This document shows, piece by piece, positions 1-45,048 of a stretch of 45,048 nucleotides of DNA. How positions within the stretch are numbered: position 1 is the first letter of the stretch; each line of letters opens with the position of its first letter. Source of the stretch: a virus; the IMG/VR virus record IMGVR_UViG_3300043438_003308, positions 1 through 45,048 of that record. The stretch is one strand, 5' to 3'. The translations under genes were made by a program, and so were the position numbers. The notes under the pieces are model-generated. The model searched no databases, had not been told where the DNA came from, and worked only from the letters and a program-made list of their open reading frames with translations.

Positions 1-107
1 ACTAACCAAGGGCGAGCTGTAACGTTTGCACCATAACCTTCTAAAACTGGAGTCCAAGTTTCTCTAATTGAAGCGTCGTTCAATTTTTTGAAAATTTTTG
101 TTGCCAT
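1..107 (-). CDS. gp23: Major capsid protein, N-terminal fragment (gp23-like), cut by window edge
   Basis: Only the first 35 codons are inside the window; the rest lies beyond base 1. The visible start reads MATKIFKKLNDASIRETW, followed by TPVLEGYGANVTAR. The W-x-P-x-L-E-G-x-G pattern resembles the beginning of T4 gp23 (KWKPLLEGEG). The gene lies directly after the protease-scaffold gene with an 18-base gap, which is the T4 order 21-22-23. The family forms the hexameric capsid shell. The identification rests on this short stretch and on gene order, so it is an inference. Confidence 0.6.
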   Translation of the reverse strand, partial: MATKIFKKLNDASIRETWTPVLEGYGANVTARPWL

Positions 108-125
108 TTTTTAAAAAATGTTTTT

Positions 126-1409
126 TTAATTTTGTGCTCTTCTTTTAAGAGCGTCCATGTAGTTATTAGAATAACCACGTAGACTTTCGTTTATTTGGTT
201 TAACGATACGTAACCTTCTTTACCTTGGTTTTCGTTAATAGAATTATTATTTATAATTGTGTCAGTTGCAATTCTTTCATTAATTCCTCTGAAATCGCGA
301 GAATCCCAGAAAGACTTAACTTGATATGAAGTATTTAGAGTAAAGTTGTTAGCTTGAGAAGCCATCCAATTTTTCTCTCCGTCAGTCATACCTTCAAATA
401 ATTGCTTGTATGCAGCTGGCATAAGTTTAATATAGTTAGGAGTGTTTTCAACTTGTTTATTAAGAACTGCTTCCATAATATTAACAACTTCACCTTCATT
501 AAAGTAGATAGCTCCTTGCATTGTTTCAACAATTGCAGATTTAGTAGCTTGATCTAAATTATAGAATGCTTGCTTACGACCTTCGTTTAACAATTTTAGG
601 AATGGATATTTGTTTTCCAAAACAGCTTTAGCTGAATTTGATTTAATGTGAGTTAAGATTCCATCAACTGCTCCAACTAGATCATCAACTGAAGAAGTTT
701 CATTAACTTCAAATTCTACGCCTTCGTTTAATTTTTTAACTTCTCCAAGTAAAGAACGAGTTTTAGTTAAAGTTGAAGGAGTAAGTTTTTCATTTAATGA
801 TTCAGCAATATATTCTGAATAATTAATACCTTCATTAAGGTTTTTTCCTAAATAGTTAGAATATTGAATAGATGCATCTAAGTTTTCAGCTAGGTAATTT
901 GAAAATTCAATTCCTCTTTCTGCACTTTTAGCAACGTATTCTGTATATTGAATTGAATTATCTACGTTTTCTGCAATGTAGTTAGCATATTCAACCGTTT
1001 TTTCTACGTTTTCTGCAATATATTCAGAATAGTTAATATTTTCATTAAGTTTTTCTCCTAAGTAACTAGAGTATTGAATATTCTTTTCTACTGTGCCTGC
1101 TAGGTAATCAGAATAATCGATTACTGTATTAACTTTCTCTGCAACATGCTCAGTGTAATTAATACCTTGATTTAGCATAGTTGAAAGATAGTTAGAGTAT
1201 TCAACTAATTGCTCCATTTCACCAGCTAAGTAATTAACGTATTCTACCATTTTAGCAACAACTGGAGATTCTCCTTCTGTTGCACTTTCGCTGATCTTTT
1301 GAAGACCTTTATTGTTTTTAGAGATGTTCTCTTGTAGTGTAGAGAATTTCTTTTTAACCAGTTCAGAATACTGATTCATCTCTTCTTTTGTTACAAACTC
1401 ATTAGCCAT
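126..1409 (-). other. Candidate nested scaffold frame (internal start inside the protease-scaffold gene)
   Basis: An in-frame ATG at 1407-1409 (residue 236, beginning MANEFVTKEEMNQY) would produce a 427-residue scaffold without the protease domain. An ATAAATA motif, the same as before other late genes here, lies 38 bases upstream at 1448-1454. Lambda-type phages make their scaffold (Nu3) this way from the 3' part of the protease gene C. Whether this start is used is inference; ATAAATA could occur by chance in AT-rich DNA. Confidence 0.35.
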
Positions 1410-2114
1410 TTGCTGTGTGTTATTTTGTTTAGTTGGTATTTCTTGATTATTTATTCTGTAAATCTTCACAGAATCCTCGAAACCAAAGTTTTCAGAAATA
1501 TCTGTTAACTTGGTAGTGATTGCAGTAGTTCTTAATGAATCTAGTGATTCAAAGATTGCAGAATAGTTATTTTGCAAACTTTCAGATACTTGGCCAAGAG
1601 ATGCTTGTGCAAAACCTGGCTCTGCGACTGCATCGTATGTAAAGACTTTTGCTAATTTAACCTTTCCGTCTTTATCAACATTGCCTGCAGCTCTTGAAGA
1701 AATTGAAATAGTACATCCTGCTAAAACTAAAGTTTTTGCAATTCTACCGCATGGCGTATCTAATAGACGAAGTCTAATTTTTACACTATTAGTAGGTTCA
1801 TCATAAGTAAGTCCCTCAATTACGTGAGATACATTAGCTAATGAAACATCAAATTTTTGTGGATGATCTAATTCACCAAATAGTCTGCGCTGTTTGATCT
1901 TCTCATTTAGGTAAGTTAAATGAGGTAAGTATTCTTCTTTTTCGTAAACGCGATTGTTTTCATTCATTATTCCGAAAACTGCCGCAGTGCCTTCAAGAAT
2001 AATATCGTCATTTTCTCTAGTTACCGTAACTGCTTCATTTAGATGCTCAATGATAAACACTGAATTCTCTGGGATAGCAGGTTGGTTTAAACTTTTAATA
2101 TTAGTAGTAGTCAA
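126..2114 (-). CDS. gp21: Prohead protease fused to scaffold/core protein (T4 gp21 + gp22-like)
   Basis: Residues about 35-175 match the T4 gp21 prohead protease: N-E-N-N-R-V-Y (51-57), GELDHP (80-85, catalytic His by analogy with T4 GELNHP), ISSRAAG (138-144, catalytic Ser) and YDAVAEPGF (160-168). From about residue 236 the protein becomes helical and scaffold-like, with eleven 14-residue repeats (290-443) and a C-terminal domain. Many L/I/F-x-E followed by G, A or S sites, such as KLNE-G, LLNE-G, YFNE-G and QINE-S, fit gp21 cleavage and suggest self-destruction of the core. The start is TTG; a TATAAATA lies 20 bases upstream, and the only ATG in that leader opens a frame that stops almost at once. 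T4 makes protease and scaffold from two genes; here they share one frame. Confidence 0.85.
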   Translation of the reverse strand: MTTTNIKSLNQPAIPENSVFIIEHLNEAVTVTRENDDIILEGTAAVFGIMNENNRVYEKEEYLPHLTYLNEKIKQRRLFGELDHPQKFDVSLANVSHVIEGLTYDEPTNSVKIRLRLLDTPCGRIAKTLVLAGCTISISSRAAGNVDKDGKVKLAKVFTYDAVAEPGFAQASLGQVSESLQNNYSAIFESLDSLRTTAITTKLTDISENFGFEDSVKIYRINNQEIPTKQNNTQQMANEFVTKEEMNQYSELVKKKFSTLQENISKNNKGLQKISESATEGESPVVAKMVEYVNYLAGEMEQLVEYSNYLSTMLNQGINYTEHVAEKVNTVIDYSDYLAGTVEKNIQYSSYLGEKLNENINYSEYIAENVEKTVEYANYIAENVDNSIQYTEYVAKSAERGIEFSNYLAENLDASIQYSNYLGKNLNEGINYSEYIAESLNEKLTPSTLTKTRSLLGEVKKLNEGVEFEVNETSSVDDLVGAVDGILTHIKSNSAKAVLENKYPFLKLLNEGRKQAFYNLDQATKSAIVETMQGAIYFNEGEVVNIMEAVLNKQVENTPNYIKLMPAAYKQLFEGMTDGEKNWMASQANNFTLNTSYQVKSFWDSRDFRGINERIATDTIINNNSINENQGKEGYVSLNQINESLRGYSNNYMDALKRRAQN
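786..1247 (-). repeat. Eleven tandem 42-base units coding a 14-residue repeat
   Basis: Residues 290-443 of the protease-scaffold protein consist of eleven back-to-back 14-residue units without gaps. The pattern is [I/V]-x-Y-S-x-Y-[L/I]-A-E-x-[L/V]-x-x-x; examples are IQYSNYLGKNLNEG and INYSEYIAESLNEK. Fourteen residues equal two heptads, so a long regular coiled coil with tyrosines at positions 3 and 6 is expected. The units are diverged at the DNA level, so the repeat is old and probably under selection. Confidence 0.9.
1448..1454 (-). promoter_or_regulatory. Internal late-promoter-like ATAAATA
   Basis: ATAAATA on the minus strand within the protease-scaffold gene, 38 bases before the internal ATG at 1409. 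It matches the T4-type late promoter core. It is also just three codons of the gene, so chance is possible. Confidence 0.3.
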
Positions 2115-2134
2115 CTTAGTCAGACTTTTTTGAT

Positions 2135-2142
2135 TATTTATA
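2135..2142 (-). promoter_or_regulatory. Late promoter candidate TATAAATA
   Basis: An exact match to the T4 late promoter core TATAAATA on the minus strand, 20 bases before the TTG start of the protease-scaffold gene and inside the 67-base gap after the J-domain gene. A second copy, AATAAATA, overlaps the stop codon of the J-domain gene at 2183-2189. Confidence 0.55.
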
Positions 2143-2181
2143 CGCGCCCATTCCTATTACTCTAGGTAGGCCGTACTAACA

Positions 2182-3090
2182 TTATTTATTAACGTCAATC
2201 AGCAAGTCTTTTAAAATTTGTAAGTTTTCTTCACTTATGTTTGAAAAATTAGGCTTTTTAACCATGATCTTAAACACATAGCTTCCTTTATTGCCGAATG
2301 CAGAGAGCAAGCCTTGATTAGGTATTTTAACTGTTATATTACTTAAGGTATCTCGGTTAAATGATTTAATTCGATACTTTTTGCCCATTGGGCTTTCTAG
2401 GATAACTTCTTCAGTGAATAATATATCATGTAAACTTAGCTCAAAGTCCTGAATAATATCGCTTTGGTCAAGGGTAAGTCCTAACATATCAATGTTTATT
2501 CGAACTATTAAATCACCAGTAACTACTGAATTTCTTTTTTTACCAAAATAGTCAGATTCTTCAATTTCTTGACTTGAACCGCCTCCTCTAACTTTTAAAG
2601 TAATTAAATATCGTCCATGGTCAAATGTAATTGGATAACTTTCATTTGTCAAGTCAATTTTAACCCTAACTTGTTTATTTTCAGATTTTGCCGAGCCAGA
2701 AATAGTTTTATTTACAATATATTGTATATCAAATGAGGCTCCATCCATTAATTCCTTAATTGTTGCCCATTTATCAACCATTATTGTTAAATTTCTAAAA
2801 TCAGGTGGCCTGTTTCCACCAAATGAAAAGTCTCTAAATGATCCAAAATTACCAAAAAAATCAGCATTGGCTGAGCCTTTAAAATTTCTAGAATTATCAT
2901 AAGCCTTACGCTTATCTTCATTGCCTATTGTTTCATAAGCCTCTGCAATTTCTTTAAACTTATCTTCTGCTTCAGAGCTTCCGCTGTTCTTATCCGGATG
3001 ATATTTAGTTGCAAGTTTTCGATATGCTTTTCGTATATCGTCATGAGTCGAGGTTTCTAAAACTCCAAGGGTCTCGTAGTGATTCTTCAA
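2182..3090 (-). CDS. DnaJ/CbpA-like J-domain co-chaperone
   Basis: The N-terminal 70 residues form a J domain (HYETLGV start, HPDKN at 31-35, which is the Hsp70-stimulating HPD loop). A short Gly/Phe-rich linker follows ([16 protein letters not shown], about 78-93), then a DnaJ C-terminal substrate-binding region ending with VKIPNQGLL and [12 protein letters not shown]. There is no CxxCxGxG zinc finger, so it is a class B (CbpA-like) J protein of 302 residues. The start is TTG; no ATG is available before the J domain. It lies between the baseplate spike gene and the prohead protease gene, so it probably recruits host DnaK for folding or assembly of virion proteins. The role is inferred from position. 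Confidence 0.85.
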
Positions 3091-3139
3091 GAAATGTGAA
3101 TTGTAATTTAGTATCTAATACTAATTAGCCAAAATAAGT

Positions 3140-3943
3140 TTAATGGCCAATTGCAACTGTTTCAGAGAGCATTGCATCTCTTAAATTTTGTATGTATTGC
3201 TGTGCAGCTCCTGGAGTTGAAGGCATTTTAGCATCAATCATTGCAGCTAATCCAAATAGAGCAGCATATAAAGTATCACCCATCACTGCACTTTCAACAA
3301 TATTGGAAGAGCCGATTCTGGTTGTTTTACCATCAATATGAACATTTTGTGCAGTTGTTTTAATTGAATTTGAAACTACGTTTACCTGAGACTGACTCAT
3401 TACTGTAATAACATTTCCATCTAATTCAACTGACGATAAGCCGTCTTTATGATAAAGTTCAATTTTAGAATTTTGATCAATGTTTAGGTAAGAGTCTTTC
3501 ATCTCAAGAGTTAATCCTTTACCTTTATTGAACCAAAATTTAATTTGCTCATCTCCATCAAATAAGATATAGTGAGCTCCTTCATATTCATAATCAGTAC
3601 TCTTCTTAAGTTCCTCTTTAATATCATCTCCGATTTCCTGTACTTGCTCATATTCTGGAGAATAAAGATCGCCATTATTAAATCGGACATTTACAATTGC
3701 ACCCTTTTTAGGAATTGAAATTGAGCCGGCTTTTGCATCTTGGCCAAAAAATGCAGGCTTTTGAGACTGTACTGCCCATGGAATATCCTCAACTGGTAAA
3801 GTATCAAAAATACTAAATACTTTAATTTTACACCGACCCTCACGCAATGGGTCAGTAACATCAACTACTTCACCAAGAAATTTGGTAGTTAGGTTATCTG
3901 ATCCAGTTGGATCCTTTTCTATATCGTGATTTGGTCCTATCAT
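3140..3943 (-). CDS. gp5: Baseplate central spike protein (gp5/VgrG-type, no lysozyme domain)
   Basis: The N-terminal region (about 20-110) has the OB-fold features of gp5/gpV spike proteins: FLGEVVDVTDPLREGRCKI, then IPWAVQSQKP and a segment SIPKKGAIVNVRFNNGD. Short beta-rich stretches follow (IKFWFNKGKGLTLEMKDSY, INVVSN-type segments), typical of the spike beta-helix. At 267 residues it lacks the lysozyme domain found in the middle of T4 gp5. It follows the hub and tube-like genes on the same strand, as expected for the membrane-puncturing tip. Family assignment is good; the exact equivalence to gp5 is inferred. Confidence 0.7.
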   Translation of the reverse strand: MIGPNHDIEKDPTGSDNLTTKFLGEVVDVTDPLREGRCKIKVFSIFDTLPVEDIPWAVQSQKPAFFGQDAKAGSISIPKKGAIVNVRFNNGDLYSPEYEQVQEIGDDIKEELKKSTDYEYEGAHYILFDGDEQIKFWFNKGKGLTLEMKDSYLNIDQNSKIELYHKDGLSSVELDGNVITVMSQSQVNVVSNSIKTTAQNVHIDGKTTRIGSSNIVESAVMGDTLYAALFGLAAMIDAKMPSTPGAAQQYIQNLRDAMLSETVAIGH

Positions 3944-3982
3944 TTTACACTTTTTAACTTTTCACTTTACTCATTATCATAA

Positions 3983-5068
3983 TTATGGATAAACGTCTCC
4001 TAAATCCCCATCTTTAATTGTAGGCTTTGTATCTACTCCTGGATAAACATCATCATTAACAACAGCTCCGCCTCCTGGTCCAACTGGCGACTTTCTACCA
4101 AATATTTGATTTGTTCCAAGTACTTCAGTAGTTCTATTATACACATTTTGGCCTAATGCGGTTTCAAGTTTAGTCTGTAATTGATTAGTAAGATCCCCAA
4201 TTATTCGGGATGGAAGCCTTGCTACACTTTGTAAAAAGTTTTGAGCTCTACCTTCAAGTGAACTTGCTAAACCTGAAAAAATACCAAGTGACTGATAATC
4301 AGATTCAGTTGAGGCTTCCGATTCTTCTGAAACCCATGCTGCTCTAATTTTAAATGATGTGGTAAATGGTTTATCTTCAGTATACGCTTTAATTTCAGTA
4401 GATCCTGCGCCGCTAAGTATCTCTGAAAAATCAAATTCACAACGTTGCAGTCTATATTTTAATTGATGTAGTCCATCTTCTAAACTACCAGACTTATTAT
4501 TAATATCCCTAATTTCAAATAGCGTAATTGTCATATCAAATGTTCTAAGATTATCTGGTAAATTATAACAAAGTCTATCAAAATCATAGATTGCTCGGCG
4601 ATATGCTTCAGCAAATCTAAGTAATGGTTGTTGTATTGTATCAAGACAGTTTATTGTAATCTCAACTTTTTTGTCTCCTTCTTTAACTCTACTTGCAGCT
4701 TTCCATAATTGATCTACTCCCATAATAGATTGAAAATACCATGGACTCTCTTGTAATTGTTTTAATAATACTTGGGCATCTCCTAAATATTGAAAATTCT
4801 TTTTTGTCCATGGAGAACCGTATTGATATAACCAATCAAGAGCTGACCATTCAACCATAGCATATTCACTCTCATCAGTAGTTGCCTCCTTTGGGTCCTT
4901 AAATAATGAATCAAAATATAATCCATCGTTTGATGCTGTTTGTTGATAATTTGGTGGAAAAAAGTCCAAATCAAAGGTCAGGAATATTGGATCCTGTATA
5001 TCATTAACCGAACTTTTTACAAATTGCTTCCATCTTCTTGGTCCATTTGTTGTAAAATCTACTGCCAT
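3983..5068 (-). CDS. Baseplate/tail-tube-like structural protein
   Basis: No direct T4 name can be fixed. The 361-residue protein has a central stretch (FDRLCYNLPDNLRTFDMTIT followed by LFEIRDI) that looks like the beta-strand core of tail-tube-fold proteins such as gp19, gp48 and gp54. It sits between the gp27-like hub and the gp5-like spike, two bases from the hub gene, so a tube initiator or hub-adaptor role is likely. The C-terminus is Gly/Pro-rich and probably flexible (PVGPGGGAVVNDDVYPGVD). Confidence 0.5.
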   Translation of the reverse strand: MAVDFTTNGPRRWKQFVKSSVNDIQDPIFLTFDLDFFPPNYQQTASNDGLYFDSLFKDPKEATTDESEYAMVEWSALDWLYQYGSPWTKKNFQYLGDAQVLLKQLQESPWYFQSIMGVDQLWKAASRVKEGDKKVEITINCLDTIQQPLLRFAEAYRRAIYDFDRLCYNLPDNLRTFDMTITLFEIRDINNKSGSLEDGLHQLKYRLQRCEFDFSEILSGAGSTEIKAYTEDKPFTTSFKIRAAWVSEESEASTESDYQSLGIFSGLASSLEGRAQNFLQSVARLPSRIIGDLTNQLQTKLETALGQNVYNRTTEVLGTNQIFGRKSPVGPGGGAVVNDDVYPGVDTKPTIKDGDLGDVYP

Positions 5069-5070
5069 AA

Positions 5071-6567
5071 TTATTGTTTATTTTCTACCTTTGGTTCAGG
5101 TACCCAATTTTTTCTGCCTAAAATCATTGTTGTTGTAAATTTATATTCTGGGTCTTGAGTATTATAATGATAATCTATACTCTTTACATAATAGGTATCG
5201 CTTAAATATGTATCTAATATTTCAGCTGATGCTCTACTCTCCATTGGATCCTCAGACTTTTGAGAATCACCAGGTTCAGCCAAATCATTTTGTACTTTAT
5301 CATGACTCGTCTGTTGAACTCTTGTAGAAAATATATTTACTTTAACTCGGCTTCCTCTAAGTATATTATGATTAAACCCGGGCAATTTAACTAACAGTGC
5401 ATTTTTATTTGATTCAACTAAATTATGATTATTTAATAATTTTGCAAATTTATAATTTGAATGAGCATTATTATAATCAGTTCCCATCCATTTAACTACA
5501 TCATTATCAATATAATCTTGTAGATCTGGAAGTTGATATACACTTACTCCATCAGCCGACGCTTCAGATAGAGGTTCAACAAACCATGTGTTAAGTGGAT
5601 CAGTCTCTCCGTGTTTATAAATGAAAATTCTTTTTCTAAAACCATTATTTTTTAAAATATCTCCATTTTCGCCAATCATTGAATATTGTAAAATTTTCAT
5701 TTCAGATGATTTATCTCCAGTTGATGAATTAGTTAAAATGATCTTAACTGTTGCATCTGGCGATTGTATAATATTTCCATTTGCTGCTCTAGCCGTATCA
5801 ATTGTGTCAGTTGATATTGCTGGATATCCATCTGATATTTCTTTATCGTCACTAAACTGTTTAAACTGTTTTTCAACATTAATAAAATTAAGTACATAAT
5901 ATCGATCAATAAAACATTCAAAAAAAGACTTTTCATTTTTATATGAGTGATCAGTTACCTGTTTAATAAATGATTTATAATTTAAGTTAGGATTAATCCA
6001 CGTCATTTTATCATCTGTTGTATCTTCATTTGTTGCAAAACCTAATCCTAATTCTTCTGCTATTTTTTTTAGTGCTTGTGCTGAAGTTAGTCCATTATAT
6101 GATTTAATAAAATTACCATTCAAATTTGGAACATATAATTCACCAAAGAAGTCATATCTGGTTCCTCCAATACCTAATGGTATTGAATTGACATTTGTTA
6201 TTAAAAATGATTGAGAAAATGATTTTAATTTTGGATGACTTTGCGCAACAAATGCAGTAATTAACAAATTAGTCCTGGGATATGTTCTTGAAGTTAGTGT
6301 TCCCAGCGTATCAATTACAGCTACGTGAATTGTAGGTATAATTGAATTCATTGATACTGACATTGATACTATATTCTCTGGAGCAATAATAGAATTTCCA
6401 ATTTTAATTAATGGAAATTTTTTACCTAATTGCTGAGCATAGCCAGCCCTTTCACCATCCCTAATATTTTTATCCGAGTCAGCGGTCTCAAGATCAAGTA
6501 CGCTAATACTCGGTGGAGTAATCTTTGGCTCAAGAGTTTGTATAATCAAATCTTTAACTGCTGCCAT
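5071..6567 (-). CDS. gp27: Baseplate hub protein (gp27/gpD-like)
   Basis: The 498-residue protein has the layout of tail hub proteins of the gp27/gpD family: an N-terminal domain with IKIGNSIIAPENIVSMSVSM and IHVAVIDTLG, a middle domain with LTSAQALKKIAEELGLGF, and then NYKSFIKQVTDHSYKNEKSF followed by FECFIDRYYVLNF. It immediately precedes the tube-like and spike genes and overlaps the upstream gene by one base (TAATG). The hub trimer holds the spike and opens for DNA passage. The assignment is from motif pattern and neighbourhood. Confidence 0.65.
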   Translation of the reverse strand: MAAVKDLIIQTLEPKITPPSISVLDLETADSDKNIRDGERAGYAQQLGKKFPLIKIGNSIIAPENIVSMSVSMNSIIPTIHVAVIDTLGTLTSRTYPRTNLLITAFVAQSHPKLKSFSQSFLITNVNSIPLGIGGTRYDFFGELYVPNLNGNFIKSYNGLTSAQALKKIAEELGLGFATNEDTTDDKMTWINPNLNYKSFIKQVTDHSYKNEKSFFECFIDRYYVLNFINVEKQFKQFSDDKEISDGYPAISTDTIDTARAANGNIIQSPDATVKIILTNSSTGDKSSEMKILQYSMIGENGDILKNNGFRKRIFIYKHGETDPLNTWFVEPLSEASADGVSVYQLPDLQDYIDNDVVKWMGTDYNNAHSNYKFAKLLNNHNLVESNKNALLVKLPGFNHNILRGSRVKVNIFSTRVQQTSHDKVQNDLAEPGDSQKSEDPMESRASAEILDTYLSDTYYVKSIDYHYNTQDPEYKFTTTMILGRKNWVPEPKVENKQ

Positions 6568-7166
6568 TAACCAAATATTTTATTTTTTACCAAGGCTGCT
6601 TGTAGCTTAGTCCTAGAGATCGGATCAGGGCAGTCCTCCTTTTTCACTGAGGTAACATCAGCACCAAAAACAATCTTACCATTCACAACTTTTACTGAGG
6701 TGTCTTTGGCTATATTAGGAGGTGCGACTGTTGCATTTGAATTTTTTTGTAAATAGTCAAGTCGCATTTTATCCTGTTTAGTTTTTGGAGAAATTAATAA
6801 CGCCTTTTTCTTTTTTCGGGTAGAAGTCTCCCAATTATTGTTACTTCCATTAATATTAGCCGGTTCAGTTAACATTGCTGATAATACTCCACCGTCTGGC
6901 GCTTTAATAAAATCATTAATATCTAATGAAAATGGATTGGATATTCCATTATACTTAAATAAAACACACATAAATGAGGTAGTTTGGTATAGAATTTTTG
7001 AGAGTAAGTCCCCTCTCATCTGTAATCCATCATCCACTATAAAACTTTTACCTTGATTTACTAATACTCCTTTAAATGAAACGCTACGGCGAGTTAGGTC
7101 AATAACAACATCACCATTTGTTTTTGTAAAATTTATCTTATTTCCTAATATTTTTAAATCTATCAT
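6567..7166 (-). CDS. Baseplate wedge/LysM-like protein (gp53/Afp7-type)
   Basis: The start chosen is the ATG at 7164-7166 (MIDLKILGNKINF); an upstream TTG would overlap the previous gene by 50 bases. Residues about 50-95 contain the LysM-like phrase FKYNGISNPFSLDINDFIKA, typical of gp53, gpX and Afp7-type baseplate proteins that link hub and wedge. The C-terminal half is lysine-rich and probably extended. Its place just before the hub gene is the same as that of LysM proteins in contractile injection systems. Moderately sure of the LysM feature, less of the exact T4 equivalent. Confidence 0.5.
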   Translation of the reverse strand: MIDLKILGNKINFTKTNGDVVIDLTRRSVSFKGVLVNQGKSFIVDDGLQMRGDLLSKILYQTTSFMCVLFKYNGISNPFSLDINDFIKAPDGGVLSAMLTEPANINGSNNNWETSTRKKKKALLISPKTKQDKMRLDYLQKNSNATVAPPNIAKDTSVKVVNGKIVFGADVTSVKKEDCPDPISRTKLQAALVKNKIFG

Positions 7167-7176
7167 ATTATATTGA

Positions 7177-9222
7177 TTAGTTTTTACCGTATTGGCGTTG
7201 ATAGTAAAATAATAGTAAACTATCATCAAGCGATCCTTTATTAACTGATCCAGTAGTTACATCCTTTAACTCAGAGTTATTGTATACTCCATAGCCAGTT
7301 AAAAATCTATTTCTAAATAGTTTAAATCTATCTTGAGCTTTTCCACCATCTACCTCTTTAAGACTTGCGTAATACTCCTCAAGCGATGCGTTTTGCTTAC
7401 CGTCAGGCGATGCTGCAACTTCATTCCATAATTTATTATTATCCTCACCAAATGTATCATATGCGCTGGAAGTTCTCAACATACCTGAGGTTAATTTAGT
7501 TTCTCCAAGATTCAACATTCTTTCAATTGCTGTTTTATCTCTAGGTTTTCCCTGTCTTAGGGTTACTCCAAAACTAACTCCAGTTGGAAAATCATCAGGC
7601 CCAAGTTCTTCATCCCATTTCATGTCAACACTTGTACATAATAAATCTCCCATTACAAAAATTGGATTAAGCGGATTACCTACAACAATATGCCATTCGC
7701 CAACTGGTCGATCCGATAAAGCTGACTTAATTGAAATAAGCTCAGGAATAGCTTTTCCTAATTTGTCAGGTGCCATTAGACCAGTTTGAAGACCTTTGCC
7801 TATTGTAGATAGTAGATTATTTTGAATAGCACTGCCTGCTTGTTCTAATGCGCTAGACATACTTGATAAAATTGTACTAAATTGATCAGAATTATTTCCA
7901 GTATAACTTGTTCCCCAACTTGTTAAAATTTTACCAAAGGCTTCAGTAACTGGTGGACTTAATTTTAGTCCAGTTTTTGGAAAATATCTAGCAAGTTGAC
8001 CTAAGAATTGAGCATCATTATATGTCAAATTAATAAAGTTTGAAATTAAGTCTAGGGCTACAATCTTTGGGCTCATACCATTAAATGATCTAAATGAATA
8101 TTTAAAGTTTATAGTAAATGGAGTAGTCCAATTTTGATTTTGCATTCCTCGGCTACGTCTGCTTGATTTATGAACTGCGTTTACTGGACCATATATACGA
8201 TTCCAATATGGACCAGAGGTTGAATCATATAGCGACTTTTGATATTTTTGCATTTTTTCATCAAACCCGCTTATTTGCTGAATACCTTCATCTGTTCCAT
8301 TAATTGTTGCATACGCGGTTTTTAAAGTTTGCGAAAGTGCTTTGCCTGCGGTTCCGCCAGTTGCTCCTTCTAATAATCCAAGTAAATCATTAAGTGTTAC
8401 TTCATTACCTGTAATAATTTGTTCGCTAACTTCAACCTCAGTCCAAGTCATATCCCATTTAAAAACTCCAATATTACTTAATGAGTTACCGGTGTCACTA
8501 CCGAACCAGGTAACTGCTTGTGCAACTGGTAATGCATTACGCTTTCTATCAGTTTGCCCTAATCTTAATGAATCATCAATTGGAAACGGATATCGACGTA
8601 ATGTTATTAATCGGTTATTTGGAATTTTGCCATAATCTTTACAAAACATAAAATCAGTTAGCGAATACGGCTGAAAACCAACCGGCGATGCACTAGACTT
8701 TGTTGCTCCCCATTTTATTAAAACTGGGGCAGTTGGATTAGATAATGTATTTTCAATATTTGATTTAAAAGCACGAGCTTTTGCTGAGTCAGCGCCCTTA
8801 CCCTCTTCATATTTAGCTAAGGCTGCTGTTATCTGTTGTTTACGTCGAGTATTACTAACTTCGCCATTTTGTATATTTTTAAGAACCGTTTTCTTTTTAA
8901 CCATGTCAAAAATTGTCCCAGCTACATAATCAGTATCTGATTTTAAATTAGATGAAAATCCAATAAAGTGACCCTCTGGATGATACGTCGAACCTGAATT
9001 AAGTGCTGAATATTGAAATACTGAAAACTTATTAAATATTGAGCTTACATTAGTTTGTAAAAACCCACTTGACTCTGGTGCAGGGGTTAGTGCTTTAGTT
9101 AATGCCTCAAACCCTGGTTTATTTAGTTTTGCACTATCTGACAATGTTTCTAAATAATTAACGCCAGCAAATGCTTCTGCTGTCATTAATTCTAAGCCAA
9201 AGGTTGGATTTATTCCAGGCAT
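7177..9222 (-). CDS. Large baseplate/tail structural protein
   Basis: A 681-residue protein without a clear T4 match. The C-terminal third carries a conserved-looking stretch (GEWHIVVGNPLNPIFVMGDL, then WDEELGPDDFPTGVSFGVTL and RQGKPRDK) that could form a tube-like beta domain, and the middle has NLTYNDAQFLGQ. It is the first gene of the tail cluster, behind a terminator (9269-9296) and its own ATAAATA (9249-9255), and is followed by the LysM and hub genes. A hub- or tube-associated role is inferred from position only. Confidence 0.55.
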   Translation of the reverse strand: MPGINPTFGLELMTAEAFAGVNYLETLSDSAKLNKPGFEALTKALTPAPESSGFLQTNVSSIFNKFSVFQYSALNSGSTYHPEGHFIGFSSNLKSDTDYVAGTIFDMVKKKTVLKNIQNGEVSNTRRKQQITAALAKYEEGKGADSAKARAFKSNIENTLSNPTAPVLIKWGATKSSASPVGFQPYSLTDFMFCKDYGKIPNNRLITLRRYPFPIDDSLRLGQTDRKRNALPVAQAVTWFGSDTGNSLSNIGVFKWDMTWTEVEVSEQIITGNEVTLNDLLGLLEGATGGTAGKALSQTLKTAYATINGTDEGIQQISGFDEKMQKYQKSLYDSTSGPYWNRIYGPVNAVHKSSRRSRGMQNQNWTTPFTINFKYSFRSFNGMSPKIVALDLISNFINLTYNDAQFLGQLARYFPKTGLKLSPPVTEAFGKILTSWGTSYTGNNSDQFSTILSSMSSALEQAGSAIQNNLLSTIGKGLQTGLMAPDKLGKAIPELISIKSALSDRPVGEWHIVVGNPLNPIFVMGDLLCTSVDMKWDEELGPDDFPTGVSFGVTLRQGKPRDKTAIERMLNLGETKLTSGMLRTSSAYDTFGEDNNKLWNEVAASPDGKQNASLEEYYASLKEVDGGKAQDRFKLFRNRFLTGYGVYNNSELKDVTTGSVNKGSLDDSLLLFYYQRQYGKN

Positions 9223-9248
9223 ACTATTAAACTATTTTTTTATAAGGT

Positions 9249-9255
9249 TATTTAT
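9249..9255 (-). promoter_or_regulatory. Late promoter candidate ATAAATA
   Basis: CGATAAATAACC on the minus strand, 26 bases before the 681-residue tail gene and directly behind a terminator. Being placed between terminator and gene makes a promoter function likely. Confidence 0.55.
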
Positions 9256-9268
9256 CGACCTAAATAAA

Positions 9269-9296
9269 AAAAGGAAGATTGTGAGACCTTCCTTTT
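9269..9296 (-). terminator. Intrinsic terminator after the small-protein cluster
   Basis: A 9-base-pair stem AAAAGGAAG/CTTCCTTTT with a 10-base loop. On the minus strand it is followed by a run of T (TTTTTTTATTTAGG). It ends the transcript of the gene at 9320-9856. Confidence 0.75.
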
Positions 9297-9319
9297 ACTA
9301 ATATCAATAAATTTAAGAA

Positions 9320-9856
9320 TTATTCACCAATTTCTATTTCATATTTAAAATTAGATGCATCAGGTTTAGTTGGATCAAACGGGTGTTTAGTTTGAACCCC
9401 ATTGCTAATTGTTGACCATGGCGTAACTATTTCTATATTTTTTGGATAAAATGGTAAAGTACCCCATTTTGCCTGAACTCTACCATCAAACGGTCCTGCA
9501 TCTTCAATTTCAAAATCATACCGAGTTTCTTCCTGTTTAGCTTCATCCCAAATTGTATATTCGCCGGCAATATAAACAGTCCTTAGGATAAGGTCAATGT
9601 CATGAATCCCAGCATTATCAAAATAGGGCTTCATTTCATATGTAATTTTAACTGTATCAAAACTAATATCTTCAATCTCAGCAATAGTATTTGCTAATCC
9701 TAATCTACTTAATCGATCTAATTTTTCTTTATCTAAACCTGCTGGTGAAATCATAACGGTCTTGTAAAAGTCAACGTCACTATCATACCTTCTAAATTCA
9801 TGCTCTAAATAGTCCTTTCCGTAAAATGCTTCAAATAATTTTATACCAGATTTCAT
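9320..9856 (-). CDS. Hypothetical protein with FEAF N-terminus and LDRLxRLGL motif
   Basis: Not recognised. The N-terminus (MKSGIKLFEAFYGKDYLE) has the short basic-aromatic look of capsid-targeting peptides seen in neighbouring genes. Residues 45-55 read KLDRLSRLGLA, a motif shared with the proteins at 10198 and 20769. The rest (178 residues in all) is rich in beta-prone and acidic segments. It is the last gene before a terminator and lies two bases after the 101-residue gene. A packaged or virion-associated role is a guess from the N-terminus. Confidence 0.7.
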   Translation of the reverse strand: MKSGIKLFEAFYGKDYLEHEFRRYDSDVDFYKTVMISPAGLDKEKLDRLSRLGLANTIAEIEDISFDTVKITYEMKPYFDNAGIHDIDLILRTVYIAGEYTIWDEAKQEETRYDFEIEDAGPFDGRVQAKWGTLPFYPKNIEIVTPWSTISNGVQTKHPFDPTKPDASNFKYEIEIGE

Positions 9857-9858
9857 AA

Positions 9859-10164
9859 TTAATAATTTGCAAAAGTTCCAACAAATCTACTTAGGTATCT
9901 TTTACCGATTTTTTTGCTTTCTTGAAGCTTTTCAATTTTTTCAATATTATCAATATACAAACCTGGAACAACTACTAAGTTTTGTCCGTGAAACTCAACT
10001 GGATTAACTAATTCAACTTCAATTCGGTCAACATCAGGTTCATAACTATTTTGATAGATTTCAGTAATGACCGCTTCTTGGCCATCTACCATTTCAAGCA
10101 AATCATTTTGCATTTCTTCCACATCTATGTGAATCCTAATTTTGTCACCTACTGAGAGCTTCAT
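9859..10164 (-). CDS. Small SH3/KOW-like protein
   Basis: Not assigned to a family. The 101-residue protein starts KLSVGDKIRIHIDVEE and continues DGQEAVITEIYQN and DRIEVELVNP, a pattern of short beta strands with a Gly-Asp turn like small SH3 or KOW barrels. The C-terminus is basic (KKIGKRYLSRF). An ATAAATA motif lies 23 bases before the ATG. Confidence 0.65.
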   Translation of the reverse strand: MKLSVGDKIRIHIDVEEMQNDLLEMVDGQEAVITEIYQNSYEPDVDRIEVELVNPVEFHGQNLVVVPGLYIDNIEKIEKLQESKKIGKRYLSRFVGTFANY

Positions 10165-10187
10165 TGTTTTTGGTTTATATTTTTTAC

Positions 10188-10194
10188 TATTTAT
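10188..10194 (-). promoter_or_regulatory. Late promoter candidate ATAAATA
   Basis: AAATAAATAG on the minus strand, 23 bases before the gene starting at 10164, in the 33-base gap after the preceding gene. Confidence 0.45.
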
Positions 10195-10197
10195 TTT

Positions 10198-10671
10198 TTA
10201 ATTGTACATTGGATCGAGATCCGGATTTGGAATCATCTTCCACGCCTTTTCAGCTGATCCATTTCCACCTCTAGCTAATTGAACTTCTTCTGAATTTCCC
10301 TTAACCACATTAAGTGCATTAATATAGTCACCACTATCCAATAGATCTTGTACCATATCTGCATCTTCTTCTGATAATTTAGCTCTATACACAACTGGAT
10401 GGCGTTGGCCATTAAATCTGCATCTCATTTGCATCATTGCTAAATTACCGCCATACTCCTTTTTAATTGGATCGTCCTTTGACCCATGAGATGCTAACCC
10501 TAACCTATGTAGTCTATCAAGCTTATCTGCATCAGCCAAATCCGGTTCCTTCATAAATGACTCTAACCCATGGCAATCAGCTATTCCATAATACCAATTT
10601 GAACCAGCAGATACTGACTCTTCTAAGGACTCATTAAATATACTGAAAGGTTTAACGTAATTGTTTTTCAT
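10198..10671 (-). CDS. Hypothetical protein with LDRLxRLGL motif, candidate internal head protein
   Basis: The ATG at 10669-10671 is preferred; an upstream TTG would overlap the previous gene. The N-terminus MKNNYVKPFSIFNESLEE contains F-N-E followed by S, close to the T4 capsid-targeting and gp21 cleavage pattern. The motif DKLDRLHRLGLASHG is shared with the genes at 9320 and 20769. The rest of the 157 residues is not recognised; a segment MQMRCRFNGQRHPVVY and a C-terminal GGNGSAEKAWKMIPNPDLDP are visible. Confidence 0.7.
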   Translation of the reverse strand: MKNNYVKPFSIFNESLEESVSAGSNWYYGIADCHGLESFMKEPDLADADKLDRLHRLGLASHGSKDDPIKKEYGGNLAMMQMRCRFNGQRHPVVYRAKLSEEDADMVQDLLDSGDYINALNVVKGNSEEVQLARGGNGSAEKAWKMIPNPDLDPMYN

Positions 10672-10673
10672 AA

Positions 10674-11120
10674 TTATCCCCAATTTTCTTCTAATTTACT
10701 ACCACATGAACACATATGGTCTTCATTAATATCATGTGCTTCATACATTGTACCACATTCATTACATGAATAGTTATGTGAACCTTCTTCAAAGCTCGTT
10801 TTATGTTGAGCCATTTCTCCCATTAAGAAATCTGCAACTTCTTCAATATCATCTTTTGACGATGTTACATGGTCTTCTGCCCAATTATGACCATTTTTTA
10901 ATAATTGATCAACTTTCATTGGATCCATTTCCAGCATAATGTTAATTAAGCGTTGAATTGTTTTTAAATTACCAAAGAACATATAGTTCTCAACTTCATG
11001 ATTAGGAGCATGGTCCATTCCTGCAGCTTGTTGTGGAATGTCTAATATGTTAGCTTGATGAGCAACCTCTGTATCTGGCTCACTGTGCATAAAGTTTTCA
11101 AATGTTTTAACTAATTTCAT
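10674..11120 (-). CDS. Zinc-ribbon protein with capsid-targeting-like N-terminus
   Basis: The 148-residue protein begins MKLVKTFENFMHSE, similar to the F-x-x-F peptides of T4 internal proteins (MKTYQEFIAE). The C-terminus has a zinc ribbon: YSCNECGTMY followed by HMCSCGSKLEENWG (C-x-x-C and C-x-C pairs). The middle is helical (IQRLINIMLEMDPMKVDQLL) and histidine-rich. Two bases separate it from the next gene. The function is unknown; metal-binding virion protein is a fair guess. Confidence 0.7.
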   Translation of the reverse strand: MKLVKTFENFMHSEPDTEVAHQANILDIPQQAAGMDHAPNHEVENYMFFGNLKTIQRLINIMLEMDPMKVDQLLKNGHNWAEDHVTSSKDDIEEVADFLMGEMAQHKTSFEEGSHNYSCNECGTMYEAHDINEDHMCSCGSKLEENWG

Positions 11121-11122
11121 TT

Positions 11123-12688
11123 TTATAAATTATTTTGTTCTTTTATAAAATCCGCAAACCCAAGAATGGATGAAGATTTTTTTGTTTTCTTTTTATGATT
11201 GATTTTTGGTCCAAAGTTATCTCCTGAGCCTAATGTAGTTTGAGTAGGTGGTGTAATTGGCCCCATTGACCCAATTGAGCCTGGGGTTTGAATAGCTACT
11301 CCTGGCGCAGATACTTCACCGTCTTCGCTAACTTGTTTTGGCTTCTTTTGATCAACGACTGATGTGTCTAATATAAACATTCGGGTATAAGCGTCAGCTT
11401 TCATTTCACCTTCTCTACCTCCAATTGCTTTGCCGATAACCTTGCCTAAACCATTAAGGCTTTTTGCATAGATTGCATGTAAACTTTTTCCAGTTGCGGC
11501 AAACGCTCTACGTGCTTCAGTGTCTGGACTACCACCGTCACCAAAAACAAGCTCCATTAGATCTTGTGAAGCTTTTCTAAACTTCATTAATTTAGAATCA
11601 TCTGCTATTTGTTTACCAGTTACAGGTAGTGCAGTTCTTTCGTATAATGGCAATTTCTTATTAAAGTCATAGTGGATTCCTTTATACTTCTTGGTATCAA
11701 AGTCTTTACTTTTTGCCTTTTTAAGTAAGTCAGCTTGGATATTTTCAACAAGTCTACGCAAATATTCTTTAGCATCTTCTGATACATCAGGAAAACCATT
11801 AATACTAACCTTAAGAGCATTGGCTTCACGATTAATATCGTCTTCATTAGTCCACATTGTATATTGAAATTGAAATATTCTACGAATTAATGAGGCCACG
11901 TTTTTATTTACATGAACCCCTGATAATATGCTAGCTAGGGTTTCTTTACCTAAGTCTTTCTCAATTTTATTCTTATATTGAGTATTTGCTGTTTCAATTC
12001 CTGAAATAACTTCAGCTGGCATATCTTCTGACATTTGATCAGCTGCTTCTATATTTGATAAAATTTCAGTAGCTGCCTCAGTTTTGTCTTCGTCTGTTTG
12101 TGCTGCTTGATATTTTGAATATGATTCCTGAGTTTTTTTAGCAGGTACCATAACTTTTAATGAATAGATGTTAAGTAATTCCTCTTGAATCTTTTTAACC
12201 TTTTCGCTAATTTCATTACTAAAATCAGATTGGCCAGCCTCAGATTGCTTTGCATAAATTCTTTCAACTACCTGAGTTCTGGCTGCAAAGGTCATCATTT
12301 TTTGACTTATCTTCTCAACTTTTTGAACATTAATTTCAGGTTCATTAAGTGCAGCAGTTAACTCTTCACGAAAAGTTTTTAATTCAGTTTCCAAATAGGC
12401 AAAATATAGATCTAGTGCTTTTTTTACTTCTGGATCTCCAAACACTTTCATAAAGTCAGGCTCACTCAATTTAGCATCAAGGCCTTCTTCACCTAAACTA
12501 AATAGGTAATCTAATAATTGATTAATTTGAGCAGTTATATCAATCTTTTGGTCAGATCCTTGATCTTTGTTATTGGTATAATCTTTAATCTTAGCAATTA
12601 AGCCATTAATACCTGAACCTATTTGAATCAAGTCAGTTTCAAGAATTAGCTTCTCAAATATTGATAATCGTTTTACGTTTAGAAACAT
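11123..12688 (-). CDS. Large helical protein with FxxF motifs at both ends, candidate internal virion protein
   Basis: A 521-residue, mostly helical protein, not recognised. The N-terminus (VKRLSIFEKLILETD) and the C-terminus (SSILGFADFIKEQNNL) both carry F-x-x-F/L-I-x-E patterns like capsid-targeting peptides. Residues about 440-500 are Gly/Pro/Ser-rich, a flexible linker before the C-terminal peptide. Two bases separate it from the genes on either side. Its size, composition and company suggest a core or ejected protein; that is inference. Confidence 0.65.
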   Translation of the reverse strand: MFLNVKRLSIFEKLILETDLIQIGSGINGLIAKIKDYTNNKDQGSDQKIDITAQINQLLDYLFSLGEEGLDAKLSEPDFMKVFGDPEVKKALDLYFAYLETELKTFREELTAALNEPEINVQKVEKISQKMMTFAARTQVVERIYAKQSEAGQSDFSNEISEKVKKIQEELLNIYSLKVMVPAKKTQESYSKYQAAQTDEDKTEAATEILSNIEAADQMSEDMPAEVISGIETANTQYKNKIEKDLGKETLASILSGVHVNKNVASLIRRIFQFQYTMWTNEDDINREANALKVSINGFPDVSEDAKEYLRRLVENIQADLLKKAKSKDFDTKKYKGIHYDFNKKLPLYERTALPVTGKQIADDSKLMKFRKASQDLMELVFGDGGSPDTEARRAFAATGKSLHAIYAKSLNGLGKVIGKAIGGREGEMKADAYTRMFILDTSVVDQKKPKQVSEDGEVSAPGVAIQTPGSIGSMGPITPPTQTTLGSGDNFGPKINHKKKTKKSSSILGFADFIKEQNNL

Positions 12689-12689
12689 A

Positions 12690-13109
12690 TTACTTTTGTT
12701 GCAGTAAATACTGAGTTTTGTTTGTTAAGTCTAAAATTTCATCTACTAAATTATATAATTCAGAGTCTTTTTCTTTTTCAAAAATCTCGCAAAACGTTCC
12801 ACGAAGAGCTTCTTGAACTAAATTAAAAAATTCAGGTCTAGATAGGTCATAGTCATATACCATAATTGCAGCTTCGCCAAATTTAAGGTGTTGTGAACCG
12901 TATTTACCAGCAATTGCCTCTACTAGTGTATCCATTTGCTCAATGAAAGTTTCGTAAAACATTCCAAAGTGACGGTGTTCTGTATCATACCCGGTTTGCC
13001 AGTGTATAATTTTAGCTTGATCAGCTATCTGCATAAGAGATAGCATAAAATATGAAATTGTATTTTCTGATCCAGTTTGTGGTTCGGTTAAATCTTCTAG
13101 TCCAAACAT
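12690..13109 (-). CDS. Ferritin-like/Dps-like protein (DUF5856 type)
   Basis: The 139-residue, four-helix-like protein contains AKIIHWQTGYDTEHRHFGMF then YETFIEQMDTLVEAIAGKYG, which follows the pattern of Dps/ferritin-like helices (HW near the first helix, then a D/E-rich helix). Phage proteins of this kind are grouped as DUF5856. The stop codon is one base before the next gene, and its ATG overlaps the upstream stop (TAATG). Iron or DNA binding is not proven; several ligand residues (H, E, D) are present. Confidence 0.6.
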   Translation of the reverse strand: MFGLEDLTEPQTGSENTISYFMLSLMQIADQAKIIHWQTGYDTEHRHFGMFYETFIEQMDTLVEAIAGKYGSQHLKFGEAAIMVYDYDLSRPEFFNLVQEALRGTFCEIFEKEKDSELYNLVDEILDLTNKTQYLLQQK

Positions 13110-13291
13110 TACTTTTTATGATATTTTTGAGAGTTTTGCCATTTTGAAAAAGGCGTCACCCAGAAGTCACGCTCAATATTCTTTTGTAAAAAATCGTATA
13201 CATCATTACCAGTTGGATGCTGCATAACCGCATTTTTTAAAGGTTCTTTACCTTTTCGGTAGTTATCAATATTTTTAGCCGTCTTTTCCAT
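13109..13291 (-). CDS. Small basic hypothetical protein
   Basis: A 60-residue protein rich in Lys and Asn (MEKTAKNIDNYRKGKEPLKN), with VYDFLQKNIERDFWVTPFSK near the C-terminus. It overlaps the ferritin-like gene by one base and has an ATAAATA motif 5 bases before its ATG. It is the first gene of the minus-strand cluster and sits across a 99-base divergent region from the phosphoesterase gene. No family recognised. Confidence 0.65.
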   Translation of the reverse strand: MEKTAKNIDNYRKGKEPLKNAVMQHPTGNDVYDFLQKNIERDFWVTPFSKWQNSQKYHKK

Positions 13292-13296
13292 AGAGT

Positions 13297-13303
13297 TATT
13301 TAT
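13297..13303 (-). promoter_or_regulatory. Late promoter candidate ATAAATA
   Basis: CTAATAAATAACTC on the minus strand, 5 bases before the ATG at 13291, at the head of a minus-strand operon. If transcription starts a few bases downstream the mRNA would be nearly leaderless. Confidence 0.45.
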
Positions 13304-13390
13304 TAGCCGATCTAACTCAACTTCCAGAGTATCCGGCTAAAACTTTATCTGATTGTTAAATATAAGTAATTAATAAAACTGTATGTATTA

Positions 13391-14962
13391 ATGAAGTTTG
13401 AAGAATTAACACCAGAGGATATTTCAACATTGTCCGAAATCTATTGGAATAAGGACATAAGTTGGGATAATCGAATGATAGAATTGAGCCAGTTTCTTAA
13501 TAAATCCGAAAGAACTGTACAAAAGTGGTTAGCTAAACTTGGAATAACCGAAAGTTCAATACAAGAGTCTCCGCAATTAATTAAAGCTAGAGAACGTAAG
13601 TTTAATAAAAAGAAAAAGCGATTTATCATCACCTGGGCTCAAAATGATACACCAGCGCATGAAGAATTTATATCAAATCTTGAAAAGTATGCAGAGCACA
13701 TTAATGCAGACATTCATGTAATTGCTGGTCGATATAAAAACCCAACTTCTGTATTTTCTGATAAGAATTATGAAACTTGGGCTGAAAGAATCGAAACTTA
13801 TCTAGATGCAGGTCGTCATGAAGTCCATAAACACATGTGGATCATGTCTGATATTAAGATTCAGCCAACTTCAGTTGATCCAATGACTGGTTTACAAGGA
13901 ATGAGCGGTATTAATTCATGCGTGTTTGGGTCGCCTAGAGTACATCTAGAAACAATTCCAGTATTGGAAGGCAATCTTCCAAAAATGATGATGACCACTG
14001 GAGCGTGTACAGTTTCTAACTATACTGACTCAAAATCAGGTAAAAAAGGCGAATTTCATCATACGCTAGGTTTTGTTGTTATTGAAATAAAGGACGTAAA
14101 TACCTTTTTTGCCAGACAAGTAACCGCAACCGAAGATGGAAATTTTACTGACCTTTATAATAGAGTTGAATATAATGAAGACTATGAAACTAGTGAAATT
14201 AGTCGAGTAAATTCAATTGCAGTTGCTGTTTTAGGAGATTTACACTATGGCCAACACGATCCACGAGTAATTTCTAAAACCCTAGATCTATTTAAGAAAT
14301 TAAAACCAGAAAATGTTATTCTACATGACGTATTTGATGGACTCTCAATTAATCATCATGAGATAAATGATCCATTTATGCAATACCGTCGAGAATTAGA
14401 CGGTTCAAATTCTTTAAGAAAGGAAATTGATGCAATGTTAAATGGGCTTGACGATTTTAAAGAATATAATGTATCAATTGTCCGAAGTAATCATGATGAC
14501 TTTTTAGATCGTTGGTTAAAATCTACTGATTGGAGAAAAGCGTCAACCTTAAAGAATTCTTTAGAGTATATGGAATACAGCGCCCTTTTATTAAAAGGAG
14601 TTGCACCAAATGGGGTTATTCCATATCTAATTAATCAAAAATTTCCTAAATTTAAAACCCTAGGAAGAAGTGATAGTCTTGTAGTAAATGGTTGGGAATT
14701 AGCTCAGCACGGAGATGTAGGTTCAAACGGTTCTCGTGGATCTTTGCTTCAATTTCGTAAATTAAATACTAAAATTATTGTAGGTCATTACCATTCGCCT
14801 GGGCGTAGGGATGGAGCACTAGCTGTCGGGACCTCTACTAAACTAAGAGTTAACTATAATGTAGGTCCAAGTGGATGGCTCCAATCACATGTAATCATTC
14901 ACCATGACGGTAAGGCTCAACACATCAACTTCATTAAGGGCGAATTTACAACCTTAACATAG
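13391..14962 (+). CDS. Metallophosphoesterase with N-terminal HTH (T5 A1-like)
   Basis: Residues about 1-55 look like a helix-turn-helix (LSQFLNKSERTVQKWLAKLG). The C-terminal half is a calcineurin-like phosphoesterase: GDLHYGQHD (first metal motif), HDVFDG and NHHE, RSNHDDFLDRW (Asn-His), QHGDVGSNGSRG and VGHYHSPGRRDG. This motif set and length (523 residues) resemble the phage T5 A1 pre-early protein, linked to host DNA degradation and shut-off. The gene stands alone on the plus strand without an ATAAATA promoter, which fits early expression. It ends before a bidirectional terminator. Catalytic class is sure, role is inferred. Confidence 0.75.
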   Translation: MKFEELTPEDISTLSEIYWNKDISWDNRMIELSQFLNKSERTVQKWLAKLGITESSIQESPQLIKARERKFNKKKKRFIITWAQNDTPAHEEFISNLEKYAEHINADIHVIAGRYKNPTSVFSDKNYETWAERIETYLDAGRHEVHKHMWIMSDIKIQPTSVDPMTGLQGMSGINSCVFGSPRVHLETIPVLEGNLPKMMMTTGACTVSNYTDSKSGKKGEFHHTLGFVVIEIKDVNTFFARQVTATEDGNFTDLYNRVEYNEDYETSEISRVNSIAVAVLGDLHYGQHDPRVISKTLDLFKKLKPENVILHDVFDGLSINHHEINDPFMQYRRELDGSNSLRKEIDAMLNGLDDFKEYNVSIVRSNHDDFLDRWLKSTDWRKASTLKNSLEYMEYSALLLKGVAPNGVIPYLINQKFPKFKTLGRSDSLVVNGWELAQHGDVGSNGSRGSLLQFRKLNTKIIVGHYHSPGRRDGALAVGTSTKLRVNYNVGPSGWLQSHVIIHHDGKAQHINFIKGEFTTLT

Positions 14963-14985
14963 ACAATTACATAGACACTCTGTCC

Positions 14986-15034
14986 ATGCCACATAAAAAA
15001 AGCTCTAATAATTAGAGCTTTTTTTATGTGGCAT
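14986..15034. terminator. Bidirectional terminator, 49-base perfect palindrome
   Basis: A perfect inverted repeat centred on A15010. The inner stem is GCTCTAAT/ATTAGAGC, then A-tract/T-tract pairs, and the outer clamp is ATGCCACAT/ATGTGGCAT. The A7/T7 tracts give U-runs on both strands, so it can end both the plus-strand phosphoesterase transcript and the minus-strand repair operon. Confidence 0.85.
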
Positions 15035-15041
15035 AAATTGA

Positions 15042-15125
15042 TTATAATTTACCCCAGCCTTGATGAATCATACACTTAAGTCTATATGATTCAATTAGTG
15101 CTAAAAAATTAAGTAGTTTTTTCAT
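15042..15125 (-). CDS. 27-residue peptide at the end of the repair operon
   Basis: The ATG overlaps the stop of the ligase fusion gene (ATGA), and the frame ends 8 bases before the palindrome terminator. The peptide starts MKKLLNFLALIESYRLKCM and ends GWGKL. Translational coupling and clean fit between stop and terminator speak for a real gene; its shortness leaves doubt. No function can be given. Confidence 0.4.
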   Translation of the reverse strand: MKKLLNFLALIESYRLKCMIHQGWGKL

Positions 15126-17002
15126 GATTCTATTTGGATTATTGGTTCTGGTGTAGAAAATGTTACTCCTGAAACTATTTCAGTAACTGCATCAGTTATT
15201 TGCTCATTTACACTTTCATTTAGTGATTCAATTAAGTCTTTATTTAGATTATAGAATTCTGAATGGATTTGAGATGGGGATGCTTCTTTAAATGCTGCAA
15301 AATCTCTGTCCTTAATTGACTTTAAGATTGAATCGCCAACTGTTGTTACTGGTAATTCAATTAATTTAGTATCGCGTTTAATATTTAGGTTTCTAGATCT
15401 CTTTTTTGCAAGTTCTAATTGTAGTGCTAGATCTTTTATTCTACTGGGTTCAGCTGCTATACTTAGCGGTTCAAATCCTGGTTTTATTGCTTTTAGGATC
15501 GTTTCAATATTTCCATCTTTTATCATTACATGACCGGCAATATTTTGTTTATCATGTGCAGCTAATTTAGATAATGAATTGTTTAGAGTTTCTTTCTTAA
15601 ATGGAAACATTTTTCCAGATTTTCCAGGGTGTACACATACAAATAGAGTAGGTAACCCAGTTTTTTCAGTTAATAATTTTGCACTTTTAAGATGACCTTT
15701 ATGGATTGGTTGAAAATTTGATATTAATAGATTAACCTTTTTTACTTTACGTTCTTCATTTTCAGCAACATCATATGTTTCAAAATATCCGGGAGCCTTA
15801 TCATCTCCAACAAATTCGCTAAATGAAGGAAAATAATTTTCAAATAATTGATCGCCCATTGCAACTTTTGAAAGTTTGTCAATTTGATCAATTAAATTAG
15901 CTTTCATTGCATCAGTAAATAGAGTTGAATTAACTTTGATTTTCTTTTTTCTAAAAATATTAATGAATATTCTGTAAATTTCTTTGTAATTAGGATTCTT
16001 ACTAAGTATATCAATTACAGTTGGATCATTAATTAGTTCTGGATTAATATCAAATTCAGGTCTAGTTAAAAACTGAGGTATTTGAATTTCTAAATCGTTA
16101 AATTTATCTCCATATTCCTTAATGAACTCAATAAAAAGGTGATTAATTAATGAAATGAATCGCTCATCTGCAGTTTCTCCAGAAATTGTGAAACTTCTAA
16201 GATCCGACATTCGGTAGCTTTCAATAAAATTCATTAAGTCAGTAACAATAATCCAAACATAATCATCGCTTTTCTTTTGAAACTTTTCCTGCGGTAGATT
16301 CTTTGCATTATCATAAAATACTGGATCAATAATCTTTGCTAGAGTAGACGAATCTCCAATTGGGTCCTCTTCATCAAAGAATCTAAATACAATTTCACTA
16401 ATTTCCCTATCACTTAATTCAGGTTGAGCATTTTCATCAACTATTGGATTTAATACCGATAGAATATGTTTGCTAAATGATTGAGTTTTAAATTTCTCAG
16501 CAAGCATCGGTAAGTTTGTAAATATAAATTCTTGAATTTTTACCTTTTGCTCGTCATTTAATTTTCCTTGAAATATAATAGAAGGCGGGTTAACTCCAAG
16601 TACTCCAGCCCATTTATCTAATTCCTTTTTATCATGGATAAGTTTAGAAGTTTGATAATTTTCATCAAGTACTTTGATATGACTTAGGGTCAACGGTATT
16701 TCTTTGGCTGGATTATAATCCATTCCAAATACATAATTTTCAGGTATTGAGGTTACATTATTCCGAACATTTTCAAAATGTCTAATGCCCGGCTCGTAGT
16801 ACTTACTAAGAACTCGGTCGATGTAACCAATTTTGCTGTCTTTTTTAAAGAAGTTAAAGTTATTCTGTTTTGCATCTCTTTTGGCACCAAAATAGGCACC
16901 GTCATTTTTTTCATTAATGATAACGGTCTTATTAAGAAGATTTTCTAAAAATTCTTTTCCACGTTTTTCATAAACATCTCTTAAGTGTGATAGTCCTGCC
17001 AT
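15122..17002 (-). CDS. Ligase-like nucleotidyltransferase fused to HxGH adenylyltransferase
   Basis: The N-terminal part (about 1-150) has the covalent nucleotidyltransferase motif EKNDG at 31-35 (Lys32 the likely adenylated residue) within NKTVIINEKNDGAYFGAKRD, and a motif III-like ENYVFGMDYNP (88-98), as in phage RNA/DNA ligases. The C-terminal part holds SNFQPIHKGHLKSA (428-441) with the HxGH signature (HKGH 434-437) of cytidylyl/NMN-adenylyltransferases, and VGDSILKSIKDRDF near 555-568. A long helical region (about 170-415) joins them. Length is 626. The kinase and HAD phosphatase genes lie just upstream. I infer a nucleic-acid end-sealing role; the second domain may make NAD or activate another substrate. 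Confidence 0.7.
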   Translation of the reverse strand: MAGLSHLRDVYEKRGKEFLENLLNKTVIINEKNDGAYFGAKRDAKQNNFNFFKKDSKIGYIDRVLSKYYEPGIRHFENVRNNVTSIPENYVFGMDYNPAKEIPLTLSHIKVLDENYQTSKLIHDKKELDKWAGVLGVNPPSIIFQGKLNDEQKVKIQEFIFTNLPMLAEKFKTQSFSKHILSVLNPIVDENAQPELSDREISEIVFRFFDEEDPIGDSSTLAKIIDPVFYDNAKNLPQEKFQKKSDDYVWIIVTDLMNFIESYRMSDLRSFTISGETADERFISLINHLFIEFIKEYGDKFNDLEIQIPQFLTRPEFDINPELINDPTVIDILSKNPNYKEIYRIFINIFRKKKIKVNSTLFTDAMKANLIDQIDKLSKVAMGDQLFENYFPSFSEFVGDDKAPGYFETYDVAENEERKVKKVNLLISNFQPIHKGHLKSAKLLTEKTGLPTLFVCVHPGKSGKMFPFKKETLNNSLSKLAAHDKQNIAGHVMIKDGNIETILKAIKPGFEPLSIAAEPSRIKDLALQLELAKKRSRNLNIKRDTKLIELPVTTVGDSILKSIKDRDFAAFKEASPSQIHSEFYNLNKDLIESLNESVNEQITDAVTEIVSGVTFSTPEPIIQIES

Positions 17003-17007
17003 ATTGG

Positions 17008-17616
17008 TTATTTATTAGGCTCTATTCCTAATAATGCATAGCACTCTTGATTAAAGGAATTGACTGAGGCTTCATCAAAACTATTAAAAACAATGCTTAG
17101 TTTGTTATTTTTAGCTGAATTAGTTAATTCAGTCACGGCTAACTCAATTAAATGAGCCATTAATCTTTGTTCTTCTATTGTTGAATGAGCTCCATCCCAA
17201 GTATCTTTAACTCGATCTGAATCGCCGGTTTGGCCAGCTACACTAACTACTAAAGTTTTGGAATTTGAATATAGAGTAGTATTTAATAACTTTAGGAATT
17301 CAAGTTCAGCTTTATTTCGGCTTAATCTCTTTCTTAGGATTGCCCAAGTATATGCAGATATGATTGCTCGGTCAAATATCCAAATTTTATCTTTGTATTC
17401 AGGCCTAAGATTCATTTCCATAATGGTCATAATATTACCTAAACTGAAATAGTGTAAACTTGGATCACTATCTAACTCTACTAAATCTAGAGTTTTAATG
17501 TGATCTGCGAAATAGAATTTGTAATATTCAAGCCTTGGGTCATTACAGTTTTCTATAAATTTGTTAATTAAGAATGTTTTGCCACAGTGTCTGGCGCCTT
17601 CTACAAATAATATCAT
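17008..17616 (-). CDS. P-loop kinase (polynucleotide or deoxynucleoside kinase-like)
   Basis: The ATG at 17614-17616 is chosen because it overlaps the stop of the HAD gene as ATGA; a TTG further up would overlap that gene by 61 bases. Residues 6-13 read GARHCGKT (Walker A). IWIFDRAIISAYTWA carries the D-R pair of the TMK/dNK-type kinase fold, and RVKDTWDGAHSTIEEQRL may be the lid. Between a HAD phosphatase and a ligase-like fusion, a 5'-end kinase for broken RNA or DNA is attractive, but a nucleotide kinase is equally possible from sequence alone. Confidence 0.65.
   Translation of the reverse strand: MILFVEGARHCGKTFLINKFIENCNDPRLEYYKFYFADHIKTLDLVELDSDPSLHYFSLGNIMTIMEMNLRPEYKDKIWIFDRAIISAYTWAILRKRLSRNKAELEFLKLLNTTLYSNSKTLVVSVAGQTGDSDRVKDTWDGAHSTIEEQRLMAHLIELAVTELTNSAKNNKLSIVFNSFDEASVNSFNQECYALLGIEPNK
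17009..17015 (-). promoter_or_regulatory. ATAAATA overlapping a stop codon
   Basis: AATAAATAACC on the minus strand. It overlaps the last codons (Asn-Lys-stop) of the kinase gene and lies 6 bases before the ATG of the ligase fusion. It may be a late promoter core or a translation-start element. Confidence 0.4.
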
Positions 17617-18143
17617 ATTAATTTTAATCTTTCTGTTATTGAAAATTCTTCTAGGGATCGAGCCGTATCCCAATCTATTGTAATTACTCGGCTTTTATCA
17701 ATAAAAATAAAATTAATATCGATGGTAAGCCCTGCATCTAAGAACCATGAAGTATATTTGATAATTTCCCAAAGAGAATCTTCATATATTGTAATTGAAT
17801 CAGCCTCAGTTTCTCTAATTAAGTCAATTGCAATCTCTGCTTTATCGCCTTCTCTTCCTAAAAAATAGGTCTTTTCAAACCTAATCTTATACTCTGAAAG
17901 TAGATCTAGAACATTAGGTTGGCATGCTTTAACTCTATGAGTTATCAAATAATTTAAACCGGCTGCTCTAGCTTGCTCAATAGTGTTAGCAATACCGCAA
18001 ATATTAAACTTTCGGTCAAGTGATTCAGTTGAGTCAAACCATTCGTATGGGCTCTTTCCTTTAGCTTCACTACATGTATAACTGGGAACCCTAAATAGGG
18101 TTTCATCAAAATCGAATATATTAATGTGTTGTCCTTTTTCCAT
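17613..18143 (-). CDS. HAD-superfamily phosphatase (Swiss-army-knife RNA repair HAD type)
   Basis: HINIFDFDETLFRVP (residues 6-20) is HAD motif I with the DxDET nucleophile. LNYLITHRVK is motif II (T), and a late IYEDSLWEIIKY supplies the acidic motif. The start of the protein resembles the HAD domain found in Swiss-army-knife RNA repair proteins. It leads the cassette, followed with ATGA overlap by the P-loop kinase and then the ligase fusion. In T4 the kinase and 3'-phosphatase are one protein (PseT/Pnkp); here the two activities would be separate. 176 residues. Confidence 0.7.
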   Translation of the reverse strand: MEKGQHINIFDFDETLFRVPSYTCSEAKGKSPYEWFDSTESLDRKFNICGIANTIEQARAAGLNYLITHRVKACQPNVLDLLSEYKIRFEKTYFLGREGDKAEIAIDLIRETEADSITIYEDSLWEIIKYTSWFLDAGLTIDINFIFIDKSRVITIDWDTARSLEEFSITERLKLI

Positions 18144-18157
18144 GGAATATTTTACTG

Positions 18158-18164
18158 ATAAATA
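18158..18164 (+). promoter_or_regulatory. Late promoter candidate ATAAATA
   Basis: GATAAATAACC on the plus strand, 30 bases before the gene at 18195, in the 51-base divergent gap. Confidence 0.45.
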
Positions 18165-18194
18165 ACCTAGTAGTTTTATCTAATATACTAAATA

Positions 18195-18665
18195 ATGAGC
18201 AGATCAATACGACATACCAGAGAATACAATGGAAACAGGTACAACCTGGTTAGAGATTGTGTGCAAAACCAGAGACCTTTTGTTGTTTACAACTTTACCG
18301 ATCCAGATCAATATAATAAAGTCTTAGCTGACCTTGATTCATATGGAAAATTAAGTTATGTTCTACAAGTGATACACTCAATTGAAAGTGCAGGTTATAG
18401 AATGAAACGAGCTTTTCCAAGTATTTTTGTTACTAATCATGGTACTGAAGTGACAGACGATGAATTTAAGAACATGGCAAAAGGTTCAATAAAGCACTAT
18501 AACTTAGATTCAATAGTGTGTCTATATGATGGAGGTGTATCTGTATTCTATAAGAACGGTGATAGCCATCCACTTGGTGATACCATTTATGCAAGTACCA
18601 CAATTACTGACTTTTTATCTGACTTTTATCAAATAGAAGGAGTATATTATTCTTTCGTTAGTTAA
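18195..18665 (+). CDS. Hypothetical protein
   Basis: A 156-residue protein, not recognised. The start has an Arg/Asn-rich stretch (SRSIRHTREYNGNRYNL). The rest alternates beta and helix with RPFVVYNFTDPDQYNKV and SIVCLYDGGVSVFYKNGD. It has an ATAAATA upstream and lies 32 bases before the UvsY-like gene, so it may be co-transcribed with recombination genes. Confidence 0.65.
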   Translation: MSRSIRHTREYNGNRYNLVRDCVQNQRPFVVYNFTDPDQYNKVLADLDSYGKLSYVLQVIHSIESAGYRMKRAFPSIFVTNHGTEVTDDEFKNMAKGSIKHYNLDSIVCLYDGGVSVFYKNGDSHPLGDTIYASTTITDFLSDFYQIEGVYYSFVS

Positions 18666-18697
18666 AACTTAACTAAGCTTTTTGATAGAATATTTAG

Positions 18698-19141
18698 ATG
18701 GAAGAACAAACTCCCCAAAAAAGAACAATTGCTGAAGTATTCAGAGAAAAGAGAGAATCTTTCTCTGGAGAAATTTATATTGGAATCAAATTACTTGAGA
18801 ATATCCGAAAGATACCAGAAGCTCAAGTTACCTTCCTAAGTCTACGCCAGCGATTATTAGAAGAAAACCATACCCTAATTGAGCACTTTACTCAATTAAA
18901 AAAGACGTATCGCGAAAAGAAAGGTGAAGAATGGGTTGATGCTTCAAAGAATCATCAAATCCGATATGGTACTAACGAAAAGAATACGATAGTTGACGGT
19001 AAAACTGCAACAATCAAAGAAAAATTAGAACAGATTGAGAATCAAATTGCGTTTTATGCAGAATCAATTAAAACAACTGATGCTGTTCTATTTGGAATAA
19101 AAACAAGATTAGATGTCCAAAAACTATTAGATGGGCATTAA
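18698..19141 (+). CDS. uvsY: UvsY-like recombination mediator
   Basis: A 147-residue helical protein. The C-terminal part (EQIENQIAFYAESIKTTDAV then LFGIKTRLDVQKLL) follows the pattern of the T4 UvsY C-terminus, where a helix with ALDAIKSR leads to the end. The next gene encodes UvsW; in T4, uvsY and uvsW are near neighbours as well. UvsY loads the UvsX recombinase onto single-stranded DNA coated with gp32. Similarity is weak at residue level, so the name relies on length, helix pattern and synteny. Confidence 0.5.
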   Translation: MEEQTPQKRTIAEVFREKRESFSGEIYIGIKLLENIRKIPEAQVTFLSLRQRLLEENHTLIEHFTQLKKTYREKKGEEWVDASKNHQIRYGTNEKNTIVDGKTATIKEKLEQIENQIAFYAESIKTTDAVLFGIKTRLDVQKLLDGH

Positions 19142-19155
19142 AATTACCAAATACT

Positions 19156-20691
19156 TTGTTAACTTTTAAATTAACGGATGACCGTCAACACCTACAATTA
19201 GTTAAGCACGAAATGAAGCGCGAGCTTAAGGACTTGCAACTGTATTTTAGGAAGAGACAAAAGGGCTATCATTTTAATAAGCTATACAAACGAAAATTAT
19301 GGGACGGTTACGATAAATTTATTGATGCTGACCTTAAGATTGGTGTTGGTTTATGGAAGGAAATTATTAATTTTGGCAAGAAATACGATTACGAAATAAA
19401 CATTGATGGCTTAGAGGATCTACTTAACCTATCATTTACCAAGGACCAATTAGATAAATTTGCATCTGTACTATTAGACGGTTTACCAATTGATGCATAT
19501 GATTACCAACTTGAAGCAGCTCACAGAGCTTTAAAATATAAATTTTGTTCTCAGGAACTTGCAACCTCTGCTGGTAAAACTCTAATTTTATACATTTATA
19601 TCTCTTTCCTAAAACGTAAAGGAATTATCACTAAAGATAAAAAAGCCCTAATTGTAGTTCCTAACATTTCATTAGTCGGCCAAACTGCCGAGAAATTTGA
19701 AAAGGATTACCATACTGGCCTAATGAACTATTCAGTTTTAGCAGTTGGGGGTCAAAACAAATATTCCGAACAGAAATTTGAAGAGGCTGATCTAGTTATT
19801 TCAACTTATCAAAGTTTAAAAAACAAAGAACCTGAATTCTTTAAAAGATTTTCAGTTATTTGTATTGACGAGTGCCATACATCAAGAGGAGCTTCAATTA
19901 AAGATATTTTATTGGCATCAACTAATGTTGAATATAAACTTGGACTTTCGGGTACAATTAAAATTGAAGAACAATATTCAGATTTTTTTAAAATTCAAGA
20001 ATTTTTAGGTCCATTAAGTATGACTCTTAAATCAAGTTTCCTAATTGATCAAGAACACTCGCCAAATGTCTATATTAAAATGGTTAACCTAGAATATCCG
20101 ATAACTGAACCATTTGTTAGAGAATACAAAGCTCTCCGAGAATCCGGTAAAGCTGGTAAAGAATTATTTGATGCAGAACGTGCATTTATTATTTCATATG
20201 AGCCTAGAATTGAGTTCATTTCTTCATTTGTTAAAAAACTTGGTGGTAATACCTTAATTCTATTCATTAATGTAAAGGACCAATATGGCCAAAGAATTTG
20301 CGATAAGATAAAAGAGTGGAATGAACATGCATACTATATCGATGGTGGAGTTGATGGTGGAGATCGTGCTGACTATAAAGAGGCAATGGAACGAGAAGTA
20401 GGAGCCGTCATTGTTGCAAGTTATGGTACTTTTGCTACAGGTATTGACTTAAAAAGGGTCAATCAAATTATTTTTGCTGAGAGCTATAAATCAGAAGTTA
20501 CAATTCGTCAAGCGATTGGTCGAGGCATGCGTAAGCTTGCTGGAAAACATGAAGTTACAGTATACGATTTAATTGATGACCTTGATGGTTATATTGTAAA
20601 ACATGGAAAGGCTAGGGAAACGATTTATCTTAAAGAGAAATTTATTGTAAGCAAACACCGATTTGATCTAACTAAATTTATAGGTCGATAA
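19156..20691 (+). CDS. uvsW: UvsW-like SF2 helicase
   Basis: The 511-residue protein carries superfamily 2 helicase motifs: motif I LATSAGKT (about 135-142), motif II IDECHT, motif III LGLSGT, ASYGTFATGIDLK, and motif VI RQAIGRGMRK. The N-terminal region (YFRKRQKGYHFNKLYKRKLW followed by DGYDKF) matches the UvsW N-terminal domain (FNPRFRYGNWDG in T4). UvsW unwinds R-loops and branched recombination intermediates and so turns off origin-dependent replication. The start is TTG, 14 bases after the UvsY-like gene. Confidence 0.85.
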   Translation: MLTFKLTDDRQHLQLVKHEMKRELKDLQLYFRKRQKGYHFNKLYKRKLWDGYDKFIDADLKIGVGLWKEIINFGKKYDYEINIDGLEDLLNLSFTKDQLDKFASVLLDGLPIDAYDYQLEAAHRALKYKFCSQELATSAGKTLILYIYISFLKRKGIITKDKKALIVVPNISLVGQTAEKFEKDYHTGLMNYSVLAVGGQNKYSEQKFEEADLVISTYQSLKNKEPEFFKRFSVICIDECHTSRGASIKDILLASTNVEYKLGLSGTIKIEEQYSDFFKIQEFLGPLSMTLKSSFLIDQEHSPNVYIKMVNLEYPITEPFVREYKALRESGKAGKELFDAERAFIISYEPRIEFISSFVKKLGGNTLILFINVKDQYGQRICDKIKEWNEHAYYIDGGVDGGDRADYKEAMEREVGAVIVASYGTFATGIDLKRVNQIIFAESYKSEVTIRQAIGRGMRKLAGKHEVTVYDLIDDLDGYIVKHGKARETIYLKEKFIVSKHRFDLTKFIGR

Positions 20692-20698
20692 AAACGAA

Positions 20699-20770
20699 GA
20701 ACCTCCCGGATAGCGATATCGAGAGGTTCAAATAGCCGAGGCTATTACGGTCCTAAGTCCGTATATTTTT
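20699..20770. terminator. Triple-hairpin terminator region between convergent genes
   Basis: Three adjacent hairpins. The first has GAACCTC/GAGGTTC and an inner GATA/TATC stem capped by GCGA, a GNRA tetraloop. The second is AATAGC/GCTATT with loop CGAG. The third is ACGG/CCGT with one mismatch and loop CTAA. A T-run follows at 20766-20770 on the plus strand and another (GTTTTTATCG) on the minus strand. Termination in both directions is likely; the compact order could also be a structured RNA. Confidence 0.6.
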
Positions 20771-21539
20771 AATCTTCTTTATTGCTTAACCATGTATAGA
20801 AGTATTCTTCAGCATTCTTTTCAAATTTACTAACTCTAGCAGTTATTGCTTCCATGTCAACTTCCCATTGACTTAACTCTTTTAATACTGAATTAAGGTG
20901 ATTTCTAAATCCTTCAATAGCTTCTTTTAATTCAGTAATTTCACTAGATGCATCAGTTAATCCTAATCTTACTAATCTAGCATGGCGTTCATTATTTTCT
21001 AATTCAATTGCCTTCTCGAACGTACCATCTTCTTTCATTAACTCTTTTTCACTATTATATTCATCACAGCGCTCTACTATCTCATTTCGGGTATCTTCAT
21101 CATCAACTGGTGGAGCTAATAATAACCAGCCACCGCTTTTACCTCCCCAACTAATATCACCAATCCATGGATAGAGACTATATAAGTCGTCAACAAATAT
21201 TTCACGTTCATCATTAAACCAAACCCACCATTCGTCATCAATTGCTTCTTCTGGCATATCAGGTTCGCCAAGCATTAATCTAACTTTCTCTGAATCTGGC
21301 CAAGCGTGTATCTTTACATCAAGTGCAAAATGATCCTTGCGCCATTGCCTATTCTCTCGATTCCACCAATAGTTGTTTTTTAAGTCAGTCCATTTTTGTT
21401 CAACTGCATGAATTAGGTCGGGAATATCCGCTTCAAAACCAAAATCAGTAAACAACTCTGCATATCGAGCGTATAAGAATGGATCCTCTGACCAGTGTTT
21501 GGCCTCATTAATAAACTGTTGGAATCTTTGTAATTTCAT
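20769..21539 (-). CDS. Putative internal head protein with T4-type capsid-targeting sequence
   Basis: The N-terminus MKLQRFQQFINEAKHW is very close to the T4 capsid-targeting peptide of internal proteins (MKTYQEFIAE-A), with the expected cleavage after I-N-E before A. The body (256 residues) is rich in Trp, Asp and Glu. ERHARLVRLGL repeats the motif found in the genes at 9320 and 10198. A coiled region ends the protein (ITELKEAIEGFRNHLNSVL). It overlaps the upstream gene by one base. Function after injection is unknown. Confidence 0.65.
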   Translation of the reverse strand: MKLQRFQQFINEAKHWSEDPFLYARYAELFTDFGFEADIPDLIHAVEQKWTDLKNNYWWNRENRQWRKDHFALDVKIHAWPDSEKVRLMLGEPDMPEEAIDDEWWVWFNDEREIFVDDLYSLYPWIGDISWGGKSGGWLLLAPPVDDEDTRNEIVERCDEYNSEKELMKEDGTFEKAIELENNERHARLVRLGLTDASSEITELKEAIEGFRNHLNSVLKELSQWEVDMEAITARVSKFEKNAEEYFYTWLSNKED

Positions 21540-21916
21540 TAGTGACTAGCTTTACTTATTTCAATTGCTTGTAACTGTTTAACTGCTTTTTCTCTGGTTG
21601 GATGTGTACCTAAAACTTTAGTACCTTTCTTATTCATAACAACCCAGTTTTTACCACGTTGTACAATTTTCTCATTAATTTCAATAAATTCGCCAAACCT
21701 AAATACTGAATTTTCAGCTAACTGTAATTCTAGTTGAGGTTGAGCAACTGGTTGTAATTGATTAACTGCATTTGTTGCAATAGATTCAACTTTATTTACA
21801 ATCTCAGTAACCTTTGACTGAATCATTTGAAGTTTTTTTACTTGCTCTTGGTTTAAGGAGGATGAATTTTCTTCAACCGTATAAAGATATTCAATAAATT
21901 GATTCAGCTGCTCCAT
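21539..21916 (-). CDS. Small virion-type protein with FGEFIE motif
   Basis: A 125-residue protein with an N-terminal coiled coil (NQEQVKKLQMIQSKVTEIVN) and a C-terminal domain beginning FRFGEFIEINEKIV and ending WVVMNKKGTKVLGTHPTREK then AVKQLQAIEIS. The end resembles a small conserved domain seen in many phage and bacterial proteins (K-G-x-K-V-L-G-x-H-x-x-x-x-K-A-x-x-Q-L). The internal FxEFIE is like a capsid-targeting peptide. It is upstream of and coupled to the targeting-sequence gene at 20769. Confidence 0.65.
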   Translation of the reverse strand: MEQLNQFIEYLYTVEENSSSLNQEQVKKLQMIQSKVTEIVNKVESIATNAVNQLQPVAQPQLELQLAENSVFRFGEFIEINEKIVQRGKNWVVMNKKGTKVLGTHPTREKAVKQLQAIEISKASH

Positions 21917-21921
21917 TTGTG

Positions 21922-22533
21922 TTATATTGATATTTTTGATGAGATAACAATTCCCAAAATAAGCTTTGCATAAATTAGTCTAAAATGAATAAACGTAAAT
22001 ATTAAGTTTGCATCAGTTTGAGATAACTTAATTATTCCCTTTTTTAAATATAGCTTATTTATAGTATTTACAAGTTCTGTAACTTTTGAAATGGGTTGAT
22101 TTGATACAAGGCTGCCAAGTACTTCATTAAATACTTCTCTGCTTAATGCACTCTTTGGATCAGCTACGCCAGTCAACCATTCGTCGGTTTCAATTGAAAT
22201 ATTACGCTTTACTAATAAATCTTTGGATTTTAATCCACGATCTATTTGTTTTGATATTTTATCAAGTTTTTTAATAGAGCAAGCAACCTCATCAATCCAA
22301 AGTAAATCTTCTTTAAATATTGAAATTTTTGACTTTATTGGGCTACCATTATGGATAAAATCAATTACAGTTGGTGATTTAGAGGTTCTAACTGGTTCAA
22401 ATTCATCATCAAACATTGCTGCAAGAACCGGAGAATTAGCAATTTCCATAGTAAATTCATCCCTAAATGGGAAATTTACCAAAAATGGATAGGTTTGATT
22501 AATCAAGCGTTCGTCTTTAGTGATTTCTTTCAC
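21922..22533 (-). CDS. Hypothetical protein
   Basis: A 203-residue protein with no family seen. It starts with GTG (KEITKDERLINQTYPFLVNF) and an ATAAATA lies 19 bases upstream. The N-terminal half is mixed and the C-terminal half helical, with a hydrophobic end (YAKLILGIVISSKI) that might contact a membrane. It is divergent to the DNA polymerase gene across a 69-base gap. Confidence 0.6.
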   Translation of the reverse strand: MKEITKDERLINQTYPFLVNFPFRDEFTMEIANSPVLAAMFDDEFEPVRTSKSPTVIDFIHNGSPIKSKISIFKEDLLWIDEVACSIKKLDKISKQIDRGLKSKDLLVKRNISIETDEWLTGVADPKSALSREVFNEVLGSLVSNQPISKVTELVNTINKLYLKKGIIKLSQTDANLIFTFIHFRLIYAKLILGIVISSKISI

Positions 22534-22552
22534 CGTTCGTTAACTTTTAGGT

Positions 22553-22559
22553 TATTTAT
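22553..22559 (-). promoter_or_regulatory. Late promoter candidate ATAAATA
   Basis: AATAAATAACC on the minus strand, 19 bases before the GTG start at 22533, in the divergent region facing the polymerase gene. Confidence 0.45.
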
Positions 22560-22602
22560 TAGTATATTAAACCAAAATATGCAACGTCAAGTATAACAAG
22601 AT

Positions 22603-24231
22603 ATGTCAAAACAACTAGAACAACAAATAAAGTCACTCGATTTAAAACAAAATGCAATCAAGATCTTGATTAACTCATTTTATGGTGCATTTGGTAATAA
22701 GTATTTCTATTTTCATAATAATGAAATTGCTCAATCTATTACGTTACAAGGTCAAGACTTAATTAAATTTTCAATCAAAGCAATCAACCACTATTTTCAA
22801 CAAAAGTGGCACCTCGATACAGAACTTCACGAGAAATTAGGTATTTCCGGTAAAACCATTAATAAAATTGAGAAAGAAGCTGCTGTGTACACAGATACTG
22901 ATTCGGTTTATGTATGCTTTGATTATGCGATTAAATCTATTGAAGATTTTAAATTAACTGAGACCGAATCCCTTGAATTTTGTTTAGCAATTAACCGCCA
23001 TCGACTTAAAAATTATTTTGAACAGGCATTTGAAAAATATGCAGTTCACTTTAATACAGATAACCGCCAAAATTTTGAACTTGAAAATTTATCTAGGTCT
23101 GGAATTTGGTTAGCAAAGAAAAAATATATTTTAAAGGTTTCATATAAAGATAATAAGCACGAACGCCTTTTAGATAAAGAGTCATTAATTATTAAAGGCC
23201 TTGAGGCAATTCAAGCCTCATATCCAGTTTGGGCAAGACAACATTTACAAACACTTTATTCCTATCTACTTGATATTGGTTATAATATTGATTTAGAAGG
23301 CGATCTTATTCCAAAACTTGCAGCATTAAAAACTGAATGTGATGCTTTACCGGTTGAAGAAATTGCATTTAACTTTTCAGTTAGAGTTTATGAAGACTAT
23401 TTAAAAAGTTTAGTTCCACTAGTATTAGAAACTGGAATGCCAATTTACGGTAGGGCAGTTGCCTATCATAATCACTTAATTAAATCAACCAACAATCAAA
23501 AGTATCCTTTAATTCGTAGTGGTTCAAAAATTAAATTTTATTATGCAGCTAAAAATGCATATGATTTTGATATTTTTGCCTATGCTCCAGGTTCTTATCC
23601 TGAAGAAATTGCTGTACCTATGGATCGCGATCAGCAATTCTTTAGATTAATTATTGAGCCAATCAATAAATTATTGGTTGCAATTGGATTTACTGAGTTA
23701 ACTCCAAAATTAACCCGAAAAATTGAAGTAGTTAAATCCAGAAGTCGCAGCAAAGATTTTACTCCAGAAGAAACGTTCCCACTGTATTCAGTAAATACTG
23801 AAACTTTAGAATATTGTGAAATTCCAGAAAGTTGTCAAGCATTTATTGGTAACCCAGATTTACAAGTACCGCCAGAATTATTTACAACCTATATTTCAGC
23901 TATTTCTAAATATGGTTTAAATACGGTAATTGTTCCAAAACATGAGCTTGCTAAATATCGAGACCGAGTTGCAAAGAAAAAAGGTCTTGAAGTAAGTGAT
24001 CCATTTGCAATTCCAATTGAAACAATGCAAGAATACTTAAGAGCAAATGGCTGGTCTGAGATAATTAACTCGCCGAATGGAGGTTCATGGTTACAAACTG
24101 ATAAGTACGAAAAGGCAATAAAACAAGGCAAAGACTATTACAAAATGGGATATGACTTGGAGAAAGCTTACAAAAATGCCACAAAACCTGTAAATCCAAA
24201 AGCGGCAAAATTCGTAGTACATGAAGATTGA
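22603..24231 (+). CDS. gp43: Family B DNA polymerase, C-terminal half only (gp43B-type)
   Basis: The protein starts just before polymerase motif B, KILINSFYGAFGN (20-32), followed by motif C YTDTDS (96-101) and thumb-region residues. The 3'-5' exonuclease and motif A (about the first 540 residues of T4 gp43) are missing. There is no frame for them in this window: the upstream DNA is a divergent promoter and an unrelated minus-strand gene. Its own ATG and 69-base leader indicate a separate gene, as in the split polymerases (43A/43B) known in some Aeromonas T4-like phages. No intein C-terminal signature is seen. It is followed by primase with an 11-base overlap. The product must pair with the N-terminal part to work. 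Confidence 0.85.
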   Translation: MSKQLEQQIKSLDLKQNAIKILINSFYGAFGNKYFYFHNNEIAQSITLQGQDLIKFSIKAINHYFQQKWHLDTELHEKLGISGKTINKIEKEAAVYTDTDSVYVCFDYAIKSIEDFKLTETESLEFCLAINRHRLKNYFEQAFEKYAVHFNTDNRQNFELENLSRSGIWLAKKKYILKVSYKDNKHERLLDKESLIIKGLEAIQASYPVWARQHLQTLYSYLLDIGYNIDLEGDLIPKLAALKTECDALPVEEIAFNFSVRVYEDYLKSLVPLVLETGMPIYGRAVAYHNHLIKSTNNQKYPLIRSGSKIKFYYAAKNAYDFDIFAYAPGSYPEEIAVPMDRDQQFFRLIIEPINKLLVAIGFTELTPKLTRKIEVVKSRSRSKDFTPEETFPLYSVNTETLEYCEIPESCQAFIGNPDLQVPPELFTTYISAISKYGLNTVIVPKHELAKYRDRVAKKKGLEVSDPFAIPIETMQEYLRANGWSEIINSPNGGSWLQTDKYEKAIKQGKDYYKMGYDLEKAYKNATKPVNPKAAKFVVHED

Positions 24232-25342
24232 AGAAATAACCGCATTCATTGAAACACTTTTACGTAAAAGATTTCATGATGTTCCAGAAAAACAAAAAAT
24301 TGATGGTGATACTGGCCGTAAATTAAATTTTGCGTGTCCAATTTGCGGTGACTCTGATAAAAAGGTTGCTAAGAAGCGCGGTAACCTCTATTTAGATACT
24401 GGAGCCTACAAATGTTTTAATGATGGCTGCATGGCATACATGACAGTTGGAGAATTTGTAGCACGAATGAGCAAGCAGCATGGAATAATGTTGCCAAGCT
24501 TTATTTTAGAGGATGAATACAAACCAGTTCAGGCAAAGCGAACTGAAAATCAATTAATTCGATTTCTAACTTCTGATACTTCACAATTAGTTAAAATAAC
24601 TGATGTAATTAACCGATTTTCTTTAAAAAGACTTGACCTAGTTGACGAAGCTTCTACTGCATATCAATACATAAAAGGTAGAGGCCTTAACTTAATTGAA
24701 GATTTTGGAGATTGCCTCTATACTGACTCCTCCGATAATAAGGTTTATATTTTTAATTTTGATAGACGCTCAGGTAAGTTATTAGGCTTTTCAATTCGTA
24801 ATCTTGATCCAAATACTGAGCGTAAATATATTATTAAATCATATACTGACCTTTCTCAAATATTTTCCCAAAAAGGTTTAACCAAAGAATTAGTAGAGGA
24901 TGCAAATTTTCTAAATAACTATTTTAATATCTTAAATATTGATTTTAGTAAACCTATCCGAATGACTGAGGGCCAATTTGACTCTCTATTTGTAGATAAT
25001 GCAATTGCAACTTCTGGAGCATCAAAAGCCCGCAGTATTTTTTCTAATCTTGGAGCAAAAGGTGCAACCCAAGTCTTATTTGACCGAGACAAGGCTGGTA
25101 AAACCCAAATGATGAACTTTATTAAACAAGGTTATTCAGTATTTTTATGGAATAAAGCAATTGGCGACCTAAAAAGAAAATTTAGTTCAATTGATGACCA
25201 AGTTTCATTAAATAAAGTCAAAGACATTAATGATCTATTTTGCTATATACATGATAGGGATTCTCAATATTCACTTAAAGAATTTAACATTTGGCTCAAC
25301 AGCTATTTTAGCGATTCCGTGTTTGACATGGCATACCTATAA
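24221..25342 (+). CDS. gp61: DNA primase (gp61-like)
   Basis: A zinc-binding domain at the N-terminus (ACPICGDSDKK with Cys39 and Cys42, then YKCFNDGCMA with Cys65 and Cys70) is followed by a TOPRIM domain. The latter shows RMTEGQFDSLF (catalytic Glu) and VLFDRDKAG (Asp-x-Asp). The length of 373 residues is close to T4 gp61 (342). Primase makes RNA primers for lagging-strand synthesis together with the gp41 helicase. It overlaps the end of the polymerase gene, giving a replication operon. Confidence 0.85.
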   Translation: MKIEEITAFIETLLRKRFHDVPEKQKIDGDTGRKLNFACPICGDSDKKVAKKRGNLYLDTGAYKCFNDGCMAYMTVGEFVARMSKQHGIMLPSFILEDEYKPVQAKRTENQLIRFLTSDTSQLVKITDVINRFSLKRLDLVDEASTAYQYIKGRGLNLIEDFGDCLYTDSSDNKVYIFNFDRRSGKLLGFSIRNLDPNTERKYIIKSYTDLSQIFSQKGLTKELVEDANFLNNYFNILNIDFSKPIRMTEGQFDSLFVDNAIATSGASKARSIFSNLGAKGATQVLFDRDKAGKTQMMNFIKQGYSVFLWNKAIGDLKRKFSSIDDQVSLNKVKDINDLFCYIHDRDSQYSLKEFNIWLNSYFSDSVFDMAYL

Positions 25343-25345
25343 ATA
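25338..25345 (+). promoter_or_regulatory. Late promoter candidate TATAAATA
   Basis: An exact TATAAATA overlapping the primase stop codon and 5 bases before the ATG of the gp4-like gene. It marks the change from replication genes to head genes on the plus strand. Confidence 0.5.
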
Positions 25346-25350
25346 ACTGT

Positions 25351-25857
25351 ATGAAACCTAAAGAACCAAAGAGTATAAAGACATTTTTAAAACCTAGAGC
25401 TGGAGTAATTCGTCAAGGTTATTTTAAACCCGCACACCCAGAGAAATATTTAGGAGATCCTTCTCAAATTATATTCAGGTCAAGCTGGGAATTCAAATTT
25501 CTTAAATGGTGCGATCACAGCCCAACTGTTATTAAATATTCAAGTGAACCAGTTGGAATTCCTTACTATTCTCCATTAGACAAACGTGGGCATACTTATT
25601 ATATTGACTTTTATATTACAACTAAGGATAATGATGGTAATGAACAGTCTTGGCTAATTGAAGTAAAACCTGATAAGTATACAAAACCACCAACTGCTCC
25701 AGCTCGAATGACTGACAAGCAAACTGCTAATTATGTATATGCTGCAAAGCAATATATTGTGAACCAGGCTAAATTTGAAGCAGCTAAAGAGTTTGCATTA
25801 GTACGAGGTTTAAAATTTGGCATAATAACCGAAAACTTTCTGTTCAAATCAATATAA
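25351..25857 (+). CDS. gp4: Head completion protein gp4 (TnsA-like nuclease fold)
   Basis: The sequence follows T4 gp4 closely in pattern: HPEKYLGDPSQIIFRSSWEF then KFLKWCD, IKYSSEPVGIPYYSP, YYIDFYI, IEVKPDKYTKPP and YVYAAKQYIVNQAKFEAA. The E...D...E-x-K residues match the TnsA/PD-(D/E)XK nuclease core. Gp4 acts on filled heads before tail joining. It has 168 residues and lies nine bases upstream of a structural gene and then the portal. Confidence 0.85.
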   Translation: MKPKEPKSIKTFLKPRAGVIRQGYFKPAHPEKYLGDPSQIIFRSSWEFKFLKWCDHSPTVIKYSSEPVGIPYYSPLDKRGHTYYIDFYITTKDNDGNEQSWLIEVKPDKYTKPPTAPARMTDKQTANYVYAAKQYIVNQAKFEAAKEFALVRGLKFGIITENFLFKSI

Positions 25858-25866
25858 AAGATATAA

Positions 25867-26526
25867 ATGAATCAATTAGAGAAATTAAAGGATTTTTATC
25901 AGAATGGAACAGACCCAGAGTTTAGTCCAAATCCAAATCATATATTTGGGTCAAATTCATCAAAAACCTTTTTAATGCCTGGGCATTTTTATACCCATTT
26001 AGAACTTGACCCAATTAGCCCTGATCAGGTTCCAACTTGGGATGAATATGAAATGATGAAGAACCCATCAACCAGAGAAAATTCGCTAATTGAAAGGTAC
26101 CCAAAAGTTAAAAAGCCATTTTACGATAATCGTCCAATCTTTTTGGCACTAAGTACTGACGGCTTTGGTTTAAATGTCAAGCTAATGTCACAGCCTTTAC
26201 GTAAAAAGTTTATCAGAATGTATCTTAAGCAGGTTGCAAATTTGCTTGATAAATGCTATTCAGATGGAACCTTGATTGATATTGATAAACGGCTCAGAAT
26301 GAGTGAACTTTCTGCCTTTTATCGAGTTAACTTAGACTTTATAAAAGCTGTATCGGGTTTACCTGATATTAAATTCAATCTTCTGGTGAATAAATACAAT
26401 AGAGAAAAGATGCGAAACTTATCATTAATAGATTGGAATGATGTTCCTAAATTACACTTAGCAAACTATTCAACTGATGAAATGATATCAGCAAGATCAA
26501 GTTTTTCACTCTTTGAAATAAAATAA
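25867..26526 (+). CDS. Head/neck or tail structural protein
   Basis: A 219-residue protein. A stretch KKPFYDNRPIFLALSTDGFG then LNVKLMSQPLRKKFIRM resembles a motif of small structural proteins of T4-like phages (Y-D-x-x-P-x-x-x-x-L...G-L-N-x-x-x-x-x-x-x-x-R). Between gp4 and the portal a role in head completion, DNA-end protection or neck assembly is plausible. No precise T4 equivalent is claimed. Confidence 0.5.
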   Translation: MNQLEKLKDFYQNGTDPEFSPNPNHIFGSNSSKTFLMPGHFYTHLELDPISPDQVPTWDEYEMMKNPSTRENSLIERYPKVKKPFYDNRPIFLALSTDGFGLNVKLMSQPLRKKFIRMYLKQVANLLDKCYSDGTLIDIDKRLRMSELSAFYRVNLDFIKAVSGLPDIKFNLLVNKYNREKMRNLSLIDWNDVPKLHLANYSTDEMISARSSFSLFEIK

Positions 26527-26535
26527 AACAAATAA

Positions 26536-28215
26536 ATGGCAGGATTTTTAGATAGTAACCCATTAAGAGGCCTTAGATCAGGTTTAACCGCTCTAAGCCG
26601 TTTTGGTATGAAGTACGATGACCTTTTGGTAAAAAACTCTCAAGCAATTGGTTATATTGAAGGTCAGATGACTGGCTTTAATAATGCAATGGGCGATGAT
26701 CTAATGAGAGCAACTCTTGCCTTATCTGATACAACTTCGTCCTTAAAAAACAAATCAATTGCATTTTTTCAATTAGATTATGTTCAAAAAAGAGAACGCC
26801 TTCGTGATCTTGCATCAAACGGTGAAATCGAGTTTATTATTGAGACAATTACTGATGATGCAATTGTATATGATGAAGATAATCGATTCTGTTATCCAAA
26901 TGACCTAATTGGTGAAATTAATTATCGTGGTAAAAATAAAGAAGAGCGTCTTAATTACCAAGAAAAGGTAATTGATAAGTATCGTGAAAATTTTGAAAAG
27001 ATTTATAGTGCTTGGAGTTTTGACCGAGGTATTTCTGCATGGCAGTATTTTTATCAATGGTTAATTGAAGGCCATTTGGCTTTTGAGATCATTTATGATA
27101 ATTTGTCTAACCCAAAAGATATTATTGGATTTAAAGAATTAGATCCATCTACTCTCTATCCTGAAGTTAAAAAGGATGCAGCCGGTTTGATTTATCTACA
27201 ATGGGCCCAACGCGATCCATTAAATAAAATGAATCGTACCTTAACCGACTCTCAAATAATCTATATTTCATACTCAAATGAATTCCGCACAAAGCGTGTA
27301 AGTTTTGTTGAGCGATTAGTTAGATCATTTAATCTACTTCGTTTAATTGAACATTCTAAAGTTATTTGGCATACAATGAATGCTCCAATTCGTTTAAAGA
27401 CGACTGTTCCAGTTGGAACCAAGTCAATGCAAAAAGCAAAAGAAGACATTAGAGAATTTACAAATACATTAAAGGAAGATATTTCATTTGATGGTTCTAC
27501 TGGAGAATTAAGTGTTGATGGAAAACCTAATATTCTATTCTATAAAAATTACGTTCTTCCAGTAAATGATCGTGGAGAAAAAATTGAGATTGAAGCTCTT
27601 GAATATCCTGGCCCAAATTTATCAGGTTCAGAATTATTAAAGTACTTCCATGATAAATTAAAACTTGACTCTAAATTACCTTATTCACGTTGGTCCGAAG
27701 GTCAAGGTGCATATACTATGAATGCTGAAGGTATTTCACGAGAAGAGATCAGATACAATAAATTTGTAAAACGTTTACGTTCTGCCTATAAAGAACTTAT
27801 TACAAAACCTCTTTATTTACAAATGTGTTTGGATGTTAAGGATCTTAAAGCCGATCACAAATTTGCAAATGCCGTTGGTATGGTATGGCATGATGATAAT
27901 GTGTTTGAAGAAATCAAGAATCAAGAATTATTGAATAAGCGTCTTGCAACCTTAAATTCAATGAAAGCTGTAGTTGACGATGAAAACAAACCGTACTTCT
28001 CAACAGAGTACCTAATTAAGGAATACTTAAAACTAAGTGATGAAGATATTGACAAGAATCGTAATTACTTAGCTGCCTTTGGTCAAGCAGCAGAAGCTGC
28101 GGCTGGTGGAGGTGGAGCTGCTGCGGCTGGTGGTGGAGCACCTGCTGCTCCAGCTGGTGAAACTGCTCCAACTGGTGAAACCTCTTCTGAAGTTGGAGCT
28201 AAAGGACAACTTTAA
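26536..28215 (+). CDS. gp20: Portal vertex protein (gp20-like)
   Basis: A 559-residue portal protein. The middle has FYQWLIEGHLAFEIIYD, GFKELDPSTLYPEVKKD, LIYLQWAQRDPLNKMN and IEHSKVIWHTMNAPIRLKT, all typical of T4 gp20. The C-terminal part has PYSRWSEGQGAYTMNAEGIS and REEIRYNKFVKRLRSAY. The dodecameric portal sits at the unique vertex and nucleates the prohead. The last 50 residues form a Gly/Ala/Pro/Thr tail not found in T4. It follows the gp4-like genes on the plus strand, not the protease as in T4. Confidence 0.9.
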   Translation: MAGFLDSNPLRGLRSGLTALSRFGMKYDDLLVKNSQAIGYIEGQMTGFNNAMGDDLMRATLALSDTTSSLKNKSIAFFQLDYVQKRERLRDLASNGEIEFIIETITDDAIVYDEDNRFCYPNDLIGEINYRGKNKEERLNYQEKVIDKYRENFEKIYSAWSFDRGISAWQYFYQWLIEGHLAFEIIYDNLSNPKDIIGFKELDPSTLYPEVKKDAAGLIYLQWAQRDPLNKMNRTLTDSQIIYISYSNEFRTKRVSFVERLVRSFNLLRLIEHSKVIWHTMNAPIRLKTTVPVGTKSMQKAKEDIREFTNTLKEDISFDGSTGELSVDGKPNILFYKNYVLPVNDRGEKIEIEALEYPGPNLSGSELLKYFHDKLKLDSKLPYSRWSEGQGAYTMNAEGISREEIRYNKFVKRLRSAYKELITKPLYLQMCLDVKDLKADHKFANAVGMVWHDDNVFEEIKNQELLNKRLATLNSMKAVVDDENKPYFSTEYLIKEYLKLSDEDIDKNRNYLAAFGQAAEAAAGGGGAAAAGGGAPAAPAGETAPTGETSSEVGAKGQL

Positions 28216-28226
28216 TTTTAATATAG

Positions 28227-29120
28227 ATGACTCAAAAAGTAACAGTAACTGGTGGAGCAGGTTTTATCGGCTCTCATCTAGTTGATCTTCTCTTACAGGA
28301 AGGTTATGCAGTAATAGTAATAGACGATCTGTCTAGTGGAAAACGTTCAAATTTACCTAAGGGCAGAGTTGATCTTAGAGTCTATGATATTGCAGATGAT
28401 CCCAAGAAGATTGCTACCATCATTAAAGGTTCTGAATGTGTATTCCATTTAGCCGCATTAACTTCAGTACAGGGATCATTAGAGGATCCTAAACCTTATA
28501 ATCAAGTTAATATTACAGGTACAGTTAATATGCTTGAAGCATGTAGACTTGCTGGAGTTAAAAAATTCGTATTTAGTTCATCAAGTTCAGTATATGGAAA
28601 TACTTTAAGTACTCCCACCTCTGAACAAATTGAGTCTGACCCAATTTCACCATATGCTTTAAGTAAACAAGTCGGTGAACAGTATTGTAAATTATATTCG
28701 CATAATTACGGAATAGTTACAACTTGTTTAAGATATTTTAATGTATTTGGGGAAAGAACCAATCCAAAAAGTTCATACCGGTCAGTTATTCCAATCTTTT
28801 TAGAAAATTCTAAACTTGGTAAGAAATTACCAATTGTAAATGACGGTAATCAAACCAGAGATTTTATTCACGTTAAAGACGTTGCCAGAGCCAACTTCTT
28901 AGCTTTATCATCTAAATTTCTGCACTCAGTTATTAATATAGGCTCAGGCAAATCACTTAGTGTTAATCAAATTGCCTCTATGCTAGGAGGAAATACTGAA
29001 TCAATTGGGTTTAGACTTGAACCAAAGGTTAGTCTTGCTAATATTGATAGAGCTGATTCAATATTATCTTGGAAACCTGAGATTGATTTTGAAACTTGGA
29101 TTAAAAGCCAGAATAAATAA
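28227..29120 (+). CDS. NAD-dependent sugar epimerase/dehydratase (GalE-like)
   Basis: An extended SDR enzyme: GGAGFIGSH (NAD-binding motif at about 8-16), VIDDLSSGKRSNLP, FHLAALTSVQGS, SSSSVYGN and the YALSK catalytic Tyr-x-x-x-Lys. The substrate loop has LRYFNVFGERTNPKSSYRSV then TRDFIHVKDVA. The family acts on UDP- or GDP-sugars (UDP-glucose 4-epimerase and relatives). It lies 11 bases after the portal and 25 before the threonine-repeat protein, so it may supply sugars for a glycosylated virion protein; this is inference. Confidence 0.8.
   Translation: MTQKVTVTGGAGFIGSHLVDLLLQEGYAVIVIDDLSSGKRSNLPKGRVDLRVYDIADDPKKIATIIKGSECVFHLAALTSVQGSLEDPKPYNQVNITGTVNMLEACRLAGVKKFVFSSSSSVYGNTLSTPTSEQIESDPISPYALSKQVGEQYCKLYSHNYGIVTTCLRYFNVFGERTNPKSSYRSVIPIFLENSKLGKKLPIVNDGNQTRDFIHVKDVARANFLALSSKFLHSVINIGSGKSLSVNQIASMLGGNTESIGFRLEPKVSLANIDRADSILSWKPEIDFETWIKSQNK
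29113..29119 (+). promoter_or_regulatory. Late promoter candidate ATAAATA overlapping a stop codon
   Basis: GAATAAATAAC on the plus strand over the Asn-Lys-stop end of the epimerase gene, 26 bases before the threonine-repeat gene. Confidence 0.45.
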
Positions 29121-29145
29121 CTTTAATTAAAAATACTACTACATA

Positions 29146-29562
29146 ATGGACAAATTTGTTAATTGGGGAGACGAAACTCCTGAACAAAAAGAGATTCGTC
29201 GTAAATACGAAGAAGAAATGCGAGAATTCGCAATTAATAAACATATAATGGAAGCTCGTCAAGCCAGTAATCAAGCTGCAAATGCGGCTGTTGCTGCTGG
29301 TGGTGGAGGTGGAGAAGTAACTACGACAACTACAACCGCTGCTCCTACTACAACAACTACAACCGCTGCTGCAACTACAACAACTACAACCGCTGCTCCT
29401 ACTACAACAACTACCACAGCTGCTGCAACTACAACAACTACGACAGCTGCTGCAACTACAACAACTACAACCGTTGCTGAAACTACAACAACTACAACCG
29501 TTGCTGAAACTACCACAACTACGACAGCTGCTGAAACTACAACAACTACGACAACTGTCTAA
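29146..29562 (+). CDS. Threonine-repeat (mucin-like) protein
   Basis: A 138-residue protein with a charged helical N-terminus (DKFVNWGDETPEQKEIRRKY) and a Gly linker, then nine units of six threonines plus a spacer (AAP, AAA, VAE or AAE) from about residue 59 to the end. Such Thr/Ala/Pro stretches are stiff and often O-glycosylated; similar repeats occur in surface proteins of marine phages. The repeats make long open frames on other strands, which are shadows. The plus frame is chosen because of its ATG, upstream ATAAATA and the terminator after it. Confidence 0.75.
   Translation: MDKFVNWGDETPEQKEIRRKYEEEMREFAINKHIMEARQASNQAANAAVAAGGGGGEVTTTTTTAAPTTTTTTAAATTTTTTAAPTTTTTTAAATTTTTTAAATTTTTTVAETTTTTTVAETTTTTTAAETTTTTTTV
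29317..29562 (+). repeat. 27-base tandem repeats coding Thr-rich units
   Basis: Nine nine-residue units of Thr6 plus three residues. The DNA is nearly pure ACA/ACT/ACC/ACG codons with GCT/GCA/GAA spacers, so copy number probably varies by slippage. Confidence 0.85.
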
Positions 29563-29574
29563 CTGATATAACAA

Positions 29575-29606
29575 AAAAAAAGCGAAGCATATGCTTCGCT
29601 TTTTTT
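29575..29606. terminator. Bidirectional terminator
   Basis: A 16-base-pair perfect palindrome (inner GCGAAGCAT/ATGCTTCGC, outer A7/T7) between the convergent threonine-repeat and gp25 genes. T-runs exist on both strands. Confidence 0.85.
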
Positions 29607-29625
29607 GTTAAGTATAGTTAGTAAA

Positions 29626-30012
29626 TTAAAGGTCAAACATTGTTGCAAATGCAGATTTACCATCTACTTTAATATCTAGGCCTAATCCAACTTTATATGG
29701 ATCGCCGATATCGTCTAGCGTAAATCCATTAGCTGTTATTTTATATGGTTTAGAAAAAAGCACATATTCATTAATTTGGTCATTTGCATCTTTTTCCATA
29801 GGTTCAAGACTTGAAAATTCAAATTCAAAAAGATATTTCTCAGCATTAAATCCAATATCTTCACCTAACACTTCACCTGGTCTGGTTAGTAATACCATCC
29901 GTACTTGCTGAAGTGCATTTTCAATTGAGTCATTTGATTCAAATACCCCTTCTTGATAATTTGGATCGCCTGGTGCTCTTAAATAAAGGTCTTTTCCTAC
30001 TGGTTGAATCAT
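29626..30012 (-). CDS. gp25: Baseplate wedge protein gp25
   Basis: A 128-residue protein with the GPW/gp25 domain: ENALQQVRMVLLTRPGEVLG then EDIGFNAEKYLFEFE. The R-x-x-L-x-T-x-x-G-E pattern is typical of gp25. It is part of the contractile baseplate that triggers the sheath and lies 7 bases after the 246-residue structural gene. The size is close to T4 gp25 (132 residues). Confidence 0.85.
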   Translation of the reverse strand: MIQPVGKDLYLRAPGDPNYQEGVFESNDSIENALQQVRMVLLTRPGEVLGEDIGFNAEKYLFEFEFSSLEPMEKDANDQINEYVLFSKPYKITANGFTLDDIGDPYKVGLGLDIKVDGKSAFATMFDL

Positions 30013-30019
30013 ATATTAA

Positions 30020-30760
30020 TTACCATCTTGCAAAATACAAGAAGTCGGCAGTATTTTCACTTTTCATCATATCCATAACTCCAGCTAATTCAGCTTCTGC
30101 TTTGGTTACTAAGTTTGTATAATTTGGTTTTATTCCACCTGGCAAATTATAGTCAAACGTGGTAAGTAAATCACCAAGTCTTAATTTAGCTTTTGCTCTA
30201 ACGTATCTTTGAAATACTTCATCATTGTATAGATCATCTGCTGGAATCTTTTTAGCAATATGAACTACCATTTGAGAACCCTTTGGAGTTCTTCCAAGAA
30301 TTGCTAATTTTCTGGTATTTTTATTATAGTCGTATGCAAATGTATCAATTGTAAAACCTTTAACCAGGTCTAGAAACGAAAATATAACTGTACGATACAT
30401 AATTGACTCTCCAACAAATGGAGTTAGGAACATTTCTGATCCAATAAATTTATTATCCGCAAAGTCTAAATCCATTGTTCCAAACATTGAGGCTCCACCT
30501 TTTGCTTCCATTACATTATGTACAAATCCTACACAATCAGGTAATTGAATTGAACGGTCAACTTTAAATGCTGGATTTGTAAATACAGTATTTGGTATTA
30601 GTAAATATCTTGGCTCAACTGCATGTTTCCAATTATCATAAAAATATCTTTCAGCAATTGTAATAATACGCTTAATCTCTTGTTCAGGAATAGAATATGG
30701 CAATGCTTTAGCAAATGTCAATTCATTCTGTACATCTAATATTAATTCGTCTAAAGTCAT
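30020..30760 (-). CDS. Putative head-tail/structural protein
   Basis: A 246-residue protein just upstream of gp25. It has an N-terminal helix pair (IPEQEIKRIITIAERYFYDN), then RYLLIPNTVFTNPAFKVDRS and IQLPDCVGFVHNVMEAKGG, and a C-terminal helix region (FQRYVRAKAKLRLGDLLTTF). The layout of a helix-rich start, beta middle and helix end is common among neck and tail-completion proteins of T4-like phages. Not assigned more closely. Confidence 0.5.
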   Translation of the reverse strand: MTLDELILDVQNELTFAKALPYSIPEQEIKRIITIAERYFYDNWKHAVEPRYLLIPNTVFTNPAFKVDRSIQLPDCVGFVHNVMEAKGGASMFGTMDLDFADNKFIGSEMFLTPFVGESIMYRTVIFSFLDLVKGFTIDTFAYDYNKNTRKLAILGRTPKGSQMVVHIAKKIPADDLYNDEVFQRYVRAKAKLRLGDLLTTFDYNLPGGIKPNYTNLVTKAEAELAGVMDMMKSENTADFLYFARW

Positions 30761-30774
30761 TTAGTTAAGTAATT

Positions 30775-31140
30775 TTATGCAGCCTTAGCTGTCTTTGCCT
30801 TTTGTTCAGCTTGTTGTTCAATCTGCTTAATTTGAGCTAATAGCTTAATCTTTTCTTCATCAGTGGCAGCAGCTGCAACCTGCGCCCTAAGTGCTTTTGT
30901 CTGATTAATTATATCAATTTGTGCTTGAGTATCAGTAGAGCTCTCTTGAATAGGGGTTTTAGATACCTTTGTATAATCAGGTAGAGTAATTTTAGGATGA
31001 GTTAGGTCAGCTCTTTTTACTTGGTCTATTGACTTTTCCTTTTTAACTGGCTCTGCTGCTTTTACGCTAGTTGCCGTCTTCGGGTCACTAAGTTTTCCAC
31101 CAGTTTTAAAGTCGTTGAAATTTAAAATTTTGTTACTCAT
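30775..31140 (-). CDS. Small Lys/Ala/Gln-rich protein with NFNDF N-terminus
   Basis: A 121-residue, low-complexity protein. It begins SNKILNFNDFKTGGK, the F-x-x-F pattern shared with other small proteins of this window, and has a coiled C-terminal half (ATDEEKIKLLAQIKQIEQQA). An ATAAATA is 16 bases upstream. Composition and N-terminus suggest a packaged head-internal protein, but no cleavage E-A/S/G site is visible near the start. Confidence 0.6.
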   Translation of the reverse strand: MSNKILNFNDFKTGGKLSDPKTATSVKAAEPVKKEKSIDQVKRADLTHPKITLPDYTKVSKTPIQESSTDTQAQIDIINQTKALRAQVAAAATDEEKIKLLAQIKQIEQQAEQKAKTAKAA

Positions 31141-31155
31141 AGTAATTGTTTTTTG

Positions 31156-31422
31156 TTATTTATCAATTGTTGGTTCGCCTTGGTATTTACCGGAATGAAA
31201 TTCTTCAAATCTAATAATTTTATAGATTCGTGGATTTGATCCAATTGGAGTTGTATTAGCTGTCATATCTCGTCTTGAAATAGGTTGACTTGATAACCAG
31301 TGAGTTGGTATTCCACCCATACTGATTCCAGTTGGGCTGGGTTGAATATTCCGGTCAGTTTGTTGATTAAACGAACTTGCTGGAACCGTAACTTCACCAG
31401 ATGACATTTTTGACTTATTCAT
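31156..31422 (-). CDS. Small protein with C-terminal RFEEF motif
   Basis: An 88-residue, Ser/Pro/Asn-rich, probably disordered protein. Near the C-terminus it has YKIIRFEEFHSGKY, the same F-E-E-F as the N-terminal peptide of the gene at 42715. Five bases separate it from the ParB-like gene. The frame ends in GAT-AAA-TAA, which is also the ATAAATA in front of the next gene. Function unknown. Confidence 0.6.
   Translation of the reverse strand: MNKSKMSSGEVTVPASSFNQQTDRNIQPSPTGISMGGIPTHWLSSQPISRRDMTANTTPIGSNPRIYKIIRFEEFHSGKYQGEPTIDK
31157..31163 (-). promoter_or_regulatory. Late promoter candidate ATAAATA overlapping a stop codon
   Basis: GATAAATAAC on the minus strand, over the Asp-Lys-stop end of the 88-residue gene and 16 bases before the gene starting at 31140. 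Confidence 0.45.
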
Positions 31423-31426
31423 AGAA

Positions 31427-31852
31427 TTATCTAATAAATACTTTTTTAAATTCCTCAGGACAATTTTCTAAATCTAAAACTCGACATTTAATTTCTTTAA
31501 TCTTGTTTTTTACAGATTTTACTAATCTATGCTGGCCGTCTAAAATATTATAATATTCATTTTTATACTTAGATATTATAATTGGGAAATCAAGGTTAGC
31601 TGCCTCAACTCTAGCTGGATCTCTTTCTACCTCTATTAATAGATGTTTTAATTCAGTAGTCGGTATTTCAACAACTGGAACTTTTTCATCATCTAAAAAC
31701 TCTATAATTTGATTAAGAGTTACTAGTGTTCCATCTTCTAGCTGCCAACTGGTTTCTGCTCCAGCTTTTGCATATTCATCAGAGGGAATATCATCACCCT
31801 GGCGTAATTCTTCTATAAAATTTCCATATGACTTTACATATTTCATATCCAT
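31427..31852 (-). CDS. ParB/sulfiredoxin-like domain protein
   Basis: A 141-residue protein. The C-terminal half carries FPIIISKYKNEYYNILDGQH then RLVKSVKNKI, the D-G-x-H-R signature of ParB/Srx-like domains, which may bind nucleotides or act as nuclease. The N-terminus MKYVKSYGNFIEELRQ (from Met3) is capsid-targeting-like. Either Met1 or Met3 could be the start. An ATAAATA is 5 bases upstream, right behind the terminator at 31886. Action inside an injected cell is a possibility. Confidence 0.65.
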   Translation of the reverse strand: MDMKYVKSYGNFIEELRQGDDIPSDEYAKAGAETSWQLEDGTLVTLNQIIEFLDDEKVPVVEIPTTELKHLLIEVERDPARVEAANLDFPIIISKYKNEYYNILDGQHRLVKSVKNKIKEIKCRVLDLENCPEEFKKVFIR

Positions 31853-31857
31853 ATGAT

Positions 31858-31864
31858 TATTTAT
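31858..31864 (-). promoter_or_regulatory. Late promoter candidate ATAAATA
   Basis: GAATAAATAATC on the minus strand, between the terminator at 31886-31908 and the ATG at 31852. The terminator-promoter-gene order supports a promoter. Confidence 0.55.
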
Positions 31865-31885
31865 TCCCGGTCCAGCATAAATAAA

Positions 31886-31908
31886 AAAAGCCCGATAAAC
31901 GGGCTTTT
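31886..31908 (-). terminator. Intrinsic terminator
   Basis: Stem AAAAGCCCG/CGGGCTTTT with a 5-base loop; on the minus strand T7 follows. It ends the transcript of the EF-hand gene at 31930-32961. Confidence 0.85.
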
Positions 31909-31929
31909 AATTTAAAATAAGTAGTATTA

Positions 31930-32961
31930 TTAATAATCAAACGTAGCCGTATCGTCTTCATCACGTATTACATGCCTGCGTTTTAATTCATTACTTTGGC
32001 TATCTGGATCTAGTGACATTCCTTCGGCTTTACACTTTTTACAATGATACCCTGGGTAACCGTCATATTTAGTTCCGCAGTTTTTACATGAATATATTCC
32101 TCTAGGAGTAGGGTTTGATATTTCTGGATCTTTTGCAAAGTCTGAATTTGCTGCAAGTTTTGCCTCTCTGTCCAAACCTCTTAATTTTCGGTTAGGGTAA
32201 TATTTATTAGCTATTAAATCTTCCTCTGACTCTTCTACTGACACACTAGCAGCAGCTTCCATCATGCACTCAGTCATATATGAACCGCATTCGTTTAAAT
32301 AGTTTTCATAAGTATGCATTGGGTCAGCATCTTCATCACATCTTTGAGCTTCTTGGATTAACAGTTCTTCGCATAGTGCTTTAATTGCTCTTTTAGCTTC
32401 TTCTGACATTGCTAAATTGTAACCTTCTTCCATAGGAGTCCAGCATTCATTTACAAAGCTTTCAAAAGTTTCAGCAACTTTACCTTCAGTATCCTTTTTC
32501 TTATTTTTATTTAGCAATAGAAAATCCTTTTTGGTTAATTCGCCATTTCCGTCTTTATCTAGGAACTTTTTCTGTTTAGCACTAAGCTTTTTAGCAGCTT
32601 CATTCATTTTATCGCTAAACCTAGGATCTCCTTCTGGCGCATCTTCTAATTCCCATTTATCTTCAAAATCGTCGTCATCTGATTCAACATAATCAATCTC
32701 TACTGGAATAGAATATTCGTGTTCACCATGTTGAGCAGTTAACATTCCTTCTCCATCATAATTAAATTGAAGCTCTAATTCTTCACCACTCTTAGTTCTA
32801 ATTATAATCATTGCATGGTCATCTCCATGGCCAGACATAGATACTATTTCAGGTTGAGTTATTTCATCGAGAGTGTCCTCCTGGATGTGAGGGTTTGAAC
32901 CTATTCTATCATCAGGTTTATTCATGAACTTAGGTAGTCGATTTTTACCAAATTTTCCCAT
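31930..32961 (-). CDS. Acidic EF-hand and zinc-ribbon protein with repeated protease-site motifs
   Basis: A 343-residue, very acidic protein of unknown family. It contains a single EF-hand (LDKDGNGELTKKDFLLLN, Ca-binding D-x-D-x-N-G loop) at about 134-151. Two related peptides follow, ETFESFVNECW and HTYENYLNECG, which look like internal copies of a capsid-targeting/gp21-site motif. A zinc ribbon (YSCKNCGTKY...YHCKKCKAEG) lies near the end. An ATAAATA is 20 bases upstream and a terminator follows. A processed internal head protein is a reasonable guess. Confidence 0.6.
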   Translation of the reverse strand: MGKFGKNRLPKFMNKPDDRIGSNPHIQEDTLDEITQPEIVSMSGHGDDHAMIIIRTKSGEELELQFNYDGEGMLTAQHGEHEYSIPVEIDYVESDDDDFEDKWELEDAPEGDPRFSDKMNEAAKKLSAKQKKFLDKDGNGELTKKDFLLLNKNKKKDTEGKVAETFESFVNECWTPMEEGYNLAMSEEAKRAIKALCEELLIQEAQRCDEDADPMHTYENYLNECGSYMTECMMEAAASVSVEESEEDLIANKYYPNRKLRGLDREAKLAANSDFAKDPEISNPTPRGIYSCKNCGTKYDGYPGYHCKKCKAEGMSLDPDSQSNELKRRHVIRDEDDTATFDY

Positions 32962-32980
32962 TGTGTATGGATATTTTTAA

Positions 32981-33763
32981 TTATTTATCTGGACACTCTA
33001 CTGAAACTACGCCCTTTTGTGAAACTGCTATGCCTGCACAGACATTAGCAAATTGAATAGCTTGGATAATATCATTACTTTTTAGGTATTCAACCACCAG
33101 ACCAGCGATAAAGCTATCGCCAGCACCAGATACGTCCTTTACTTCAGTTGGGTTAAGTGGATATACTTGAGTTCCATTCCATTTAGCTCCATCTGCTCCA
33201 AGTGTAACAATTAGCTTATCCATACTGCTGTCAATGAAGTCCTTATCATGTGCTGGATTCTCAAACTCTTTTTTATTAATTTTAATGAAATTAAAATCAT
33301 TAGCCCACCAACCTAGCGGTTTTTTAGTATCAATGAAACTTAATTTAGCGTGTCTTGCAATCTTTTCTAAGGTTTCTTCAGTTAGGAACCCTTTATTATA
33401 GTCAGACACTACTACAATATCAGCCGCTGTAATTTGATATAGAATTTTTGAATCAAGCGAACCAATTGTAAGTGGTTCAACTGGCCCATCATTATCTACT
33501 CGTAAAAGAATATAATTTGAATTAATATCAACAAATCGGTGTTTAGTAATTTTTCCATTTGCTTGACCTATAAAATCAACATCAATTTCCCAATTTCCAG
33601 CAATGCTTCTGATATTTTCATATACATTACTTGCCATTCCACCATTTGTTTCAATATGGTTTGACTGAAAGATTGGAGTTGGTGCTTCTGGATTAAGTCG
33701 AGTACATTTGCCATATTCAAATATGTCAATACAGGCTTCGCCTATTACAAGAATTTTTTTCAT
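32981..33763 (-). CDS. PfkB-family sugar kinase (HldE kinase-domain-like)
   Basis: A ribokinase-fold enzyme of 260 residues. The early RLNPEAPTPIFQ corresponds to the R-x-S-P-E-A-P of heptose-7-phosphate kinases (HldE N-terminal domain). NGGMASNVYENI is the sugar-binding Gly-Gly region, VVVSDYNKGFL follows, and KDVSGAGDSFIAGL holds the catalytic G-A-G-D. Length is shorter than the host domain (about 320). With the HldD-like epimerase two genes upstream it suggests heptose or related sugar-phosphate synthesis. Substrate is inferred. Confidence 0.7.
   Translation of the reverse strand: MKKILVIGEACIDIFEYGKCTRLNPEAPTPIFQSNHIETNGGMASNVYENIRSIAGNWEIDVDFIGQANGKITKHRFVDINSNYILLRVDNDGPVEPLTIGSLDSKILYQITAADIVVVSDYNKGFLTEETLEKIARHAKLSFIDTKKPLGWWANDFNFIKINKKEFENPAHDKDFIDSSMDKLIVTLGADGAKWNGTQVYPLNPTEVKDVSGAGDSFIAGLVVEYLKSNDIIQAIQFANVCAGIAVSQKGVVSVECPDK
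32982..32988 (-). promoter_or_regulatory. Late promoter candidate ATAAATA overlapping a stop codon
   Basis: GATAAATAATT on the minus strand over the Asp-Lys-stop end of the sugar kinase gene and 20 bases before the EF-hand gene. Confidence 0.45.
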
Positions 33764-33772
33764 GCTATTAAA

Positions 33773-34153
33773 TTATTTTTGGCTATTACCTTTCCACACT
33801 CGATACGAATCTTCATCCATATGAGTGGTTGAAACTTCAAATATTTCTCCTTCAAACACTGCTTCAAGTTGATGAGGTTGTCCGGGTAACTGCCGAACAA
33901 CATCACCTGCCGTAAGTTGCTGCTCATGAACTTCTGCCGTTTCAGTATCAATCCATCTGTATATGAATATGCCAGAGTTAACATACCAAGTTTCATCCTT
34001 AAGCAAATGATAGTGCATTGAGAATTTACAACCTTCGTTAAATTGTAGAATCTTGCCACAGTACTTATCGTTATTTTCAATTATGATTTCTCTGCCCCAA
34101 CCTTTTGGAACTTCACAACCTTTGCAAACTGTTGGTTTAATTTGATGGCCCAT
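33773..34153 (-). CDS. Cupin-fold protein (sugar isomerase-like)
   Basis: A 126-residue single cupin. FSMHYHLLKDETWYVNSG provides the H-x-H...E metal motif, and LTAGDVVRQLPGQPHQLEAV the second cupin motif with Pro-Gly-x-x-H. The size and pattern fit small sugar-phosphate isomerase or epimerase cupins. N-terminal PTVCKGCEVPKGWGREIII looks like the entry of mannose-6-phosphate isomerase-type cupins. It lies between the HldD-like epimerase (17-base overlap) and the PfkB kinase, so it is part of the same sugar pathway. Confidence 0.65.
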   Translation of the reverse strand: MGHQIKPTVCKGCEVPKGWGREIIIENNDKYCGKILQFNEGCKFSMHYHLLKDETWYVNSGIFIYRWIDTETAEVHEQQLTAGDVVRQLPGQPHQLEAVFEGEIFEVSTTHMDEDSYRVWKGNSQK

Positions 34154-34973
34154 CTTCTTTTGATTTTTTTAAGTAGTCTAAATATGCTGGAACACCAGTA
34201 TCAATTGTCCATGATGGCTTCCAGCCAGGTAACCATTCATTTTTGTTACTTATTGTAAAAAATTGATAGCCGCTAGGAATTATTGATTCCTCAGTGTATT
34301 CAAATGGTATTTGCATTAATTGCATAACTTCTTCAAACGATCTAGACTCTCCACTACCTACATCAAAATGATTGCCTGCAAATTGCTCGTAATTCTCAAG
34401 TGCATGTAAGTTTGCAGACACAATATCTTCAACGTAAACAAAATCTCTAGTTGGTTTCTTTGGAAATAGTACAACCTTTTCCCCAGCTTGGATTTTTAAC
34501 CATGATTGATATGCAACTGATGCCATTTTACCTTTATGCTCTTCGCCAGGTCCATACACATTAAAATATCTAAGTGCAATTCCGCCTTTTGCTTTTACAA
34601 TATCTTCAGCCGCGTATTTACTCCAGCCATATAAGTTAGACGGATTCTTTCCATTAGTTCCATAGTTTGCAGCCGATGATGAGTAAATCATTTTACAATT
34701 TGCCATATAACAATATTCAGCTAATATTTTAGTGGCTTCATAATTAAGATTCATCATGTAATTTACATTCTGTTCTAGTGTATCAGAACATGCTCCAACA
34801 TGAAATATTACATCAGGCGATAGGCTTGCAACAATATCAATTAATTGGCTTTGCCAATCGTCAACCACCATAAAATCATTAACGTCTATTCCATAAACTG
34901 TCCAGTTTTTATCTAATTTACTAATTAGATTTTTTGCGATAAATCCCTGATCGCCAGTTACAAGTATCTTCAT
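34137..34973 (-). CDS. hldD: ADP-heptose epimerase-like SDR (HldD-type)
   Basis: A 278-residue extended SDR. VTGDQGFIAKNLI is the NAD(P)-binding motif; FHVGACSDTLEQNVNYMMNL then NYEATKILAEYC matches the HldD signature (FHEGACS...YMM..NY). SSSAANYGTNG and YGWSK (catalytic Tyr-Lys) follow, and ALRYFNVYGPGEEHKGKMAS is HldD-like too. HldD interconverts ADP-D- and ADP-L-glycero-manno-heptose. The gene starts in TAATG overlap with the 89-residue membrane protein. Substrate exactness is inferred from these motifs. Confidence 0.65.
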   Translation of the reverse strand: MKILVTGDQGFIAKNLISKLDKNWTVYGIDVNDFMVVDDWQSQLIDIVASLSPDVIFHVGACSDTLEQNVNYMMNLNYEATKILAEYCYMANCKMIYSSSAANYGTNGKNPSNLYGWSKYAAEDIVKAKGGIALRYFNVYGPGEEHKGKMASVAYQSWLKIQAGEKVVLFPKKPTRDFVYVEDIVSANLHALENYEQFAGNHFDVGSGESRSFEEVMQLMQIPFEYTEESIIPSGYQFFTISNKNEWLPGWKPSWTIDTGVPAYLDYLKKSKEDGPSN

Positions 34974-35242
34974 TATTTAAGTTGTATTATTGATACTGAC
35001 TCAACTCCTCTGTAAATTAAAATAGAGATTGTATCATCAACTGTTAGTTTAAAAAGACCACGACTAGAAAAGTCATTAGATAGTTTGGTAATTTCAACTG
35101 TTTGCACATGCTGTGGTGCATTAGCTTGCATATGACTAACTTCTAGTTTATTATTCTTTTTTTCAAAGAAGCTTACTACTGTTAGCAGTATTGATACTAC
35201 TACAATAAGACTTATCATTACAAATATTAGGCGGTTATTCAT
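34973..35242 (-). CDS. Small single-pass membrane protein
   Basis: An 89-residue protein with an N-terminal transmembrane segment (LIFVMISLIVVVSILLTVVS, about 5-24) followed by a lysine-rich edge and a 60-residue soluble domain that should face the periplasm. The ATG comes 1 base after the ClpC stop, and its stop overlaps the epimerase start. No family seen; a spanin or exclusion role cannot be shown. Confidence 0.65.
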   Translation of the reverse strand: MNNRLIFVMISLIVVVSILLTVVSFFEKKNNKLEVSHMQANAPQHVQTVEITKLSNDFSSRGLFKLTVDDTISILIYRGVESVSIIQLK

Positions 35243-35243
35243 T

Positions 35244-37223
35244 TTATTTAATAGTTAATTTTGTGTCTTTAGCTTTATGGTTAATTACTAGGTGGTCACC
35301 ATCTTTAATGTTACCATCGATATATGCTTCCGCAATAAGATCTTCAACATGAGTTTGAATAGCTCTTTTTAATGGACGAGCTCCAAATTTATGATCATAG
35401 CCTGCTTCAATTAAAAATTCTTTTGCGGACTTTGTTAATTCAACAGTATAACCATTTTCCTTTACTCTTGAATAAAGATCTAATAATTCAACTTCAATTA
35501 TTTGAGCAACATCCTCTTTCTTTAGGGACTCAAAGATAATAATATCATCTAGCCGATTAATAAATTCTGGTGCAAATTGTTTGCTAACCGCTTTTCTTAA
35601 AATACCTGATGCTAATTCTTTTTGTTGTTCAAATGGAGTTGATGATGAGAACCCAATACCTCCACCAAAATCTTGTAATTCCTTAACTCCCAAATTTGAA
35701 GTCATAATAATTACAGTATTCTTAAAATCTATTTTTCGGCCAAGACCATCAGTCATATGGCCTTCGTCCAATACTTGTAATAAGGTATGGAAAATATCTG
35801 GATGGGCTTTCTCAACTTCATCTAATAAAATAACTGAATAGGGTTTACGTTTTACTTTTTCTGTCAGCTGTCCACCTTCTTCATATCCAACATAGCCTGG
35901 AGGAGCTCCTATTAATTTGGTTGACGTAAATTTTTCTCCAAATTCAGTCATATCAATTCTGATTAGGGAATCATCTGTGTCAAACATAAATTTTGCTAAC
36001 TGTTTAGCTAATTCAGTTTTACCAACTCCAGTTGGGCCTAGAAACATGAATGTACCAATTGGGCGATTTTTAGATTTAAGACCTGCTCGTGAGCGTTGAA
36101 TTGCTTTAGTTAATTTAGATACTGCTTCAGATTGCCCAATAACTCTTTCCTTTAACCATTTAGCCATAGTTGATAGTCTTTCAAGTTCTGAACCTTTTAG
36201 TCTAGTAACTGGTATGCCTGTCATAATTGCAACAACATTTGCAATATCTTCTTCTGATACAGTTAATCGATTAATCTTTAATGATTCCTCCCATTGAACT
36301 TTCTCATCATCAATATCTTTCATTACTTTAAGAGCGTCATCTCTAAGTTTTGCAGCAGCTTCATACTGTTGTGCATCAACCGCTTTTTGTTTTTTAGCAC
36401 TTACTTCAACAAATTTTTCTTCTAATTTCTTAATTGCCTCTGGCACAACTACTCCATTGATATGAACTGCTGCACCAGCTTCGTCCATTAAGTCAATTGC
36501 TTTATCTGGTAAAAATCTGTCCTGTAAGTATCGGTCACTATATGCAACGCATGCATCTAATGCTTCATCCGTATACTTAACAGAATGGTGATCTTCATAT
36601 TTAGATCTGATATTCTCGATGATTTGGCGTGACTGTTCTAAGGTAGATGGATTTACCATAACCTGTTGAAAGCGGCGGCTAAGAGCACCATCTTTTTCAA
36701 TTGATCCTCTAAATTCGTCTAAGGTAGTTGCACCAATACACTGAATTTCTCCACGGCTAAGCGCTGGCTTTAGGATATTTGCAGCATCTAATGATCCGCT
36801 TGCCGAACCTGCTCCGATTAGGGTATGAATTTCATCAATGAATAGAATAACATTTGGATTCGCCTGAACCTCTTCTATTATTTGCTCCATGCGCTCTTCA
36901 AATTGACCTCTATATTTGGTACCCGCTACTAAGTTAGCTAATTCAAGAGTTATTATCTTTTTATCAAAAAGAACTCTTGGACAAGTTTTATCAATAATCA
37001 TTTTAGCAAGACCCTCAACGATTGCAGTTTTACCTACACCAGGTTCTCCAATTAGGAGAGGGTTATTTTTCTTTCGCCTTGCCAGGATTTGACTGCATCT
37101 ACGTATTTCTTTCTCTCTGCCAACAACCGGATCTAATTTACCCTCTAGTGCAAGTTGGGTAAGGTCTTTACCGAATGAATCAAGCATTGGTGTTTTGCCG
37201 GTTTTACTATTGTGTTTTGCCAT
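35244..37223 (-). CDS. clpC: ClpC-type AAA+ unfoldase lacking the N-domain
   Basis: Two AAA+ modules: D1 with GEPGVGKT (59-66), ILFIDEIHTLIGAGSASGSL and a UVR-type coiled middle segment (DAQQYEAAAKLRDDA); D2 with FLGPTGVGKTELAKQ, IDMTEFGEKF and SVILLDEVEKAHPDIF. The stretch GVKELQDFGGGIGFSS holds an I-G-F tripeptide where ClpC/ClpX loops dock on ClpP. The opening TPMLDSFGKDLTQLALEGKL follows Bacteroidota ClpC, but the adaptor-binding N-domain (about 150 residues) is absent; 659 residues. It may seize host ClpP or act as disaggregase. Confidence 0.9.
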   Translation of the reverse strand: MAKHNSKTGKTPMLDSFGKDLTQLALEGKLDPVVGREKEIRRCSQILARRKKNNPLLIGEPGVGKTAIVEGLAKMIIDKTCPRVLFDKKIITLELANLVAGTKYRGQFEERMEQIIEEVQANPNVILFIDEIHTLIGAGSASGSLDAANILKPALSRGEIQCIGATTLDEFRGSIEKDGALSRRFQQVMVNPSTLEQSRQIIENIRSKYEDHHSVKYTDEALDACVAYSDRYLQDRFLPDKAIDLMDEAGAAVHINGVVVPEAIKKLEEKFVEVSAKKQKAVDAQQYEAAAKLRDDALKVMKDIDDEKVQWEESLKINRLTVSEEDIANVVAIMTGIPVTRLKGSELERLSTMAKWLKERVIGQSEAVSKLTKAIQRSRAGLKSKNRPIGTFMFLGPTGVGKTELAKQLAKFMFDTDDSLIRIDMTEFGEKFTSTKLIGAPPGYVGYEEGGQLTEKVKRKPYSVILLDEVEKAHPDIFHTLLQVLDEGHMTDGLGRKIDFKNTVIIMTSNLGVKELQDFGGGIGFSSSTPFEQQKELASGILRKAVSKQFAPEFINRLDDIIIFESLKKEDVAQIIEVELLDLYSRVKENGYTVELTKSAKEFLIEAGYDHKFGARPLKRAIQTHVEDLIAEAYIDGNIKDGDHLVINHKAKDTKLTIK

Positions 37224-37244
37224 ATATGTATTGTAGTTATTTTA

Positions 37245-37880
37245 TTAGTCCCACCAGCCGCGTAATCCGCTACCGTCAAATTGTTTTTGCCAATTATCCC
37301 ATGCCGCTTTATGTTCAATATCTCCATCAGGATCCTTTTCAAATTTTGAATAATCTTGACCCTTTATTAGGTGCCATAATTCGTTCCATTCTTGCTCTTC
37401 AATTTCACGAGATCGTGCAAATACTTTACGATTATGGTCTCGTTCTTCTTCCGTGTTGTGATCTACTAATTGAGAATATCCCGGCTTATCTGGAACATCT
37501 TCAAATTCCCATGGATGATGTATGGTTTCGCCTAATTCAGCCTCAGCCATTTGGATAAAATCGTCAGCTATAAAGTGTTGCATAAGTTCTGAAGCACGCT
37601 TCATTGCTTTAACCTTTTTACCTGAACTGGTTTCTTCTTCAATACCGTCTCTTTCAATTCGGATTGCCATATTATGGAGCGCAACCTGTAATAACGGTAA
37701 TACTGCGTGTTGACCGCTCCACCATCTATAATCCCAGACAGCTTTGCGAAACATCCACATATTTTTTAAACCTCTAGGTAAATCATATCTGAAAAAATCC
37801 CAGGTTTTCCAATACCAACGTTCTCTATTAATCATTCTTTTAAAACTATCAAAGAATGTATCTGCAAATCCTACTTCCAT
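37245..37880 (-). CDS. Conserved phage protein, Trp-rich, unknown function
   Basis: A 211-residue protein with an aromatic N-terminal part (RWYWKTWDFFRYDLPRGLKN then MWMFRKAVWDYRWWSGQ), a helix-rich middle (LLQVALHNMAIRIERDGIEE) and an acidic, Glu/His-rich end. Proteins of this type occur in many large phages without a known role. It lies 21 bases upstream of ClpC in the same operon and 2 bases after the membrane-anchored gene. Confidence 0.65.
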   Translation of the reverse strand: MEVGFADTFFDSFKRMINRERWYWKTWDFFRYDLPRGLKNMWMFRKAVWDYRWWSGQHAVLPLLQVALHNMAIRIERDGIEEETSSGKKVKAMKRASELMQHFIADDFIQMAEAELGETIHHPWEFEDVPDKPGYSQLVDHNTEEERDHNRKVFARSREIEEQEWNELWHLIKGQDYSKFEKDPDGDIEHKAAWDNWQKQFDGSGLRGWWD

Positions 37881-37882
37881 AC

Positions 37883-38164
37883 TTAATCTATTTGTTTTTT
37901 AATTGTATCTGGAGTACTTGAACTTGGGCTAGTTACCGGTACTTCACAATGATGTTTTTTACATGAAACTGGTACCCTTAATGTATCATGAATAATAACC
38001 TTAGTTTCAATTCTAATTGTATCATGCTGGATCGGGTCTGCCTCCAATATAACCTTAACTGACTGAGGTTTAAATACAGCAAATGCTGTACCAGTAACTA
38101 CCAGTGCTGTTACTAGTATAATAATACTAGCACCAATTGCGAATAACCTATTGAACTTGTTCAT
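37883..38164 (-). CDS. Small membrane-anchored protein
   Basis: A 93-residue protein with a hydrophobic segment (LFAIGASIIILVTALVVTGT, about 7-26) and a 60-residue tail with repeated I-H-D-T-[I/L]-R phrases (IQHDTIRIETKVIIHDTLRV) and two cysteines. The tail probably faces the periplasm. It overlaps the upstream gene by 17 bases. Spanin-like size, but not assignable. Confidence 0.6.
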   Translation of the reverse strand: MNKFNRLFAIGASIIILVTALVVTGTAFAVFKPQSVKVILEADPIQHDTIRIETKVIIHDTLRVPVSCKKHHCEVPVTSPSSSTPDTIKKQID

Positions 38165-38609
38165 CTATTTTAGTAATTAAGGTTTTTAATGAATGTTTGA
38201 CATTATTTCTAAAACTGGCTTCCATTTCATTACGTCGGAGTTCAACTTCTTCAATAAAAGCATTATATAAAGTTTTATAGGTTTTTGGTGAAAGGCTAAT
38301 ATTATAACCGAAAACATGATTAATAACAGTAAGCTCATTCTGATCCATTATTATTAAAATATGATTCTCATCATTTTTAACATAGTGTTTGCCAAGTACT
38401 GGACTAATTAACAATTCGCTATTTGACAATTTAATCATTTTTTTAAAAACACTAGCCGCTTCACGTTCGCTATTATCAAAGTTATTTGACTTAATTGTAG
38501 TTGGATCAAGCGCTTTAGCTATACGAAGCGCCAGTAGTTGAGATAGCCTTTTAAATCTATGCATTCGACTAATCTTATTAATGATTTTAGTTTGATTTGA
38601 ATGTATCAT
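38148..38609 (-). CDS. Hypothetical protein
   Basis: A 153-residue, basic, mixed alpha/beta protein, no family seen. A central hydrophobic strand pair (HILIIMDQNELTVINHVFGY) and a C-terminal helix (AFIEEVELRRNEMEASF) are visible. A TAGTATAATAA motif lies just upstream. Confidence 0.6.
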   Translation of the reverse strand: MIHSNQTKIINKISRMHRFKRLSQLLALRIAKALDPTTIKSNNFDNSEREAASVFKKMIKLSNSELLISPVLGKHYVKNDENHILIIMDQNELTVINHVFGYNISLSPKTYKTLYNAFIEEVELRRNEMEASFRNNVKHSLKTLITKIDEQVQ

Positions 38610-38628
38610 AAGGTTATTATACTAAATA

Positions 38629-39000
38629 TTAATGAGGCCTGCCAAAAATAGATTCAAATAAGTCAAGATTAGTTTTTTCAAGACAATATTCAACAAAATC
38701 AGTTGAGCATCTCATTTCCTCAACACATTTCCAAAGACTTGGAATATCATAGCAAATTGGATTACCATCTTTATCCCAAGCCTGATTTGGATCTTCGGCT
38801 AAGTCATCCCTTTCATAAATAAACCAGGAAATCCAATCTTCGGCATCCTTTCCATAATACGCTCTAAGTAATAAAGTAATAGTAGCACAATAAGAATCCT
38901 CATAGTCCATCAAGTCAACTCCTAATCGATACAGAGTTCTACTTTTATCTTGTTGATCCTTAATTTGAGTTATTATCTTTTCGAATACTTCCAGCTTCAT
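38629..39000 (-). CDS. Conserved phage protein, unknown function
   Basis: A 123-residue protein containing ITLLLRAYYGKDAEDWISWF and PNQAWDKDGNPICYDIPSLW, a pattern found in small proteins of many T4-like phages, with an acidic overall charge. It overlaps the end of the upstream gene by 41 bases. Function unknown. Confidence 0.65.
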   Translation of the reverse strand: MKLEVFEKIITQIKDQQDKSRTLYRLGVDLMDYEDSYCATITLLLRAYYGKDAEDWISWFIYERDDLAEDPNQAWDKDGNPICYDIPSLWKCVEEMRCSTDFVEYCLEKTNLDLFESIFGRPH

Positions 39001-39199
39001 TTAGAATAATTTTAGATTGATTTTCGATTCTTTGAATATACTCTTCTATTACAACTTCCATTCCGGACTGAAGTAATTGAGTTAAGTCTTCTTGCGAAGT
39101 AACCATGCCCATTTGCTGAGCTGATGCTAATGCTTGAACTGTTTGAATTGCACCTTCTTTTGCAATTTGTTCAATTAAGCTAAGTTCATTATTTTCCAT
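38960..39199 (-). CDS. Small helical protein
   Basis: A 79-residue, helical, Gln/Glu-rich protein (ELSLIEQIAKEGAIQTVQAL). It overlaps its neighbours on both sides (41 bases at the end, 11 at the start), which is usual in this block. No function seen. Confidence 0.55.
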   Translation of the reverse strand: MENNELSLIEQIAKEGAIQTVQALASAQQMGMVTSQEDLTQLLQSGMEVVIEEYIQRIENQSKIILNEAGSIRKDNNSN

Positions 39200-39368
39200 A
39201 CTGTTCTTTATGTTGTTTAATTTTTTCTTCTAGTAATTCCAAGTCAAATTGAATTGGCCCATATTCAGTATCTGAACAATCAAATACAACTTTATCATCT
39301 ACTATTTTAAGATAAGCATTTCTGCTGTATTTTGCATCTTGCTCAGTAACTATTGTTTCGGTGCTCAT
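39189..39368 (-). CDS. 59-residue acidic protein
   Basis: A short gene beginning MSTETIVTEQDAKYSRNAYL and ending IKQHKEQYGK, with a stop that overlaps the next gene. The ATG overlaps the stop of the HAD gene as ATGA. Coupled start and stop and the lack of any other gene here support it. Function unknown. Confidence 0.55.
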   Translation of the reverse strand: MSTETIVTEQDAKYSRNAYLKIVDDKVVFDCSDTEYGPIQFDLELLEEKIKQHKEQYGK

Positions 39369-39955
39369 AATAAAAAATTTAAGATTTTTTCTTTAATTCC
39401 AGACTGTTTAATACCTTCTCTAGATTTTGGAGTTAATACGAAATTTTTAAGGCCCCATTCTCTATCACTATCTCCCCAAGTTGGGTCAGTATATGGAGCT
39501 CCCATATTAAGATCGTCAACTGCAACCCAATGAGTAATCTCTGGATGGTCAACTAAGTACTGTCTGATCTCAACTGCTCGCGTTTGCTCAAGATCCCATT
39601 TTGGACTCCATACAAATACTGATTCATTATGCCAATCGCATGCACCTAAACTAGGAGTAAATGCAATAGGTTTCTTAATGATTCCTTTTGATTCATAATA
39701 TTCTCCCATTTCTTCTACTGTTGCCCAACGGGTCCAATCCGAACTTACTACAATCTCAGCATTAGTTTCTGCAATAATCTCATTAAGAATATCAATAGCC
39801 TTTTGATTAAAATTATCAAATCTGTATTCTACTGGCATATTTGGAGTTTCATCAGCTGACTTTATACCTTCAGCTAATGCACGTTTTTTGAATCGCCCAC
39901 CCCATTCAGTTGCTAAGCAAATAACGCCATCATGATCAAGAAATATTACTTTCAT
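39365..39955 (-). CDS. HAD-like phosphatase (second SAK-type HAD)
   Basis: VIFLDHDGVICLATEWGG is a HAD motif I (D-x-D-G), and AEIVVSSDWTRWATVEEMGE carries the S-S-x-W of motif II, both in the style of the second HAD family of Swiss-army-knife RNA repair proteins. THWVAVDDLNMG gives the late acidic motif. 196 residues. It lies away from the repair cassette at 15042-18143, in a block of small unknown proteins. Confidence 0.65.
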   Translation of the reverse strand: MKVIFLDHDGVICLATEWGGRFKKRALAEGIKSADETPNMPVEYRFDNFNQKAIDILNEIIAETNAEIVVSSDWTRWATVEEMGEYYESKGIIKKPIAFTPSLGACDWHNESVFVWSPKWDLEQTRAVEIRQYLVDHPEITHWVAVDDLNMGAPYTDPTWGDSDREWGLKNFVLTPKSREGIKQSGIKEKILNFLL

Positions 39956-40187
39956 TCTTCACGTGATTTATCATGTCATCAGTTGCTGCAATCAACTCAA
40001 AGTCCATGCCAACCAATCCAAATTCAGGATCAGTTTCTAATTCTTTTCTTAATGCTTCAAAATCAGCTAAGCTAGGTTCTTCAAAATAGCCGCAAAAATG
40101 GTAAACAAAAATTGAGCCGTCCTTTTCATCTTTGGTAACTGCTGCAATTCCATGGGTAATGTCGCTTACTTGTTTTTCAGTGTTCAT
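39936..40187 (-). CDS. Small hypothetical protein
   Basis: An 83-residue, acidic protein (SIFVYHFCGYFEEPSLADFE). It overlaps the HAD gene by 20 bases and starts one base after the next gene's stop. No family seen. Confidence 0.6.
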   Translation of the reverse strand: MNTEKQVSDITHGIAAVTKDEKDGSIFVYHFCGYFEEPSLADFEALRKELETDPEFGLVGMDFELIAATDDMINHVKNESNIS

Positions 40188-40188
40188 A

Positions 40189-40527
40189 TTATTTAGAGGT
40201 ATTATTTTTATATTTTTTCCATTCTTCTAGATCTCCAACCAGTACATAAACTGACTTTTCAGTTCTAAACTTTACAAAGTCAATATGACCTGCTGAATCT
40301 AGCTGTTTTTCAAGTATTTCAGTTACTTTAGTTGTAAGCCAATAATCTTGATCAGAATATGACCGTGCTGTAACTGAGCCGACTAGTATTGAACAGCCAA
40401 TAACTGGCTCACTACCAACAACTTCTTTATAGCTGCGGTCCTCATTCCAGGCAATTGCTTCAACTCGAGCTCCCTGTTCTTTAAACTCTTCTCGACCGTC
40501 TTCGTGTAATTTAATTAGTAGTGGCAT
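40189..40527 (-). CDS. Small hypothetical protein
   Basis: A 112-residue, alpha/beta protein (GCSILVGSVTARSYSDQDYW; VYVLVGDLEEWKKYK). No family recognised. It overlaps the upstream gene by 17 bases. Confidence 0.6.
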   Translation of the reverse strand: MPLLIKLHEDGREEFKEQGARVEAIAWNEDRSYKEVVGSEPVIGCSILVGSVTARSYSDQDYWLTTKVTEILEKQLDSAGHIDFVKFRTEKSVYVLVGDLEEWKKYKNNTSK

Positions 40528-40759
40528 GTTTTAGTGCAGTTAATCGATTTTCTAATCGGTTCATAGTTTTATCATCAAGTCTTATACTAAGGTCTCTGGT
40601 TAATTTACTGTATACTCCAAATTCCAATTCAGAATAGACCTTTGTAAATTGATTTATTAATTTTCTAGCAACTTGGTCTTGTTCACGAGTCTCACATGAG
40701 TCAATTACCTTTTCAATCCAAATTGCTACGTCTCCGTAATGTTTACTAGTTGCTGCCAT
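40511..40759 (-). CDS. Small helical hypothetical protein
   Basis: An 82-residue, helical protein (IWIEKVIDSCETREQDQVAR; MNRLENRLTALKHA). It overlaps the secreted-protein gene by 14 bases. No family recognised. Confidence 0.6.
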   Translation of the reverse strand: MAATSKHYGDVAIWIEKVIDSCETREQDQVARKLINQFTKVYSELEFGVYSKLTRDLSIRLDDKTMNRLENRLTALKHATTN

Positions 40760-41273
40760 TGTTTAAAGTATTTAATGAATTATTAAATGATCTATTTACA
40801 CCTAATGCGGCATAATAGTATTCTATGCCATTTTTAGTTTTACGTAAAGTACATGACATTCCTTGCTCTACTGTTATTACACAGGCTTGATGGCCAGAGT
40901 CATGTGCACTAATCAATAATGGAACCAAGCTAGTTGACGTAGTTGGTTCAACTTTGCCATCTTGATACACTATCCATGTTCCTGGAGAATTAACGATTGC
41001 AATAATTGATTGATCTCTGTGTTTATTTGCAAACTCATAATTTGATTTAATGAGTTTCAATTGATCAGATTCTACCCAACTTATTACAGGTCGTATACCT
41101 TTCCAGCTAGTGTCCTTTAACCAGATTCGATGGATTAAATTTGAAAGTGGGTCATCGCATAGTAAATATAATGTATCCTTTGCGAAAGTTGGCTGGACAT
41201 GATCAGCAAACTGAGTTTGCGCATTTACTGTATTTGATAATACAATTGCTAGTATAAAAATTAGTTTTTTCAT
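40746..41273 (-). CDS. Secreted/periplasmic protein
   Basis: A 175-residue protein with a signal peptide MKKLIFILAIVLSNTVNAQ, with probable cleavage after V-N-A. The mature part is globular with four or more cysteines (LYLLCDDP, HQACVITVEQGMSCTLRK), suggesting disulfides in the periplasm. No enzyme motif is seen. Exported phage proteins often act in lysis or superinfection exclusion; this is a guess here. Confidence 0.6.
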   Translation of the reverse strand: MKKLIFILAIVLSNTVNAQTQFADHVQPTFAKDTLYLLCDDPLSNLIHRIWLKDTSWKGIRPVISWVESDQLKLIKSNYEFANKHRDQSIIAIVNSPGTWIVYQDGKVEPTTSTSLVPLLISAHDSGHQACVITVEQGMSCTLRKTKNGIEYYYAALGVNRSFNNSLNTLNNGSN

Positions 41274-41280
41274 TGTTCTT

Positions 41281-41490
41281 TTAATTTAATTCATTAATCA
41301 TAATAGTCAAATGATTAACTACATGTTTGACTCCATATAAACGTACCATATCTGATAAGATTAGGCCAGTTCCATGAAATTCTAAATACTTCACAATATC
41401 TAACCCTTGATAATTCTCAAGATAGTGTAGTGCTCTTTCTTTGATTGCATCTCTATGGATTGCATCTTCACTAATTCGAAGCTCTATCAT
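41281..41490 (-). CDS. Small hypothetical protein
   Basis: A 69-residue, alpha-helical protein (AIKERALHYLENYQGLDIVK). It overlaps the lipoprotein gene by 20 bases and sits 7 bases before the secreted-protein gene. Confidence 0.55.
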   Translation of the reverse strand: MIELRISEDAIHRDAIKERALHYLENYQGLDIVKYLEFHGTGLILSDMVRLYGVKHVVNHLTIMINELN

Positions 41491-41728
41491 ATTTAATATA
41501 TTTGTATGTAATAGTATCGCCTATTTGAGTTCGTGCTCCTACTGGTACAGTATCTTCATTTTCAAGTATTGCATAATACTTAGGTGATAAGTATTCGTGC
41601 ACTCCAATTGGGGCCTGTTTAAATACCTTAACTACAATATGTTTTTCAAGTATAACCTTTTCAATAGTTGGTTGATTACAACTACTGACAATTGCCAGCA
41701 GTATTAATATTTTAAAGTAGTGTTTCAT
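41471..41728 (-). CDS. Small lipoprotein
   Basis: The ATG at 41726-41728 gives MKHYFKILILLAIVSSCNQP, a clear lipoprotein signal with a lipobox ending in Cys. A longer start upstream would bury the signal. The mature part has about 67 residues. It is anchored in a membrane of the host envelope. Lipoproteins of this size occur in spanin pairs and exclusion systems; no partner can be named for certain. It overlaps the upstream gene by 17 bases. Confidence 0.65.
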   Translation of the reverse strand: MKHYFKILILLAIVSSCNQPTIEKVILEKHIVVKVFKQAPIGVHEYLSPKYYAILENEDTVPVGARTQIGDTITYKYIKYDRASN

Positions 41729-41939
41729 TTTCATTTGCCATTTTTTGCATTGATTCAAATATTTTAGCCAAGTCCTCAACTGAGTCACATGCCCATTGTT
41801 TTGATTTAAGAGTAAAGAACCCAGCTTGTGCTCCAGGATTAAATGTCATTTCAACATGAAGCTCTTCCCAATCTTCTGGATTGGTACTTGATTCTTGACT
41901 AAAGACTGCTTTAATATGATGAAGTACTGGGCCTTTCAT
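41712..41939 (-). CDS. Small hypothetical protein
   Basis: A 75-residue protein (KGPVLHHIKAVFSQESSTNP; WACDSVEDLAKIFESM). It overlaps the neighbours by 1 and 17 bases. No family recognised. Confidence 0.6.
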   Translation of the reverse strand: MKGPVLHHIKAVFSQESSTNPEDWEELHVEMTFNPGAQAGFFTLKSKQWACDSVEDLAKIFESMQKMANENETLL

Positions 41940-42199
41940 TATTCAACAAAACTTTCAGTCGTCATTTCAATAATACGGGCACGTTGAGAATTTGTAAGCA
42001 TATTACGAGACTCCCATAATTTTACTAGTGCCTGACCTATTTCACGTTCCATGTAGGTTGTTCCAGTATCAAACAGATCCTCAATCGTAACTTCCTCTTC
42101 AAGCTCATGTTTTAACTCTTCGTACATTTGTTTCTTTTCGCGATTTGATAATTCATCTAAAATATCAGAAACGTCTACGTCTACTTCGAATGTTGCCAT
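41939..42199 (-). CDS. Small acidic helical protein
   Basis: An 86-residue, Glu-rich helical protein (VDVDVSDILDELSNREKKQM, then YEELKHELEEEVTIEDLF). First gene of the small-protein operon, behind the terminator at 42246 and a TAGTATAATAA motif. Function unknown. Confidence 0.6.
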   Translation of the reverse strand: MATFEVDVDVSDILDELSNREKKQMYEELKHELEEEVTIEDLFDTGTTYMEREIGQALVKLWESRNMLTNSQRARIIEMTTESFVE

Positions 42200-42225
42200 A
42201 ATTATATTTTTGTTTAATAGTTATT

Positions 42226-42231
42226 ATTATA
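42226..42231 (-). promoter_or_regulatory. TATAAT-type promoter candidate
   Basis: TAGTATAATAATAAC on the minus strand, between a terminator and the gene starting at 42199. TATAAT is like a sigma-70 -10 box. The same TAGTATAATAA occurs before the gene at 38609. No good -35 element is seen. Confidence 0.35.
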
Positions 42232-42245
42232 CTACATAAACCAAA

Positions 42246-42271
42246 AAAAGTCCCAACGAATTGGGACTTTT
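42246..42271 (-). terminator. Intrinsic terminator
   Basis: Stem AAAAGTCCCAA/TTGGGACTTTT with loop CGAA; a T7 run follows on the minus strand. It ends the transcript coming from 42295-42984. Confidence 0.85.
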
Positions 42272-42294
42272 CAAAAAAAAAAAATGAAGACTCT

Positions 42295-42690
42295 TTATGC
42301 TGATCTAAATATTAAACCAACGGCAATACCTACAACTGCGGTAACAATAATCCAAAGTAATTTAGTTACTGTACTTTTCCATGATATTAGTTCTCGGTGT
42401 TCTTCCAATATTTTAGCCCAATCTCGAGCATCTTCTTCTTTTCGTTTACGAAATTCAGTGTTTTTATTTACTCGGACAATGATTCCATCTTCTGGATCAA
42501 GTAATTGCTTTCGGATATTACGTAGATCTTCTTTCATATCGCCCTGAGACGATTCAATATTTTCGATCCTTTCCTGTATTACTTTAAGTTCACCATTTGG
42601 CAACTTGGCTTTGATAATGTCTAAGGCATCAAGAATATCATTCATCATTGAATCAACCTCTTGCGTGCCTCGATTTCTTGGAGTACTCAT
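42295..42690 (-). CDS. Coiled-coil protein with C-terminal membrane anchor
   Basis: A 131-residue protein with a long heptad-type region (LKVIQERIENIESSQGDMKE, DLRNIRKQLL) and a C-terminal transmembrane helix (LLWIIVTAVVGIAVGLIF). The arrangement resembles XhlA-like and other phage tail-anchored proteins connected with lysis. Function is not proven. A terminator follows it. Confidence 0.65.
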   Translation of the reverse strand: MSTPRNRGTQEVDSMMNDILDALDIIKAKLPNGELKVIQERIENIESSQGDMKEDLRNIRKQLLDPEDGIIVRVNKNTEFRKRKEEDARDWAKILEEHRELISWKSTVTKLLWIIVTAVVGIAVGLIFRSA

Positions 42691-42714
42691 TATGCGTGAA
42701 CTTGCTTTTTTTAA

Positions 42715-42984
42715 TTAAAGAGTAGCGTCTTCTGCGCTAGCTTCATTTTCAGTTGGTTCAACTTCAATATTAGGCTCAGTATCAGCCATCATATTAGTAG
42801 AAAGAGCATTATCAGTATCTCCAGTTTCAGGAGCTTCAGCTGGTGCTGGTTCATTATCATTACCTAGAGGTAATTCTGCCATTTCTGGTGAATCTTGCAT
42901 TGCTGGTTCAATTCCCATTTCTGGATTGCTATTTGATTGAGTAAACTCTTCAAAGCTTAAAATTTTACTATGGCTTGTTTCCAT
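42715..42984 (-). CDS. Acidic small protein with SFEEF N-terminus
   Basis: An 89-residue, highly acidic, probably disordered protein. It begins METSHSKILSFEEFTQSN, the F-x-x-F peptide family of this phage, and the rest is Glu/Pro/Asn-rich. An ATAAATA lies 20 bases upstream. Candidate packaged protein. Confidence 0.6.
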   Translation of the reverse strand: METSHSKILSFEEFTQSNSNPEMGIEPAMQDSPEMAELPLGNDNEPAPAEAPETGDTDNALSTNMMADTEPNIEVEPTENEASAEDATL

Positions 42985-43004
42985 TTTATTAAATAATTTG
43001 AGTT

Positions 43005-43011
43005 TATTTAT
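43005..43011 (-). promoter_or_regulatory. Late promoter candidate ATAAATA
   Basis: GATAAATAAAC on the minus strand, 20 bases before the gene starting at 42984 and next to one copy of the inverted repeat (43019-43041). Confidence 0.5.
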
Positions 43012-43018
43012 CTTGCAA

Positions 43019-43041
43019 ACTGGAACAAATAGAGCCTCGCT
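43019..43041 (-). repeat. Inverted repeat copy B flanking the zinc-ribbon gene
   Basis: On the minus strand this reads AGCGAGGCTCTATTTGTTCC then AGT. The plus strand at 43880-43901 carries nearly the same sequence (13 identical bases, then one mismatch and one indel). Confidence 0.55.
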
Positions 43042-43053
43042 TAAGACTAATTG

Positions 43054-43800
43054 TTATTCAGTTACTGGAATTCCGCAATTAGGGCAGAATTTCCAAGTTG
43101 CTTTTTTATGGCGGGTTCCACAGCTTGTGCAATAGGAGCGAATTTCTCCCATTTCAACTGGTTTTTTACTTTCTGGTAAAATTTGCCAAGTACTGGTTGC
43201 ACAAGTCCATGAGTTAAAATTACCATAGGTATTGGAAAATTGCTGTTTAGAACTTCTACCCTTTTCAACAATACCCGTCTCAACTGAGTTAGCTGAAATG
43301 CTTGAGCTGCAGGTAAAGACGCCAGCGCTTCCGTCAACAGTTAACGTGCTAGGTTGATTATAGTAATTGGTTGTAATTGTATTACCATAAAGCATTACCG
43401 GAGGTTGATATGAAATAGATTCATCATAGAACAGAACTTCAACCTTACCATTATTTGCAATTGCTAATTTGGTTTGGCTAGAGTCATCAACTTCATACGT
43501 TGTAAACTTGAATTTTTTAGCAACATCAATGAATCTTTCAAGAAAGACCCTTTGGCCAGGCCTTAGTACAATACCTGCATTTCCGCAGGCAAGACCATTG
43601 ATCCAGATTTTTGCTAATACTGATGTTGTTTTTGGATTGTAGAGTTCAATTTCAAAATTTGAACCGTCTTTTAAATAGACATTTGACCCGTAGGTTTTTA
43701 GTCGTCCTCTGCCCTTTGTGATGGTTGCAGATGGTTGTGGATTACTAAAGCTTGTGTAAACTGCAGTAGACCCACTAGTTGTGATGTTTTGTTGGTACAT
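43054..43800 (-). CDS. Virion-type beta protein with C-terminal zinc ribbon
   Basis: A 248-residue protein. The N-terminal domain reads RLKTYGSNVYLKDGSNFEIE, LACGNAGIVLRPGQRVFLER and FKFTTYEVDD, beta-rich and like a domain found in other large-phage proteins. The C-terminus is a zinc ribbon (SYCTSCGTRHKKATWKFCPN then CGIP). Function is not known; a surface or structural role is a guess. An inverted repeat flanks the gene. Confidence 0.6.
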   Translation of the reverse strand: MYQQNITTSGSTAVYTSFSNPQPSATITKGRGRLKTYGSNVYLKDGSNFEIELYNPKTTSVLAKIWINGLACGNAGIVLRPGQRVFLERFIDVAKKFKFTTYEVDDSSQTKLAIANNGKVEVLFYDESISYQPPVMLYGNTITTNYYNQPSTLTVDGSAGVFTCSSSISANSVETGIVEKGRSSKQQFSNTYGNFNSWTCATSTWQILPESKKPVEMGEIRSYCTSCGTRHKKATWKFCPNCGIPVTE

Positions 43801-43930
43801 AAGAGTTATGTTATTTTATGCTCATCTCATTGTAACCTTCTATTGATTACTCAAGGGCTCGTAAACCCGAGACGAACAGAGCGAGGCTCTATGTTTCCAG
43901 TATTATTTAACTCTGATTTACTAAAAGGTT
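43801..43930 (-). other. Structured leader region
   Basis: The 130-base gap before the zinc-ribbon gene holds two possible hairpins: CTCG/CGAG (loop TAAACC, about 43857-43870) and AGAGC/GCTCT (43878-43890). No open frame or tRNA is seen. It contains copy A of the inverted repeat. Confidence 0.35.
43880..43901 (+). repeat. Inverted repeat copy A flanking the zinc-ribbon gene
   Basis: AGCGAGGCTCTATGTTTCCA then GT on the plus strand, the partner of the copy at 43019-43041. Confidence 0.55.
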
Positions 43931-45048
43931 TTAGCGAAAATATCTTTCATCTCCTTTTGCATGGATAACTTGACCCCAACCTGGAGGTACATCAAACGAG
44001 CTATGGTCAAACACTAGCCAAATTGTTTTGGTACCCCATTTAGGAGCAGCAGGCAAACCATTCGTTAAGTGACCATCCGTTATAATAACTACAAAATCTG
44101 GGCGATCCCGTACATTATCTTTGATCCAGCGCATAACGTCTGGAATTGCTTCAGTACCTCCGCCAGTTCTAACCTTTTCAAAATCAGAAGGTTGAGGTTT
44201 TTTAAAATTCTTTAATACAATTGGATCAACTACTCTATCTGCAAATGGTAAAACTGATATTTGTTTTATTTTCTTAGCCGCAGCAATTCCAACGACTTCC
44301 GATGCAAATTCTGGAAAAGCCGCAGCAACTGATCCGCTTACGTCAATTGCAACTACTCCATTTTCCAGAGCATTATTTTTAGATTTAATACCATATCTAT
44401 AATCTCCAGAACCAATTGATCTTCTTGCTGGAAATTTAAAATCACTAGAGCTTGCCAATTTACCTATAAACCTACGTAATTCAGCTCGCCAATCCACAAT
44501 TGGATCAGTAAGTTCCATAATTTTTTGATATATTGAGCCGCCGCCCTTACCGCCTTTATTTTTATTACGTGGAGTAAGATGAGTTTGAGCAGCAGATCTA
44601 CTTAGTTCTTTCCATTTTTCTTCATTTATGCCTGACCTATCATCATAACCTTCTTCTTTAGCAATTTTTCTTCCTTCTTCAGGAGAAATTACTTCGCCGG
44701 TTCCCCTTCCTACTACTTTACCTCCACTTTTTCCTGCTCGTACGTCATTTCGGATAACGGTTGTTTTCTTTCCTACATTTCCGATACTATCTGAATCAAC
44801 CATAGGCCCAGACTCAGATCCTTGACCTTCACCTTCTGCTTCTTCTTGACCTTCACCTTCTTGGCCGTTGCCGCCCTTTCCTTTATTTGGTTGGCCTTCA
44901 CCTTCTTTTTCTTTATTAGAGCCATCTTCTCCAGAACCTTCGCTTTCTCCGCTTTCTGGTGTTTCTAGTGTTTTGGTTTTAACGCTATCTGCGCTTTCTC
45001 CACCTTCTCCTCCACCTTCTCCGCTACCGCTTTGATTTGGATTAACTA
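43931..45048 (-). CDS. VWA-domain protein (DUF2201/CobT-like), N-terminus beyond window
   Basis: The frame is open to the window edge, so the N-terminus is missing. The visible part has about 80 residues of acidic Gly/Glu/Ser repeats (44804-45048), then a metal-binding VWA domain: VVAIDVSGSVAAAF (D-x-S-x-S MIDAS), TGGGTEAIPDV (Thr) and VVIITDGHLTNG (Asp). The order of acidic linker followed by VWA resembles CobT/DUF2201 proteins that work with MoxR-type AAA+ ATPases. A partner ATPase, if present, would lie outside the window. Complex remodelling is inferred. Confidence 0.75.
   Translation of the reverse strand, partial: VNPNQSGSGEGGGEGGESADSVKTKTLETPESGESEGSGEDGSNKEKEGEGQPNKGKGGNGQEGEGQEEAEGEGQGSESGPMVDSDSIGNVGKKTTVIRNDVRAGKSGGKVVGRGTGEVISPEEGRKIAKEEGYDDRSGINEEKWKELSRSAAQTHLTPRNKNKGGKGGGSIYQKIMELTDPIVDWRAELRRFIGKLASSSDFKFPARRSIGSGDYRYGIKSKNNALENGVVAIDVSGSVAAAFPEFASEVVGIAAAKKIKQISVLPFADRVVDPIVLKNFKKPQPSDFEKVRTGGGTEAIPDVMRWIKDNVRDRPDFVVIITDGHLTNGLPAAPKWGTKTIWLVFDHSSFDVPPGWGQVIHAKGDERYFR

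Follow-up and report, generated by a model that had tools for sequence, protein, structure and literature searches.

The 45,048-nt stretch analysed here (the window; positions 1 to 45,048 of the IMG/VR virus record IMGVR_UViG_3300043438_003308) carries a conserved minus-strand operon that encodes a HAD-family phosphatase (HAD), a P-loop kinase (KIN), a protein in which an RNA-ligase-like domain is fused to a nucleotidyltransferase-like domain (LIG), and a 27-aa peptide. We tentatively interpret this operon, with a confidence slightly short of even, as a divergent set of nucleic-acid end-healing and end-sealing proteins, with RNA cleaved by defence nucleases of the host as its most likely target, and best read as additional to the ordinary RNA-repair kit already present in these phage genomes. 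The features are as follows.

17613..18143, minus strand: HAD-family phosphatase gene, 176 aa (ORF calling, conservation, HAD_SAK_1-like hhalign match)
18099..18113, minus strand: HAD motif I DFDET, residues 11-15 (ORF translation, conservation)
17008..17616, minus strand: P-loop kinase gene, 202 aa, thymidylate/deoxynucleoside-kinase-like (ORF, AlphaFold, Foldseek, profile match)
17575..17598, minus strand: KIN P-loop GARHCGKT, residues 7-14 (ORF translation, conservation)
17368..17373, minus strand: KIN DR motif, D82-R83, invariant (conservation)
15122..17002, minus strand: LIG, 626 aa, with RNA-ligase-like domain, helical middle and nucleotidyltransferase-like domain (ORF, model, Foldseek)
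16283..17002, minus strand: LIG residues 1-240, predicted Rnl2-type ligase (nucleotidyltransferase) domain (Foldseek; PF09414 in relatives)
16898..16912, minus strand: ligase motif I EKNDG, residues 31-35, with Lys32 (ORF translation, motif table)
16379..16402, minus strand: ISEIVFRF at the motif IV position, residues 201-208, with SE where relatives have IEG (alignment)
16316..16342, minus strand: motif V LAKIIDPVF, residues 221-229 (alignment)
15803..16270, minus strand: LIG residues 245-400, mostly helical middle region (structure model)
15233..15748, minus strand: LIG residues 419-590, NMNAT/HIGH-nucleotidyltransferase fold with degraded catalytic motifs (Foldseek, motif table)
15692..15703, minus strand: HKGH, residues 434-437 (ORF translation, motif table)
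15042..15125, minus strand: 27-aa peptide ORF, ATGA-coupled to LIG, clade-restricted (ORF, synteny comparison)
14988..15032, no strand assigned: inverted repeat GCCACATAAAAAAAGCTC...GAGCTTTTTTTATGTGGC (read directly from the sequence, not among the repeats listed by the scan)

HAD is the first gene of the operon. It overlaps KIN in an ATGA at 17613-17616, and LIG overlaps the peptide ORF in the same manner at 15122-15125; the sequence-only reading had described ATGA couplings in the order HAD to kinase to ligase, whereas KIN and LIG are separated by 5 nt and lack such a coupling. That reading had otherwise placed the genes and their motifs (DxDET, GARHCGKT, EKNDG and HxGH) correctly. The order and location of HAD, KIN and LIG are shared by ∼30 uncultured jumbo-phage contigs, and the three are never apart among the contigs found. 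Furthermore, dN/dS is about 0.06-0.20 for all three genes and for each LIG domain, indicating strong purifying selection. Given this synteny and selection, the operon is not a chance arrangement, and the genes are confirmed as real at the coordinates listed above. The coupled peptide is the weakest part of the proposed operon: it is found only in the window and four close relatives (L002, L004, L005 and L114) and is absent from L003, which has a LIG that is 95% identical. Between the operon and a convergent gene (13391-14962) lies the inverted repeat, a probable bidirectional terminator; similar hairpins occupy the equivalent place in L003, L004 and L114. No NCBIfam family scored over its own cut-off for the three window proteins, PADLOC returned P-loop noise alone for the operon, and the literature searched contains no description of the LIG fusion or of the operon.

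In the structure model, residues 1-240 of LIG adopt an Rnl2-type RNA-ligase fold, covering the region (residues 1-150) where the sequence-only reading had placed the ligase. Searches of PDB sequences with LIG alone and with a ligase-domain profile gave no ligase match, so that a fold search was required. The best solved-structure matches point to T4 Rnl2; Foldseek matched the domain to T4 Rnl2 with an adenylated nick (E = 1.4e-6, probability 1.00). PF09414 (RNA_ligase) scores over its curated cut-off in the relatives L030, L048 and L050 and also in the L096, L097 and L104 records (up to 42.7 bits); the window LIG itself does not reach the cut-off. The ligase domain also matches the phrog_548 RNA ligase (E = 4.9e-7), and motifs I, IV and V line up in an hhalign comparison (93.3%) of LIG relatives with canonical phage ligases, several of which come from the same phages as those relatives. 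The window clade alone aligns weakly with the canonical ligases (5.2%). Within motif I, E31, K32 and G35 are invariant in all cassette LIGs, and Lys32, Arg63 and the motif V lysine, Lys223, are invariant across the cassette clade; motif V, LAK(I/L)(I/V)DPxF, aligns with FKVISNKF of the canonical phage ligases. The EG of motif IV, kept by sister cassettes, is replaced by SE, DE or EE in the window clade. Because it is SE in the window LIG, sealing activity there is uncertain. Thus, LIG resembles T4 Rnl2 in its fold, motif I (EKxDG), motif V lysine and, in relatives, motif IV, but differs from it in the SE of the window protein and in having a long helical middle and an NMNAT-like domain where Rnl2 has its own C-terminal domain. 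Every LIG with an adjoining HAD-KIN pair retains Lys32, whereas homologues without the pair have lost it (ENLDG in L056, EDIQG and ENIQG in L057 and L058, DDIPG in L105), a correlation that compares one clade with its outgroups.

The fusion of the ligase to an HxGH nucleotidyltransferase-fold domain, also proposed from the sequence, is borne out by the HKGH motif and by a Foldseek match of the C-terminal domain to NadM (E = 2.5e-4). The suggested coupling to NAD synthesis is not supported. The arginine of the first motif, GRFQP, is lost throughout the cassette clade, and ISxTxxR is missing in all cassette LIGs (VGDSILKSI in the window); these losses make NAD synthesis by this domain unlikely, and the modeled NMN-adenylyltransferase fold is probably inactive in that respect. 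A search of cassette-bearing records detected no nicotinamide phosphoribosyltransferase (NAPRTase/NadV). With the catalytic motifs missing and NadV undetected there, we abandoned the idea of the domain as a source of NAD for the ligase. Despite the lost motifs, dN/dS of the domain is 0.075-0.10, which fits the expectation for a binding role.

The pairing of the two domains, called unusual in the sequence-only reading, only half deserves that word: it is not unique, since adjacent genes in T4-like cyanophages show it. In S-PRM1 and S-B64, a DUF6267 KxDG protein (KWDG/KYDG) overlaps a cytidyltransferase gene of the HIGH-nucleotidyltransferase type; unlike in LIG, these are two separate genes, the nucleotidyltransferase keeps SASKxR, and no HAD-KIN lies alongside. 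DUF6267 was rejected as the family of LIG because LIG-bearing records gave no match to it and hhalign was not significant. The LR756500.1 huge-phage protein L056 shares the LIG domain order over its full length (31% identity); however, it has lost the ligase lysine, keeps ISASVVR, lacks HAD-KIN nearby and comes from a phage in which NAPRTase/NadV is present. The BFVD entry A0A6J5NWC5 is 37% identical to LIG (E = 2.8e-55).

HAD retains its catalytic residues: D11, D13, T68 and E121-D122 are invariant, and K101 is nearly so. The window protein falls below every Pfam cut-off, and the best HAD_SAK_1 match among the HADs, that of the relative L185 (E = 0.0015), reaches 18.8 bits, below the 25.6-bit cut-off. 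In hhalign, HAD aligns (95.9%) with a bona fide HAD_SAK_1 member scoring over the cut-off. Judged by sequence, HAD thus appears weakly but consistently nearest to the Swiss-Army-Knife RNA-repair phosphatases, in keeping with the repair phosphatase proposed earlier; in jumbo phages, the HAD_SAK family serves RNA end clean-up (PMC7824862). The kinase departs from the split polynucleotide kinase-phosphatase plus ligase module of the sequence-only reading, in which the ligase and the SAK-like phosphatase stand. The KIN AlphaFold model (pLDDT 86) has a fold of the thymidylate/deoxynucleoside/NadR-kinase type and is not polynucleotide-kinase (PNK)-like: its best solved folds are thymidylate kinase, adenylate kinase, deoxynucleoside kinase and NadR (E down to 4.9e-5; TMq 0.65 with NadR 6gyf), and its top 50 are all nucleoside or nucleotide kinases and NadR, with no PNK-type fold among them. 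KIN also matches deoxynucleoside kinase 6ybh by profile (E = 0.018). G7, G12-K13-T14, D82-R83, R135 and K137-D138 are invariant, with D82-R83 apparently at the position of the DRY/ERS motifs of thymidylate and deoxynucleoside kinases; KIN has the fold, P-loop, DR motif and LID arginine of this superfamily; no model of a named thymidylate- or deoxynucleoside-kinase family matches it. Pfam scans of KIN gave no match to PF13671, and with the PNK-type kinase of a related phage, the P-loop alone aligns. By tblastn, neither HAD nor KIN has a relative in 50,697 deposited phage records.

On one side the operon adjoins uvsW, so called for its helicase sequence, and what may be uvsY; DNA polymerase and primase genes lie farther off. 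There are no tRNA genes within the window. Canonical RNA ligases, PNK-type kinases (some beside other ligases), cREC and HAD_SAK proteins are encoded at other loci in the genomes of relatives. Scanning a genome collection with LIG turned up a single further copy, on a 254-kb contig of a Bacteroidetes MAG, which is no more than a weak hint at the host. Known jumbo-phage RNA-repair sets combine Rnl1/Rnl2, a PNK-type kinase, HAD_SAK and cREC (PMC7824862). The operon shares with them a phosphatase with SAK resemblance, a kinase and a ligase, but has a thymidylate/deoxynucleoside-kinase-like kinase, no cREC, a HIGH-nucleotidyltransferase-like fusion and a separate locus beside uvsW.

For end repair, HAD would remove terminal phosphates, KIN would phosphorylate a 5' end or a substrate resembling a nucleotide, and LIG would adenylylate Lys32 and then either seal the ends or leave them adenylylated, with its catalytically degraded C-terminal domain most likely binding a nucleotide or an RNA end. 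The PF09414, phrog_548, T4 Rnl2 and hhalign matches of LIG, the HAD_SAK_1 alignment, the inseparability of the three genes, the Lys32 correlation and selection on a putative binding domain count for this reading. Motif IV loss and the weak alignment of the window clade count against it, as do the kinase type, the sub-cut-off HAD and the lack of a tRNA gene; canonical repair genes elsewhere leave the need for a further set without explanation. A novel but unlikely reading is a repair or capping complex: the former NMN adenylyltransferase domain would have come to sense nucleotides or NAD within an RNA ligase, and an enzyme of the thymidylate-kinase type would have replaced polynucleotide kinase as the partner that processes the 5' end (or the adenylylated end).

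The loss of motif IV, together with the decayed nucleotidyltransferase motifs, the complete loss of the ligase lysine in outgroup homologues, strong purifying selection nonetheless and the proximity of uvsW and the possible uvsY, would also suit a LIG that serves as a non- or half-catalytic sensor or adaptor. As a pseudo-ligase joined to a pseudo-nucleotidyltransferase, it would bind nucleotides or the ends of nucleic acids, and it would organise either HAD and KIN or a step of replication or recombination. We consider this unlikely, as Lys32, Arg63 and Lys223 are invariant across the cassette clade and sister cassettes still have motifs I, IV and V. Small-molecule metabolism of nucleotides or NAD precursors is about equally unlikely: KIN would phosphorylate nucleosides, NMPs or nicotinamide riboside, HAD would be a 5'-nucleotidase, the NMNAT-like domain would be what is left of a split NadR, and the ligase domain would be secondary. 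The nearest folds of KIN, the NadM/NMNAT match and weak PF06189 5'-nucleotidase matches in 8 of 12 HADs (best 0.0024) are consistent with it, and NadR and NadM find their counterparts in KIN and the C-terminal domain; however, the operon differs from them in its two genes, its added ligase domain, which is as well conserved as everything else, and its lack of the first-motif arginine and second catalytic motif, while NadV, undetected in cassette-bearing records, accompanies an intact ISASVVR in the phage of L056. Repair of DNA rather than RNA ends in recombination-dependent replication, supplementing the phage DNA ligase, is highly improbable: the neighbouring replication and recombination genes point toward it, but the ligase fold is of an RNA ligase type, HAD resembles an RNA-repair family, and a gene for an ATP-dependent DNA ligase is already present on the closest genome contig.

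If the end-repair interpretation is true, the operon would be of a type not described before in phage end repair, and its kinase would come from another family. KIN and HAD, with no relatives detected among the deposited phages, offer a clean target for first biochemistry. The ligase/nucleotidyltransferase fusions form a natural series, with decay at one active site or the other: L056 has lost the lysine and kept ISxTxxR, and the cassette clade shows the reverse. The series offers a way to test what each domain does for the other. Should the window-clade ligase be inactive, it would exemplify a repurposed pseudo-ligase.

All four open reading frames that the sequence-only reading had proposed as an operon were found, followed by an inverted repeat:

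17613-18143, minus strand, HAD phosphatase (HAD), 176 aa
17008-17616, minus strand, P-loop kinase (KIN), 202 aa
15122-17002, minus strand, ligase-like protein (LIG), 626 aa
15042-15125, minus strand, 27-aa peptide
14988-15032, long inverted repeat closing the operon ahead of the convergent gene 13391-14962

HAD/KIN and LIG/peptide share ATGA overlaps, and KIN and LIG are 5 nt apart. The HAD-KIN-LIG cassette recurs in this order in dozens of viral contigs, with uvsW/uvsY-side genes on one flank and, in most, a convergent metallophosphoesterase gene on the other. One group carries an extra gene of ~190 aa between KIN and LIG; KIN without LIG was seen only where a contig ended. HAD and KIN have dN/dS values of about 0.06-0.14, and the three parts of LIG, taken separately, values of about 0.06-0.20. 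The cassette is a real, conserved operon. In L012-L016 and L020, LIG and the convergent gene are separated by a variable insertion site, roughly 1-2.6 kb long, that holds a sugar-nucleotide epimerase-like, aminotransferase-like, or small membrane protein gene.

The operon role of the peptide is doubtful, because beyond the window it occurs only in four close relatives, and L003, with a 95%-identical LIG, lacks it. It perhaps also starts with the MKxFxxFxxE-like stretch seen in L030:9153-9728, L029:9170-9721, and many genes of L056-L058 and L105. This stretch, which resembles the T4 internal-protein capsid-targeting sequence, may mark packaged proteins.

The window, a 45-kb IMG/VR fragment, comes from an uncultured T4-like jumbo phage and encodes a T4-type portal, prohead protease, and family-B DNA polymerase. 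Related contigs reach 252-271 kb, and a LIG with 92% identity is encoded on a 254-kb contig placed in a Bacteroidetes MAG bin. The window's polymerase frame (22603-24231) aligns with no more than the C-terminal end of the polymerase profile phrog_262 (positions 500-839 of 856), so this polymerase is possibly split.

The guessed ligase fold held up. The window LIG itself does not reach PF09414, which several relatives (46-54% identical) match above the curated cutoff; L030 matches phrog_548, “RNA ligase.” The AlphaFold model has a mean pLDDT of 68, with values mostly of 70-89 where it is folded. Its best Foldseek match is T4 Rnl2 (E = 1.4e-6), and a trypanosome RNA-editing ligase is also matched, with modest TM-scores because the domains were scored inside a 626-residue chain. 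LIG relatives align with canonical phage ligases at 93.3% in hhalign, pairing EKMDG with EKLDG, IEGLVFRF with REGVVIRS, and LAKLVDPVF with FKVISNKF. Motif I keeps its EK and G in all of 22 distinct cassette LIGs. By the motif table and tree, motif IV reads IEE, IDE, or ISE in the window clade and IEG in other cassette clades; on one reading, a G-to-E change came first and was followed by drift of the neighboring E to D or S. The change may mean that an acidic residue has shifted or that the motif has decayed, which bears on one main rival explanation, that LIG is a pseudo-ligase acting as a sensor. It is no proof of inactivity, because a deviant Rnl2 is known from Diplonema (PMC4599027). LIGs of about 980 aa (L030:9737-12685, L048:9213-12155, L050:9219-12170) carry a C-terminal extension with no Pfam match that contains GEGDIAAG..NIEVKGN, reminiscent of a PD-(D/E)xK nuclease core.

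The HAD fold was likewise borne out: its catalytic residues vary little or not at all, and hhalign to a genuine HAD_SAK_1 protein encoded by a huge phage gives 95.9%, spanning FDFD-TL, W..-ESL, and L-T-R, in contrast to 1% for a second HAD. Weak Pfam matches scatter among 5'-nucleotidase, acid phosphatase B, and HAD_SAK_1. SAK phosphatases are one of two usual end-cleaning HAD families in jumbo phages, and of the two they are the family that stands alone (PMC7824862). A 473-aa fusion of HAD with a HIGH-nucleotidyltransferase (L110:592-2010, minus strand, record G007; PPHLGH and SGTLMR; NadR-like match, E = 5.7e-9) occurs in a phage that also has the LIG cassette; record G006 holds a 488-aa frame for such a fusion (106932-107417).

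Nucleotide metabolism, the other main rival, draws on the kinase evidence. The KIN model is good (pLDDT 86), and its top matches are all nucleoside/nucleotide kinases (thymidylate kinases, archaeal adenylate kinases, deoxyadenosine kinase, NadR); deoxynucleoside kinase 6ybh came up in a profile search (E = 0.018). Related phages encode PNK-type (AAA_33) kinases, one of whose genes overlaps an Rnl1-type ligase gene, and KIN has the P-loop alone in common with that kinase. The proposed “split PNKP” is therefore unsupported on the kinase side, although a kinase of this fold might still phosphorylate 5' ends. At L105:7775-8233, a gene for a PNK-type AAA_33 kinase starting MQKIVPLFEEFIKDN overlaps the end of a LIG homologue lacking the ligase Lys.

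The HxGH domain is, as guessed, an NMNAT/HIGH-nucleotidyltransferase fold (NadM, E = 2.5e-4, Foldseek), and the suggested NAD link was not supported. HxGH reads HKGH in the window, HPGH in sister clades, and TNSH or NKAH in others; no cassette LIG has the ISxTxxR second signature, and the GRFQP Arg is replaced. L056, from a 462-kb phage, keeps GRFQP and ISASVVR but reads ENLDG at motif I, so that its ligase Lys is lost; neither that Lys nor the C-domain is present in L057 and L058. NAPRTase/NadV is matched in these three genomes and in none of the cassette-bearing records searched, several of them fragments. NAD synthesis by the window LIG is thus unlikely; as the C-domain is still under purifying selection, the simplest inference is a predicted binding role.

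Nor is the pairing as unusual as the sequence-only reading had it: a KxDG protein and a HIGH nucleotidyltransferase also occur together, as overlapping genes, in cyanophages S-PRM1 and S-B64, where a DUF6267 protein (KWDG/KYDG; no significant sequence kinship with LIG) overlaps a cytidyltransferase gene. Foldseek against viral models also returned, from an uncultured phage, a 37% match of nearly full length and, from S-PM2, a 591-aa protein that aligns across most of LIG. Directly upstream of the Lys-less L056 homologue lies a second KxDG protein (EKLDG; L056:4704-5966, LR756500.1) with no significant Pfam match.

Set against both rivals, end healing and sealing, with RNA favored, is tentatively predicted as the cassette function, at slightly less than even confidence. 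Since canonical ligases, cREC, HAD_SAK_2, and PNK-type kinases are present as separate genes in related genomes, the cassette is an addition to the standard RNA-repair kit of these phages.
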